A stretch of 53,211 nucleotides of DNA from Planctomycetota bacterium (GTDB lineage: Bacteria > Planctomycetota > Phycisphaerae > UBA1845 > UTPLA1): assembly GCA_016235815.1 (NCBI GenBank), contig JACRIM010000007.1, positions 1 through 53,211 of the forward strand. Reading direction: 5' to 3'. Numbering within the stretch: the first letter of the stretch is position 1; each line of letters begins with the position of its first letter. Below the pieces are notes generated by a model. It saw only the letters and a list, made by a program, of their open reading frames with translations, did no database searches and was not told where the DNA came from. The position numbers were made by a program, and so were the translations under genes. Below, in pieces: positions 1 through 53,211 of the stretch.

Positions 1-1
1 G

Positions 2-1594
2 CAGTGCGGCACAACCACGGCGACCGCCGAGGTTTGCGCGGGGTGGGTTTATCTGGTGGTCGCGCCGGCCAACGACTTTGGCGTGCCGTGCGGCAGTTTG
101 TATTACGCCACGCTCACCTGCAACACCACCGCCGCCGGCGAATGCTGCAAGGGCGACATGAACAACGACGGCGTTGTCGATGGACGCGACATTTTCCCGT
201 GGATTGATCAAGTGCTGCCGATCGCCGCCGGCGGCCATCCCGCGATGGAAATCGACCGCTCGATCGGCTGCTTTGATGTGCTTACCTGTCGCGGTGATGT
301 TGACAACGACTTTGCCGTGACGCTTGCCGACCTTGGCGGGTTTGTAACGCTGCTGCTCGATGGCGGAGCGTGCAATGCCACCGTATGTGGTGACTCAGCG
401 GCGTGTCACGTCGTCTCGGACAGCGATGCGGGCGTGGTGAGCGACTTGTCGACCGCCAACTCCGGCGCGGGCTTCCGCTGCGCTGATGATTTCAAGGTTA
501 CCTCTGGGAACAGCCTGTCGGAGATTTGCTGGTACGGCTTTTACTTCAACTTCACCAACGGGGCTCGGTGCGGCGTTCAATCCGGCGACTCGGCGGACCA
601 GTTCACCGTCACGATTTATGGCGATGCCTCGGGCCTGCCCGGCACGGTGATCTCCGGCCCGACGGCGCTCACCGCCGTAACCAAGACCGACACCGGCGTC
701 GAACTGGCCTATCTGCAAAGCCAGGTTCGCCGGTTCAAGTATGAAGCCACGCTGCCCTCGCCGGTGGCGGTCACGCCGGGGTCGTGCTACTGGATTGAAA
801 TTGTGAACCACACGAACGGGGCGTGCCAGTGGTTGTGGGAAACGTCAGCCCTTTCCGGCAACGGCGTGTGCGTGCAGAAGTCGGGCGCCGTGGCCGGCGC
901 GATGAACTGGTACAGCTTCGATCTTGCGGCGGATGACTTCGCCTTCTGTCTGCCCGGGCTGCGCATCGACAGCCAGGATTGCGGCCTGCCGCTGGGTCGC
1001 TGCTGCGTTTATCCGCCGATGGATCAGAACGGAACCTGCAGCATTCAAACCAAGCCTGTATGCGAAATCGTTCTTGGCGGCCTTTGGACGACGGGCGCCG
1101 ACTGTTCGGCCGGTTGTCCGATCAAGGGGGTAAACGACTTTTGCGCAAACGCTTTGCTGATCACCAGCGGTCCGATCTACAGCGGTTCGACCATTTACGC
1201 AACGATTGACGGTCCGGCGATGTCGTGCGAGACAAACTGCGGCAGCGGGTGCAACAGTGCAAACGATGTCTGGTACAAGTGGGTCGCGACGTTCAATGGA
1301 AACGCCACATTTACGATGTGCGATGCCTGGACCCCGGGCGCGCTCTTGAATGGTTTCCCTATTGACATCGATGATTATCGCTACGATTCAATTATGGTTG
1401 TTTATGACAATTGCCCCAACGCAGGTGGCAGCCAAGTCCCGGGTGGATGTAACGACGACTCGTGCAGTGCCGCTTCGGCCACTGTCTCGCAGGTCTCGAT
1501 GACAACCGCTTTGGCCGGACGCACCTACTGGATTCGGATTTCCGGCTGGCAGGGTGCCAACGGACAATTCGTGCTTCGCGTGAATCAACCGTAG
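2..1594 (+). CDS. Secreted dockerin-type planctomycete protein, 5' truncated
   Basis: The frame is open from base 2, so the start lies outside the window; 530 residues remain. Two dockerin-like Ca-binding loops (GDMNNDGVVDGRD and GDVDNDFAVTLAD, about nt 150-370) come first, which is odd because these modules usually end a protein. A beta-rich domain follows (about nt 430-970). Next is a Cys-rich segment beginning GRCCVYPP, a type of element I associate with planctomycete secreted proteins. The last domain starts at GVNDFCANALLI and resembles bacterial pre-peptidase C-terminal domains. The many cysteines suggest an extracytoplasmic protein. There is no C-terminal sorting signal: it ends VLRVNQP. 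The exact function is unknown. Confidence 0.75.
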   Translation, partial: QCGTTTATAEVCAGWVYLVVAPANDFGVPCGSLYYATLTCNTTAAGECCKGDMNNDGVVDGRDIFPWIDQVLPIAAGGHPAMEIDRSIGCFDVLTCRGDVDNDFAVTLADLGGFVTLLLDGGACNATVCGDSAACHVVSDSDAGVVSDLSTANSGAGFRCADDFKVTSGNSLSEICWYGFYFNFTNGARCGVQSGDSADQFTVTIYGDASGLPGTVISGPTALTAVTKTDTGVELAYLQSQVRRFKYEATLPSPVAVTPGSCYWIEIVNHTNGACQWLWETSALSGNGVCVQKSGAVAGAMNWYSFDLAADDFAFCLPGLRIDSQDCGLPLGRCCVYPPMDQNGTCSIQTKPVCEIVLGGLWTTGADCSAGCPIKGVNDFCANALLITSGPIYSGSTIYATIDGPAMSCETNCGSGCNSANDVWYKWVATFNGNATFTMCDAWTPGALLNGFPIDIDDYRYDSIMVVYDNCPNAGGSQVPGGCNDDSCSAASATVSQVSMTTALAGRTYWIRISGWQGANGQFVLRVNQP

Positions 1595-1815
1595 TGCCGA
1601 TTGAAAGCAGCGACAGACTGCGAACGGTCGGCGTCTGAGGCGCGCGGTATTGGGACTCACGGGGGGATGGGCCGCAGGGTTTGCGCGGTGGCGATTGCCC
1701 GATTGTCGCGGTGGGCTGTTTAACCTAAACCCGAAAACTATCACTCCGATAAGAGGTCGGACTCCGACCCGTTTCGATGGCGAGACGGCGGGGTTTTGCA
1801 CGGATGCAGCCTCTT

Positions 1816-2727
1816 ATGCGAACGGATTTATATTCACTGGTTCGATTCGTTCACACGGGTCGTACGTTGCCGGCGGGACTTGCTTGTGATGGAACCCGCT
1901 CCCTCACGGTCGCGGCTCTGATACGAACCCGCTTCCTTACGGTCGCGGCTCTGAAGGGCGCGGCTGTGATGTGTGTTGTCTTGCTGCCACTCGTGGGCTG
2001 TGTTGAGTTGCCGCCGCCGGCGCGGGAGCAGCTTGGCGAGGCGGAGAAGGATTTCCGCAATCGCGAATACAAGAGCGCGGCGACGAAGCTCGACGACATC
2101 CTCCGTGCCTACCCCGAGTATCAACAGTCGGCCGAGGCGTATTACCTTCGCGCGCAGGTTCGTGCCCAGCAGAACAACAAGGTCGGGGCGCTGACCGACG
2201 CCAAGAAGTGCATCAGCCTGTCGCAGAACAGCGACCTCTCGGCGCGGGCCAATGCAACGGCCGGCGCGATGTGCTACGAGGCGGGCAACCACAAAGACGC
2301 GATCCATTTCTTTGAAGCAGCACTGAAGAAGCTGCCGGAGACTCCGCCGGCGGATCTGGTTCACTTCCGTTACGCAACGTCGCTGCAGCGCATCGGCGAG
2401 TGGCGAAAGTGCCGGCCGCAGTACGCGATTGTTTTTCAACGTTACCCCGGAAGTTCACTGGCGAATCAGGCGCGGCTGATGTTTGAGTGGCCGTGGGATT
2501 ACTACGTGATTCAGTGCGGGGCGTTTCGTGAGGCGTCGTCGGCCAACAAGCTGGCGCAGAAGCTGCAGGGCAACGGCGTTTCGGCGCGCGTGGAGCAGCG
2601 GCAGCGGCTCGGCGAGACGGTTCATGCGGTGTGCGTGGGCAGTTACCCCAAATACGAACTCGCGCAGGAGGCCTTGCGCACGGTGAAGGCACGATCCCCC
2701 GGGGCGACGATTGAACCGGGGATTTGA
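1816..2727 (+). CDS. TPR-SPOR lipoprotein
   Basis: A hydrophobic stretch ends in a lipobox (LPLVGC, Cys codon at 1999), so the mature protein is probably lipid-anchored. Tetratricopeptide-like helical repeats follow (about nt 2030-2480, motifs such as EYKSAATKLDDIL and HKDAIHFFEAALK). The C-terminus is a SPOR domain (from YYVIQCGAFREASSANKLAQ), a family that binds denuded peptidoglycan glycan strands. The start is uncertain. ATG 1816 has no clear Shine-Dalgarno and gives a 61-residue leader made partly of the 33-nt repeat. GTG 1966 has AAGGG 7 nt upstream but would leave a very short signal. The gene ends 22 nt before the Wza-like gene, so a role in envelope assembly of the polysaccharide system is plausible. 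Confidence 0.75.
   Translation: MRTDLYSLVRFVHTGRTLPAGLACDGTRSLTVAALIRTRFLTVAALKGAAVMCVVLLPLVGCVELPPPAREQLGEAEKDFRNREYKSAATKLDDILRAYPEYQQSAEAYYLRAQVRAQQNNKVGALTDAKKCISLSQNSDLSARANATAGAMCYEAGNHKDAIHFFEAALKKLPETPPADLVHFRYATSLQRIGEWRKCRPQYAIVFQRYPGSSLANQARLMFEWPWDYYVIQCGAFREASSANKLAQKLQGNGVSARVEQRQRLGETVHAVCVGSYPKYELAQEALRTVKARSPGATIEPGI
1892..1955 (+). repeat. Two direct copies of a 31-33 nt dispersed-type repeat
   Basis: Two copies begin at 1892 and 1925, exactly 33 nt apart. Both contain ACGGTCGCGGCTCTGA and start GAACCCGCT; they differ at a few positions. Because the period is 11 codons, the frame of the next gene passes through both copies, giving a repeated TVAAL motif. The two copies lie just before the lipoprotein signal of that gene. 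Confidence 0.75.
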
Positions 2728-2749
2728 GAGCGATTACGAGGAGACTCGG

Positions 2750-3913
2750 ATGACGTCGATATTTAGAAACACGTTCATTATCACGGCCGCGACCATCGCG
2801 ATCGGCGCGGGATGTTCGCGAACCGAGCATCACATTCCGGATTCGGCGCCGCCCGAGCCGCCGGCGATTTATCAGCCGGTGTCGAATGCACAGGGGATTC
2901 CGGAGTCGCTTCTGGATCGTCAGCCGTATCGGCTGTCGCCGGGCGACGTGCTGGAAATCATTTATCAGGTGAAGAACATCGTTTCGGAGACTCCGTACGA
3001 GTTGAAGATCGAGGACATCATCAAGCTGCAGTTCCCGTATCAGGATCGCTTCGATCAGAAGCTGACGGTGCAGGGCGACGGCAATATTCGATGCCTGCTC
3101 CTCGGCCAGGTGCGCGCGGCGGGCCGGACGTCGAACGATCTCGAAGAACAGCTTCGCAAGGGTTACTCGCGTTACATCAAAGAGCCGGAAGTGACGGTCG
3201 TGGTGGAAGCGGCGAACCAGAAGATCACTGAATTGAAGAAGGCGATTACGACGGCCCCCCGCGGTCAGTCGCGTTTGGTGCCGGTGAAGCCGGACGGGAC
3301 GATCGACCTGCCGTATGTGGGCGAAGTTCTGGTGGCGGGGCGGACGGTGAATCAGGCGAAGAAGCTGCTCGACAAGCTGTATGTTGAGAATGATTTGCAG
3401 GAAGTTGAAGTGACGGTGCAGACGCTGGAGTTCGCGCCGAAGAATATCTTTGTGATGGGCGAGGTGATGTCGCCGGGATCGTTCCAGTCTGCGTCTCCAG
3501 TGACTCTGATGCAGGCGATGATCCGCTGCGGCGGTCCGAACGTGCGGGCGGAGAAGTCGAAGATTTTGCTGATTCGTCGGCAATATCTGCCGCTTCCGCA
3601 GGCGATTGTGTTTGACATGAATCATCTGCTAACGGCGACGACGGCATCGCCGGAAGGACGGGTGCCCAAGGGCAGCGAATTCCGATGGGATATGTATCTG
3701 GCGGACGGGGACATTGTCTATGTTCCGCCGACATCGCTGGCGCAGGCGACGGACTGGATCGACCAGGTCTTTACCCGCGGCGTGCGTGCGGTGTTCCCGT
3801 ACAGCGGAGTCGTGGGCATGAACTTCGGCTACCAGACTTATCAGGCGCCGTCGGGTATTACGACGCAGCAGGCGCCGGGATGGCCGAACTTTAATGCTCA
3901 GGTTGGCCCGTGA
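2750..3913 (+). CDS. Wza-like polysaccharide export lipoprotein
   Basis: ATG 2750 is preceded by GAGGAG with good spacing. The N-terminus is a lipoprotein signal ending IAIGAGC. A Poly_export domain starts at RLSPGDVLEIIYQV (about residue 60). SLBB-type beta-grasp segments follow, with VGEVLVAGRTVNQAKKLL and the hallmark VMGEVMSPGSFQ about residue 235. The family forms outer-membrane or periplasmic rings through which capsular polysaccharide leaves the cell. At 387 residues it is in the usual size range. It is the last gene before a repeat block and an intrinsic terminator, so it is probably cotranscribed with the TPR-SPOR lipoprotein and not with the Wzz-like gene downstream. Confidence 0.9.
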   Translation: MTSIFRNTFIITAATIAIGAGCSRTEHHIPDSAPPEPPAIYQPVSNAQGIPESLLDRQPYRLSPGDVLEIIYQVKNIVSETPYELKIEDIIKLQFPYQDRFDQKLTVQGDGNIRCLLLGQVRAAGRTSNDLEEQLRKGYSRYIKEPEVTVVVEAANQKITELKKAITTAPRGQSRLVPVKPDGTIDLPYVGEVLVAGRTVNQAKKLLDKLYVENDLQEVEVTVQTLEFAPKNIFVMGEVMSPGSFQSASPVTLMQAMIRCGGPNVRAEKSKILLIRRQYLPLPQAIVFDMNHLLTATTASPEGRVPKGSEFRWDMYLADGDIVYVPPTSLAQATDWIDQVFTRGVRAVFPYSGVVGMNFGYQTYQAPSGITTQQAPGWPNFNAQVGP

Positions 3914-4067
3914 CACAGGTTGGAAACCTGTGCCACAGATCACAGGTTGGAAACCTGTGCCACAGATCACAGGTTGGAAACCTGTGATACAGCTCACAGG
4001 TTGGAAACCTGTGCCACAGATCTCAGGTTGGAAACCTGTGATACAGCTCACAGGTTGAAAACCTGTG
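3914..4067 (+). repeat. Six-copy array of a 19-nt hairpin with 27-nt period
   Basis: Six copies of CACAGGTTGGAAACCTGTG start at 3914, 3941, 3968, 3995, 4022 and 4049, exactly 27 nt apart. Each can fold into an 8-bp stem with a 3-nt loop. The 8-nt linkers are of two types (CCACAGAT and ATACAGCT). Copy 5 has one arm mismatch, and copy 6 has a loop change. The array begins directly after the stop codon of the Wza-like gene. With a 9-codon period it leaves a stop-free frame, which I do not regard as a gene. Confidence 0.95.
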
Positions 4068-4090
4068 CCACAGTGCATCGACTAATAGTT

Positions 4091-4182
4091 GGTGCCACAA
4101 ATGGTGTGCCACAAATGGTGTGCCGCAAATGGTGTGCCACAAATGGTGTGCCACAAATGGTGCGCCATAAATGGTGCACCAC
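4091..4182 (+). repeat. 14-nt tandem repeat (GGTGTGCCACAAAT)
   Basis: About six and a half units of GGTGTGCCACAAAT are stacked head to tail. The first unit is shortened to 12 nt and the last ends in GGTGCACCAC. Single substitutions (GCCGC, GCGCC, CCATAAAT) mark older units. It lies between the hairpin array and the terminator, and no gene is visible in it. Confidence 0.9.
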
Positions 4183-4185
4183 ACC

Positions 4186-4207
4186 GGTGGGTTGAGGACA
4201 ACCCACC
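4186..4207. repeat. Perfect 9-bp hairpin, loop AGGA
   Basis: GGTGGGTTG pairs with CAACCCACC across a 4-nt loop. It lacks a T-run, so it is more likely another intergenic repeat than a terminator by itself. Confidence 0.7.
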
Positions 4208-4225
4208 CTACACATGCAAGACAGG

Positions 4226-4266
4226 GATCGGCGCACTCGGGCGAGCCGGGTGCGCCGGTCCTTTTT
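4226..4266 (+). terminator. Intrinsic terminator after the Wza-like gene
   Basis: GGCGCAC (4230-4236) pairs with GTGCGCC (4250-4256), with an inner CGG/CCG extension, and is followed by CTTTTTC. This ends the transcript of the lipoprotein and Wza-like genes and implies a separate promoter for the Wzz-like gene. The rest of the gap up to 4359 shows no gene. Confidence 0.75.
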
Positions 4267-4359
4267 CGGTTGCGTTTGATGTGGGGACGCCGGGCAGGGA
4301 TGCCGGGCGTTTGATGGAAGCAGCGGCCGCGTGAGACGCGGCAACATGGTGGTGAGGAC

Positions 4360-6015
4360 ATGGATTCATACGGAACACGCTCTCTTCGTGAAATCGTCCG
4401 CATTCTTTTTTCGCACTGGTTCATGATGCTGGTGATCCTCGCGGTGGGCGGGGGCGGCACGTGGTATGTGTGTGAGAACTGGGCCCCGCGGAAGTATCGC
4501 AGCCAGGTAAGCCTGATCTACAAGCGGCCGGCCAACAAGAACCCGATCAACTCCGACGTGGTCGGCGAGCGTGCCCTCGAAGTCTTCGTAAAGTCTCAAC
4601 AACAAGTGTTGATGTCCGATCTCGTTCTCGCCCGGGCCAAGGTTATTGCAGAAGATCCCACGCTTCGAAAGCGCTGGTATGAGCTGCGCGCGGTGTGGGA
4701 AGAGGCCCAACAGGTGGCCGGCGGCGCGGTGTCCGACTCCCGGCAGGCGATTGACGAGTTTCTGTCCACCGAGGGCGTTACCAAGAAGGTCGCGGCCTTA
4801 ATGGGGCACGAGGCGGGCAAGACGGTTTCAAGTTCATCCAGCAAGCAAACGGAACTGGTTGACTTTCGAAAGTCCATCAAGCTTGAAACGCCCGGTGGTG
4901 AACAGGTCGGCATGACCGAGACGTTTATGATCACGGTGGATCAGCCGGGTGAACGAACCGGGGACTCCTACAAGCGTGCCTATTACGCGGCTGATCTTGT
5001 GGCGGACATGTACATCGTCCGCTACCAGGAGCTTCAGCGTCTACAAAACGATCCGGCGCTTCGCGTGATGGAGGATGTCGTGTCCAAATTCGGGGTGGAA
5101 CTGGAGGCTCGGCGAAAGGCGTACGACGACTTCATTCAGGAAAACGTGGCCGATATCACCGGACTTGAGCAGCTACTCAAGAGTGGCACCGAGCAGGGGT
5201 ACCAGATCATCCTCTCCGAAGTCCGCAAGAATGATGCCACACTCAGCCTTGATCTCGCCAAGGATCAGGCCAACTACGATGCCATTCGGAAGGTTTTGCC
5301 GGAGAAGGCCTTCGAGGCGGGCTTCATTGCCACGCTTCCGGATGATCTTGTCGGCTCGCTGGTTGATGCCGTGGCGGCTGAGTTCATGCGCGACGACACG
5401 GGCTTTGTTGAGATGACGAAAAATCTGGCGAATCTGGAGACGAAGCGCGCCCGCGTGGAGTCGCAGTTTCTCGAAGAGAGCAAGGATTTGCAATACATTC
5501 GCGAGCAGATCAGCCGGCTGAAGAAGCAGATGCTATCGCAGGTTGTGGCCTACGCTCGCGGCCTTGAATTGCGCGTGGCCTCCCGACGGCAACAGAAACT
5601 CAAGAACGACGAGCTTGTTGCGCGTTACACGAAGGATCTCAGCAAAGTCCAGGCGAAGCTCGCCTCCTACGCGCGGCTCAAGAACGATTTCGAAGTTGCT
5701 CAAAAGCAGATGGAGCGATTGGAGCAGGACAAGATTGACGCCATGGCCAATCGGCTGCGGGCCCGTGAGGCCGTCACCATCAATAAACTCGATCAGGCCT
5801 CTATGCCCGATATCGAACGGCCGGTCGTGCCACTGACGATCATCTACACGATCGTGGCGTGCGCCGTGAGTCTGTTGCTTGGCGTGACGCTGGCGTTCCT
5901 GGCGGACCATTTCGACCACACGTTACGCTCGGCGGTCGATGCAGAGCGGTATCTGGGCGTGCCGGTGGTGGGGTCGGTGAAGAAGCGGGGGCGTCGGATC
6001 GTGTTGTCGTCGTAG
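4360..6015 (+). CDS. Wzz-like polysaccharide chain-length determinant
   Basis: 551 residues; the ATG has GGTGAGG just upstream. The layout is that of polysaccharide co-polymerases: a transmembrane segment near residues 20-38 (HWFMMLVILAVGG), a long charged periplasmic region with predicted coiled coil (about 190-480), and a second membrane segment near 490-515 (IVACAVSLLLGVTLAFLADH). A short cytoplasmic tail contains YLGVPVVGSV, the piece that in Wzc-type proteins leads into the kinase. Here the kinase-like domain is a separate gene 223 nt downstream. The protein is expected to set polymer length together with the ligase/polymerase and ATPase genes that follow. Confidence 0.85.
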   Translation: MDSYGTRSLREIVRILFSHWFMMLVILAVGGGGTWYVCENWAPRKYRSQVSLIYKRPANKNPINSDVVGERALEVFVKSQQQVLMSDLVLARAKVIAEDPTLRKRWYELRAVWEEAQQVAGGAVSDSRQAIDEFLSTEGVTKKVAALMGHEAGKTVSSSSSKQTELVDFRKSIKLETPGGEQVGMTETFMITVDQPGERTGDSYKRAYYAADLVADMYIVRYQELQRLQNDPALRVMEDVVSKFGVELEARRKAYDDFIQENVADITGLEQLLKSGTEQGYQIILSEVRKNDATLSLDLAKDQANYDAIRKVLPEKAFEAGFIATLPDDLVGSLVDAVAAEFMRDDTGFVEMTKNLANLETKRARVESQFLEESKDLQYIREQISRLKKQMLSQVVAYARGLELRVASRRQQKLKNDELVARYTKDLSKVQAKLASYARLKNDFEVAQKQMERLEQDKIDAMANRLRAREAVTINKLDQASMPDIERPVVPLTIIYTIVACAVSLLLGVTLAFLADHFDHTLRSAVDAERYLGVPVVGSVKKRGRRIVLSS

Positions 6016-6238
6016 ATTGCCTCGGTGCAAAGTCGATTGTGTCGCGGCCGAAACGGGTTGAGTGCAACGCTTGACCAGATCGGGGCAGTGCGCAGAAACC
6101 GCCGACGTGCTGCAGTTCCCTTTCATTCCTCGGCACGCGTGATTCACGAACGCATGATCGGGTCGTATGATGCCGATAACGAGTAACGGACCGTGTGCCG
6201 GATAGGCTGGAAGGCCTCGTTCCGCGGAGTAACGCCGT

Positions 6239-7219
6239 TTGGCTGACAACCCGTTTAACCCCTCTTCCGATCCTCGCAAGCCGGGGGACGATGCGCAGCC
6301 GCCGAAGCCGGAGCAGATCTGGCCTCCGCCGGAGCCGAAGCCTCCCAGGAAACCGGCGGGCGATGAGGGGCCGGTCGATCTGACCTGGGACGACGAAGTC
6401 GAAAAGATTGACGAAGCCATCGACGAGATTCGCAAGATCAACGGCGGCGAGGACACAGACGACGAGATTTCCGTTTCGCCGCTGGGAGTGGTGGAGGATG
6501 AGTTGCCGGATGAGCCGGTGACGGGCGGGCATTCGCCGATCGGCCACGGGTCGAGTTCCAAGAGCAATTGTCGCGTACGCCCGCAGTCGGCACCGGAGAT
6601 CGGTCAGCTCTGGGGGAGCATTTTCTTTTCCGCGGAGCAGGCGGCGCCGAAAGCGGTGGTGGTGACGGCGGCGCGGCGCGGCGATGGCGCTACGCAAATC
6701 GCGACGTCGCTGGCGATCGTGGGGGCCGAGGCGAACCGCGAACTTTCGATTTGCCTGGTAGATTTCAATATTCGCAAGCCGGGTGTGGCAAACGTACTGG
6801 GCATTTCTCCGAATCATGGATTAACGGATGTGCTGAACGGGACCTGTTCGCTGGAGGCGGCGATGCACGCGCTCGTCTTGAAGAATGGGAACACGCTGAA
6901 TGTGCTGGCGGCGGGGCCGCTGGCAGAGCAGCCGCTGGGAATGCTGAAGAGCCGGCAGGTCAAGGCGCTGTTGTCGCAGTTGCGCGAGCGATTCGACCAT
7001 ACGATCATTGATACGGCGAGCGCGAATGCCTATCCCGATGCACAGGTGCTGGGGTCGCAAGTGGACGGGGCGCTGCTGGTCGTGCGAGCCTCAGAGACGC
7101 CGCGCGAGACGGTGGCGGAGGCGAAAAAGCGGCTGGACTTCGCGGGAGTGCGGTGTCTTGGGCTGGTGTTGAATCAGCGCAGCGATCCCATTCCGAGCCT
7201 GTTGTATCGCATGACATAA
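6239..7219 (+). CDS. CpsD/Wzc-type ATPase with abnormal P-loop
   Basis: 326 residues; TTG start with GGAG 9-10 nt upstream. The first 110 residues are acidic and proline-rich, probably disordered. From about residue 120 the fold is that of BY-kinase or MinD/ParA-like ATPases: a Walker A region, Walker A' (LSICLVDFNIRKPG) and Walker B (FDHTIIDTASAN). The Walker A reads RRGDGATQ, so the lysine of the usual GxGK[ST] is Ala. There is no Tyr-rich C-terminal tail; only one Tyr lies near the end (LLYRMT). It may be a partner of the Wzz-like protein that binds nucleotide weakly or not at all, or uses the Arg before the loop. Cytoplasmic, membrane-associated through its partner. Confidence 0.75.
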   Translation: MADNPFNPSSDPRKPGDDAQPPKPEQIWPPPEPKPPRKPAGDEGPVDLTWDDEVEKIDEAIDEIRKINGGEDTDDEISVSPLGVVEDELPDEPVTGGHSPIGHGSSSKSNCRVRPQSAPEIGQLWGSIFFSAEQAAPKAVVVTAARRGDGATQIATSLAIVGAEANRELSICLVDFNIRKPGVANVLGISPNHGLTDVLNGTCSLEAAMHALVLKNGNTLNVLAAGPLAEQPLGMLKSRQVKALLSQLRERFDHTIIDTASANAYPDAQVLGSQVDGALLVVRASETPRETVAEAKKRLDFAGVRCLGLVLNQRSDPIPSLLYRMT

Positions 7220-7348
7220 TCGGGGCGATGTCGCCGCGATTGTTGCCGATCCGCGGGTCATCCATCATCAAATCTGTTCTATTGTGCGGCCAACGCCGAT
7301 GTTTTCTTAGGCGGTCTGTCGCCGTTTACGAAAGCCCTCGGGAACGCC

Positions 7349-8971
7349 ATGCACGCGCTATCGACGCAACGAGTACCGGCCGCGATTGTTCTGTTCGCGC
7401 TGGCGTTCATCCTGGCCGGGCTGGGGATGTTTCAGTACACGGAGCTGTCGGGGGACGCGCTGCTGATCTTCTGGCTGGCGGTCGGCGGGCTTGTCGCGTT
7501 TGCGTTTTATACGATCGAAGGCGACCTGCTGATGGCGTTTTGCCTTTGGATGGTGACGCTGATCGCGCTGCACGAAGAATTCTGGCGAATGCAGGTGCCG
7601 CTCTTTTTCTCGCTGACGATTCCGCGAATCGGGATTGTCGTGCTGGCCATACTTTTCATCGCGATGTGGACGATCGGGCGGGTGAACTTCCGGTCGGCGT
7701 GGCCGATCAGCGGGATTTTGCTGGCGGTCGCCGCATACTTTTTCTTCTCTGCGTTTGTGACGGGGTTTCAGACGCGGTCCGTGGTGAGCGTTCACTATCG
7801 ACTGATCGGCGGGTACATCTTCCCATTCGTCGTGTTCGGGATCGTGCTGCACGGGTTTCACAAAGAGAATGACTTCCGGCGGCTGAGTCTTTTCTTTGCC
7901 GCGCTGTCGGTGTATCTGACGTTCACGGGGTGGTGCGAGCAGTTCGACGTGGCGGCGCTGATCTGGCCGCGGTTCATCAACGATTCGACGGTCGGTATTC
8001 ACTGGGGTCGCGTGCGTGGGCCGTTCGTGATGTCAGCCGCGATGGGGTTGGCGCTGGTGTATTGCTATTTCAACAATCTGGTGCTGGCGCGAAACGTGCA
8101 TCGGTTTCGTTGGATGTTGTATCTGATTAACGCGGCGATGCTGCCGACGATTTTCTGGACGAAGACGCGCTCGGTGTGGCTGTCGTTCCTGTTGTGCAGC
8201 GTGATCTGGGCGGCCTATTCGCGGCGGCGGACGACGCGTATCGTGAGTGTCTCCGTGCTGGTGTCGCTGCTCCTGCTCGTCGCGGTCGTCAACATGGACA
8301 ATTTCCTGTCCTCGGATCGCGCCAAGGGCGGCCTGACGGATACGGAGCCGATCCTGCTGCGCATCGGTCTGGCGCAGATGACGTGGGAGATTATTCAGGA
8401 GCATCCACTTTTTGGTCTGGGGTTCGGGCACTTCCGCGACTTTGCGCCGAGTTTTGCACGCGATCCATCGAGCCCGTTCTATGCGTTCGGCACGACGGCG
8501 CTCGAACACAATAATCTCCTGTCCATTGCCGCGGAGACGGGCGTCATCGGACTGACGTTGTATGTGGTCATGATGGTGGTGCTGATTCGCTTCAGCGTGC
8601 GGCTGTACAAGAAGCTGCCGCCCGGGGCGCCGGGGCTGATCAGCCGCGATTTGCTTGTGCTGTATTGGATTCTTACGGCGGCGTATTTCATTGACGGCAC
8701 GTTTCGCGAGACGAGCGACAATCCGTTCGCGAACAGCCTTTTCTTCGGGTTGAGCGCGGTGCCGGTTGCGCTGGACTTTCTGCTCAGCCCGGTTCCGATC
8801 CATGCGACGCCGGGATTCCCACCGATGGGCCGCCCCGGAGCGCCGGGCTTGCGCCCCGCGCCGCGCGGTCCGGGGTCGAGTGGGCCGGGTATAATCCCGC
8901 AGCGTCCCAGCCTCGCGACCGGGTCGCCGCGAGACGCTCGTCGTTCCGCGTCGTCCGGGGGCATTGTGTGA
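7349..8971 (+). CDS. O-antigen ligase/polymerase (Wzy/WaaL family)
   Basis: 540 residues with about 10-12 hydrophobic segments. A Wzy_C-type loop follows the block RSVWLSFLLCSVIW. The loop contains EHPLFGLGFGHF and the motif EHNNLLSIAAETGVIGL, typical of the family that polymerises or ligates lipid-linked glycans at the outer face of the inner membrane. The last 60 residues are Pro/Gly/Arg-rich (PGFPPMGRPGAPGLRP), an unusual soluble tail. The stop overlaps the GTG of the flippase gene by 4 nt (GTGA), which indicates translational coupling. Confidence 0.85.
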   Translation: MHALSTQRVPAAIVLFALAFILAGLGMFQYTELSGDALLIFWLAVGGLVAFAFYTIEGDLLMAFCLWMVTLIALHEEFWRMQVPLFFSLTIPRIGIVVLAILFIAMWTIGRVNFRSAWPISGILLAVAAYFFFSAFVTGFQTRSVVSVHYRLIGGYIFPFVVFGIVLHGFHKENDFRRLSLFFAALSVYLTFTGWCEQFDVAALIWPRFINDSTVGIHWGRVRGPFVMSAAMGLALVYCYFNNLVLARNVHRFRWMLYLINAAMLPTIFWTKTRSVWLSFLLCSVIWAAYSRRRTTRIVSVSVLVSLLLLVAVVNMDNFLSSDRAKGGLTDTEPILLRIGLAQMTWEIIQEHPLFGLGFGHFRDFAPSFARDPSSPFYAFGTTALEHNNLLSIAAETGVIGLTLYVVMMVVLIRFSVRLYKKLPPGAPGLISRDLLVLYWILTAAYFIDGTFRETSDNPFANSLFFGLSAVPVALDFLLSPVPIHATPGFPPMGRPGAPGLRPAPRGPGSSGPGIIPQRPSLATGSPRDARRSASSGGIV

Positions 8972-10689
8972 AGGCCGATGTGGACATTCCGATTCGAAGT
9001 AACCGTGATCAAACACCGACTCCCGTGAGCTTTCAGGGGGCTTCGGATACGGCCATCGACGCGGGTGCTCCGCGCGGATTGTTCGGCAATTCGGCGCTGG
9101 ATCAGGCGATGGGGATGTACCTGCCGGCGACGGTGGCGGTACGGCTGATCAATTTTCTCCGTGTGCTTCTTCTTACGCACTGGATGCTTCAGCAGCAGTT
9201 CGGCCTTCTGAACATGGTATTGCTGGCGATCAACGTATTGACGCCGTTCTGTTCGCTGGGGCTGAACGAGGCGATCACGCGGTATGTGCCGCAGTATGAG
9301 ACGCGCGGATCGCTGCGAATGTTTGCGTGGCGGTCGTTCGTGTTGCTGGTGATTATCACGGGCGTGGCGGTCGCCGTGATCTGCTACTTCTCGCGGTACC
9401 TTGGCGACTTTTTTTACGGGCAAGTTTATGCCGACCCGCGACTGCGCGAGGAGTTCGGGCGCGATGCGCCGGAGTTGGCACAGGTCTCGGCGGGCGTGAC
9501 GGGGCTGGTGATTCTGTATTTTTATCTGCTTGCCGTGTTCAAGGGGCTGCGGATGTTCCGGGCCGTCGCGGTGATTGAGATGGTTCACTCGGTGCTGTTC
9601 CTCGGGGCCAGCCTGGTGGCGGTGTACACCCAGCATCGCGCAGCCATCACGATGACTGCGATGTACGGCATCTCGCTGGCGATCCCCGTGGCGATTTTTG
9701 GAGCGCTCTTTGCAAAGACGCTGCGCGGGTGGAAGGCGCAGGCGGCGGAACCGGAGTCATCGCCGTGGGCGGGGGTGCTGCTGCGGTTCTCGGTGTGGAC
9801 GACGCTGGCGGGGATCACGTGGCAGATTCTGGTGTATTACCCGGTGTGGTATCTGAACAAGATCAACGGGCACGTGGCGGTGGCGGTGTTCAGCGCCCCG
9901 CGGCAGATCGGACAGTTCATTCTGATCGGCGCGGTGGCCGTCGTGACGGTGGTCATGACGACGGTGACGAAGACATGGGAATCGCGCGGGCGCGAAGCGG
10001 CGCAACGGCAGCTTTCCCTGGCGTTTCGCGGAAGCGGGCTGGCGTTGCTGCTCATGTGTGCGGTGGCGGCGCTGGGCAAGAACTGGATCATGCGGCTGTT
10101 TGACGATCGGTATTTTCCCGGCGCGGATGTGCTGCCGCTTCATCTTATGTTCTTCCTGATCGGGTCGTATCTGGCCTTTCTGCCGATTCACTTTCATTTG
10201 ATTGAGAAAACGCGGCATCTGTTCTGGCCGTGGGCGGTGGGCGTGGCGGCCAATGTGTTGTATGCATTCTGGCTGGCAGGCCCGGGGCTTTTGATCACGC
10301 GCGACCTGACGATCTGGAAGTGGGGGAGCCTGACGTTGTCACCGTGGTTTACGACAGGGTTTTCCGATCCGATGGGGCTTGGCAATGCGGCATGGTGCGG
10401 CGTGTTTGCGATTGCGACGGCGCTGCTGCTTTGCGTGGTGTTGATTCATGCGGAGTGCACACGGCTGGATCGCGGGACGTACGTGGTGATCGTCTCAGCG
10501 GGATTGCTTGCGCTCAATCCGTGGCTTTTGGCGATGGGGACGCTGTTGGTGATGTTCGCGGCGTTTCGGACGGAGCTGATCTTTACGGATTCGGAGCGGC
10601 GGCGGCTGACGGGGTATATACTCGGCGCGCTCGGGCATATGCCGACGCTTGGGCTGGTTCGTCGCGGGACGAAGGCGCCAAAGCATTAG
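8968..10689 (+). CDS. Polysaccharide flippase (Wzx, MOP superfamily)
   Basis: 573 residues; GTG start overlapping the upstream stop. About 14 hydrophobic segments are spaced as in MOP-type exporters. The N-terminal part (LDQAMGMYLPATVAVRLINF followed by LLTHWMLQQQFGLLNMVLLA) and the C-terminal duplicated-looking half fit Wzx proteins, which translocate undecaprenyl-linked repeat units to the periplasmic side. It lies between the ligase/polymerase and glycosyltransferase genes, as expected for a Wzx/Wzy locus. Near the end (about nt 10500-10580) two extra hydrophobic helices are present, making it longer than many family members. Confidence 0.85.
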   Translation: MKADVDIPIRSNRDQTPTPVSFQGASDTAIDAGAPRGLFGNSALDQAMGMYLPATVAVRLINFLRVLLLTHWMLQQQFGLLNMVLLAINVLTPFCSLGLNEAITRYVPQYETRGSLRMFAWRSFVLLVIITGVAVAVICYFSRYLGDFFYGQVYADPRLREEFGRDAPELAQVSAGVTGLVILYFYLLAVFKGLRMFRAVAVIEMVHSVLFLGASLVAVYTQHRAAITMTAMYGISLAIPVAIFGALFAKTLRGWKAQAAEPESSPWAGVLLRFSVWTTLAGITWQILVYYPVWYLNKINGHVAVAVFSAPRQIGQFILIGAVAVVTVVMTTVTKTWESRGREAAQRQLSLAFRGSGLALLLMCAVAALGKNWIMRLFDDRYFPGADVLPLHLMFFLIGSYLAFLPIHFHLIEKTRHLFWPWAVGVAANVLYAFWLAGPGLLITRDLTIWKWGSLTLSPWFTTGFSDPMGLGNAAWCGVFAIATALLLCVVLIHAECTRLDRGTYVVIVSAGLLALNPWLLAMGTLLVMFAAFRTELIFTDSERRRLTGYILGALGHMPTLGLVRRGTKAPKH

Positions 10690-10735
10690 CATGTAATGGC
10701 AGGCATTTGACTGCGTTCGCAACCCCGACTCCGAT

Positions 10736-10759
10736 CCTCCCTCTTGCATGGGGAGGGAG
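10736..10759. repeat. CT-rich/GA-rich inverted repeat before the fusion GT
   Basis: CCTCCCTC and GGGAGGGAG face each other around TTGCATG. The purine arm also supplies the Shine-Dalgarno (GGGAGGGAGAGG) for the ATG at 10771. The rest of the 81-nt gap after the flippase gene has no visible feature. Confidence 0.6.
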
Positions 10760-10770
10760 AGGCGATACCG

Positions 10771-13089
10771 ATGGTTTCGACCGACACCAGCCCATCAACC
10801 CTGCCGAGTGTGTCGGTCGTGATTTGCACGCGCAATCGCGCGGATTCGCTGACTCAAACGTTGGAGTCGGTGTGGAGGCAGGCGCGCCGGCCGGATGAAC
10901 TGATCATCGTTGACGATGGCGAATTACCAGCGGCGACCGCGCGGGGGATCGTGGAGCGGTGTCGCGTGCTCGGCATTGCATGTCGGATTGAGAAGAACCC
11001 ACGGCCGGGCCTGACGCCGGGGCGCAATCACGCTGCATTCTCTGCAAAAGGGGACATTCTACTTTTTCTCGATGATGACGTGATATGCGATGACAACGTT
11101 GTTGGTGAAATTGCCGAGATCATGCGCGATGGGGGCATTGCCGCGGTGACGGCGCGGGTCGAAGAGCCGACGTTCGAGTCGCGATCGGCGCGGTTGTATC
11201 AACTGGGGTATCGGTTGGCGGGGTGGTGGCGAATCGCGCCACGCGGGAATCCGGACACGCCTCGGCCAAAAGTGTTGGATCGCGCGGACGTGGCAGTTCG
11301 CACGCGGATACTCTCCGGCGCGGCGATGGCCATTCGGCGCGAGGTTGTGCTGGCGAATCCATTTGATGAATCGCTGACGACCTATGCGCTGGGCGAAGAT
11401 CGGGAGATGGGATATCGGCTCGCGCCGCGCCATTGGATGGTCGAGGCGCGGCGGGCGCGGGTGATCCACCGGCGCGATCCATCGTCGCGGACCGATCATC
11501 GTCGGCTCGGGTTCATGACGACGCGGAATTACCTGTACATCCTTGAGAAGACCTGCTCGCTTGGTGCGGGGCAGTATGTCGCGATCGGATGGAGCTTTGC
11601 CGTCCTTGCGATGATGCATGTGGTGTGGTCGCTGGGGCGGAATCGGGCGGCGCATATCGCAGAGTTGTGGGGGATGGTGGAGGGGGTGGCGGCGTGGATG
11701 GGGGAGAAAAGTCGAAACGTCGAAATGTCGAAAAGTCGACATCGTCTTGCCTGGGGTGCGCAACTTCAGGGCGAAGGCCGCTATGGTGATTCAACGACCC
11801 CACCTCGCCAAGGCGAGTCGCCTTCGGAGACCCTGCCCTCCCCTTATCAAGGGGACGGAGACGGCGCGTGGCGCACGGGTGCAGAGGTGCCTCGTCGAGT
11901 GCTCTTTGTGACCAATCGGCTTGAGCCGGGCGGGGCGGAGTTGATGCTGGTGCAGCTTGCGCGGCGGCTGCCGGCGAGCGGCGTGAAGCCGTACATCGGT
12001 TGTTTGAAGGATGGCGGCCCGCTGGCGGGGGAGTGCCGCGCGGACGGCATCACCGTGTTTGAGAATCTGCTGCATCACAAGACGGATGCGGCGGTCATTC
12101 CGCGGATGCGCCGGCTGCTCGCCGAGCATGCGATCGACGTGGTGGTGGTGGCGCACAGCGGCGGGGACCGGATGTTCTGGTCGACGCTGGCGGCGGGGTT
12201 GAGCGAGATTCCCGTGGTGGTGTGGTCGCACTGGTTCCCGGAACAGGGCAAGCATCATTTTGAACGAGCTAATCGCGCGCTCTATCGGATGGTCGATGTG
12301 TATGTCGCGCTTGGTGCGCGGCACCGTGCAGCGATGATTCGACACGAACAGGTTCCGGCCGGGCGCATCGCGGTGATTCCGAATGCGCTGGACCTTGGGA
12401 AGTTCATGCATGGCGTTTCGCGCGCCGAGGCCCGTCGTCGGCTTCGATTGGAAGAGCAGCACATTGCGGTCGCGATCATTGCGAATCTTCGCCGGGAGAA
12501 GCGGCATGACGTTTTCATCGAGGCAGCGCGACGGCTGGCGGCGGGGAATGCGAATTACCGTTTCTTCATTATTGGCGATGGGCCGAACCGGGATGCGGTG
12601 CAGGCGGCGGCCGCGGCGTCGGGGCTGGACCACGAGACGCTGCGCATGATGGGGCCGCGGACCGATGTCGCGGAGCTGCTTGCCGGGCTGGACGTCTCCT
12701 GCCTGTGCAGCGAGGTGGAGTGCTTCAGCGTGACCATGCTGGAGGCGGCGGCGGCGGGGTGTGCGTTTGTGGGTCCGAATACCGGGTGTTTGCCCGAGTT
12801 CTTGGAACATGGCCGGACGGGCCTGCTGATAAGACCGGCGGACGTTGCATCATTGGCCGATGCAATTGGCGTGTTGGGGTGCAGTGAGCCGCTTCGCCGG
12901 TCGCTGGCCGATGCAGCGCGGGCCAGAGTCCTGCGCGATTACGGCCTGGAACGGATGGCGGAGCGATTCGCGGACTTGCTGCGACGAGTTGTGCCCAAGG
13001 CGAAACCGGCCTCGCAGGGGTTTCGTAGGATTGATAGTAGATCGCGATTGGTGGCCGCGAATCTTGTTCGGGCCGCGAATTCGCGATAA
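10771..13089 (+). CDS. GT2-GT4 two-domain glycosyltransferase fusion
   Basis: 772 residues from ATG 10771, which has a strong GGAGGGAGAGG upstream; an ATG at 10744 is in frame but lacks one. Residues about 10-240 are a GT2 (GT-A) domain: VSVVICTRNRADSLTQTLES, IIVDDGE, LFLDDDVICDDN (the DDD metal site) and an ED motif in LGEDREMGYR. A hydrophobic segment follows (GWSFAVLAMMHVVWSLG, about 270-290). Residues about 311-373 are low-complexity and encoded by repeat DNA. Residues 376-772 are a GT4 (GT-B) domain: VLFVTNRLEPGGAELMLVQL, AIIANLRREKRHDVFIEAA, FFIIGDGPNR and the E-x7-E-like CSEVECFSVTMLEA. The two halves probably add successive sugars of the repeat unit. They look like formerly separate genes joined through a repeat-bearing spacer. 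Confidence 0.85.
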   Translation: MVSTDTSPSTLPSVSVVICTRNRADSLTQTLESVWRQARRPDELIIVDDGELPAATARGIVERCRVLGIACRIEKNPRPGLTPGRNHAAFSAKGDILLFLDDDVICDDNVVGEIAEIMRDGGIAAVTARVEEPTFESRSARLYQLGYRLAGWWRIAPRGNPDTPRPKVLDRADVAVRTRILSGAAMAIRREVVLANPFDESLTTYALGEDREMGYRLAPRHWMVEARRARVIHRRDPSSRTDHRRLGFMTTRNYLYILEKTCSLGAGQYVAIGWSFAVLAMMHVVWSLGRNRAAHIAELWGMVEGVAAWMGEKSRNVEMSKSRHRLAWGAQLQGEGRYGDSTTPPRQGESPSETLPSPYQGDGDGAWRTGAEVPRRVLFVTNRLEPGGAELMLVQLARRLPASGVKPYIGCLKDGGPLAGECRADGITVFENLLHHKTDAAVIPRMRRLLAEHAIDVVVVAHSGGDRMFWSTLAAGLSEIPVVVWSHWFPEQGKHHFERANRALYRMVDVYVALGARHRAAMIRHEQVPAGRIAVIPNALDLGKFMHGVSRAEARRRLRLEEQHIAVAIIANLRREKRHDVFIEAARRLAAGNANYRFFIIGDGPNRDAVQAAAAASGLDHETLRMMGPRTDVAELLAGLDVSCLCSEVECFSVTMLEAAAAGCAFVGPNTGCLPEFLEHGRTGLLIRPADVASLADAIGVLGCSEPLRRSLADAARARVLRDYGLERMAERFADLLRRVVPKAKPASQGFRRIDSRSRLVAANLVRAANSR
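11711..11742 (+). repeat. Octamer array GTCGAAAN x4 inside the fusion GT gene
   Basis: Four contiguous 8-nt units: GTCGAAAC, GTCGAAAT, GTCGAAAA and GTCGACAT. They are translated as part of the interdomain linker (SRNVEMSKSRH). A separate hairpin, TCCCCTT/AAGGGGA at 11839-11855, lies 97 nt further on and is also translated. Such elements normally belong to intergenic DNA. Confidence 0.85.
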
Positions 13090-13116
13090 ACTTCGTGTTG
13101 AGGGGTGCTTAGAAGC

Positions 13117-14286
13117 GTGTCCTCGGTTCCCATCAGGAACAATGGCGGCCTCCCGCGCCGAGTGCTCCATTTCGTGTCTACGTTCGCAGTGAAGACGGAT
13201 ACGAAGTGGCTGGTTCAGCTTGCGCGCCATGTGGACCCTGCCCGGTATGAATTCAGCGTCGCCTGTTTCTACGACGATGGGCCGATTCGCGAACAACTGA
13301 CGGCGCTGGGGGTTCGGACGTTCAACCTGCAGTCGCCGGGCGAGCATGATCCGCGGGCAATCCTGCGCGCCAAGGGCGTGATTCAGCAAGTGCAGCCGGA
13401 TGTCGTTCATACGCATCTGCTTCGGGCGGATTTGTTTGCCGGGTCGGCGGCGCGATGGGCGGGGGTGCCGGTGATTGTGTCGACGGTGTATGCCGTCGGG
13501 CAGTATCGGCGATCGAAGCGGCGTCGGAGCGATCGGCTGCTGGACCTTGCGTGCGCGGCATTGCCGACGCACATCCTGGCGGTGTCGGGCGCGGTGAAGA
13601 ACGACCTGATCGAGCGGATTGAGCTTGATGCGTCGGACATCACGGTGATTCACACGGGCATCGAGCCGCCGGTGAAAGCGGACAACTCGCCGCGCGATGA
13701 CGCGACGGGCGAACGCACGATCTTGACGCTGGCGCGGCTGAGTTATGAAAAAGGCATCGATACGCTGATCGACGCGGCGGCGATAGTGCATCGAACCCAT
13801 TCGGCGGCGCGGTTCATCGTGGTCGGCGATGGCCCGGATCGCGCGGAGTTGGAAGGTCGAATCCGGGCAAGGGCGTTGGATGGAATCGTTCGGCTTGCGG
13901 GATTCACGGAGGATGTGTTTCCATATTTGAGCGCGTGTGATGTCGTGGCGATTCCGTCGAAGTCGGAAGGCATGCCAAACGCGCTGTTGGAGGCGATGGC
14001 GGCGGGTAAGCCGATCGTGGCGACGACGGTGGGCGGCATTCCCGAGGCGGTTGCGCATCGGGAGAACGGTCTGCTGGTGCGGCCGGAGTCGCCGAGCAAA
14101 CTGGCGGCGGCGATTGGAGAAGTGCTGGATGACGACGCATTGGCCGAGCGCCTAGGATCGAACGCACGGCGGACGGTGGAGGAGCGGTTTCACGTGCGCG
14201 AGATCGCCGCGCGATATATGGATCTTTACGATCGGTTGTTGACGACAACGAAAGGGGAACGTGCCCACGCTTTACGCGACGAGTGA
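13117..14286 (+). CDS. GT4 family glycosyltransferase
   Basis: 389 residues from GTG 13117, which has AGGGG about 11 nt upstream. An in-frame GTG at 13105 would add four residues but has no spacing for that site. The N-terminal GT-B half starts RRVLHFVSTFAVKTDTKWLVQLARH. The C-terminal nucleotide-sugar half carries LTLARLSYEKGIDTLIDAA, FIVVGDGPDRAELE and the E-x7-E motif within IPSKSEGMPNALLEAMAAGKP. This is a retaining glycosyltransferase acting on lipid-linked glycans at the cytoplasmic membrane face. It overlaps the next gene by 26 nt and lies 27 nt after the GT2-GT4 fusion, so it is part of the same operon. Confidence 0.9.
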   Translation: MSSVPIRNNGGLPRRVLHFVSTFAVKTDTKWLVQLARHVDPARYEFSVACFYDDGPIREQLTALGVRTFNLQSPGEHDPRAILRAKGVIQQVQPDVVHTHLLRADLFAGSAARWAGVPVIVSTVYAVGQYRRSKRRRSDRLLDLACAALPTHILAVSGAVKNDLIERIELDASDITVIHTGIEPPVKADNSPRDDATGERTILTLARLSYEKGIDTLIDAAAIVHRTHSAARFIVVGDGPDRAELEGRIRARALDGIVRLAGFTEDVFPYLSACDVVAIPSKSEGMPNALLEAMAAGKPIVATTVGGIPEAVAHRENGLLVRPESPSKLAAAIGEVLDDDALAERLGSNARRTVEERFHVREIAARYMDLYDRLLTTTKGERAHALRDE

Positions 14287-15085
14287 ACTGCCGCGGCCTG
14301 TGGAGGTCGTGGGTCTGCCGATCCGGCCGTTCGACATGAACGGGCTGATCGAGACGGCGGTGTCGCGCGCGAAGGCGGGCGTGCGGACATTTGGGTGCTA
14401 TGCCAACGCGCACACGGTGAACCTGGCGTGCAGCGATGAGCGGTTTCGGCGCACGATCAGCGAGTGCGACATTCTCTATTGTGATGGGGCATCGGTGGCG
14501 TGGGCGAGTCGGTTCGCCGAGCAGCGGTTGCCGGGACGGATCACGGCGATGGATTATTTTCCGGTGCTGGCGCGGCGATGTGCGGAAGAAGGGTTGTCGA
14601 TGTTCCTGCTCGGCAGCGCGGATGGTGTCGCGGACAAGGCGGCGGCGGAGCTGAAGACGTGTTACCCGAACCTGCGAATCGTCGGAACGCATTCGGGGCA
14701 TTTTGATGTTGCCCGGTCGGGAGAGGTCGTGGCGGCGATCAACGCGGCGCGGCCTGATGTACTGGCGGTGGGAATGTCCAGCCCGCGTCAGGAGTATTGG
14801 CTGGCGGAACATGGTGCGAAGATCGCCGCGCCGCTGCAATGGTGCGTGGGGGCGTTGTTCGATTATCTGGCGGGCCTTGAGAAGCGAGCGCCGGCGTGGC
14901 TGTGCCATTTGGGCATGGAGTGGTGCTTCCGCTTCGCGATGGACCCAGTCGGCAAGTGGCGGCGGTACCTGATTGGGAATCCGCGATTCGTATTTAACAC
15001 GTTGCGATGGCGTGCGACGCATTCGGTGCGACCGCCTATGCAGACGGCGACGAAGGGAGTAAGCCCCGCAGCGCCGCGGGCGTAA
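14261..15085 (+). CDS. WecG/TagA/CpsF (GT26) glycosyltransferase
   Basis: 274 residues; GTG start with GGGG just upstream, inside the end of the previous gene. Family motifs are in order: CYANAHTVNLACSDERFR, LYCDGASVAWASR, ITAMDYFPVL, MFLLGSADGVADKAA, GHFD and VGMSSPRQEYW. Members transfer ManNAc-type or glucosyl residues to the undecaprenyl-linked primer sugar. It therefore probably works directly after the sugar-phosphate transferase encoded next, adding the second sugar of the repeat unit. The C-terminus is extended by about 20 residues rich in Arg, Pro and Ala. Confidence 0.9.
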   Translation: MPTLYATSELPRPVEVVGLPIRPFDMNGLIETAVSRAKAGVRTFGCYANAHTVNLACSDERFRRTISECDILYCDGASVAWASRFAEQRLPGRITAMDYFPVLARRCAEEGLSMFLLGSADGVADKAAAELKTCYPNLRIVGTHSGHFDVARSGEVVAAINAARPDVLAVGMSSPRQEYWLAEHGAKIAAPLQWCVGALFDYLAGLEKRAPAWLCHLGMEWCFRFAMDPVGKWRRYLIGNPRFVFNTLRWRATHSVRPPMQTATKGVSPAAPRA

Positions 15086-15087
15086 CG

Positions 15088-15831
15088 ATGGCTGTGCAAC
15101 CGAACAAGGCGACCTCCGTGGCGATTTCCGTCGCGGAAAACGACGCGGGATTTGTGGTGCCCGCGCGGGGGGCGGCTGCGCGCACGATCGCGCGACAGGC
15201 CGTGCTCACGCCGCCGAAGTCGGAGCGGGTGTATCGGTTTGTGAGTCGAATGGTGGATATCGTGGCGGCCATGATTGCATTGTTGATTGTCGCGCCGGTG
15301 ATTGGCCTTGCGGCGGTGGCGATCAAGCTGACGTCGCGCGGCCCGGTGTTTTTCCGGCAGGCGCGGGCCGGGCGCGACGGCGTGCCGTTCAATATGTACA
15401 AGCTGCGATCGATGTACAGTGGGGCGGATGACGACAAGGTGCTGTTCCGCAATTTCAACCATCTCCCGACGGGGCCGTGCTTCAAGATGAAGAATGATCC
15501 TCGGGTGACGACGGTCGGCCGGTGGATTCGCCGGACGAGCATCGATGAATTGCCGCAGTTCTGGAATGTGCTGAAGGGCGATATGGCGCTGGTCGGGCCA
15601 CGACCGTTGCCGCTCGATGAGGTACGCACGGACACGCCGGAGCAGCGGCTGCGGTTGTCAGTGAAGCCGGGCATCACCTGTTTGTGGCAGGTGAGCGGTC
15701 GAACGGAGATTCCGTACGACGAGTGGCTGGCGCTCGATGTGTGGTACATTCGGAATCGAAGTCTGGCACTGGATTTTCAGATCGTGGTGAAGACGATCCC
15801 GGCGGTGCTTTCGGCGCGCGGGGCCTATTGA
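15088..15831 (+). CDS. Undecaprenyl-phosphate sugar-1-phosphate transferase
   Basis: 247 residues from ATG 15088, which directly follows the upstream stop. One transmembrane helix (VDIVAAMIALLIVAPVIGLA, about residues 57-76) precedes a bacterial sugar transferase domain. Its hallmarks are GPVFFRQARAGRDGVPFNMY, KLRSM, RRTSIDELPQFWNVLKGDMA, LVGPRPLP and KPGITCLWQVSGR. The family (WcaJ/WbaP/ExoY type) starts repeat-unit synthesis by moving a hexose-1-phosphate to the lipid carrier. It has only the catalytic module, not the four-helix N-terminal part of full WbaP/WcaJ. It ends the tightly packed run of biosynthetic genes. Confidence 0.92.
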   Translation: MAVQPNKATSVAISVAENDAGFVVPARGAAARTIARQAVLTPPKSERVYRFVSRMVDIVAAMIALLIVAPVIGLAAVAIKLTSRGPVFFRQARAGRDGVPFNMYKLRSMYSGADDDKVLFRNFNHLPTGPCFKMKNDPRVTTVGRWIRRTSIDELPQFWNVLKGDMALVGPRPLPLDEVRTDTPEQRLRLSVKPGITCLWQVSGRTEIPYDEWLALDVWYIRNRSLALDFQIVVKTIPAVLSARGAY

Positions 15832-15872
15832 CGGGCGCAGCGTTGGCGGGCGTGCCCTAAGATACCGGGGCC

Positions 15873-16337
15873 ATGATTCCGAGTTTTCTTCTCCTTGCAA
15901 TTGCAAATCTACTTCTGCTGTCGCTGACGGCCATTCTTGGGTTGATGGTCTCGGGGACGGAGGGGTTCACGCGGCATTTTCTGCTCGGCGTGCTTTCGGG
16001 CATGTTTACGTGTTTTGTTCACATCATCCTGTTCATGTATTTCGTGGTGCAGGACAAGATCATGAAGCAGGCGCATCTGCATGATGGGCTGGCAGTGGCG
16101 CACGTGCAGGAGACCGATGCAATCAAGTCGCGGGCGCTGCGGGCGAGCGTCGCGGGGTTCGGAACTGTCCTTGTGACCGTGGCCTTGGGGGCGGCAATCG
16201 GAATTCTGGCTCCGGCCGAGGCGCACCTGGTCGCGGCATTCGCGGCGATCGGCATTAATGGGATGCTGTTCATGTACCAGTACACGCTGCTGGTTCGCTA
16301 TCGCGAGGTGTTCGCGCGGGCCTTTCCCGAGGGGTGA
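15873..16337 (+). CDS. Small four-helix membrane protein, unknown function
   Basis: 154 residues; ATG 15873 with a G-rich stretch (CCGGGG) upstream. Four hydrophobic segments are seen: SFLLLAIANLLLLSLTAILG, a second around GMFTCFVHIILFMYFVV, a third near VLVTVALGAAIGIL and a fourth near AAFAAIGINGMLFMYQY. Between helices 2 and 3 is a polar stretch (MKQAHLHDGLAVAHVQE) with several His. I do not recognise the family. It follows the polysaccharide genes by 41 nt but may not belong to that operon. Confidence 0.7.
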   Translation: MIPSFLLLAIANLLLLSLTAILGLMVSGTEGFTRHFLLGVLSGMFTCFVHIILFMYFVVQDKIMKQAHLHDGLAVAHVQETDAIKSRALRASVAGFGTVLVTVALGAAIGILAPAEAHLVAAFAAIGINGMLFMYQYTLLVRYREVFARAFPEG

Positions 16338-16421
16338 TGGAATCTCCGTTTGACCCTGCGCAAATGCGCGGACTAAGATTGGTGCGTGCCAGTCAGTCCA
16401 CTACTTGCGGCCGCCCGAGAC

Positions 16422-19271
16422 ATGATTCCTCGCCTCATTGCGTTTTTCCTGTTCTTTCTTGTATTGAGCGTCCGGGCGGACGAACCGACCAGCAAGCCGG
16501 CGGTGGAGTGTCGCACGGCGCGGGAGTGCCTGCTTCGAGGGAACTATGAGCGGGCGGCGACGCTCTATGACGAAATGGGCAGGAAGGAAGCCGATGCCGT
16601 GTCGGCGGCGTGCGGGTGGGCCGAGGTGGCGCGGCAAACGGGCCGGTACTCGGCGGGGATTGAGCGACTTACGAAGGTAAAGGCAGGCGGCGAGCGGGTG
16701 CCGGCGTGGCACACCATGTTGGCGGAGCTGCTGTCGGAGACGGGGGAATACGACAAGGCGATTGAGCATTTGCAGGCGGCACTGCGGATTGACGAATCGT
16801 ATCACCCGGCGCGGCTGCGGCTGGGAGAATTGCAGGAATTACTCGGCCGGACCAGTGCCGCGCGGGATACCTACCAGGCGTTTGAAGATGTGATGACGGG
16901 GACAACGCTGCCGGATCGGGCGGAGGATCTGACGGCGGTGGGGCGTGGGTTCTATCGCTATTCGACGCTGACGCGGCATTCGGACCTGGTGGAGCGCACG
17001 CGGCATGTGCTCACCGAGGTCTTTCAGGAATCGTTTGAGTTTGTGGACAGCCTCTATTGGCCGGCGCGACTGGCGGCGGCGGAGTTGCTTCTGGAAAAGC
17101 ATCAGGCGGTGGAAGCGAAGGCGGATTTCGAGGCGGTGTTGCGGCAAAACGCGCGGGCGGCGGATGCGATGGTCGGGCTTGGGGCGATCGCGCTGGAGGA
17201 TTGGGGCTTCGACGATGTGCAGCGACAGGTGGATGCAGCGCTGGCGGTGAATCCATCGCACGTTGGGGCGCGGGTGCTCTTGGCGCGGATGCGGATGACC
17301 GAGCGAAAATATGGCGATGCGGCCGAGGCGGCGACAGCGGCGCTGAAGACGAATCCGAATTCGATCGAGGCGTTGAGTGTGCTGGCGGCGGCGACGCTTC
17401 GGCAGGGCGATGGTGCGGCGTCGAAGGCGGCCGAGGAGCGCGTGCGAAAGCTCAATCCACGGCCGGCGATGTTGCATCAGGAAGTGGGTGTGTGGCTGTC
17501 GGCCGGGCGGCAGTACGACGACGCCGAAGCGCACTTCAAGAAGTCGATGGAGTACGCGCCGACCTGGTCGGAGCCGCCGACGAGCCTTGGGCAGCTTTAC
17601 ATGGAGACGGGCGAGGAGGACGCGGCGCGAAAGACCCTTGAGGGGGCATTTGCGCTGGACAGCTTCAACCGGCACACGCACAACGTGCTGGAACTGCTCG
17701 ACGTGCTGGACAAATTCGCGCGGACCGAGACGGAACACTTCATTATCAAGTACGACGCAAAGGTTGATGCCGTTGTGGTGCCGTATCTGGCCGAGTCGCT
17801 GGAGGCAAGCTACGCCGACGTGTGCAAGGTGTTCGACTTTCACCCGGCGAAGAAGACGATCATCGAGATGTTCCCAGATCACATGGGTTTTTCGGTGCGA
17901 ATCACGGGACGGCCGTTCATCGCGACGGTGGGTGCGTGTACGGGGCGAGTGATTGCGTTTACCGCGCCGCGCGGTCGTCCGCCTTTCGGGCGGTTTAACT
18001 GGTCGAGCGTTCTGCGCCACGAGTTCACGCACACGGTGACGCTGGGCGTGACGGAAAATCGCATCCCACACTGGATGACCGAAGGGCTGGCAGTGCACGA
18101 GGAGCCGCATCCGCGACGGTGGGATGTGAAGCTGATGCTCTGCACGGCCTATCGCACGGGCGGGTTGTTTGATTTGAGTTCCATCGACTGGGGCTTCATG
18201 CGGCCGCGCAAGGCGAACGATCGGCAATTGGCGTATGCACAGAGCGAGTGGATGGTCGAGTACATCGAAGGGCGTTGGGGGCCGAAGGCGATTACGGAAT
18301 TGCTGCGCGCGTTTCGGGAGCGCAAGACACAGGCGCAGGCGTTTGGCGACGTGCTGAAGATTGAACCGGCGGCGTTTTCAATAGATTTTCTGGCGTGGGC
18401 GGGAAAGCAGATTGAGTCGTGGGGATTGCCGACGGATTCTGTGGCCGACCCGGTGGAGTTGCTGGAGCAGTTTGAAGAAAAGGAAGACGATGCCGGGCTT
18501 GCGGCGAAGGTGGCGGAGAGTTTTCTGGTGCATGAGGAAGGGGAGCAGGCGCAGAAGTATGCGGAAAAGGCGCTGAAGCTGGACCAGAAAGAAGCGACGG
18601 CGCTGCGGGTCATGTGCCGTTGTTTGTACACGGCGTGGGCTGTCGAGACGGACGAAGAGACAAAAGTGACGCTTGGCGAGAAGCTTCACGACCATGCCAA
18701 GCTATTGCTTGTGGAGAAGCCCGACGATGCGATCGCGGCGCGGGTCATGGGTGCGGTGTTGCAATCGCGCAACCAGCCTGCCGAGGCGGCGCAGTGGTAT
18801 GCCAAGTACCAGAAGCGATATCCGGAGGATCCTGAGACCGTTCGAAGAATAGCGGGTATCAATCTTTCGGATGACAAGGAGGACGTTGCGCTTACCCATC
18901 TTGAGCGACTCAGTGAATTGGTAGAGGAAGAGTCGGCCGTGATGACGCAGATTGCGGCGATCTATCTTGAGCACAAGCAACCGGCCGCCGCGGCGCGGTG
19001 GTTGCGCAAAGCGATCAATGTCGATCCATACGATCCGGAGACGCACGTGAACCTGGCGGAGGCGTTGTTGGCGGCGGGGGACACGGCCGGGGCGGAGAAG
19101 GAGTTTGAAACGGTATGTCGACTGCAACCCCGGGAGCGCATCGGGTACGATGGGTTGTCGCGGGTGTACAAGGCTCTCGGGAAGCCGGAGAAGGCCGCGG
19201 AGTATGCGGCTCGGGCAGAGGCTGCCGAACAGAAGCCCGAGACGCCCGACGCGAACGAGAACTCGAACTAA
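16422..19271 (+). CDS. Secreted TPR protein with gluzincin (peptidase MA-like) domain
   Basis: 949 residues from ATG 16422, chosen because it begins a clean signal peptide (MIPRLIAFFLFFLVLSVRA); a GTG at 16386 would add 12 residues. TPR units cover about residues 30-430. The metallopeptidase-like domain has HEFTH at about 533-537 and a downstream Glu motif (WMTEGLAVHEE), the zinc ligands expected of gluzincins of the peptidase MA group. More TPR units fill the C-terminal third (for example PAAAARWLRKAINVDPYDPE). It acts outside the cytoplasm. The substrate is unknown. It follows the polysaccharide locus by about 84 nt and may scaffold or process envelope proteins. Confidence 0.82.
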   Translation: MIPRLIAFFLFFLVLSVRADEPTSKPAVECRTARECLLRGNYERAATLYDEMGRKEADAVSAACGWAEVARQTGRYSAGIERLTKVKAGGERVPAWHTMLAELLSETGEYDKAIEHLQAALRIDESYHPARLRLGELQELLGRTSAARDTYQAFEDVMTGTTLPDRAEDLTAVGRGFYRYSTLTRHSDLVERTRHVLTEVFQESFEFVDSLYWPARLAAAELLLEKHQAVEAKADFEAVLRQNARAADAMVGLGAIALEDWGFDDVQRQVDAALAVNPSHVGARVLLARMRMTERKYGDAAEAATAALKTNPNSIEALSVLAAATLRQGDGAASKAAEERVRKLNPRPAMLHQEVGVWLSAGRQYDDAEAHFKKSMEYAPTWSEPPTSLGQLYMETGEEDAARKTLEGAFALDSFNRHTHNVLELLDVLDKFARTETEHFIIKYDAKVDAVVVPYLAESLEASYADVCKVFDFHPAKKTIIEMFPDHMGFSVRITGRPFIATVGACTGRVIAFTAPRGRPPFGRFNWSSVLRHEFTHTVTLGVTENRIPHWMTEGLAVHEEPHPRRWDVKLMLCTAYRTGGLFDLSSIDWGFMRPRKANDRQLAYAQSEWMVEYIEGRWGPKAITELLRAFRERKTQAQAFGDVLKIEPAAFSIDFLAWAGKQIESWGLPTDSVADPVELLEQFEEKEDDAGLAAKVAESFLVHEEGEQAQKYAEKALKLDQKEATALRVMCRCLYTAWAVETDEETKVTLGEKLHDHAKLLLVEKPDDAIAARVMGAVLQSRNQPAEAAQWYAKYQKRYPEDPETVRRIAGINLSDDKEDVALTHLERLSELVEEESAVMTQIAAIYLEHKQPAAAARWLRKAINVDPYDPETHVNLAEALLAAGDTAGAEKEFETVCRLQPRERIGYDGLSRVYKALGKPEKAAEYAARAEAAEQKPETPDANENSN

Positions 19272-19309
19272 ACCATCGCCATCAACCTGTTTAACAAGCA
19301 GAGGACTCC

Positions 19310-19600
19310 ATGACGCTGCGCGAGCTTCAGAAGCTGATTGAGGAGATGTATTCCGCCAAGGATCGCAAACGCGGACCGGAAGCGACGTTTATCTGGCTGA
19401 TGGAAGAAATCGGCGAACTTGCCGCCTCGATACGCGAAGAACCCAAGGAAGATCAGGAAAAGGAATTCGCGGATGTGCTGGCGTGGCTGGTGACGCTGGC
19501 CAATGTGCAGGGCATCGATCTGACCGCGGCGATGCGAAAGTACACCAACGGATGCCCCGGCTGCGGAAAGATGGTTTGCACCTGCAATGAAAAGCCGTGA
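19310..19600 (+). CDS. MazG-like nucleotide pyrophosphohydrolase with C-terminal zinc knuckle
   Basis: 96 residues; ATG with AGAGGA upstream. It has the all-alpha NTP pyrophosphatase signature: MEEIGELAASI gives the EExxE metal site and EFADVLAWLVTLAN gives the ExxD part. The family hydrolyses NTPs or modified dNTPs to NMP and pyrophosphate. The end, CPGCGKMVCTC, adds a CxxC plus CxC cluster that may bind zinc, which most MazG domains lack. It is followed 15 nt later by the start of the ABC operon. Confidence 0.82.
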   Translation: MTLRELQKLIEEMYSAKDRKRGPEATFIWLMEEIGELAASIREEPKEDQEKEFADVLAWLVTLANVQGIDLTAAMRKYTNGCPGCGKMVCTCNEKP

Positions 19601-19615
19601 GGAGGCGATCGGCGC

Positions 19616-22129
19616 GTGGATCAAACAAACATAGGCACAACGGCGCTGCGGCACATAGGCACAAAGGGAATGAGCCGACTGCGATTTCCCCTGTGTCTTT
19701 GTGCCTTTGCGCTTCTGTGCCTATTCACAGTGGATGCTCGGGCGGCTGAGATTGAAGGCCGCATCGTGCGCGTCGGGCTTTTTGGTGGAGCAGCGCCAAT
19801 CATCCGGCCGGGGGTGTGGACGCTGCTGGAGGTGGCACTTCGTACAAAGGGGGACAAGCCATTCGACGGGCAGATCCGCGTGGAACAACTGGATCGCGAC
19901 GGCGATGTGATCACGTCGGTGCAGCCGGTGGCGCTGGCGCCGCAGGCGGAATGGCGGCCGTATCAGGTTTATTTTGTGCCGTATGACCAGAACGATGCGC
20001 AAGGGCTTAAGGTGCGGGTCTTCGACGCCGCCGGCCGACAGGTCAATTTGCTGGATGAGCACGGAGTCGAAGTGCCTCACCTTGAGACGGCCCGCAACGT
20101 GCTGGAGTTTCGCTCGGATGATTTTCTCTTGGTCGATCTCTCCACGCCGAAGCGTCTGCCGCATGTCGCGCTGCTCGATTCCGACCGCGCGGGAAAGCCG
20201 GACCGAGTCAATGGCCGAAAAGTTCGGTCTATGCTTCCACGCGATCTACCGGGCAGGGCCGTCGGGCTGGAGTCGGTGGATGCGATTTCCTGGGATGACG
20301 CCGACCCGACGGGGCTGACGGAGCCGCAGATGGCGGCGCTCATGGATTGGGTGCGCGCCGGGGGGAGGCTGCTGATCACCAGTAGTAAGAATTGGCAGGC
20401 CCTTTCGCGGTCACAGCTTGCGGAGATTCTTCCGGTGACGATCAGTGGTATTCGCGAGGTGAGCGAGGCGCCGGAATTCCTCGCGGTGGTGGAGTCGCTC
20501 GCGGCGTCGGAGGTATACACGGCAAAGCTTGCACAGGCCTATGAAAAGGAACCGATCCGCCGATGCATCCTGTCGCCGGTGGAAGGAGCGATTCCGATTC
20601 CGGCGGATTGTGACGATCCGCAGATTGCGTATCGGCGGTTGGTCGGTCGGGGCAGCGTGACGTTCGTCGGGGCATCGCTCATGCAGTTGCTTCCGCCGTC
20701 GCGGAGGATTCTCAAACTGGATGCAGCCGATGAAGACACGGCGCGCGATTTCTCGAAAGAAATCGCAAAGGAGGATGAGTTCATTCCGATTGCATGCGAG
20801 CTTGTCGTGGCGCGCCGGTTTCTTGCGCTGCCGCCGATGATTGAGGATGAGTCGCAGAGTGTCGCGTGGCAGCGCGCGGGGTTCATGGGGAAGCGCGACT
20901 TGTATGAGGAAGTGCGACGCAGCATCGGGTTTGAGGGCGTCGGCACGGCGTTCCTGCTCTTTGCGATTCTGTTTGCGATTGCCTACACATTGATCGCGAC
21001 GACCGGTAGCTACTGGTACATGAAGCGCCGCGGGTGGCAGCATCACGCGTGGTCCGCGTTTGCGCTGGTGGCGATCGCGGGCACGATGGTGGGCACGGGG
21101 ATGGTGTGGCTCTTGCGCGGGTTTTCAACGCGGTTGTGGCAGACGACAATCGTGGATGCTCACGCCGATTCCAGCGAAGCCCGCGCCACGGCGCTCTTCG
21201 GGATCAAAACGCCGGACCACACGCGCCTCGATTTGCGGCTGCCCGTCGGTTTGAACGCATCGGCCACGCCGGAACTCGGGCCGCTGCGGCCGGTGGCGAA
21301 GTCGGAGAGTCTCGACATTCCCGATTCACGGTTTGTAGCGTCGGAGCGGTACGAGTCGACGCTGGCGGGGGCGGCGATGTCGGACGTGCCGTTTCGGGCG
21401 ACCCTGAAGGAGTTCATCGGAACCTGGCATGGGGCGTTGCCGGGAAAGCTGGAGGCGAAGTTGATCGCGAAAAAGAACACGGGTCAGGATGCGGACCGTG
21501 TGAAGTACGAGTTTGTCGATGGGAGCTACATTCAGAATTCCCTGGGCGTCAAACTTCGCGATTGCGTGCTGATTGCCATGCCGCCGCTCGCGGAGTCGAC
21601 GGAAGAGGTGGCCGGCGAGCGCGATGTGGTGACGCATCATTATTACTGGATCGGGGACATTGGAAAGTCGGGGGACGATGGGCGACTGAGTACCGAAGAA
21701 TTGCGGCGGCGGCTTTACACCGAAGGCGGTGAGAAGGGCGAGCGTGTGAAGAAGCTGCAACTGGTGTCCGACATCATGCGCGACTGGGAAAACTCCATGT
21801 CGTGGATTGGAACGGCGGACGACCCTGCGGCTCCGCCACGGGCGCAAAACGTGACGCCGCAGCAGGAGAATGCACCGTTGCTGCTTCTGTCGACGTACAA
21901 TCTGCAGCGCGTCCACGGCAAGGATCGCCTGCGATTCATGCGGACCTATGGGCGGACGCTGGATTGCACGCATCAACTCACCAAGCGCACGGCGATCTTG
22001 ATCGGGTGGAGCGATGAGCCGCCGCCGGTGGTCTTGGAGAAGAACCTGACCGCGCTGCGACCCGAGCGGGCGCGGACGCTGTACCGTTTTGTTATTCCAG
22101 TGGAGCGAAAGCCCGAGGCGAGCCGGTGA
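19616..22129 (+). CDS. Large exported membrane protein of an ABC-2 transporter operon
   Basis: 837 residues. GTG 19616 is chosen because GAGGAGG lies 10 nt upstream; the in-frame ATG 19670 has GGGA directly adjoining, which is too close. A signal peptide (core PLCLCAFALLCLF, end VDARA) is followed by a large extracytoplasmic region, then two membrane helices near nt 20940-21130 (GTAFLLFAILFAIAYTLIA and FALVAIAGTMVGTGMVWLLRG). A second soluble part closes the protein. A segment about nt 20150-20460 (HVALLDSDRAGK, LMDWVRAGGRLLITSSKNW) resembles glutamine-amidotransferase-like folds found next to such transporters. The stop overlaps the ATPase gene by 4 nt. Function unknown; probably an accessory or substrate-handling subunit. 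The signal-peptide region is made of inverted octamer repeats. Confidence 0.75.
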   Translation: MDQTNIGTTALRHIGTKGMSRLRFPLCLCAFALLCLFTVDARAAEIEGRIVRVGLFGGAAPIIRPGVWTLLEVALRTKGDKPFDGQIRVEQLDRDGDVITSVQPVALAPQAEWRPYQVYFVPYDQNDAQGLKVRVFDAAGRQVNLLDEHGVEVPHLETARNVLEFRSDDFLLVDLSTPKRLPHVALLDSDRAGKPDRVNGRKVRSMLPRDLPGRAVGLESVDAISWDDADPTGLTEPQMAALMDWVRAGGRLLITSSKNWQALSRSQLAEILPVTISGIREVSEAPEFLAVVESLAASEVYTAKLAQAYEKEPIRRCILSPVEGAIPIPADCDDPQIAYRRLVGRGSVTFVGASLMQLLPPSRRILKLDAADEDTARDFSKEIAKEDEFIPIACELVVARRFLALPPMIEDESQSVAWQRAGFMGKRDLYEEVRRSIGFEGVGTAFLLFAILFAIAYTLIATTGSYWYMKRRGWQHHAWSAFALVAIAGTMVGTGMVWLLRGFSTRLWQTTIVDAHADSSEARATALFGIKTPDHTRLDLRLPVGLNASATPELGPLRPVAKSESLDIPDSRFVASERYESTLAGAAMSDVPFRATLKEFIGTWHGALPGKLEAKLIAKKNTGQDADRVKYEFVDGSYIQNSLGVKLRDCVLIAMPPLAESTEEVAGERDVVTHHYYWIGDIGKSGDDGRLSTEELRRRLYTEGGEKGERVKKLQLVSDIMRDWENSMSWIGTADDPAAPPRAQNVTPQQENAPLLLLSTYNLQRVHGKDRLRFMRTYGRTLDCTHQLTKRTAILIGWSDEPPPVVLEKNLTALRPERARTLYRFVIPVERKPEASR
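19633..19726 (+). repeat. Inverted octamer-repeat element (AGGCACAN / TGTGCCTN) inside a gene
   Basis: Left arm 19633-19664 has four 8-nt units: AGGCACAA, CGGCGCTG, CGGCACAT and AGGCACAA. Right arm 19692-19723 has TGTGTCTT, TGTGCCTT, TGCGCTTC and TGTGCCTA. The arms are inverted relative to each other around a core of about 27 nt with AGGGAA/TTCCCC ends, so the RNA could fold as one long imperfect hairpin. The element is translated as the n- and h-regions of the signal peptide. Confidence 0.85.
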
Positions 22130-23055
22130 TCATCCAGACCATCAACCTGACCAAGCGCTATGGCAAGCTGGTGGCCCTCAATGGGCTGCACCTCTCCATC
22201 GAGGAGGCCGAATGTTTTGGTTATATCGGCCCGAATGGGGCGGGCAAGACGACGACGATTCGCATTCTGTCGACGCTTCTGCAGCCGACGTGGGGCGAGG
22301 CGAAGGTGTGCGGGCATACGGTCGGGTACGAGTCGCGGTTGATTCGACCGATGATCGGATATGTGCCGGACTTTTTCGGCGCGTACGAAGACATGGTGGT
22401 GCAGGAGTATCTGGAGTTCTTCGCGGCGGCCTACAACATTCACGGCGATGAGCGGGCGCGGGTGGTGGGGGACGTGCTGGAGTTGACGGACCTGACCTAC
22501 AAGCGCGATGCACTGGTTGATTCCCTGTCGCGCGGCATGAAGCAGCGGCTGAGCGTGGCGCGGGTGCTGTTGCACGACCCGAAGGTGCTCTTCCTGGATG
22601 AACCGGCCAGCGGGCTGGACCCGCGGGCGCGAATTGAAATGCGCGAGTTGCTCAAAGAGCTTCGCCGCATGGGCAAGACCATCATCATCAGCTCGCACAT
22701 TTTGCATGAGTTGGCGGAGCTTTGCACCACGGTCGGCATTATCGAGCGCGGCGAGTTGCTGTTTAAGGGCACGATCGACGAGATCGTAAAAAAAACCAAG
22801 AGCACCAGCCGCATCGAAATCCGCGTCGCCGCGCATCAGGAGAAAGCGAATCAGGTGCTGGCCGCGCTGCCCCTGGTGGAACAGGTGGAGGTCGACGATG
22901 GTCGTCTGCTTGTTAGCCTGAAGAAAGAAACGAAGGATTATTCGTTTCTGGCGAAGGCGTTGCTGGAGGCGCGCCTTCCGATACACGAGATCAAGGAGGA
23001 GCCGGTCAACCTCGAGACCGCGTTCATGCGGTTCACCAAGGGGATCGTCCAATGA
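22126..23055 (+). CDS. ABC transporter ATP-binding protein (ABC-2 type)
   Basis: 309 residues; GTG start overlapping the previous stop (GTGA). All ATPase motifs are intact: Walker A GPNGAGKTTT, the Q-loop region near YVPDFFGAYEDM, signature LSRGMKQRLSVARVLL, Walker B VLFLDEPASGLDPRA and the H-loop ISSHILHELAEL. The C-terminal 90 residues form an accessory domain as in CcmA/DrrA-type proteins. It powers the permease encoded at 24170. The gene overlaps the next by 4 nt (ATGA), so all four operon members are translated in a coupled manner. Confidence 0.93.
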   Translation: MIIQTINLTKRYGKLVALNGLHLSIEEAECFGYIGPNGAGKTTTIRILSTLLQPTWGEAKVCGHTVGYESRLIRPMIGYVPDFFGAYEDMVVQEYLEFFAAAYNIHGDERARVVGDVLELTDLTYKRDALVDSLSRGMKQRLSVARVLLHDPKVLFLDEPASGLDPRARIEMRELLKELRRMGKTIIISSHILHELAELCTTVGIIERGELLFKGTIDEIVKKTKSTSRIEIRVAAHQEKANQVLAALPLVEQVEVDDGRLLVSLKKETKDYSFLAKALLEARLPIHEIKEEPVNLETAFMRFTKGIVQ

Positions 23056-24155
23056 CAACTCCACGATTGATTATCGCATTCCTCTGCTTCACCTATTTGG
23101 CGGTTGAGCCTCACCCACATCTCATCGCGCAGGAATTTGAGCCGGGCCGGCCCGCCGAGATCGTTCCCGACCATGAGGATGATGATGGCGAAGACATGCT
23201 CAAGCCGACCGAACTCGGCATCCGCTTCACGCCGCAGATGGCCACCGCCATGAGCAAGAAATTCGTCGAGCAGATGAAGCCGCGTTACGACCTTGATGAC
23301 AAGCAGGCCGAAGAGATTACCGAGGTCATGCAGCGGCAGTTCATGAAGTTCGCCCACAAGAACGGCAAGGTCGGCCGCGACATGGTCGAGCTGATGATGG
23401 CCACGATGCTTGAGAATGACGGCCGATTTCCAAAAGAGGAGGGGCAGCAGTTCGCCAAGCTCGCGAGAGAATTCATTCCGAAGCTTCGGGACTTTTTCAC
23501 GGAAGGTTCTGCGGAGATCGGCAAGAAGATGAGCATGAAGCAGCGGCTTCAGTTTACCGGCGACGTGGGGCTTGCCGCGGCGGGGCTTGTTGTGTTTGAG
23601 AATCGGATGAAACGATGGGAGGAGGGGAAGATCGGGGATTTTGCCAATCCCTTTTTCGACCCGGCCGACAAAGACCCGGCCCAGGCCGAGCCGGAGCCGG
23701 ACGACCCGAACGAACACAAGGAGCATCGTCAGGCGCGGAAGCAGGTCGAGACATGGATCAACTGGACGGTGAACAAGGACGAACGATGGGAGGCGTACAT
23801 TGAGAAGGCCGTGAAGTATTACGGCTTCGACGACAAGCAGAAGACCTCGGCCGATTCGATCTTGAAGGATTGCAAGGAACGTGCGAAGTCGATCAAGACT
23901 AAAGCGTGGCTCGACGCGGTGAAAGAAAATCGGATCGCCCAGTCGCTGTCGCGTAAGGCCGGGGATTTCTCGCAGGGGCCGTGGATGACGGTGCTGGAAG
24001 AGTCCTTTGAGAAGTTGATGAAGCCGATGAACGAACTCGACGCCGAATTCAAACGGCGCATCAATGATCTTCCCGACTCCACGCAACGGGCCAATGCCCG
24101 CGAGACCGTTCGCAAGGCCCTCGCGGAGAAGGGTCTGAAGCAATTGCCGCTGTGA
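23052..24155 (+). CDS. Probable secreted helical protein in the ABC operon
   Basis: 367 residues; ATG overlapping the ATPase stop. A hydrophobic N-terminus (LIIAFLCFTYLAVEP) suggests a signal peptide or anchor. The rest is highly charged and predicted helical, rich in Lys, Glu and Asp, with an acidic cluster (DHEDDDGEDMLKPTE). I do not recognise the family. Its place between ATPase and permease genes suggests it serves the same transporter, perhaps as a periplasmic partner. Confidence 0.75.
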   Translation: MTTPRLIIAFLCFTYLAVEPHPHLIAQEFEPGRPAEIVPDHEDDDGEDMLKPTELGIRFTPQMATAMSKKFVEQMKPRYDLDDKQAEEITEVMQRQFMKFAHKNGKVGRDMVELMMATMLENDGRFPKEEGQQFAKLAREFIPKLRDFFTEGSAEIGKKMSMKQRLQFTGDVGLAAAGLVVFENRMKRWEEGKIGDFANPFFDPADKDPAQAEPEPDDPNEHKEHRQARKQVETWINWTVNKDERWEAYIEKAVKYYGFDDKQKTSADSILKDCKERAKSIKTKAWLDAVKENRIAQSLSRKAGDFSQGPWMTVLEESFEKLMKPMNELDAEFKRRINDLPDSTQRANARETVRKALAEKGLKQLPL

Positions 24156-24169
24156 CCGGAGACTCCTGA

Positions 24170-26014
24170 GTGAACGCAATTCTCCACGACCTTGGACGCG
24201 GACTCTGGCGGCTGATCCCTGCCAACCCGATCCTTGTGCGCGTGGTCTACGCGGGCGGGCGACGGTTGCGGCACCTGTGGCTGCGCACGGCCTATCTCGC
24301 CATCCTCGCGGCGGTGGTGGTGATCGGCGTCTTGGCGAAGCAGAGCGGGCAGACCTCGCTGACCGACCTGGCCAAGAATGCGACGCAGGTGTTTCAGATT
24401 GTGTCCATCGTGCAGCTTGCGATGGTGTGCATCCTGGCACCGTTGTTTACTGCCGCGGCGATTACGCAGGAGAAGGATTCGCAGACATTCAATATTCTGC
24501 TTTCGACGCCGCTGTCGGATGCGCAGATTGTGCTCGGCGCGCTGCTGTCGCGGTTGTACTTCGTGGTAATGCTGCTCGTTGCGAGCATTCCGCTGTTTTG
24601 CATCATGATGGTCTATGGCGGCGTGACGGGGGACAAGATCGCCCTGTCACTGCTCATCTCGGCGTGCACGGCCGCGTTCACTGGGTCCATCGCCATCGCC
24701 ATCAGCGTGATCAAGATCGGGACCGGGCGGACGATTTTCTCGTTTTACCTCGCCATTGCGATGTACCTCATCGCGGTGTTCCTGTTGAGCGGTCAGCAAT
24801 GGACCATTCCGCCGGAGTCCGCGCCCGCGCCAGGGCAGGAACGGCTCATGAGTTGGCTTGCGCCGTTTCACCCTTTTCTGGCGCTGTGGGTGGTGCTCGG
24901 CATGACGCCCGCACCGCTGGCCGGGTCGGTTGCGCACTACGGGTCCATTCGCGGATTTCTGCTGGCGTATCCACAGTACAGTTACATCCTGCTGACGCTC
25001 GGCGGGTCGGCGATTCTCATCTTCCTGAGCCTCTTTTTCGTGCGGCGAAGCGCGAAGGAAGGGGAGGACACGCTCTGGAGCCGGACGTTTGGGCGGCTTT
25101 CGCGTTCACCGCAAAGGGACACGAACGATCGGAAGCCGCGTCGCGTCTGGCACAATCCTGTGGCGTGGCGCGAGGCAGTCACGAGCGCGGCGGCGGGCGG
25201 CGGCGGCTTCGTGCGTTATTCCATGCTGAGTTTGGGCGTGTTGCTGGGGCTGATCTTGATGATCAGCTATTGGACCGGACGCGTGACGATCGAACAGGCG
25301 CGGAACTGGCTGTATCTGCTGGTCGTGATTGAACTGCTCATCGCACTGTTTATCACGACGGCGACGGCGGCAACCTCCATGACGCGCGAGAAAGAATCGA
25401 ACACGATGGAGCTGCTGCTCTCCACGCCGTTGACCAGCCACATGATCATCAAGGGGAAAATCGCGGGGCTGGTGGCGTCGGCCGGTCCGCTGCTGGCGAT
25501 CCCGCTGATATGCATGGTGTTCTTCATCGTGATGGACATGCTGACCGGACGCCTGTTCGGTCACGGCGGAATTCAGCCGGTGATTTTCTGGGAATCCATT
25601 TTGGCGCTCGCCGTGCTAATGGTCGCGTTCACGGCGTTCGCCTGCATGTTGGGGTTGCAGTCGTCGATAAAGAGCAAGAAGACGCTGACCGCGGTGTTCA
25701 CCAGCATGGGAATTGTGATCGGCGTCTATGCCGCGACCGCCGGTTGCGCGATGGCGGTGAGCGAAAGCGATGCGAAGCTGGCGGCGACGTTCATGCCGAT
25801 CAACCCGTTCACCGCGCCCTTCATGTTGATCGATCCGGCGAAGGCGGTTCACGCGACGCTGCCCAGCCCGTCGTACGACGATTTGCTGGCGTGCCGGATC
25901 ATTGCATTCATGTCATCGCTGGCCTCGGCTGCGATTTACGGGCTTGTTGGTTATGGGATGCACCGGTCGATGGTGCGGAACTTCGACATGATCATCCGCA
26001 AGCAGTCGGCGTGA
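24170..26014 (+). CDS. ABC-2 permease, tandem-duplicated
   Basis: 614 residues; GTG start 15 nt after the previous gene. Two similar halves are visible, each with a diagnostic ABC-2 segment: ITQEKDSQTFNILLSTPLSD near residue 100 and MTREKESNTMELLLSTPLTS near residue 405. About 12 hydrophobic segments are present in total. One polypeptide may therefore replace a permease homodimer. With the ATPase it should form a complete exporter or envelope-remodelling transporter. The substrate cannot be read from the sequence. Confidence 0.9.
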   Translation: MNAILHDLGRGLWRLIPANPILVRVVYAGGRRLRHLWLRTAYLAILAAVVVIGVLAKQSGQTSLTDLAKNATQVFQIVSIVQLAMVCILAPLFTAAAITQEKDSQTFNILLSTPLSDAQIVLGALLSRLYFVVMLLVASIPLFCIMMVYGGVTGDKIALSLLISACTAAFTGSIAIAISVIKIGTGRTIFSFYLAIAMYLIAVFLLSGQQWTIPPESAPAPGQERLMSWLAPFHPFLALWVVLGMTPAPLAGSVAHYGSIRGFLLAYPQYSYILLTLGGSAILIFLSLFFVRRSAKEGEDTLWSRTFGRLSRSPQRDTNDRKPRRVWHNPVAWREAVTSAAAGGGGFVRYSMLSLGVLLGLILMISYWTGRVTIEQARNWLYLLVVIELLIALFITTATAATSMTREKESNTMELLLSTPLTSHMIIKGKIAGLVASAGPLLAIPLICMVFFIVMDMLTGRLFGHGGIQPVIFWESILALAVLMVAFTAFACMLGLQSSIKSKKTLTAVFTSMGIVIGVYAATAGCAMAVSESDAKLAATFMPINPFTAPFMLIDPAKAVHATLPSPSYDDLLACRIIAFMSSLASAAIYGLVGYGMHRSMVRNFDMIIRKQSA

Positions 26015-26207
26015 CGGTCGGAGCGCGATTGCAGAGGGACTGGGCGCTTCGCCGATAAGCACCGACGCGATTGGGCGGCATTGCGGGGTACTTCCCGGCT
26101 GCAATAGGGGGCGGCATTTCAGCGTTGAGCTTCGTGATCCAGCCTCCGTAACGCCCGATCTGTTCGCACGGATCAGGCCTTGCTGACGATGTCAACGGAT
26201 TTGCGAC

Positions 26208-28295
26208 ATGACGAACCTCTCCAGTGCGTTTCGGTTTTCCGCCGTTGCAGCGGTGCTCCAACTTACGGTCGCGAGCCTTTGCATGGCCGGGCCGCCGATT
26301 GTGTGGCAGTCGCTTGGCGGACCCGAAGGCGGCTCCGTCTACGCCCTGGCGCGAGATGCGACCAGCGGCGCGCTATACGCGGGCACCGGGTATCAACATG
26401 GATACAACAGAAATGCCGGGAGCGTTTTCAAGTCGACGGACAATGGAGATCACTGGTCATACGTCAGCGCGGATTTCTTTACGGCGGCTAATCCGATCAA
26501 CACGCGTGTGCGCGGATTGGCCGTCAACGCAAGCGGGCTTGTCTTCGCAGCGCTTGAGGGCGCCGGGGTGATGCGCTCGGTCAACGGCGGGGTGAACTGG
26601 GCGACATTCAACACGGGGCTTTCCGATTTGAGCCTGCGCGCGGTGGCGATCTCGCTGGCGGGCGAGGTGTATGCGGCCGGCGCAACGGGAGGCGTGTTTC
26701 ATCTTGTCGGCGCTGCCTGGTCGGCCGACAACGCGGGGCTGGGAAACCTGTCCGCGCGTGCTCTTGCATTCGGACCGGGCTATATGCTGGTCGGCACGGC
26801 GGGCGGCGGGGTGTTCAAGCGAATGACCGGTGGGAACTGGGCCGCAGCCAACAACGGCGTGACCGATCTGACGATCAACGGCCTGTACGCGTCCGCCAAT
26901 GGAGCGCGACTGCTCGCGTGCACGAACACGGCGTTGTTTGAATCGACGGATCATGCCGCGTCGTGGCATGTGTTGGCGGGGCCTTTCAGCGGTGCGGCGG
27001 TTTGGACTGCATGCGAGGTCAACGGGTCGATCCTGCTTGGCACCGCGAGTGGTCTCTACGTGTCGGATGTGCCGGGGACGCAGTGGGTGTCTGCCAATAA
27101 CGGGTATACCGGGGCGGCGTGCCGGGTTCTGTTGAGCGACGGCGCGGGGAGTTTTCTTGCCGGGTCATTTGATGAGGGCGTGTTCCGCTCGACCGACGGG
27201 GCGCAGAGTTGGACTCAGAAAAACAGCGGACTGTATGGCCGCACCGTGCTTCGACTGGTGGTGACAAGCAAAGGGTACGTCGTAGCAGGAACCAATCTGC
27301 AAGGCATCTTCCGATCGGACGTGCTCGGGACGGCGTGGACGGGGCCGATGTTGCCGACTCGGAACATTTTTGCGATGGCGGAGAGTCCGTGGGGCGATCT
27401 CTTCGCGGGCAACTACACGATCCTTCCCGGCGGAATTCCAGACGGTCACGCCTGGCGATCATCCGACGACGGTTTGAACTGGACACCGCTCGACAACGGT
27501 CCCATAGTGTCGATGGTCAGCGGTTTCGCGTTTCCCGCGGCGCAGCAGGTGATTTGTTCGACGGCATGGGGCGTCAACAGCATTCGCACATCCGTGACGA
27601 ACGGGGATCAGTGGTCGCTCCTGGCGCCGCCGCCGGGGAACGAGTCGTATTGCCTGACTCGGAATGCGGCGGGTGATTTGTTCATTGGGTCCGAGGGGCA
27701 TGGCGTGTTGCGGTTCAATGCGGCGGCGCAGACGTGGACGAATCTCGGGCTGGCAACGCTTTCGCAACAATTCTCGATTGCGATCAATTCGCAGGGGCAT
27801 GTTTTCGTGGGCAACGATGGCAACATCAAGGGCGTCTACAAGTCCACGAGCAATGGTGATGGACTGGCGCCGTTGAATTCCTTTCCAAGCAATTACGGGT
27901 ATGTGATCGTCTGTCTGCCAAATGATGATCTGTATGTGGGCACGCGTGATGCGGGCATCCAGTATTCCAACAACGGCGGAGCATCGTGGACAACCGTCAA
28001 CACGGGATTGCCGGTGACTTCGTGCCAGGCAATGACGCTGGGGGCGGACGGGCACCTTTACGCGGGCGTCGCAGGTTTCGGCGTGTATCGTTCTTCGGCG
28101 GCGGTTGTTTCGCCACTGGTCGGGGACATCGACGGTGACGGGGATGTGGATGATGCCGACGTGACGCTGTTTGCGAATGTGCTGCTCGGTGCGGAGGCGA
28201 TGCCGATTCGCGTGTTGCGATCCGACCTTTCCGGCGACGGACGGGCCGATGGCGGTGATGTCACCCTGATGACTCACGCGCTCATCGGCGCCTGA
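26208..28295 (+). CDS. Secreted beta-propeller (BNR-like) protein with C-terminal dockerin
   Basis: 695 residues; ATG 26208 starts a signal peptide (MTNLSSAFRFSAVAAVLQLT, ending about SLCMAG). Roughly ten propeller repeats have the S-x-D-x-G-x-x-W form (KSTDNGDHWSYV, RSVNGGVNWATF, RSTDGAQSWTQK, YSNNGGASWTTV), as in BNR, Ycf48 or sortilin-type propellers. The C-terminus is a dockerin-like pair of Ca loops (GDIDGDGDVDDADVTLFANV and DLSGDGRADGGDVTLM). It is expected on the cell surface or outside; the ligand is unknown. It stands alone after the ABC operon, with a 193-nt gap in which nothing else was seen. Confidence 0.82.
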   Translation: MTNLSSAFRFSAVAAVLQLTVASLCMAGPPIVWQSLGGPEGGSVYALARDATSGALYAGTGYQHGYNRNAGSVFKSTDNGDHWSYVSADFFTAANPINTRVRGLAVNASGLVFAALEGAGVMRSVNGGVNWATFNTGLSDLSLRAVAISLAGEVYAAGATGGVFHLVGAAWSADNAGLGNLSARALAFGPGYMLVGTAGGGVFKRMTGGNWAAANNGVTDLTINGLYASANGARLLACTNTALFESTDHAASWHVLAGPFSGAAVWTACEVNGSILLGTASGLYVSDVPGTQWVSANNGYTGAACRVLLSDGAGSFLAGSFDEGVFRSTDGAQSWTQKNSGLYGRTVLRLVVTSKGYVVAGTNLQGIFRSDVLGTAWTGPMLPTRNIFAMAESPWGDLFAGNYTILPGGIPDGHAWRSSDDGLNWTPLDNGPIVSMVSGFAFPAAQQVICSTAWGVNSIRTSVTNGDQWSLLAPPPGNESYCLTRNAAGDLFIGSEGHGVLRFNAAAQTWTNLGLATLSQQFSIAINSQGHVFVGNDGNIKGVYKSTSNGDGLAPLNSFPSNYGYVIVCLPNDDLYVGTRDAGIQYSNNGGASWTTVNTGLPVTSCQAMTLGADGHLYAGVAGFGVYRSSAAVVSPLVGDIDGDGDVDDADVTLFANVLLGAEAMPIRVLRSDLSGDGRADGGDVTLMTHALIGA

Positions 28296-28304
28296 AACCG
28301 TGCA

Positions 28305-28325
28305 TTCGCCTGTTGGCGAACATTT
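28305..28325 (+). terminator. Short hairpin between convergent genes
   Basis: TTCGCC (28305-28310) pairs with GGCGAA (28315-28320) across TGTT, followed by CATTTTC. The hairpin lies in the 33 nt between two convergent stops and could end both transcripts, but the stem is short and the T-run is broken. Confidence 0.5.
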
Positions 28326-28328
28326 TCA

Positions 28329-29450
28329 TTACGCGAGCAACGCATTGACGAATTCGGCGAGGTCCGCCTCGTCCACTCGGCCGTCGCCGTTGAGGTCGCC
28401 ATTGTTGATGTCGCAGCCGTGATATCGCGTCGCATAGTCGGCGGGGGACAACACGGCGAGGACGAACGCCTCAACGTCTTTTCCGTTGACAAGGCCGTCA
28501 CAATTCATGTCGGCCATTGTTTGCATGGGCGGCACCGTCAGTTGGCCGCGAACTTCGCCCTGAGGAAAGGCCATCGTTCGAAGATTGACATAGGTCTGGC
28601 CCTGCTGGAGGGCGGAGAGGTATTGCGCTGGAAAGGGGGCGCCGGTGATCATTCGGCTGATCCCGATCCCCTGCATGTCCTGCCACTGCGCACCGGGGCC
28701 GAGATCAATAATCATGGGGCCGATTTGCCCCGGTGCGCCGACGTGAATCGCCGCGCCGATCAGGTTCGCCTGCGTGACGCCGCGAGCGGCAATGGAGATG
28801 CTGTAGTCGAGCGTCGCGCCGTCGATCACAAACGAGATCGATGCAAATGCATTGCTGACTGCGGGAGGAACGGTTTGAAGGGACGATCCCGCAGCGCACG
28901 CGGCCATGCAGTTCGCGGGGTCGTGCTTTCCGGTGGAAGTGTAGGTATAGCCGGTAACCGCGCCGGCTGCGTTGTAGGCGACCGTGAGCGTGGCCGCGAA
29001 GACATCGGCGTGTGGCGCGTGGCCGCGTGTGGCGCCGCCCGCCGCGGCGACGAGACCGCCGCCGACCGGCGGAGCCGCAATGCTCAGGGACGGTGACCAA
29101 AGCCCGCCGATCGGCGCATCAAGCCCGGGATGACAGGTCGGAACGATGTGCTGCGTGCGCTGACCGACGCCGACCCCGTTGGGCGGGCCGGGGACATAGT
29201 TGCAATTGAACGGCGCGTGCGTCCAAAAGGCGGCCGGCAGACCCGCGACGGCGTGCGCATCGGCAGCAGGCCCGGCCGGTCCATGCGCGGCGCTGATGGC
29301 GAAGTCGCAGGGCGTTTCAAATTTGAAAGCCGCGAGCGGTCCGCCGAGGGCGGGCGCCGTGAGACAAATGACGGCGAGCAGTCGAAGACCAATGGTGCCG
29401 ACGATCAGTTGGCGGGATCCGTTGATACGAGCGTTGGACAGATGCGACAT
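28329..29450 (-). CDS. Secreted CHRD-domain protein with C-terminal dockerin
   Basis: 373 residues from ATG 29450, which has AGGAG about 7 nt upstream; an upstream in-frame start at 29468 lies before that site. A signal peptide (QLIVGTIGLRLLAVICL, ending about PALGG) is followed by a region with AGGATRGHAPHADVF. Next is a CHRD-like domain (GAAIHVGAPGQIGPMIIDLG and FPQGEVRGQLTV). Two dockerin-like loops end the protein (DMNCDGLVNGKDVEAFV and DLNGDGRVDEADLAEFVNAL). CHRD domains occur in bacterial secreted proteins of unclear role. Confidence 0.82.
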   Translation of the reverse strand: MSHLSNARINGSRQLIVGTIGLRLLAVICLTAPALGGPLAAFKFETPCDFAISAAHGPAGPAADAHAVAGLPAAFWTHAPFNCNYVPGPPNGVGVGQRTQHIVPTCHPGLDAPIGGLWSPSLSIAAPPVGGGLVAAAGGATRGHAPHADVFAATLTVAYNAAGAVTGYTYTSTGKHDPANCMAACAAGSSLQTVPPAVSNAFASISFVIDGATLDYSISIAARGVTQANLIGAAIHVGAPGQIGPMIIDLGPGAQWQDMQGIGISRMITGAPFPAQYLSALQQGQTYVNLRTMAFPQGEVRGQLTVPPMQTMADMNCDGLVNGKDVEAFVLAVLSPADYATRYHGCDINNGDLNGDGRVDEADLAEFVNALLA

Positions 29451-29534
29451 GACACACTCCTGCGGCATAGGCCGCCTTGTGAGACTCGGCTAATTCAGTG
29501 GGTCTCAAAGTGAAGACGGAGGAGCGAGAAGGTC

Positions 29535-29550
29535 GGCTACTGCAGTAGCC
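29535..29550. promoter_or_regulatory. Perfect 16-bp palindrome upstream of the CHRD gene
   Basis: GGCTACTGCAGTAGCC is fully self-complementary with no loop. It lies 85 bp upstream of the CHRD start codon and could be a dimer-binding operator. No promoter was clearly seen next to it, so the role is a guess. Confidence 0.35.
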
Positions 29551-29626
29551 AGGGACGTGGCGCGGGATCGCCGTCGTGACCTTGATCCGTCGATAGTCGC
29601 ATTAGATTTGGTCGGTAAGGCGGATT

Positions 29627-30709
29627 TTACTTCGGAATGACGCGGTTCAGCATCGCCGCGCCGTCTTGATTGCCGAAGGGGAAGATTGATGGGGCGAGCG
29701 AGGCGGTCTTGAACTCTTGATCCGCAAGGAGGGTGCTCGCGGACCCGGTGGTGTCCATGAGATCGGTGACGTCCGTCGTGTGATTCAGACCGAGCAGGTG
29801 GCCGGCCTCGTGGGCGGCGACGTTGGCGATGGCCACGGCGATTCCAACCGTTGTGGGCTGCGGCGAGAAGGGTTTGTCGAATTTGTCGGTGAAGACAATT
29901 CCATCGTCGCAGCGTTTACGGTTGGCGTCGTCCACGGATTGGGCAATTCCGAACTTGGTCTGGCTGAACGCGCCGAAGTGAATGGTGCTGACGACGCAAT
30001 TTGTGTTGTCCACCGGTGGCTCATCGCTGCTAACGATCTTCATGCCGAAGCGTTCATAATTCTGCTTTACGACTTCGACGATTTTCGCCTTGATCGTGAC
30101 CGTATCGCCGGCGTATGCGGCGTCTATGTCGGCGGCGTCAAACGGGCCGTAGGTAAACGTACCTTCGTCGGGGATGGTCACGCTTCCGCCGGCGAAGTTC
30201 AGCAGGAGAACCTGTTGCGGCAGGGCGGGCTTGGTCTGGGCGCGGCGAATCTCGACGTCGCCTTCGTAGCCGCCGCTTTCGTTTGAAAAAAAGAAACGGG
30301 TGATGGCGAGGTACAAATGGTCGCCGCCGATGGCGACGTAATCGTCGATCGCGGAATCGACACGACCGGTGGCGGTGTCGGTGTCGTCGTTGAGCGCGAA
30401 GACGACGCTGTTTCCATCAAAAAGCCCGATCGTCGGGTCGAGGCTGCTGCCCATTGCCGGCCGGACTGAGACGATGACTCGGTCATTGGGGCTGACGGCG
30501 CCGAGGTCGTACACGTCGACCTTGGCTCCGTTGAGAATACTGTTCACCTTCGCTTTGCCATTGGCATCGAGCGACAACGGGGTGGCGGTGGCGATCGTGC
30601 TGCCGATGAGGGGCGGCGTGCCGGGGAGTCCGGTGTTGGGGCAGCCGACCGAGAAAGCAAGTGCGGACACGGTCAGCGCGAACAGCGTCAGGCGTATGTG
30701 ATTATTCAA
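29627..30709 (-). CDS. Lipoprotein metzincin-like protease with PPC-type domain
   Basis: 360 residues from TTG 30709, chosen because GGAG lies 9 nt upstream and the protein then begins with a lipoprotein-like signal (IRLTLFALTVSALAFSVGC). A longer frame to 30874 would add 55 residues unlike a signal peptide. Residues about 35-165 resemble a bacterial pre-peptidase domain (NDRVIVSVRPAMGSSLDPTI). The catalytic site HEAGHLLGLNH (about residues 299-309) is a full HExxHxxGxxH zinc motif. A Met-turn candidate follows (TDLMDTTG). It is thus probably an active extracytoplasmic metalloprotease anchored in a membrane. Confidence 0.82.
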   Translation of the reverse strand: MNNHIRLTLFALTVSALAFSVGCPNTGLPGTPPLIGSTIATATPLSLDANGKAKVNSILNGAKVDVYDLGAVSPNDRVIVSVRPAMGSSLDPTIGLFDGNSVVFALNDDTDTATGRVDSAIDDYVAIGGDHLYLAITRFFFSNESGGYEGDVEIRRAQTKPALPQQVLLLNFAGGSVTIPDEGTFTYGPFDAADIDAAYAGDTVTIKAKIVEVVKQNYERFGMKIVSSDEPPVDNTNCVVSTIHFGAFSQTKFGIAQSVDDANRKRCDDGIVFTDKFDKPFSPQPTTVGIAVAIANVAAHEAGHLLGLNHTTDVTDLMDTTGSASTLLADQEFKTASLAPSIFPFGNQDGAAMLNRVIPK

Positions 30710-30912
30710 CGAAAGAGGCTCCAACACCGACGAGGGGGTCGGTGATATCCAGCGCGATGCTCGAGGCGTTGGTGTTCGACCGGAGGCGAGGAGAGGGTCC
30801 GGGATGCGCCGCGTTGGTACATTAGTATTGTTTCCAAATGATAGGCGGTCAAGAAACAGCCGACCGATCCGCATTTACCCCTCGTGGCGCTCCAATAATC
30901 GGCACTGGTCGT

Positions 30913-31040
30913 GTCTGCATGGGAGCCGCCCTGGCACCCAGGCGATGGCAGGCAGACGATCCTGCCCCACTCCATCGCTTCCAGTACCCAATAATCAGGT
31001 CAGACGAGCCGAAAACGCCAGTCTGCCCCTGATTCATTAT
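30913..31040. other. Structured intergenic segment with nested dyads
   Basis: The gap 30710-31131 has no convincing gene. It contains two dyads built on the same GTCTG/CAGAC arms. In the first, GTCTGC (30913-30918) faces GCAGAC (30952-30957), enclosing CGCCCTGG/CCAGGCG. In the second, AATCAGG-T-CAGAC (30993-31005) faces GTCTG-CC-CCTGATT (31021-31034). It could be a small RNA, a leader for the zinc-ribbon gene or a decayed repeat. The rest of the gap shows nothing I can name. Confidence 0.4.
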
Positions 31041-31131
31041 CGGCTGGCGACAAGGGTTAATCTCATCCAGGGCATTGCCGATGTAGGGGTGAACTCTCGA
31101 TTGGCTGAAACCACCGGAGACTGATGCCCTT

Positions 31132-31383
31132 ATGACGGATACCCTTGCCTGTCCCAATTGCACGTCAACCAGCCTTGTGTTCGGTGCGTGCCACTCGACA
31201 GGAAACATCTATTTCCGCCCGTTCAATGTTCCGTTTCTGACGTTTCGAACCGCGGATATCGCCATCAAGGCGGGAATGTGCCGGGCCTGCGGGACGGTGA
31301 CGCTTGTTGGTGACCTGGAGAAGCTGCGGGCGCTGCAATCATCCGCCAATGAAGCGCGGCCGACCGGGGCCTCATCCATCTAA
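31132..31383 (+). CDS. Small zinc-ribbon protein
   Basis: 83 residues; ATG 31132. Two CxxC knuckles (LACPNCTST near residue 7 and MCRACGTVTLVG near residue 50) should bind one zinc, with about 40 residues between them containing NIYFRPFNVPFLTF. It resembles short planctomycete and bacterial zinc-ribbon proteins of unknown role. The stop overlaps the convergent DinB stop by 4 nt. Confidence 0.65.
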   Translation: MTDTLACPNCTSTSLVFGACHSTGNIYFRPFNVPFLTFRTADIAIKAGMCRACGTVTLVGDLEKLRALQSSANEARPTGASSI

Positions 31384-31880
31384 TCGCGCGTTCCGCGCGA
31401 CTGCATTCGTTTTAAGAGCTGAATTTGCCCGGCGTGATACACGTCGTGGTGGGCCACCCCGAGAATCAAATCGAGGACCGTGACGCTGTGCCCGCCGCGG
31501 GTCGCGGACAGTTCACGCGCGGGGATTCCCACGATTGCCTCTCGCAGAGCCGTGTGCTGGGCATCCAGCAAGTTTGCAGCGTCGCGCCACGCTTTTTCCG
31601 TGATTGCCGACGGCAACGGAAACCAATTGCTGCCGGTGAGCGGAAACGAACCGCGCTTCTCGCCGAGCAGACGGCGGCGGACAACATATTTCCAATAGGC
31701 GGCGTGAAGCGTGATTTCCCAGATTGATTTGCGATCGCGCGAGGGCTTCCACGCGGCCTCTTTGGCGGTCAATCCGCGAATGGAGCCTTTGAGATTCGGC
31801 CCGTGCCAGGAGCGGCGATGGTAGGCCTGCTCCAGGTTCTCAATCAGGACGCGCATGGCATCGGCGGATGTCGTCGCCAC
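31380..31880 (-). CDS. DinB-family protein
   Basis: 166 residues from GTG 31880; an in-frame ATG at 31856 is possible and neither has a strong ribosome site. It is a four-helix bundle with metal-binding His as in the DinB/YfiT superfamily: LHAAYWKYVVRR in the first half and GVAHHDVYHAGQIQLLKR near the C-terminus. Members include thiol-dependent transferases and proteins of unknown activity. Cytoplasmic. No functional link to its neighbours is visible. Confidence 0.8.
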   Translation of the reverse strand: MATTSADAMRVLIENLEQAYHRRSWHGPNLKGSIRGLTAKEAAWKPSRDRKSIWEITLHAAYWKYVVRRRLLGEKRGSFPLTGSNWFPLPSAITEKAWRDAANLLDAQHTALREAIVGIPARELSATRGGHSVTVLDLILGVAHHDVYHAGQIQLLKRMQSRGTRD

Positions 31881-31892
31881 GTTTGCACCGTT

Positions 31893-32408
31893 TTAACTTG
31901 TTCGCGTGCAGGAGTGCCAGTGGCTCATCAAGACCACGACGAACCAGAGGCCGCCCATGGCATAGGCGACGACGGCGTACCAGCGATGCTCGGGCCATTG
32001 GATGCCGATGGTCTCAACGGCGAGCGTCGATGCGATCGTGTAGAAGAGAACGAATACGAGGATGAAGCTGCCGAAGAAATAGCGATCGGTGTCGCGGGTC
32101 TTTTGGTTGCGCTCCAGCCACGCCTCCCAGGTGACCAGCCCTTCGAGTTTCGGCTCCACATGGTCTTTCAGGTATTTACCGGCGCGAATGATGGCGTTCT
32201 GCTCCATGATGAACGCCAGCATGAGCACGAGAATCAGAAACGGCATCGAACCGCTTGCATAGGTCGAACTGAACTCCCGCGCCGCGAGCCCGGCGATGGG
32301 AACAAAAAGCGTGCCGAGAATCATCAGGATGAAAATCCGCCCCTTGCTCGAGCGAATCTCATCGCGGAGCGTCAGGTACTGTTGTTTCATGAACTCATCT
32401 GCGGACAT
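31893..32408 (-). CDS. Membrane protein, unknown function
   Basis: 171 residues; ATG 32408 with GGAG 6 nt upstream. Four hydrophobic segments: GRIFILMILGTLFVPIAGLA, MPFLILVLMLAFIMEQNAII, FGSFILVFVLFYTIAST and YAVVAYAMGGLWFVVVLM. A polar domain between helices 2 and 3 contains LKDHVEPKLEGLVTWEAWLE. The family was not recognised. The stop lies 12 nt before the DinB start, so the two genes are probably cotranscribed. Confidence 0.72.
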   Translation of the reverse strand: MSADEFMKQQYLTLRDEIRSSKGRIFILMILGTLFVPIAGLAAREFSSTYASGSMPFLILVLMLAFIMEQNAIIRAGKYLKDHVEPKLEGLVTWEAWLERNQKTRDTDRYFFGSFILVFVLFYTIASTLAVETIGIQWPEHRWYAVVAYAMGGLWFVVVLMSHWHSCTRTS

Positions 32409-32468
32409 GATGAACTCCTTCCGTGCGGCCCGGACAGGGCCATGTCCCCGTAGTGTAACCGGCTGCGG

Positions 32469-34988
32469 TTACACCTGCTGAGGCTTCACGGCGGCGACCG
32501 GCGCGGACGCTGTCACGGGTAGTGCAGCGCCGTCCGCCGATTTTGACCGCACCTTGTGCAGGATTTCGACGGTGTCGCCGACGGCAAGGGCCGATTGTCG
32601 CACCCAGATGATTCGCGACGAATCGTCGAACCACCATCCGCACCGGGCCTTTTCATAGGCTTTGCGGCTTTTGCACTGCGAGAGCGGCTGCCCGGCTGCG
32701 GCAACGGCCGCGGGGGCCTTGGCCATTCCCATGAACTTGAGCAGGTAGTGTTCCGGCGTGAAGCCGTCGGTGCCCCGGCGCGACACAAGCGTAAACGCGG
32801 TGACATCGGCCTCGCGATTGACGGTGTATTCCTCGAGCGTGTATTCGCCGAGGGTGTGGTCGTGCGTGCGGCCGTCGTCCTGATAGAACCAGCCTGTGCC
32901 CTTGCCGGGATAGATCGCCAGCGTCAATTGTTGAATCGGCTGATTGTCCACGTGTTGCACGACATCGCGCATTGGGATGATCGCGCCGGCCTTGGCGAAC
33001 ATTGGAATGGTTGACACATCGACGCGCAGTTCGATCTCGCCGCTGTTGCGGGGCCGCGCGTCTTCGAAGTCATACCACTCGCCCTCGGGCAGCGTGACCT
33101 TCCGCGTCGTGGCGCCTTCCTGCACGACAGGGGCGACGAACAACTGGCGGCCGAAGAGAAACTCGTGGTCGTAACGATGGACGTTGGCGGCCGCGGGATA
33201 ATCCAGCAGAACGGGGCGCATCACCGGCAGGCCGGTCTGCGAGGCATGTTGGAATTCGGTGTAGAGATACGGCAGCAACTGGTAGCGCAGTTCAATCGCA
33301 TGGCGATTGTGTTTCTCGTACTTCTTGCCGAAGGACCACGGGTCTTGCTCCGCGCCGCCGGCGGTGTGCACACGGCACAGCGGATAGAAAATGCCGAGTT
33401 GCAGCCAGCGGGTGAACAGTTCGGGCGACGGGTAACCGCGGAAGCCGCCGATGTCGGCGCCGCAGAACGTGATGCCGGAGAGGCCCATGTTCAGCAACAT
33501 GGGAATACTCATGCGAAGCTGATCCCAGCTTGAAAGATTGTCGCCGGTCCAGACCGCGGCGTTTCGCTGCACACCGGAATAACCGGCGCGAGTGAGGACA
33601 AAGGCTCGCTCGTTTGCACGGAGGCGCTGCATGCCCTCGTGCGTGGCGCGAGCCATCTGCATGCCATACACGTTGTGGCATTCGCGGTGGTCGGAGGGTT
33701 GGCCTTCGTTCGCGAATCGCACCGAGAGCGGGATCGTCTTGTCGTCGCGGCCCAGATCGGCCGGCTCGTTCATGTCGTTCCAGATGCCGGTGACGCCTGC
33801 GTCGATCATGCTGCGGTAGAGTTCCCCCCACCATTCGCGTGTTTTTGGATTCGTGAAGTCGGGGAAGACTGACTCGCCGGGCCAAACCTTGCCGACATGC
33901 ACCTCGCCGTCTTCACCGCGGAGAAAGTGATCGCCCTCAAGGCCGGAGTCGTACACGCTGTACCCGGGTTCAGCCTTGAGGCCGGGGTCGATGATGGTGA
34001 CGACCTTGAAGCCTTTCTTGGCCAACTGCTTCATCAAGTAGGCGGGCTGGGCAAATCGCTTCGGGTGCCAGGTAAAGCAGCGGAAACCGTCCATGTAGTC
34101 AATGTCGATGTAGATGGTGTCGCACGGGATCTTCCGCTTGCGGAACTCCTTGGCGATCTTCGCGACGCGTTTGTCGGATTCGTAGCTCCAACGGCACTGT
34201 TGATAGCCCAGTGCCCAAAGGGGCGGCAGGGCGGTCGTGCCGACAAGCGAGGAGTAGTGCTTCACCACGTCGGCGGGCGTCGGGCCGGGGATGAAGTAGT
34301 AGTTCATCTCGCCGCCATCAGCGCCGAAGGACCAGCTCGTGCGCGACGACTTGCCCAGGTCGAAGGATGAGCGGTAGGTATTGTCGAAGAAGAGGCCATA
34401 GGCGGATCCGCTGTTGAGGCAGATCACGAAGGGGTGCGTCTGATAGAGCGGGTCGCTCCACGGGTCGTGTTCGGCGGCGTCGGTATTCCAGTTCACGATC
34501 GCCGTGTTGCGCTTGTCGAGCGGGCAACCCTTTTCGCCGAGGCCGAAGAAGTGATCTTTCTCGGCGAGCCGCATCCAGCAGCGCACTTCGTCGCCATCCC
34601 ATGCGATCCCTTTGCTTGTGTCCTCGCCGGCGATCAATCGCCCCCGCGCATCGTGAAACGAGATGCGGCATGGGTTCCTCGCGATGTGGACGCGCAGGCT
34701 GTCGGTGATCAACTCGATCCGATCCGCGTCTTCGTGGACCTGCCATGCCGGACTTCGCAACGCACCGGTGACGGCCCATGAGAAGTCGCGGCCGAACTCA
34801 CCCGCGGGCGCGACGCGCACCCGGACAATCCCGCCTTCGCGCGGCGTAATCTGGACCGCCGACTCGCCGCAGGAAACGAGCAGACTGTCGCCGGTTCGTT
34901 GATGGCCGGTCACTGCGCCGAGGCTTCGCCATCCGCCGGTCGAGGATTGAACGAGTGTGTCGCGTTCCATTAATGAGAGGTCGCTCAT
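32469..34988 (-). CDS. GH31 family alpha-glucosidase
   Basis: 839 residues; ATG 34988. An N-terminal galactose-mutarotase-like domain leads to the (beta/alpha)8 barrel. Key motifs are WALGYQQCRWSYESDK, IPCDTIYIDIDYMDGFRCFT, the catalytic nucleophile block GIWNDMNEPADLG (about residue 400), and TFCGADIGGFRGYPSPELFTRWL with the conserved region near the acid/base. C-terminal beta domains follow (TIPMFAKAGAIIPM). No signal peptide is visible, so it probably hydrolyses imported malto-oligosaccharides in the cytoplasm. It has its own LacI-type operator upstream and follows the malG gene by 165 nt. The last 60 residues are Ala-rich. Confidence 0.92.
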   Translation of the reverse strand: MSDLSLMERDTLVQSSTGGWRSLGAVTGHQRTGDSLLVSCGESAVQITPREGGIVRVRVAPAGEFGRDFSWAVTGALRSPAWQVHEDADRIELITDSLRVHIARNPCRISFHDARGRLIAGEDTSKGIAWDGDEVRCWMRLAEKDHFFGLGEKGCPLDKRNTAIVNWNTDAAEHDPWSDPLYQTHPFVICLNSGSAYGLFFDNTYRSSFDLGKSSRTSWSFGADGGEMNYYFIPGPTPADVVKHYSSLVGTTALPPLWALGYQQCRWSYESDKRVAKIAKEFRKRKIPCDTIYIDIDYMDGFRCFTWHPKRFAQPAYLMKQLAKKGFKVVTIIDPGLKAEPGYSVYDSGLEGDHFLRGEDGEVHVGKVWPGESVFPDFTNPKTREWWGELYRSMIDAGVTGIWNDMNEPADLGRDDKTIPLSVRFANEGQPSDHRECHNVYGMQMARATHEGMQRLRANERAFVLTRAGYSGVQRNAAVWTGDNLSSWDQLRMSIPMLLNMGLSGITFCGADIGGFRGYPSPELFTRWLQLGIFYPLCRVHTAGGAEQDPWSFGKKYEKHNRHAIELRYQLLPYLYTEFQHASQTGLPVMRPVLLDYPAAANVHRYDHEFLFGRQLFVAPVVQEGATTRKVTLPEGEWYDFEDARPRNSGEIELRVDVSTIPMFAKAGAIIPMRDVVQHVDNQPIQQLTLAIYPGKGTGWFYQDDGRTHDHTLGEYTLEEYTVNREADVTAFTLVSRRGTDGFTPEHYLLKFMGMAKAPAAVAAAGQPLSQCKSRKAYEKARCGWWFDDSSRIIWVRQSALAVGDTVEILHKVRSKSADGAALPVTASAPVAAVKPQQV

Positions 34989-35060
34989 GGGGAATCCAAG
35001 TCCAAGAAAACGATCACGAATCGGTCGGTTTTCCGATGACCGCAGGCATGATCCTGCGTT

Positions 35061-35097
35061 GGTAAAACATTTTACCTTGCGGGAATCCTAAAATCAA
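35061..35097 (-). promoter_or_regulatory. Promoter and LacI-type operator of the GH31 gene
   Basis: On the minus strand a -35 TTGATT (35092-35097) and -10 TAAAAT (35069-35074) are 17 bp apart. The operator GGTAAAACATTTTACC (35061-35076) covers the -10. It differs from the other three palindromes mainly at its centre (CA instead of CG). The leader from here to the ATG is about 75 nt. Confidence 0.75.
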
Positions 35098-35153
35098 CCA
35101 AATCTGTCCCCTCTCCAAGGCGATCGCCGTGCAAACGGGGCAAGCGCGGTTCG

Positions 35154-36017
35154 TCAGCCCTTGACCGCCCCCATGCTCAGGCCGCTGACGAATTGTTTCT
35201 GGGCCGTGAAGAAGAGCACGACGCAGGGGATCATGGTCACAATGCTGGCGGCCATGAGCAAGTGAGCCTCTCGGAAGTCGCCGTAGGTATTTTGAAATGA
35301 GTTTAATGCGACGGCGAGCGTCATCCGCTCCTCGGTTTGCAGGTAGATCAGCGGGCCGAGGAAATCATTCCATACCCCGATGAACGTGAAGATCGCGGTA
35401 ATGGCGATCACCGGTTTGCAGATCGGCATCATGATCTGCGCCCAAATGCGTAGGTGCCCGCAGCCGTCGATGCGCGCGGCTTCGATGAGTGCCTCGGGCA
35501 CTTGTGCGAAGAACTGCCGGAACATGAAGATGAAGAACGGAGTGCCGAAGAAGAGCGGGATGACCAACGGGGCGATGGTGTCGATCCAGCCGAACGAGCG
35601 GAACATGATGAACATCGGAATCATGGTCACTTGCGCGGGCAGCATCATCGTGGCGATCATGACGATGAACGTGCCTTCGCGACCGCGGAAGCGCAGCCGG
35701 GCGAAGGAATAACCGACGAGACTGCACGAGACGATTTGGCCGACCACGCACAGGGTGGTGATGATGATCGTGTTGGAAAGCGCGTCAAGGAAGCCGAACC
35801 AAGGGCGGCTGCCCATGCGTTTGAGTGCGTCGTAATAGTTGTGCCACTGCGGGTCGCGCGGAAGCCAATTAAACGTGCCGGCAGAACCGGAAACGGTGGC
35901 TTCAGCCGGAGTGGAGAGACTGGTCGTGAGCATCCACCAGAATGGGAAGATCATGCCGATGCTGCCGAGCAGTAGGCACGCGAGCGGCACCACCTTTTTC
36001 ACCGACCGCATCCTCAC
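35154..36017 (-). CDS. MalG-type sugar ABC transporter permease
   Basis: 287 residues; GTG 36017 overlapping the stop of the four-helix-bundle gene (GTGA); an ATG two codons later is an alternative. Six membrane helices, a periplasmic loop after helix 1 (TTSLSTPAEATVSGSAG), and the EAA loop IEAARIDGCGHLRIWAQIMM that docks the ATPase. It ends in GLSMGAVKG, typical for MalG homologues. It should pair with the MalF half of the fusion protein at 36598 for uptake of malto-oligosaccharides. No ATPase gene lies in the window. Confidence 0.92.
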   Translation of the reverse strand: MRMRSVKKVVPLACLLLGSIGMIFPFWWMLTTSLSTPAEATVSGSAGTFNWLPRDPQWHNYYDALKRMGSRPWFGFLDALSNTIIITTLCVVGQIVSCSLVGYSFARLRFRGREGTFIVMIATMMLPAQVTMIPMFIMFRSFGWIDTIAPLVIPLFFGTPFFIFMFRQFFAQVPEALIEAARIDGCGHLRIWAQIMMPICKPVIAITAIFTFIGVWNDFLGPLIYLQTEERMTLAVALNSFQNTYGDFREAHLLMAASIVTMIPCVVLFFTAQKQFVSGLSMGAVKG

Positions 36018-36472
36018 TTCGCACCTGCCTTTGTTCTTCGGGGATCGGGGGACCGGGGGATCGGGGGACCGGGTTGCCGTGCTCGAATCGTTGCCTTTGT
36101 GGATATGGAATCGAGTCTTGTTTCCAAGGATCGGATCATTGCCCGAAGCATTCGTTCAATTGATGCTACCCTTTTCTGGACGACGGCAAGTTCCTTGTCC
36201 CCTAAGTACCCAAGTGATTCCGCTAAGAGCAGTTGCGTTTCGATCTCGGCAACCGAGCCATTCGCAATCCAAAGGAATCGGATGTAATCACGTGTTCCCC
36301 CGCGGTTATAGCCCTCAGCGATGTTTGATGGGACCGACACGGCAGCTTTTCGCAATTGAGCGACCAATCCGAATCGTTCGTCGCTCGGAAACCGGCGAGT
36401 CAGTTGGTACACATCTTTGCATAATGTAAATGCCCACTGCCACACTTCAAGTTCACGATAGGTACTCAACAT
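36014..36472 (-). CDS. Four-helix-bundle protein (23S rRNA IVS-encoded / S23 family)
   Basis: 152 residues; ATG 36472 with AGGG 9 nt upstream. The core (residues 1-125) matches the S23/IVS family: YRELEVWQWAFTLCKDVYQL, FGLVAQLRKAAVSVPSNIAE (with the hallmark SNIAEG), DYIRFLWIANGSVAEIETQL and YLGDKELAVVQKRVASIERM. Family members are often encoded in intervening sequences of 23S rRNA and are related to the Avd accessory protein of diversity-generating retroelements. The last 25 residues are Pro-rich and come from the octamer array, so the family core is complete and has been extended. The stop overlaps malG, which couples their translation. Confidence 0.88.
   Translation of the reverse strand: MLSTYRELEVWQWAFTLCKDVYQLTRRFPSDERFGLVAQLRKAAVSVPSNIAEGYNRGGTRDYIRFLWIANGSVAEIETQLLLAESLGYLGDKELAVVQKRVASIERMLRAMIRSLETRLDSISTKATIRARQPGPPIPRSPDPRRTKAGAK
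36040..36073 (+). repeat. Left octamer array, GGGGAYCG x4.25
   Basis: GGGGATCG and GGGGACCG alternate (36040, 36048, 36056, 36064), followed by GG. Five G-runs separated by 3 nt give a G-quadruplex-capable plus strand. On the minus strand it encodes the PGPPIPRSPDPR tail of the four-helix-bundle protein. Confidence 0.95.
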
Positions 36473-36526
36473 GATTCTTTACCCTTCATACGCGCGGATT
36501 CATGTGTCGCTCCATACCTCACACCT

Positions 36527-36597
36527 GGTCCCCAGATCCCCAGATCCCCAGATCCCCTGATCCCCAGGTCCCCAGATCCCCAGATCCCCTGATCCCC
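36527..36597 (-). repeat. Right octamer array, GGGGAYCN x9
   Basis: Read on the plus strand the units are GRTCCCCA or GRTCCCCT, nine in a row. Two carry GGTC (at 36527 and 36567) and seven carry GATC. It is the inverted counterpart of the array at 36040, with A or T instead of G at the variable base. It is noncoding and forms the 5' leader side of the four-helix-bundle gene. Confidence 0.95.
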
Positions 36598-38970
36598 TTA
36601 CTTCAGCCCCTCATAGTAAACGAAGCGTTTCGTGCCCTTCATGACAGCGAGCGTCAGCGCAAGAATGATCAACAAAAGGAGCCACGCCATCGCCGACGAA
36701 TAGCCCATCTCGTGAAAGTCGAATGCTTGGTTGTACAAATACACGACATAGAACCGCGTCGCATGTCCCGGGCCGCCGCCGGTCATCACGTACGCCTGCG
36801 TGAACACCTGAAACGACCCGATGATCGCCATGATGAAATTGAAAAATAGCACCGGGCTGAGCATCGGCAGCGTCACGTTCCGGAATCGCTTCCAACCAAG
36901 CGCGCCGTCGATGGCCGCGGCCTCGTACAAGTCTTTGGGGATTCCCTTCAGACCCGCAAGGTAGATCATCATCGTGCCGCCGATGGCCCAGAGGTTGATG
37001 AACGCGAAGGCCGGCACGCCCCATGTCTCCGCGTCCTTCTCGAAACACGCGGGCATATGCAGCGCGGCCGGCAGAAGCGGATCGACGATCGCCTTGATCA
37101 GGCCGTGCTCGTGGTGGAACACCCACTTCCACATCACCGCCATGCCCACGCCCGCGAGCACGCCGGGCAGATACCAGATCGAGCGAAACACCCCCATCCA
37201 CCGGCTCTCGCGGTTGAGAAGCATCGCTGCGATGAGTGCTGCGACCTGGCCTGTTGGCACCGTGAGGATCGCGTACCACGTCGTCGCCTTCAGGGCGCGA
37301 TAGAACGTCGCATCTTTTGTAAAGAGCGAGCGGAAATTGTCCCAGCCGACAAACTGGGCGTGATCGAGCGTTGTTAGGGAACTCCACCGGCAGAATGAGA
37401 GCACCAGCGACAGAAACACCGGAAACGCCGTGAACGCCATGAAGCCGATGACCCACGGCGAGATCATGCCCATGCCCGCGACTTCCTCGGCCAACTCGCC
37501 GCCGCGCGGTCGGCCGCGCCACCAGACGAATGCGGCAATTCCGGCCATCGCCGCAAGCGGCAGCATCGTCATGGTGACGACGCGCCCCCACGGCACGATG
37601 CGGTCGGCGCTGGCCACATCTTCGCGCCGCGCATTCTCCGTCCACTCGCGCTCCAGCCGATCCAGCGCGGGGGCGATCGGCCGGTTTAGTTTGAATATCT
37701 CTTCGCAGGCCACGCGAAGCTGCTGTTGAAACTCAGGGTCGGGCGGGAAGTCGGTCGGCTCGGCGTTTTCCGCAGCCGTGAGAAAGACGCCGGCGTTCTT
37801 TGGCCGCTTGGTTCGCTCGGCCTCCACCGCCGCCTCAGCCACCTTGCGCAACACTGGGATCGCCAGCCCCGCGTCGGCCATCAGCGCCTGACCCTTCGCG
37901 CTGGTCAGATACTTCACGAATCGCCACGACTCGTTTTTGTGTTGGCCCGCTTCGGCGATGCCCCATGCGACGGTGAAGACGCCGTTTTTCTTTGGCAGGC
38001 CGGGAACATGCGGCAGCGGCGCGAGGTCCCAGTCGAAGCCTTCGATCTGTTGGAAGATCGGCGCCTTCCAGCGGCCATAAGGCCCGGTCATGCCGACGTT
38101 GCCCGCGAGGAATGGCTCCTGCATGGTTTCAAGCTGCGTCTTCGCGGAGACGAGCGTGCGCGTTTCGTTGTGGTACCAGCCTTGCAGCTTGGTCATCGCC
38201 GCGACGAGCGTGGGATCGGTGAAGTGATAGGGCCGCGTCCAGCCGGGCGACGCAAAGTCGACGCCGTGCGTCCAGAGGTAGATGCGAACCATCTGCTCCC
38301 AACTGACAAAGTCCGCGCCGTAGCAACCGGGCTGCTTTCCAATGGCCCGCGCCGCGGTGATGAATTCATCCCACGTCCAACCGGTGGGCGATGGTTCGGG
38401 TACGCCCGCCTTCTTGAACAGGTCCTTGTTGTAATAGAAGCCCACGGTGGTGAAATCCTTGGGCAGTCCGACGAGCTTGCCCTTGCCGATCTCACCAGTG
38501 TCGCCGTTGACGCGGAAGCACTTGATGACCGCCGGGAAAAAGTCGTCGAGCTGAATCGTCGCCTCGCCGCGGGCCTTGTCCGCCGCGATGAACTGCTCCA
38601 CATCGGCGAGCAGGTTCTTCTGCGCGAGGTCGGAGACGTTTTCCAGACCGAGATAGAACACATCCGGCGGATCGCCCGCTGCGAACATCGTCTGAAGCTT
38701 TGTTCGCACGGCCGCCGCCTGGCCGAGGTTCATGCGGACGATCTTGATGTCCTTATTTTCCGGCTGGCGCTCGAAGTCTTCCGCGAGCCGGCGAACGATG
38801 TCGTCCTCGGCCTTGTCGCCCCAGTGCAGCACGCGAATCGGCGTGCGGCCGTCGGCGTCGCTCTTTTTTGTCAGAAATCGATAGCCCTGCCAACCGAATG
38901 CCCAGACCACAAGCATGACCGCGGCAACGGCCACCGCCGCCCGTGCCCCCCGGCCGATCTGTTGCAGCAT
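36598..38970 (-). CDS. MalE-MalF fusion: tethered sugar-binding protein plus ABC permease
   Basis: 790 residues from ATG 38970; a TTG at 39027 would add 19 residues and overlap the upstream gene. Order: a membrane helix (about 11-31), a family-1 extracellular solute-binding domain (about 43-440; TPIRVLHWGDKAEDDIVRRL, DPPDVFYLGLENVSDLAQ and VGFYYNKDLFKKAGVPEP), a second helix (about 462-482) and a MalF-type permease (about 500-790). The permease carries the EAA loop YEAAAIDGALGWKRFRNVTL. The binding protein is thus tied to the transporter instead of diffusing in the periplasm. The stop codon touches the octamer array of the inserted element. Confidence 0.9.
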   Translation of the reverse strand: MLQQIGRGARAAVAVAAVMLVVWAFGWQGYRFLTKKSDADGRTPIRVLHWGDKAEDDIVRRLAEDFERQPENKDIKIVRMNLGQAAAVRTKLQTMFAAGDPPDVFYLGLENVSDLAQKNLLADVEQFIAADKARGEATIQLDDFFPAVIKCFRVNGDTGEIGKGKLVGLPKDFTTVGFYYNKDLFKKAGVPEPSPTGWTWDEFITAARAIGKQPGCYGADFVSWEQMVRIYLWTHGVDFASPGWTRPYHFTDPTLVAAMTKLQGWYHNETRTLVSAKTQLETMQEPFLAGNVGMTGPYGRWKAPIFQQIEGFDWDLAPLPHVPGLPKKNGVFTVAWGIAEAGQHKNESWRFVKYLTSAKGQALMADAGLAIPVLRKVAEAAVEAERTKRPKNAGVFLTAAENAEPTDFPPDPEFQQQLRVACEEIFKLNRPIAPALDRLEREWTENARREDVASADRIVPWGRVVTMTMLPLAAMAGIAAFVWWRGRPRGGELAEEVAGMGMISPWVIGFMAFTAFPVFLSLVLSFCRWSSLTTLDHAQFVGWDNFRSLFTKDATFYRALKATTWYAILTVPTGQVAALIAAMLLNRESRWMGVFRSIWYLPGVLAGVGMAVMWKWVFHHEHGLIKAIVDPLLPAALHMPACFEKDAETWGVPAFAFINLWAIGGTMMIYLAGLKGIPKDLYEAAAIDGALGWKRFRNVTLPMLSPVLFFNFIMAIIGSFQVFTQAYVMTGGGPGHATRFYVVYLYNQAFDFHEMGYSSAMAWLLLLIILALTLAVMKGTKRFVYYEGLK

Positions 38971-38989
38971 TCGTTCCAATGGAGGTGTC

Positions 38990-41900
38990 TCACGACTTAA
39001 CGAAGATGGCCGCCGTTCGCGGCTCAATCATGCTTCCATGCAGTCGGCCGTTTTCCACGTTGAGAGTCGGTTTGTGCTTACCCGTCGGCCGAACAACCGC
39101 GCGCGATGCCGCGTCCTTTGCGTCAACCACTTCATACACCTTGGGGTCGTCGGCGCGATCGACATGCGTCCCTTCAGGCCACGGCGACGGCAGGTCGAGC
39201 CGGTGCGGTTTGTCGCTGTTGTTGAAGACAACGACCACGCGCTCGCTGCCAAGCGAGCGGCAGAATGCAAACACGGCATGATCGTCGCGGGCGATGATTG
39301 GTTCGAACGAGCCGAGTTGCAGCGCGGGGAACGTGTTGCGAATCGCAATGAGTCGCTGGTGATACTCAAACAGGCCCGGCTCGATCCGCTCGTCCGGATC
39401 GTCGTAGGGCATCAGGTCTTCCCACCACATCGGCTTGCGATCGGATGGATCATCCGCGCCATACATGCCAACCTCATCGCCGTAGTAGATCATCGGCGCG
39501 CCGAGAAACGTCATCTGAAAGGCGACCATGGCCTTCAGCTTGTGGTAGCACTCGCTCGTCGGCCGGGCGACGACATAGTTCGGGCCGTTGTCCTGCTGGC
39601 GGTTGGCCTTGTCGTATTCGAGGTCGGGGTTCATGAACATCGACGCGACACGGTCGGTGTCGTGGCTGCAGTAGAGATTCTGCAGAACATAGTTCACCTG
39701 CGGTGCGTACCAGTCGAGATTGCGCTGCAGTTCCGCCTGGAACTCGCTTGGCTTGCTCACCTTCTTCTGATTCACAAAAAACCGCTGCGCCGCCCGGGCG
39801 AAGGGATAGTTCATCACGGCGTCAAAGGTCTGCCCGTCGAGCCACGACTTCGACTCTTCCCAAATCTCCGCAACGATGTACCCATTGGGATTAATCGACT
39901 TCACCAGCTTGCGCCAATCACGCCAGAAATTCGCGTTGATGTCGGCCGCGACGTCGAGCCGCCAACCGTCGATGCCGTCGGAAGGGTCGCCGTCGCCGTT
40001 CGGGTCCATCCATCGGCGCGTAACAGCGAAGAGATGCTCGCGCACAGGCACGGCCAATCCCAGCGCGTCGTCGTGTTTCAATCGCGGCAGCGAACCATCG
40101 TCCTTATCCCATGCCTTGTAGTGAAACGGCTTGAAGCTGGTGATATCGAACCAGCCGACGTACTCCGACTTCTCGCCGTTCTTCATCACATCCTTAAAGG
40201 CCCAGAAGTCGCGGCCGACGTGGTTGAAGACGCCGTCGAGGACGACCTTGAAGCCCTGTCGGTGCGCCTCTTTCACGAAGTCGAGAAAAATCTTGTCGGT
40301 CTCCGACCACTGCCACGTCTTGGGGTCCGTCGTCTCGCCTTTGACCTTCTTGAGACTGCCCTTCACGCCAAAGTAATCGTCGATGTGCCGATAGTCCGAT
40401 GCGTCGTACTTGTGCATGGACTCGGCGAGAAACATCGGGTTGAAGTAAATCGCGGTGATGCCGAGCTTTTGCAGATACGGCAGCTTCTCCTTCACCCCCT
40501 GAATATCGCCGCCATAGCGCCGGTCAAAAATGAAATCCCAAAAGTCCCCGGACTCGACGTAGGTCTTTCCCTCAGTGCCTTTGTGCCTCTGTGCCTTCGT
40601 GCCTTCAGCCGACCCCTTATACGGCTTGTACCACTCATGCCTCCACGGCACCGTTGTCGGCGGGTCGTTCGATGCGTCGCCGTTGCGGAATCGCTCGGGG
40701 AAAATCTGATACCACACGGCTCGCTTGGCCCAGTCTGGTGTTTCGAACGACATGCGGGTGTCCGGTGCAAAGGGTCGTGGTAACAGCGCGATCTTCTCAT
40801 TCGCGGCGAAAGAGTGTGGCCCGTCGGCGTCGAGGATGCAATGCTCCTTGCCGTCCTCGATCAGAAAGGTATACAGGATTGGCCATCGTTCGGGCAAACA
40901 TATCGTCGACCAATAGTCGAAACCATCATGCGAGAGCACCTTTGACAGTGGGATCGGCTCACCCCGAGTGCTCTGGTCATCGTTGAAGAACTGTGCAGAC
41001 ACGGCCTTCGCATCGTCCGCCAGCGTTCGCATGCGAAACGAGATCTGCTTATAGCCAATGCTGGCGAAGTATCCGGGGTCCATCGGTTCATGCTTGACGG
41101 CGTTTTCATTCACGTCGTCGAGTTTCGCCGTACCCAGTACCGACGGATCGACGCCAACACGAAATCCGCTGTTGAATCCTCCCTTGCCATCCGACTCGCG
41201 ATACTTGGGATCGGCGCCCGGGTCTTCGAGTGCAATACAACCGTTAACAAGAAACTTGTAGTGGTAAAGGCCATCTGGAATCTCGATAAATCGTTTGAAC
41301 GTCACCGGCGGCCCAACCGCCCAAAGCTCACAGTCTCCCGCCCTCCAGTTATTGAAATCTCCCACGACCTCGACTCGCTCAACCGTAATTCCTTTGAGCG
41401 ACTCGGCGAATCGCGCGGGTGTGAATTCGAATTGCCTCCAGGACTTTGACAGAGTCAATCCCCGGCGATGCATGTCGAGTACCACAAGGTAGTCGGTCTT
41501 GGCTTCGACTTTCGTCTTCAGTGGGCCAATGGACAGTATTCCATTGGAAGGTTTGAGCTGGGAGCTGAAATCGAGCTTGATGTCATCAGATTTTTCGGAA
41601 CGGTAGATTGCTCCAAAGAGATTATTCGCCAATGGCGCCATTTCGATCTGAATTGGTTTTCCGTATGGTGCTGGTACCTCATCGCGAATTACAAAGCCAT
41701 TACCGATTGGGAGATGTTGTCTCTTTTCCCTCCAGGCGGTTTGTTGACCATCGTCAACCGTCAACTCAATTCGGTAATCCAACGACATCGGAATGTCGAC
41801 GATGACGGGTTCAGGAGTGCCTTCCTTTTTTGTGACGAATTCCTTGTCAAAAGGCGGATACGTTTGCGAGCTGATTCGCCACTTATACGATTTGATCGGA

Positions 41901-42385
41901 CCTGCAGCTCCCGCCAATGACAACGATGCGTCCAAAGTAATCCGTGGCGACCATGAGTTAAGCACACGGATGATCGGAATCGGCCGGTCGCTTGCTCGAG
42001 GTTCTAGTCGGAACTGTTTGCGATCAAGTTCGAGACATATCGCGAACGTTCCTGACTGCTTGACCAGTAATTCAATATCCCGCCCCGGCTGTCCCAGCTT
42101 CCCATCGTCGCCCATGCCCAAATGCTTTGACCACGAACCATCAAACACAAACTTGAATTCATATTTCCCGCACGGCCAGAAGCGCACCAACTCATAGTGG
42201 TCGTCGACCTTCGTCAGGCGATAGTCATCATTGTTCGTGGACCAGTTGTTGAACGTCCCCGCCATCCGAATGACCGGTTCATTCGCGCGCACCGCGCCGC
42301 CGAATGCGAGTGCAACAAGAAAGGCACAGAAGCCCGGGACGGTCGAGCGAATCGCCGCGTGTTGAACGGTTGGTTTTTTGAACAT
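38990..42385 (-). CDS. Periplasmic GH13 enzyme (neopullulanase/cyclomaltodextrinase-like)
   Basis: 1131 residues; ATG 42385. A signal peptide (FCAFLVALAFGGAVRA) is followed by an N-terminal starch-binding-like beta domain (MAGTFNNWSTNNDDYRLTKV). A second one lies about residue 350 (VEVVGDFNNWRAGDCELW). The GH13 barrel starts at RAVWYQIFPERF (about residue 560). Catalytic motifs are GWRLDVAADIN (nucleophile Asp near 808), IVAEIWEES (acid/base Glu near 838) and SHDTDR (near 907). It should cut alpha-glucans in the periplasm to supply the MalEFG importer. A stretch near residues 593-605 (EGTKAQRHKGTEG) comes from octamer repeat DNA. Confidence 0.9.
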   Translation of the reverse strand: MFKKPTVQHAAIRSTVPGFCAFLVALAFGGAVRANEPVIRMAGTFNNWSTNNDDYRLTKVDDHYELVRFWPCGKYEFKFVFDGSWSKHLGMGDDGKLGQPGRDIELLVKQSGTFAICLELDRKQFRLEPRASDRPIPIIRVLNSWSPRITLDASLSLAGAAGPIKSYKWRISSQTYPPFDKEFVTKKEGTPEPVIVDIPMSLDYRIELTVDDGQQTAWREKRQHLPIGNGFVIRDEVPAPYGKPIQIEMAPLANNLFGAIYRSEKSDDIKLDFSSQLKPSNGILSIGPLKTKVEAKTDYLVVLDMHRRGLTLSKSWRQFEFTPARFAESLKGITVERVEVVGDFNNWRAGDCELWAVGPPVTFKRFIEIPDGLYHYKFLVNGCIALEDPGADPKYRESDGKGGFNSGFRVGVDPSVLGTAKLDDVNENAVKHEPMDPGYFASIGYKQISFRMRTLADDAKAVSAQFFNDDQSTRGEPIPLSKVLSHDGFDYWSTICLPERWPILYTFLIEDGKEHCILDADGPHSFAANEKIALLPRPFAPDTRMSFETPDWAKRAVWYQIFPERFRNGDASNDPPTTVPWRHEWYKPYKGSAEGTKAQRHKGTEGKTYVESGDFWDFIFDRRYGGDIQGVKEKLPYLQKLGITAIYFNPMFLAESMHKYDASDYRHIDDYFGVKGSLKKVKGETTDPKTWQWSETDKIFLDFVKEAHRQGFKVVLDGVFNHVGRDFWAFKDVMKNGEKSEYVGWFDITSFKPFHYKAWDKDDGSLPRLKHDDALGLAVPVREHLFAVTRRWMDPNGDGDPSDGIDGWRLDVAADINANFWRDWRKLVKSINPNGYIVAEIWEESKSWLDGQTFDAVMNYPFARAAQRFFVNQKKVSKPSEFQAELQRNLDWYAPQVNYVLQNLYCSHDTDRVASMFMNPDLEYDKANRQQDNGPNYVVARPTSECYHKLKAMVAFQMTFLGAPMIYYGDEVGMYGADDPSDRKPMWWEDLMPYDDPDERIEPGLFEYHQRLIAIRNTFPALQLGSFEPIIARDDHAVFAFCRSLGSERVVVVFNNSDKPHRLDLPSPWPEGTHVDRADDPKVYEVVDAKDAASRAVVRPTGKHKPTLNVENGRLHGSMIEPRTAAIFVKS
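40575..40606 (-). repeat. Octamer array GTGCCTYN x4 inside the GH13 gene
   Basis: Plus-strand units are GTGCCTTT, GTGCCTCT, GTGCCTTC and GTGCCTTC. They belong to the same octamer family as the inverted element at 19633. On the coding strand they give GTKAQRHKGTEG, a polar loop between the start of the barrel (HEWYKPYKGS) and the conserved block SGDFWDFIFDRRYGGD. Confidence 0.9.
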
Positions 42386-42397
42386 GTTCTGTATATG

Positions 42398-42411
42398 CTA
42401 AAACGTTTTAC
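42398..42411 (-). promoter_or_regulatory. LacI-type operator upstream of the GH13-malEFG operon
   Basis: CTAAAACGTTTTAC is a 12-bp perfect palindrome (TAAAACGTTTTA) in the 71-nt gap after the LacI stop and 13 nt before the GH13 start codon. No good -35/-10 pair with the spacing seen at the other sites was found here, so the promoter position is unclear. Confidence 0.75.
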
Positions 42412-42456
42412 TTCGGCCGCAAGTATGCAATCACGACGCCGACAAAACGCCGACCA

Positions 42457-43491
42457 TCACGCCGGCTTCGGCGGGCTGGCCGACTTGCGGATCGTCATAT
42501 TCACCGGGTGGATCTCTTCGACGATATCCACGCGACCTTTGATCAGGTCCATCAGCCGCTCGCAGGCCCGCTTGCCGAGTTCGTAGATCGGCGTGTGTAC
42601 GGTGGTGAGCGGCGGATCGCAGTAACCCGCCTGGTGCATGTCATCGCAGCCGACGACCGAGACGTCTTCGGGCACGCGAAAGCCCGCATCCTTCAAACCC
42701 GTGATCGCACCGATGGCCATCTTGTCATTGCCCGCGAGGATCGCCGTCACACCGGGGTTGCGTTTCATCATGCGCTTCGCTGCCGCCTCGCCGCCTTCTT
42801 CGGTGTAGAGCCCGTCTTCGACGAGCGATGCCGGCAATTTCACGCCCGCGTCGCGCAGGGCCTCTTCGAAACCATGCTGCAAATCAAGGCTCGTCTGCAC
42901 CTCTTGCGCTCCATGAATGAGGCCCATGCGCCGATGGCCGAGATCAAGCAGGTATTCACCCGCCATGCGCCCCGCGGCCTTGTAATCACAGCAAACGTGG
43001 TTGAGCTTGAAGGAAGGGAGGTAGTTGTTCACGACGACGACGGCCCGCCCTGCACCGGCAAACTCTTTCAGATAGACGTCTTTGTTGGTCACGCCGCAAC
43101 AGAGAATGCCGTCGACGAAGTGGCGATCAAATAATTCCTGGTGCTGATTGGACTTAATAAACTCCGGCCGCGCGACTTCGAGCAAAATCTTGTACCCCAC
43201 TTCACTGGCGTGATCGTGGATGGCGCTGATGAGTTCGCCGAAGTAGGCGTCGGCGAAGGCATGGCGCAACTGCGGAACGAGGATGGCGATCAGCCCGGAT
43301 TTTTGCGACTGCAGCCCCTGGGCCAGCCGGTTGGGGCGATAGCCAAGCCGGTCAACGGCCTTCAGGACGCGTTCCCGGGTGGCCGGGCTGATCCGGTGGT
43401 CCCGGTCGTTGAGGACGAGGGAGACCGTGGTGAGGGAGGCCCCGCTTTCGCGAGCTACGTCCTTGATGCTAATTGTCTTACGTTTGGCCAC
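42457..43491 (-). CDS. LacI-family transcriptional regulator
   Basis: 344 residues; GTG 43491. An N-terminal helix-turn-helix with ISIKDVARESGASLTTVSLV and the hinge helix region (RLGYRPNRLAQGLQS) is followed by a periplasmic-binding-protein-like ligand domain (SGLIAILVPQLRHAFADAYF, ILAGNDKMAIGAITGLKDAG and VVGCDDMHQAGYCDPPLTTV). It lies beside the GH13-mal genes, and palindromes of LacI type occur at four genes of the locus. It is therefore the likely local repressor, released by a maltose-type sugar. One site lies in its own upstream region, so autoregulation is possible. Confidence 0.92.
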   Translation of the reverse strand: MAKRKTISIKDVARESGASLTTVSLVLNDRDHRISPATRERVLKAVDRLGYRPNRLAQGLQSQKSGLIAILVPQLRHAFADAYFGELISAIHDHASEVGYKILLEVARPEFIKSNQHQELFDRHFVDGILCCGVTNKDVYLKEFAGAGRAVVVVNNYLPSFKLNHVCCDYKAAGRMAGEYLLDLGHRRMGLIHGAQEVQTSLDLQHGFEEALRDAGVKLPASLVEDGLYTEEGGEAAAKRMMKRNPGVTAILAGNDKMAIGAITGLKDAGFRVPEDVSVVGCDDMHQAGYCDPPLTTVHTPIYELGKRACERLMDLIKGRVDIVEEIHPVNMTIRKSASPPKPA

Positions 43492-43620
43492 GTCCAGCGG
43501 TTACCCTGTAAATTTCACAAACCCGGTCCCGATCCGGGGGTAGAATAGGCATCTTACTCGCGGGTTCGGTTTGGAGTGATTGGCCGTTCAGAATTCGTCA
43601 AAAATGGGCTGGCAAATGAC

Positions 43621-43669
43621 TTGCTTTCAGCAATCAAGTCCTTACAATTTGATATGTAAAACGTTTTAC
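43621..43669 (+). promoter_or_regulatory. Promoter and LacI-type operator of the pseudopilin gene
   Basis: A -10 TACAAT (43643-43648) lies 16 bp from a weak -35 TTGCTT (43621-43626). The perfect palindrome GTAAAACGTTTTAC (43656-43669) starts 8 nt after the -10, covering the expected transcript start. It lies between the divergent LacI and pseudopilin genes and is the best copy of the four. Confidence 0.72.
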
Positions 43670-43706
43670 CAGAGGCGCACTGCCGACACGCTCGTCGAGT
43701 TCTAAA

Positions 43707-44681
43707 ATGCAGCCAATGGATACACAGCATCAACCTTCGGCGCAGCGTCCGCCTCAACGCGGGCGTTGTCAGTCCTTGTGTTGTTGCAGCGTGTCGTCCG
43801 ATCGTTTTCCTGCCCGCCGTCCCGCCTTCACCCTCATCGAACTTCTCATGGTGATGGCGATCATTTCCCTTCTGCTTTCGATCCTGCTTCCTGCGTTAGG
43901 CCGTGCCCGTGAGATTTCAAAGCGGACCGTGTGCGGGTCAAACCTCCGCTCAATGGCGATCGCGTTTTCGACCTATGCTCAGGAAAACGACAGTTGGTTC
44001 CCGGCCAAGGCCCACACCACGGTTGCATCTCCACGGATGGACCAAATGGCCACAGTGCAGGACAAGGCCTACAACCCGCCGGAGAAAGAAAACGAATTCG
44101 GGCCCAATTTTGCCGGAATGATCCGAGACATCCTGGAGAAGAAGGCCACGCGTTTTTCCACCGGCGACGAGGACCTCACCAAGCGAATGGACAACGGCCC
44201 GCCGCAGTATCTATCCGATCCCAGGGTGCTGCTTTGCCCGAGCGACCAGTGGAACAACCGGCCCAAGAGCAACAACATCACCGACCTCTGGCGAACGCAG
44301 GCCGTGACGTACTACAAGCAGCTCCCCGTAACCGTCGGTCAGGAAGCCACCGCCAAGAAATCGTATATCAGCTACTTTTATGTTTCGCTCTGGCGGAATG
44401 ACGATCGCCCCGACTGGCTGATGCTTGCCGATCAGAGCAATCGAAACGACACCACGGTGCGCTCATTCACACAGCTTGGTCCCGAGGATAATCACGGGAT
44501 TCGCGGCATGAACATCGCGCTGCTTGACACCCACGTTGAATGGGGATCCACGCGCAGCGGCACCAACGAAGACATGCAACAACTGGCGGGGCGATACTGG
44601 GGCGGAATCGTGCAGGCTCGGCCGCGCTATCCAAGCACGCAGGGGAGTTCCCGCGCTGTGGAAGTGCAAACGATTGAATAG
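43707..44681 (+). CDS. Type II secretion/type IV pilin-like pseudopilin
   Basis: 324 residues; ATG 43707 without a strong ribosome site. After a 40-residue leader, the class III signal reads [20 protein letters not shown], with Ala instead of Gly before the cleavage point. The helix continues [20 protein letters not shown], as in planctomycete DUF1559-like or GspG-type proteins. The globular part ends with [12 protein letters not shown], common in these proteins. It should assemble in an inner-membrane pseudopilus. Its place directly behind a LacI operator suggests that it is induced with the glucan-degrading enzymes. Confidence 0.82.
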
Positions 44682-44682
44682 G

Positions 44683-44706
44683 GGACGATCCGCCGTTGGG
44701 TCGTCC
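44683..44706 (+). terminator. Hairpin after the pseudopilin gene
   Basis: GGACGA (44683-44688) pairs with TCGTCC (44701-44706) just behind the stop codon. There is no T-run directly after it; a CTCCTTTTGG follows 15 nt later. It could end or stabilise the transcript. Confidence 0.45.
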
Positions 44707-44726
44707 GCTAATTAGGGCCGCTCCTT

Positions 44727-44776
44727 TTGGGCGGACCCACTGTGTCCAGTAGAATACTAGAGGTAAAGCGTTTCAC
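44727..44776 (+). promoter_or_regulatory. Promoter and LacI-type operator of the modular surface-protein gene
   Basis: A -35 TTGGGC (44727-44732) and -10 TAGAAT (44750-44755) are 17 bp apart. The near-palindrome GTAAAGCGTTTCAC (44763-44776) begins 8 nt after the -10, the same geometry as at 43656. The two arms differ from the consensus symmetrically (A to G, T to C). Confidence 0.72.
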
Positions 44777-44886
44777 GTACACCGGAAACCGATGATGGGT
44801 TCAGCGCGCCCGGTCTTGGCCACTTGCCATGACCGCGCCCAATGGACGCCGCGTCGCGACAAGTGCCGGTGAAGGAGTAGGGAACC

Positions 44887-47800
44887 ATGGAAGCATCATT
44901 CACACGACGAGTCTTTTTGGCCTGCGCCCTGGCGATCATTGGGTTGGCCGCTCACGACCTGTCGGCGCAATGCGTCAATCTTCCCGAGGTCACGGGTCGT
45001 ACGCTGCAGACGCGATATTTCGGCGCGCTGAATACGATCCAGAACAACGGCACCCAATTTGGCGACGCCGCCCCGGCCAACCTCAATGACACGGAAGGCA
45101 GCGAACTGGATCGCATGTTCATTACGAACAGCGCCACGCGCCTATACATCGGCATCACCGGCAACGTGCCGCGGAATGATACGGTGGCTAATTCCGTCAT
45201 CGTCTTCATCGACGTGGACGCGGGCGCGACGCCCACGGTGCTCAACACCGCCGGCTTCACAGGACCGAACATCTCGCAGGCGCTCAAGAACATGAACGGC
45301 GTGAAACTGGACTTCGATCCGGATTACGCGTTCGTGCTCTGGAATGATCTCGGCCTGAGTGGAAGCTGGCACGGCGTCAGGCATACGCTGAGCAACCCGA
45401 ATGATGCCGGCGTTGTGTTGACGCTCGGCACCGACTACGCCGTCAATAATTCAAACCTTCTCGGCGTATCGGCCACACCCAGCGACGACCCGCTCCAGCA
45501 GCAGGAACAGGCCAACTCGGCGACGACGGGCTTTGAACTCGACATCGAGTTGGTGTCCCTCTCACTCACCAGTTCATCACCGATCAACGTTCAGGCGCTG
45601 GTCGCCAATACCGCGGGTTCCGTAAGCAATCAGAGCCTGCCTCCGCTGAATGCGACAGCCGGCAGCGTCGGTGGCGGCGTTGGCTGCCTCGGCGTTCATG
45701 GCACGCCTCCGGCCAACATCATCGACTTCAGCGCCAACTTCCCCAGCAATCAATACGTCGCCGTAACGCTCAGCCCGGCCAACTCCGCGCCGGCGCTGCC
45801 CATTGACGGTGTTGGTATTCCGACCCCGGCGACCGGCTATCCGGCGGGCACGCAGCGAGCGCGGCAGAACAACTACACCTGCTTCGGCGACGCGGCGGCC
45901 TTCAACGCCGGCATCACCGGCGGCAACGAACTCGACCTGCTCTACGTGCAGAACGACTTCGCGAAGCTCTACATCGGCATCGCCGGTCAGATCGAACTGG
46001 CCGACAACTTCCGAAACGTGCTGATCATCTTCATCGAGACCTCCAGCAGCTTCGGACTGACATCGCTGATCACCGCCGGTTTCCCGAACACCATCGGCCC
46101 CGGCATTATGCAGCCGCTCGACGGCTTCACGTTCGACACCGGTTTCGCCCCGAACTACGCCGTGCAGATCTGGCGTGAGGCCGGCCAGACCAAGGCCATC
46201 GTGCAAAACATCGATGACACGGGATCGGAAACGGCGCTCGTCTTCGCCATTGATGCGTCGACCCATACCAACATCGCAATCAACGCCATTGCGGCGGACC
46301 TGACGAACATCCTCGGCGTGAATGACATTGTCGGCGACGATCCGATCAATCAGACGGCCTTCGCCAAGACCGCCAAGAAGGGCGTACAGGTCAGCCTGGT
46401 GTTGCAGGAACTTGGCATCGCCAGCCCGATCGGCCAATCCGTAAAGGTCGCGGCGATGATCGCCAGCGCCTCGGACGGCGGAACCAACGCCTTTATCAGC
46501 AATCAGAACCTGCCGCCGTTCAACCCGACACCGCTCAGCGGTACGCCGGTGCTCTCATCGGACACGTTCACCGTTAATACGCCCATCACCGATGCCGCAG
46601 TCACCTTCAGCACGCAGACGGCGACCAACGCAGCACCGTTGGAACGCGTGACAGCGGCCAAAGTGACCGTCAATCTGACGCACCCCGATGTGTCGCAGCT
46701 CAAGGTTGAGCTTCGCCACGATGACAGCGGTCGCCGAATCGTTCTGTTCGATTCATCGGGCACCGGCGCCAACATGACCAACACGCAGTTCATGCAGGGC
46801 GGAACGGCTTTGACCAGTTGGGTCGCCGGCGGCACCGGCTCGTGGCAGCCCGTCGATTCGCTGCTCACCTTCCAGGGCGTCGATCCGAACCCGAGCACCT
46901 GGACGCTGATCGTCGAAGACAAGACGGCCGGCCAAACCGGCACGCTCAACAGTTGGAAGCTCGATTTGCAGTGGGACAAGGGCGGTGCGGTGGGTTGCGT
47001 CGGCACTCACAACACGGACCCGCTGGAGGGCGATGTCAATATCATTGATCTCAGCAACGCGACGCTGTTCCCCGGCAATCAATACATCACGAGGAACCTC
47101 GTCAACGCGGCCGGCCCGATTCCGGCGCAGTTCAAGGCCGACGATGTCCCGGCGTACTTCAACGACTCCGATCCGGCGCGGCCGAATGCCCTTGCCGTGC
47201 AGAACAATTACACCTGCTTCGGCAACGCGACCGGCGGCTCGCCGCAGGCCTCGACCGGCAATGAAATCGACCAGCTCTTCATCAAGAACACGGAGGATCG
47301 CATCCAGGTCGCCATCACCGGCAATCAGCAGACCAACGGCAACGGCGTGGTGTTGCTCTTCGACACCATCGTGGGTGGCGAGAACACACTGACCGGCAAT
47401 CCGTCGCCCCCCGGCTCGCTGGGTGGCGACCCGTTGAATCCGGGAACGCAGCCGGGCCTGAATGGATTGACCCTCGATGCGGGGTTCAGCCCTGATTTCG
47501 CCGTCACCTTTGACGAATCAGGCGGCCGGCCGGGAGTTCACCTGACGAACCTCACCACGAACATCAACCGCTACGTCGGCATCGGCAGCTTCAATGCCGG
47601 CAACGGCTTTCTGGAGGCGCCGGTCGTTGCGGGAAGCGAAATCGATCAGATGTTCGTGCAGAACGATGCGGCGAATCTTTACATCGGTATCACCGGCAAC
47701 ATCGAAGGAAACAACAACGGTTACGTGATCTTCCTCGACACGATTGCAGGCGGCACGAATGCCCTGAATACGGCCGGTGGAAACGGATGGCCGGGCCATA

Positions 47801-48933
47801 TCACCGGCATGTCCGGCGACACCCTGCCGGCCGGCTTCCTGCCTGATTTTGCCTTGATAGTTTCGCGGTCCGGGGCGTTCTACAACGACACCAAGCTCGT
47901 GAACCTGGCCAGCCTGCCGACGCTGCCGGTGAATATTCCCTTTGCCGCGAATTTCACGATCGCACCGAACACGTTTGTTGGTAACAACAACAACGTGGTT
48001 GGCGTGAACGCCACGGTTGCGGATGATCCTGTTCAGCAAGCGATCAATGCGGCCACGGCGACGACCGGTGTGCAGCTCGCACTAGCGAGAAGCTCCATCG
48101 GCAGCCCGGCGAATGGTACGGGGATCAAGCTCTATGCCGTGCTCGTCGGAAGCGGCGGCTACTGGAGCAATCAAGTCATGCCTCCGCTTGGTGGCGGCGT
48201 AAGCAACCTGGCGAATGGCCCTGTCAATCAGTCGGGCGGTTCTTCAGTTGCCTATACGATGAACGCCACTCCCTCCGCGCCGACGTCGTACAACGGTCAG
48301 AACATTCCGACGGCGATGACCGGCAGTCTGGTCGGCACGCAGAACAACTTCACGCAGTTCGGCAATCAGATTGCCATCGCGGGAAGTGGTAATCCGAACT
48401 GCATGCAGTTGGCGATGGACAATACCAACCTCGGCGGCGTGACAGGATGCGGTTGCCCGTGTCTGGGTGCGTCGACGGTCAACGCGGGAATGGTTGATAC
48501 CGGTTACGAACTCGACATTTCCCTCACCGACCTCGGGCTTACCGGCCCGATCGGCCCCGGCAACACGCCGACCATCAAGGTCATGGCCGTGCTGACCGGC
48601 AACACGGGCTTTATGTCGAACCAATTCCTCCCCGGCGTTGGTGGCGGGGGTTCCCAGTGCAATCTTGGCTGGCCTCTCGCGGCTCCGCAGAACAACCTCG
48701 CCAATTACGTCAACGATCAGTTCCTGACCTACACCACCGTGATCCCGTGCAGCGGCATCATCGGCGACATTGACGGCGACGGTGATCGTGACGTGGCGGA
48801 TGCGACCGTCCTTGCCAACGTGCTGCTCGGGACCGACCTGGTACCGTGCCACATGAACAAGGCCGACGTCAACGCTGACACGGTTCGGGACGGCCGAGAC
48901 ATTCGCTCCTTCCTCCAGGCCCTGTTCCCGTAA
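44887..48933 (+). CDS. Modular secreted surface protein with P-domain and dockerin
   Basis: 1348 residues; ATG 44887 with AGGAG upstream. A signal peptide (RRVFLACALAIIGLAAHDLS) is followed by about four and a half copies of a 200-residue module. The module marker has the form ELDxxxVxNDxxxLYIGIxG; clear copies are SELDRMFITNSATRLYIGIT, NELDLLYVQNDFAKLYIGIA and SEIDQMFVQNDAANLYIGIT. Residues about 554-698 form a proprotein-convertase P-domain (NLTHPDVSQLKVELRHD and GTLNSWKLDLQW). The last module lacks its first half. A dockerin-like pair ends the protein (GDIDGDGDRDVADATVLANV and DVNADTVRDGRDIRSF). Its operator and the amylase next to it suggest a glucan-binding or surface-display role; this is inference. 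Confidence 0.82.
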   Translation: MEASFTRRVFLACALAIIGLAAHDLSAQCVNLPEVTGRTLQTRYFGALNTIQNNGTQFGDAAPANLNDTEGSELDRMFITNSATRLYIGITGNVPRNDTVANSVIVFIDVDAGATPTVLNTAGFTGPNISQALKNMNGVKLDFDPDYAFVLWNDLGLSGSWHGVRHTLSNPNDAGVVLTLGTDYAVNNSNLLGVSATPSDDPLQQQEQANSATTGFELDIELVSLSLTSSSPINVQALVANTAGSVSNQSLPPLNATAGSVGGGVGCLGVHGTPPANIIDFSANFPSNQYVAVTLSPANSAPALPIDGVGIPTPATGYPAGTQRARQNNYTCFGDAAAFNAGITGGNELDLLYVQNDFAKLYIGIAGQIELADNFRNVLIIFIETSSSFGLTSLITAGFPNTIGPGIMQPLDGFTFDTGFAPNYAVQIWREAGQTKAIVQNIDDTGSETALVFAIDASTHTNIAINAIAADLTNILGVNDIVGDDPINQTAFAKTAKKGVQVSLVLQELGIASPIGQSVKVAAMIASASDGGTNAFISNQNLPPFNPTPLSGTPVLSSDTFTVNTPITDAAVTFSTQTATNAAPLERVTAAKVTVNLTHPDVSQLKVELRHDDSGRRIVLFDSSGTGANMTNTQFMQGGTALTSWVAGGTGSWQPVDSLLTFQGVDPNPSTWTLIVEDKTAGQTGTLNSWKLDLQWDKGGAVGCVGTHNTDPLEGDVNIIDLSNATLFPGNQYITRNLVNAAGPIPAQFKADDVPAYFNDSDPARPNALAVQNNYTCFGNATGGSPQASTGNEIDQLFIKNTEDRIQVAITGNQQTNGNGVVLLFDTIVGGENTLTGNPSPPGSLGGDPLNPGTQPGLNGLTLDAGFSPDFAVTFDESGGRPGVHLTNLTTNINRYVGIGSFNAGNGFLEAPVVAGSEIDQMFVQNDAANLYIGITGNIEGNNNGYVIFLDTIAGGTNALNTAGGNGWPGHITGMSGDTLPAGFLPDFALIVSRSGAFYNDTKLVNLASLPTLPVNIPFAANFTIAPNTFVGNNNNVVGVNATVADDPVQQAINAATATTGVQLALARSSIGSPANGTGIKLYAVLVGSGGYWSNQVMPPLGGGVSNLANGPVNQSGGSSVAYTMNATPSAPTSYNGQNIPTAMTGSLVGTQNNFTQFGNQIAIAGSGNPNCMQLAMDNTNLGGVTGCGCPCLGASTVNAGMVDTGYELDISLTDLGLTGPIGPGNTPTIKVMAVLTGNTGFMSNQFLPGVGGGGSQCNLGWPLAAPQNNLANYVNDQFLTYTTVIPCSGIIGDIDGDGDRDVADATVLANVLLGTDLVPCHMNKADVNADTVRDGRDIRSFLQALFP

Positions 48934-48969
48934 GTCGGGATCGGCCAAGGAGCCATCGATTTTCGCACG

Positions 48970-49000
48970 CAGGTAGGCCGGCAAACCGCCGGTCTACCTG
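48970..49000. repeat. 13-bp hairpin between surface-protein and amylase genes
   Basis: CAGGTAGGCCGGC (48970-48982) pairs with GCCGGTCTACCTG (48988-49000), with one G-T pair and a 5-nt loop. There is no T-run. It may act as an mRNA-processing or partial-termination element, or be another dispersed repeat. Confidence 0.7.
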
Positions 49001-49065
49001 TGTTGCACTACGACCCACAGTGGAAACCCGTGCTCCCACCGGGAATGATGAAGAAGGATCGTATC

Positions 49066-51834
49066 GTGAGACGAATCGCCCTGTGTTGCACGCTTCTCCT
49101 TGTCTCGGCCGGGACGGCGCAAGCCTTTCCGCCGCCGACGATTCTCCAATACTTCGAAGCCAAGTGGGACGTGATGCGGTATCGCATGCCCGACGTCTTC
49201 ATGGCCGGTTATGACAGCCTATGGACGCCGCCCCCGCAGCGCGGTCAGGGCGGTGTCAACAGCATCGGCTACGACCTGTTCGATCGTTTCAATCTCGGCT
49301 CGGGCACTGGGGCCGCCGCAACCCATTATGGAAATGAGAACGGTTTCCGCCTTATGGTGGAGGAATCCCACAAGGCCAACAGTCGCGTGTTTGTCGACTG
49401 GATCATGAACCACAACGGCACATGGGATCACACCACGCCGGGTTTTGTCGCGCAGGGCAGCTATCCCGGGTTCGCTGTGCAGCTTCCCGGTGATCCTTAC
49501 GGCGATTTCCACACGCCCGGTACGCAATCCGAAAACCCCGGCGGAGCCAACTTCAATTTGTTTGATGGCAGGCTTGTCGGCCTCATCGATATTGCGCAGG
49601 AAAAGAACCACCAGTTCATTCGTCACCCAATTACGGTCGGCGACCCGAACAACATCCCCGGCGGAACGCTCTACAACATCCCCGATGCGAATAACCGGCG
49701 CTTCTACCCCGACACGAATCTCGCGGCCTACACGCCGATCAATCCGGGCACGAATCGCAACCCCAGCCCGCCGAATTACACGTTCTACCCGTTCAACACG
49801 GCAAATCCGTCGGCCGGCGATCCGGTCCCTGAGACCGCGGCGACGTTGCTCTTGCGCTCGACTCAGTATTATCTGGAGGTGCTCAAGGTTGACGGCTTCC
49901 GCCTCGATGCCGCCAAGCACATCCCAACGTGGTTCTGGGACAACTTGTGGGACGCCTCGGTGCACAATCGCTACAAGGCCTTCGACGGCACCACGCAGAT
50001 TCCGTATTCGTTCGTCGAAGCCGTCGGCGGCGGCGGCATCAATCCGCCCGACTGGGTGCGCAAACCCGGCGAGCCAGGCTCGGGCAGCGGCTATCCCAGC
50101 ATTGGATGGCAATTCGGCAACCGCGATGCCCTCGACCTCGATGAGGCTGGTTCCCTGCGCGACCTGACCAACAACGACGGCTCAGGCTCGTGGGACAGCG
50201 TTATGGGGGCCTCGATGGACAACGTCGACGGCTTCAACAACGGCACCATCGGCGTCCACCACGTGAACAGCCACGACAATGCCATCGCCGATGGTGAAAA
50301 CGACAGCACGGCCCATGCCTATGTGTTGATGCGGACCGGGCCTGCCTGCGTCTATTACAACGCCTTTCAATTCGGCGCGGAGCCGAACAACTTCCCGCGA
50401 CGCAACGGCCGCGACGACGCCATCGGCCTCGGCAGCAACGTCATCACCACGCTCGTCAAACTTCGCAACCAGTATGCGCGCGGATGGTTCATCCCGGTGA
50501 CCGGCGGTTCGCAGGCCGACGTGCTGATTTTCACCCGCCGAACGCCGAGCAGTCAGGATAACGTCCTCATCGGCGTGAACGACCGCGAAGACAACGGTTT
50601 CGACGCACGCACGGTGACAACGACTTTCCCGCAGGGCACGCGCCTCTGGGAACAGACGGGCAATTCGTCCAATGCCACGGTCGACCCCAATGGAAACATC
50701 GCCGACATGCTCACCGTCGGTGCCGGCGGAAGTGTCACCGTCAACGTCCCGCGCCAACGAAACGCCAACGGCGTCTTCCACGGCCTCGGCTATGTCATTT
50801 ATGGCCCGGTCGTACCGGCGGGAACGCTTTCAATTGCAAACGCGACGACCAGCGTCGTCCCGCCCGACTCGGCCGGCGTCGCGGATTATCAGCAGCGCGT
50901 CAGCCCAATCACGATCATCACCTCGCCCACCTTCGACATTCAGCTCCAGACCACACAGGCCGACGCCGGCGACCCCAACACCGACGACCTCGCCATCTTC
51001 CGCATCGATCAGGGCTTCAAGGATTTCAACAACAACGGCTCGACCTACCTCGGCCAGCCCAACTCCGACTTCCACCCCGGCAACACCAACGCCGAAAGTC
51101 CGAGCTACGGCTTCGAGAACTTTCTCACGGCCGCCTCCAACCGCTGCCAGGTCGACGGCGGCGGCAACTGCACCAACACCGGCACCGGCCTCTATCGACA
51201 GACGATCAACGCCGCCACCCTCGGCGAAGGTTTCCACTACATCACCGTGCGGGCCTATCGCCATCGCGCCGCGGGGCTGGACCCGCTCTTCGCGGAGTTC
51301 CGCATCGTGGTCTATGTCGATCTGGCCGATCCGCAATACACCTTCCTCGCGCCGACCGCGACCTGCAACAACGATATCACCGCAGTCCCGGTCGATTTCA
51401 TCGCCAAGTCCGCTGACCTGACGACCGGCTCGATGTACATGTTCGTCGATCTGCCGGCCACGACGGACTTCATCGCGCTTGCCACCGGCGGCTCCAACCT
51501 TGCCACGCAGTCATTGGATACCTTCACCCTTCGCCGCGGCAGCCTCATCACCGGCAACCATCGGCTGAACATCGTGGCGGTCGAAACCCGGCCCGACGGC
51601 GTCAAGCGATACAACCACCAGGGATTCGTCGGCATCCAGTCCTTCACCGGCAGCGCACTCGGCCCCGGAGATGTCGACGCCGACGGCGATCGCGACGGCG
51701 CGGACATTACGCCGTTCATTCAGTACGTGACCGGCGTGAACCCCACGTTCGGCCCGACGGCGGACATGAACTGCGACGGACTAATCGACCTGAACGATGT
51801 GGACCCATTTGTGGCCCAGTTGCTTGGTCCGTAA
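49066..51834 (+). CDS. Secreted GH13 alpha-amylase with C-terminal dockerin
   Basis: 922 residues from GTG 49066, chosen because AAGGA lies 7 nt upstream and it begins the signal peptide VRRIALCCTLLLVSAGTAQA; ATGs at 49045 and 49048 are in frame but poorly placed. The barrel begins ILQYFEAKWD. Catalytic motifs are VFVDWIMNHNG, DGFRLDAAKHIP (nucleophile Asp near 280), SFVEAVGG (Glu near 316) and HVNSHDNA (Asp near 403). Beta domains follow, then two dockerin-like loops (DVDADGDRDGADITPF and DMNCDGLIDLNDVDPF). It should start the breakdown of external starch-like polymers. The stop directly abuts that of the convergent glycosyltransferase gene. Confidence 0.9.
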   Translation: MRRIALCCTLLLVSAGTAQAFPPPTILQYFEAKWDVMRYRMPDVFMAGYDSLWTPPPQRGQGGVNSIGYDLFDRFNLGSGTGAAATHYGNENGFRLMVEESHKANSRVFVDWIMNHNGTWDHTTPGFVAQGSYPGFAVQLPGDPYGDFHTPGTQSENPGGANFNLFDGRLVGLIDIAQEKNHQFIRHPITVGDPNNIPGGTLYNIPDANNRRFYPDTNLAAYTPINPGTNRNPSPPNYTFYPFNTANPSAGDPVPETAATLLLRSTQYYLEVLKVDGFRLDAAKHIPTWFWDNLWDASVHNRYKAFDGTTQIPYSFVEAVGGGGINPPDWVRKPGEPGSGSGYPSIGWQFGNRDALDLDEAGSLRDLTNNDGSGSWDSVMGASMDNVDGFNNGTIGVHHVNSHDNAIADGENDSTAHAYVLMRTGPACVYYNAFQFGAEPNNFPRRNGRDDAIGLGSNVITTLVKLRNQYARGWFIPVTGGSQADVLIFTRRTPSSQDNVLIGVNDREDNGFDARTVTTTFPQGTRLWEQTGNSSNATVDPNGNIADMLTVGAGGSVTVNVPRQRNANGVFHGLGYVIYGPVVPAGTLSIANATTSVVPPDSAGVADYQQRVSPITIITSPTFDIQLQTTQADAGDPNTDDLAIFRIDQGFKDFNNNGSTYLGQPNSDFHPGNTNAESPSYGFENFLTAASNRCQVDGGGNCTNTGTGLYRQTINAATLGEGFHYITVRAYRHRAAGLDPLFAEFRIVVYVDLADPQYTFLAPTATCNNDITAVPVDFIAKSADLTTGSMYMFVDLPATTDFIALATGGSNLATQSLDTFTLRRGSLITGNHRLNIVAVETRPDGVKRYNHQGFVGIQSFTGSALGPGDVDADGDRDGADITPFIQYVTGVNPTFGPTADMNCDGLIDLNDVDPFVAQLLGP

Positions 51835-53043
51835 TTAACGCTGAGCCGCCGCACGAAACCACTCGCCATACGCCCGCGCGACGCAGTCGCCGCTGAATCG
51901 TTTTCGCGCCCGCTCGGCAATGGCGGCACGGTTGTATTTCCCTTCGCGAAGATTGGCTGTCGCGCGGCGAATCCCCTCTGCCAGCGACCCCGCATCGCGC
52001 GGCCGCACCAGCACCCCGTTCGCCTCGTCGATGAACTCCGCGCAGGCCGTGCCCTCGGTCGTCACGACGGGCAGCCCCATACACAACGCCTCGGCGACTG
52101 ATTGCCCAAACGTCTCGCCGTAGGTGGGATGCACCAGCACGTCGGACTGCTCCACGAGCTGAATGACGCGCGCCCGATCGCAGAAGCCATGCAAATGCAC
52201 TGTGGCATCGCCCGTTTCGCGTAATGCCGCGTGCATCGGCCCATCCCCGGCGAAGTGCCATTCGACTGGGGTTGTGGCACCGGTTTCCAACCGGTGTGTA
52301 CCACAGGTTTCCAACCTGTGTTTCTGTATTACTTCAACAAACTCCCGCAGCCCCTTTTCTTGCACCAACCGCCCCACATACAAAACTCGAATCGGGCCGC
52401 TCAATGCCCGCGCCTGCACCGCTCGATTGCAGAACGCCTCCGCCACCGGATTCCCGCAAACCTCGATCGCTCGTTGGATGCCGTGCGCCTGCATGTCCCG
52501 CCGTGCGTGCTCGCTCACAGTCACAACGGTCGCCGCGGCGTCCAGCGCCCTGCGCACGTAAGGCGCCGTCGCGGCGTCATCCATTACCAACGAGAACGGC
52601 CCCGTCTCCTCCGTCAGCACGATGCGTCGCGATAGCGGGCCATCCAACTGCGCACAGGCCCAGCCCGCGGGCACTGCGATCATCGCGTGCACCACATCCG
52701 GCTCCCCATGTCGTAGGGCGTACTCCGACATTCCCCAACGCTGCCATTTCAGAAACCGCCCCATCTGCCGCGCCGGCTGTCCGAATGCCGTGTGCCAACC
52801 GCGAATGCGCACCACCGGAATGCCATCAAGCGACTCCCACGATAACCGCGGCCACACCGAAGCCCGCGCCCCGCCGCGCAATTGTCGAAGGCTCACCAGA
52901 TCGGGAAACACCACCCCCACCCGCGCCCCAGCGCGTGCGAAAGCCCGAGCGTAATCAGTGAAAAACACCCCGCCAATCGGCTGCTCCGGCGACGGCCACC
53001 ACGACGGCACGCAGAGAATGTGCAACCCGGACAGATCAGCCAT
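51835..53043 (-). CDS. GT4 family glycosyltransferase with in-frame hairpin insertion
   Basis: 402 residues from ATG 53043; a TTG at 53082 would add 13 residues, and neither has a strong ribosome site. The GT-B fold begins LHILCVPSWWPSPEQPIGGV. The C-terminal half has RVLYVGRLVQEKGLREFVEV, FAGDGPMHAALRE and the E-x7-E region HPTYGETFGQSVAEALCMGL. Between EVIQ and EWHFAGDG lies a stretch of about 16 residues (HRLETCGTHRLETGAT, residues about 241-257) that comes from two hairpin repeats. The site is a loop before a core strand, so the enzyme may still work. It is probably involved in a second polysaccharide or lipid-linked glycan. Confidence 0.88.
   Translation of the reverse strand: MADLSGLHILCVPSWWPSPEQPIGGVFFTDYARAFARAGARVGVVFPDLVSLRQLRGGARASVWPRLSWESLDGIPVVRIRGWHTAFGQPARQMGRFLKWQRWGMSEYALRHGEPDVVHAMIAVPAGWACAQLDGPLSRRIVLTEETGPFSLVMDDAATAPYVRRALDAAATVVTVSEHARRDMQAHGIQRAIEVCGNPVAEAFCNRAVQARALSGPIRVLYVGRLVQEKGLREFVEVIQKHRLETCGTHRLETGATTPVEWHFAGDGPMHAALRETGDATVHLHGFCDRARVIQLVEQSDVLVHPTYGETFGQSVAEALCMGLPVVTTEGTACAEFIDEANGVLVRPRDAGSLAEGIRRATANLREGKYNRAAIAERARKRFSGDCVARAYGEWFRAAAQR
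52278..52320 (-). repeat. Two hairpin repeats inside the GT4 gene
   Basis: CACCGGTTTCCAACCGGTG (52278-52296) and CACAGGTTTCCAACCTGTG (52302-52320) are the same 19-nt hairpin as in the array at 3914, seen from the other strand. The first copy has paired substitutions in both arms that keep the stem intact. The starts are 24 nt apart, which keeps the reading frame. Confidence 0.95.
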
Positions 53044-53172
53044 GCGGGAATGGTAGCCCCGAGCAGGGTCGGTTGTACTCAACCAGCCCTTTGAAGGTGT
53101 GTCAGTTTCGGTGATCCAGCGTTCCAGTCCACTTGGTCGTTAATCTCCGTAAGCCGGCATGGAGGCTGGTGA

Positions 53173-53211
53173 ATGGGAGACGACATGGATGTTGCTGGGA
53201 AAAATGTTCGA
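53173..53211 (+). CDS. Start of a gene cut by the window end
   Basis: ATG 53173 has GGAGG 7 nt upstream, a strong ribosome site, and reads MGDDMDVAGKNVR to the window end. An in-frame ATG at 53185 is an alternative. The piece is too short to assign. The preceding gap 53044-53172 shows no other feature. Confidence 0.5.
   Translation, partial: MGDDMDVAGKNVR

Follow-up and report, generated by a model that had tools for sequence, protein, structure and literature searches.

What does a gene of the S23 family, encoding a 23S rRNA-intervening-sequence (IVS) protein, do between two transporter genes, and what keeps the short repeats on either side of it alike? The window analyzed here is a whole contig of 53 kb (C49) from a source genome of 4.58 Mb (G000). 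Along its minus strand, malEF is followed by nine octamers, then by the S23 gene, four octamers facing the other way, and malG. The names malEF and malG are labels given in the original prediction; profiles give solute-binding and permease domains, and the malEF-like neighbor is a single ORF with both.

The Element at the malEF-malG Junction

The features of the locus, in the order of transcription, are the following.

36598..39027, minus strand: upstream host gene, malEF-like, solute-binding protein fused to permease (domain matches)
36527..36597, minus strand: upstream arm of nine octamers (sense GGGGAYCN), beginning directly 3′ of the malEF stop
36014..36472, minus strand: S23 gene, 152 aa, four-helix bundle, 23S rRNA-intervening-sequence protein (PF05635/TIGR02436)
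36040..36071, minus strand: downstream arm of four octamers (NGRTCCCC in the sense direction), read in frame as part of S23
35154..36017, minus strand: downstream host gene, malG-like permease with a GTG start (domain match)

The original prediction described nine plus four GGGGAYCN units, inverted around an S23/IVS-type gene, with one array touching the malEF stop and the other 22 nt from the malG start, and both arrays were located where these distances place them. On the plus strand, nine GRTCCCC words start from 36527 to 36591, and the last one ends at 36597, adjoining the malEF stop codon (36598-36600). On the same strand, the four GGGGAYCN units begin at 36040, 36048, 36056, and 36064, leaving a gap of 22 nt (36018-36039) to the malG GTG. 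These two arms are the only runs of at least three GGGGAYCN units in the 53-kb window, and in the predicted RNA fold they pair with each other (-220.6 kcal/mol, z -4.1). The S23 ORF runs through the downstream array, which encodes the C-terminal tail PGPPIPRSPDPR, and its TGA stop overlaps the malG GTG start as GTGA, an overlap that had also been claimed.

The S23 gene product matches PF05635 (E 7.3e-36, 123.1 bits, cut-off 33.8) and TIGR02436 (118.3 bits, cut-off 24). Its Pfam matches are PF05635 and bAvd, the latter below cut-off (30.9 bits of 40), with no match to a Y1 (HUH) transposase; the Avd model NF033474 is also below cut-off (25 bits of 80). A sequence search for solved structures gave one relative, Xanthomonas XCC0516 (2GSC). 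To our knowledge, S23 is not a known nuclease, and its own role in the element, as proposed below, is one that we infer. S23/TIGR02436 genes are spread over numerous bacterial phyla, and one or more archaeal genomes (L123) have them too; the source genome has seven PF05635 matches, six of them above cut-off. Matches were also found in 36 plasmid records, where the commonest name was Nostoc (12), and none were found among 50,697 phage records.

Inverted Arrays Around S23 Genes in General

In the source genome, an array finder placed arrays on both sides of S23 at four loci (L001, L002, L003, and L005) and on one side at L004, and at L006 arrays were seen by eye only. Units found at these loci include GGGGAYC, AGGCACA, GATCTGA, and AATAGCG; the unit varies from locus to locus, yet the two arms of each locus match. 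The array finder found none at L007 (C46), a weak PF05635 match below cut-off, the flanks of which carry GGTCCTAT-like words.

For a diverse set, the best 80 of at least 588 GTDB relatives were taken, and 77 were usable after three with short flanks were dropped. The flanks were counted as joined when an inverted repeat between them scored at least 14. By this measure, an inverted repeat joined the flanks in 56 of the 77 loci from the best 80 of at least 588, compared with 5/770 when flanks from different loci were paired (mismatched pairs) and 2/385 after shuffling; the other 21 of these 77 fell below the threshold. Similar results were obtained for the source genome and its relatives, where 25 of 35 loci had the repeat and 10 were below threshold (mismatched pairs, 8/350; shuffles, 1/175). 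The association is also local. Among 66 loci with full flanks (14 of the 80 were dropped for incomplete flanks), the S23 gene was bracketed in 48, and gene-sized windows upstream and downstream were bracketed in 0/66 and 0/66, although single arrays lacking a partner were also present in 3-7 of the 66 control windows. The array period was mostly 7 (72 arrays) or 8 (21), with periods of 9 (4), 6 (1), and 12 (1) making up the rest. Chance or shared low complexity as the source of the paired arrays is ruled out by the mismatched pairs, the shuffles, and the neighboring windows. S23 genes elsewhere are thus flanked by inverted short arrays, as counted in 56/77 and 48/66 loci, and the source-genome element belongs to this general pattern.

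Occupied and Empty Host Junctions

The host genes identified by NCBIfam names were carA and carB (L101), nuoC and nuoD (L154), and atpG and atpD (L005); carA-carB (L098), nuoC-nuoD (L088), and accB-accC (L158) were recognized by eye. Upstream and downstream of its S23 gene, a Ramlibacter locus (L174) resembles the carA-carB locus of Xanthomonas. The malEF-malG element is not within a 23S rRNA gene, its flanks being the binding-protein/permease ORF and the permease ORF, and six 23S rRNA motifs had no match in the S23 loci examined. Neighbors were co-directional in 46 of 71 loci by a crude ORF count that misreads at least one locus (L154), and this number is given little weight because the ORF calls are crude.

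The malEF-malG junction was surveyed at 30 malEF loci. Five partial matches (L053-L057) were left out and three of the remaining 25 had no readable malG, hence 22 junctions were read. Of these, 16 were empty, five held an S23 gene (G000, G007, G050, G019, and G025), and one (G059) held a GxxExxY gene with inverted arrays. The empty gaps were estimated at -28 to 78 nt, with the genes estimated to overlap in 10 of the 16. By eye, the units at the five S23 copies are GGGGATC, GGGGAYT, GGGGCCGA, GGGCGCA, and GGATTGA. Empty sites therefore exist in relatives, at 16 of 22 readable junctions, and these, with the inverted arrays that flank S23 genes elsewhere, support the original proposal of a mobile IVS-like element.

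At nuoC-nuoD, 20 of 30 loci held S23, seven were empty (gap 15-91 nt), and three held other genes, the S23 share being inflated because the 30 loci were the best matches of 144 matching genomes. Overlaps at empty nuoC-nuoD junctions read GTGA (L364), ATGA (L365), and TGATG (L360). Within one family, the units that follow the nuoC stop are GGTGAAT, TAGCGAA, GGCAGTC, GGCAGTA, and GTCGGTC. Only in 6 of 20 cases did an element's own right arm match as well as or better than any other, and 37 of 380 cross pairs attained the own median; cross pairs score high because many copies have a common unit. The carA-carB and nuoC-nuoD junctions were searched for clean empty sites with a target duplication, and no duplication was definable; in the other genomes read, carA-carB was occupied by other sequence, with no clean empty site. 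No transposition event was seen among the compared loci.

As a side observation, carA-carB and nuoC-nuoD also carry varied, unrelated small genes without arrays (L201-L226, L354, L355, and L357); these junctions are general insertion-tolerant sites.

An Element Inside an Error-Prone DNA Polymerase Gene

On contig C28 (L002), the second S23 gene of the source genome is nested in a gene for an error-prone DNA polymerase (NF004225, scoring 1172 bits with a cut-off of 939) and uses a frame other than that of its host. No stop interrupts the host frame, which runs straight across the element for 1306 codons in total and for 1101 within the locus. Contig C9 carries another polymerase match, a distant one at 35% identity. 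The polymerase gene was examined at 29 loci, of which 28 were read (G006 was unreadable). In nine loci, from nine genomes that include the source, there is an insert, with a linker of 221-353 aa, while the linker is uninterrupted, at 52-59 aa, in 18 of the 28; in G042 it is 110 aa. All nine insert copies have an S23 match within the polymerase gene and a host frame that stays open across the element.

A codon-shuffle test was applied to seven of the nine copies, which were placed by homology and form the fair test of a nested frame. The +2 frame over the S23 domain was free of stops in these seven, where a total of about 18.5 was expected. In the same frame, 100 non-nested S23 genes had 567 stops against 735 expected, and 6 of the 100 were stop-free against 1.3 expected; S23 genes are therefore generally mildly stop-poor in that frame. 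Four of 115 loci were dropped from the stop count, and 11 S23 genes were classed as nested. Most simply, the polymerase host is translated through the element.

Another sense frame is also open through the S23 element and beyond at L060, L062, L093, and L150, four of the 11 genes classed as nested, where zero stops prove nothing because the loci were chosen for a long open frame. Separately, one polymerase gene (L385, G029:C4) holds two S23 copies in an open frame of 1748 codons.

Gene-Less Mini-Elements and Coupled Arms

Array pairs also occur without a gene. Among 20 chosen stretches around array matches in three Xanthomonas genomes, 18 had an inverted array pair. In these mini-elements, a short loop lies between the paired arrays, and the ends are like those of the carAB S23 element. 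The other two stretches, L288 and L297, had no inverted array pair; at L288 (1-260), a loop-plus-array segment stands in about three tandem copies, as if half-elements had been duplicated. Query matches numbered 38-53 in the four Xanthomonas genomes that have S23 at carA-carB and 3-33 in the other 31 of the 35 compared; these counts include carA/carB matches and come from related genomes. A PF05635 match was absent in three Xanthomonas genomes, two of which (G096 and G101) still gave 23 and 33 query matches. Dispersed arrays therefore need no resident S23.

The purL gene, identified by family scan, contains two mini-elements, and its frame is open through both in 30 of 30 genomes. The units are GGGACC, GGGAAT, or GGGATT, and the class of the left unit equals that of the right in 28/30 genomes at one site and 29/30 at the other. 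The second site has GGGAAT and GGGATT forms with similar loops, so both arms changed there while the loop stayed. All 30 aligned genomes (of 35 found) were occupied, with no empty purL mini-element site among them. The purL counts, like those for purifying selection given below, come from related genomes, so few independent events underlie them.

Reading of the Element

We put the probability at about 60% that the element is an IVS-like insertion element in protein-coding operons or genes, with its ends kept matched at the DNA level. On the best reading, it represents a widespread class of about 500-600 bp in which an S23 (Avd-like) gene lies between inverted tandem arrays with a 7-9-nt unit, and which is of the same kind as the S23-bearing intervening sequences of 23S rRNA. 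Such an element would enter at overlapping stop and start codons or flexible linkers, where harm is least, and translation of S23 would re-couple the downstream gene, at malG by the GTGA. The arms may be kept alike by DNA-level copying in a hairpin, through strand switching together with repeat slippage, and a new unit could thereby spread to both. S23 would act in trans on the array hairpins, and the mini-elements would be non-autonomous derivatives. Spread would probably be infrequent and, as in homing, faithful to the site.

A tree of 37 S23 proteins, part of those found, contains a malEF-malG clade (0.898) and a polymerase clade (0.952); L004 was left out, and stops were written as X in the input. 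Both clades mix families f1 and f4, a pattern compatible with transfer to the same site in another genome or with old lineages and loss. Clades that keep to one site could reflect ancient vertical inheritance and loss as well as homing. The own-unit pattern was found in 3 of 61 genomes (G000, G007, and G010), and G000 and G007 carry S23 with GGGGA-type units at malEF-malG.

A more far-reaching possibility, which we hold only tentatively, is that S23 is the trans-acting protein of an unrecognized mobile system. This protein would rewrite arrays on both arms, home into gene junctions and linkers, mobilize gene-less hairpins, and be able to live overprinted in host genes, the 23S rRNA IVS being a special case. 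In such a system, S23 would perhaps work with a polymerase or a reverse transcriptase, like its relative Avd.

RNA Stem or Upkeep at the DNA Level

The insertion-element reading places the matching of the arms in DNA. Across 81 S23 elements, arm mismatches scored in gene sense comprised 62 G:U and 66 A:C (p 0.79), in a test that was run without a positive control on a known RNA stem; the corresponding counts were 8 and 7 for 19 nuoC-nuoD elements and 10 and 10 for 19 GxxExxY elements. Selection for an RNA stem would tolerate G:U above A:C, therefore the near-equal counts speak against it. In addition, the host frame runs through the elements in the polymerase gene and purL, and the mRNA must therefore stay whole there. 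Equal mismatches and open host frames argue that the arms are maintained as DNA; the simplest known process for this would be slippage combined with strand switching within a hairpin.

It is thus unlikely that the arrays are an RNA-level IVS, in which a selected mRNA stem is cut by RNase III so that the malEF and malG transcripts are separated. The pairing of the arms in the predicted fold (z -4.1) and the 46 of 71 co-directional neighbors in the crude ORF count would fit such a stem, as would the cleavage by RNase III in vitro of a Coxiella rRNA IVS with S23 (PMC4990558). Against this stand the missing excess of G:U (62 to 66, with no positive control) and the open host frames in the polymerase gene and purL, both of which need uncut mRNA. 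The RNase III cutting envisaged in the original prediction is therefore unsupported, although the predicted stem pairs on paper, so the malEF-malG transcript may still be cleaved.

Passive Repeats and Host Adaptation

Arrays also occur singly in the source genome. Three-unit GGGGAYCN matches, with overlapping ones counted, number 20 in the 4.58 Mb against 0 for a reversed-pattern control, and arrays of this unit stand at five further places, each without an inverted partner. One of these (L012 1501-1532, C45) lies inside a mutS frame (NF003810), which it leaves unbroken; the other four (L008, L010, L023, and L025) have no S23 nearby. The arrays of this genome fit the definition of short tandemly repeated repetitive (STRR) sequences as tandem 7-8-nt units dispersed in a genome.

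If tandem repeats arose and were homogenized anywhere by slippage and strand switching, S23 could be an accidental passenger. Single arrays without S23 in the source genome would agree with this, and so would the Xanthomonas heptamer arrays, inverted pairs included, reported in a paper whose main text does not contain the term S23 (PMC4692102). The reading is nevertheless improbable, as the association with S23 is strong and local (48/66 loci against 0/66 and 0/66 windows) and one S23 lineage shows purifying selection. The latter follows from a median dN/dS of 0.116 for 12 Xanthomonas S23 genes of one allele type (62 non-independent pairs), nine of which have accC downstream by motif.

By a strict motif, accC lies downstream of S23 in 23 of 28 Xanthomonas loci, carB in one, and four are unmatched; 21 of the 23 accC-followed loci have the inverted repeat. 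A similarly improbable reading, in which S23 is a host-adaptive gene that aids multi-subunit enzymes (acc, nuo, car, atp, and the ABC transporter) and the host keeps the arrays for regulation or coupling, could draw on this accC linkage, on the dN/dS, and on the recurrence of enzyme-complex junctions, but many relatives are without S23 at the malEF-malG and polymerase sites, the hosts are functionally unrelated, and polymerase overprinting and gene-less copies better fit an insertion element.

Relation to Known Systems

Rickettsia palindromic elements are inserted in frame into coding genes and are not known to carry a gene or tandem arrays; their in-frame location in coding genes is shared by the elements described here. 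In REPIN-RAYT systems, the RAYT is a Y1 transposase and the REPs are single palindromes, whereas the present elements have tandem arrays and a four-helix bundle. The likeness lies in dispersed gene-less hairpins beside a gene with related ends (PMC3116915).

The closest parallel is with rRNA. In the 23S IVS of Coxiella, tandem heptamers (GACAGAT) precede an S23 ORF and there is a 28-bp terminal inverted repeat, and IVSs with an S23 ORF are also described in Leptospira and Brucella (PMC4990558). The heptamers and terminal repeat of Coxiella strengthen the parallel with the malEF-malG element, where terminal inverted repeats likewise surround an S23 ORF. The 23S IVS differs in its rRNA site and its excision by RNase III (PMC4990558); the present elements differ in lying at operon junctions or in coding genes, in host frames that are read through, in having arrays on both sides, and in the existence of gene-less copies. 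PF05635 resembles Avd of diversity-generating retroelements in sequence and structure (PMC10053308), whereas for the S23 of this element the Avd models stay below cut-off.

Heptamer repeats have been described on their own as GGGAATC in Xanthomonas and GGGGA(T/C)T in Nostoc (Rehm et al., 2015, PMC4692102). Those of Xanthomonas have the same unit class as the elements, with 70 inverted pairs in Xcc and 75 in Xac, and were called quadruplex-forming and generally not tied to mobile elements (PMC4692102). The TAACTGA repeats of Beggiatoaceae are similarly intergenic tandem heptamers with a patchy distribution across phyla, but are direct repeats near start codons, and the main text of that paper makes no mention of S23 (PMC4679880). 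In the literature covered, mainly outside subscription journals, nothing was found that connects S23 genes to inverted tandem arrays within protein-coding genes. The combination of S23 with inverted 7-9-nt arrays unites rRNA intervening sequences, the G-rich heptamers of Xanthomonas, and orphan four-helix-bundle genes, and the tie between S23 and the arrays makes the old question of IVS protein function testable. It also exposes unusual genome evolution, in which an element has its own gene in another frame while the frame of a DNA polymerase is kept open, and in which repeat arms switch unit together.

S23 is not the sole cargo found between inverted arrays. GxxExxY/PDDEXK_3 genes, at PF13366 loci of relatives (L256-L285), are flanked, as often as S23, by inverted 8-10-nt repeats of the type CACNGAG, with inverted flanks in 19 of 29 loci against 47 of 812 mismatched pairs.
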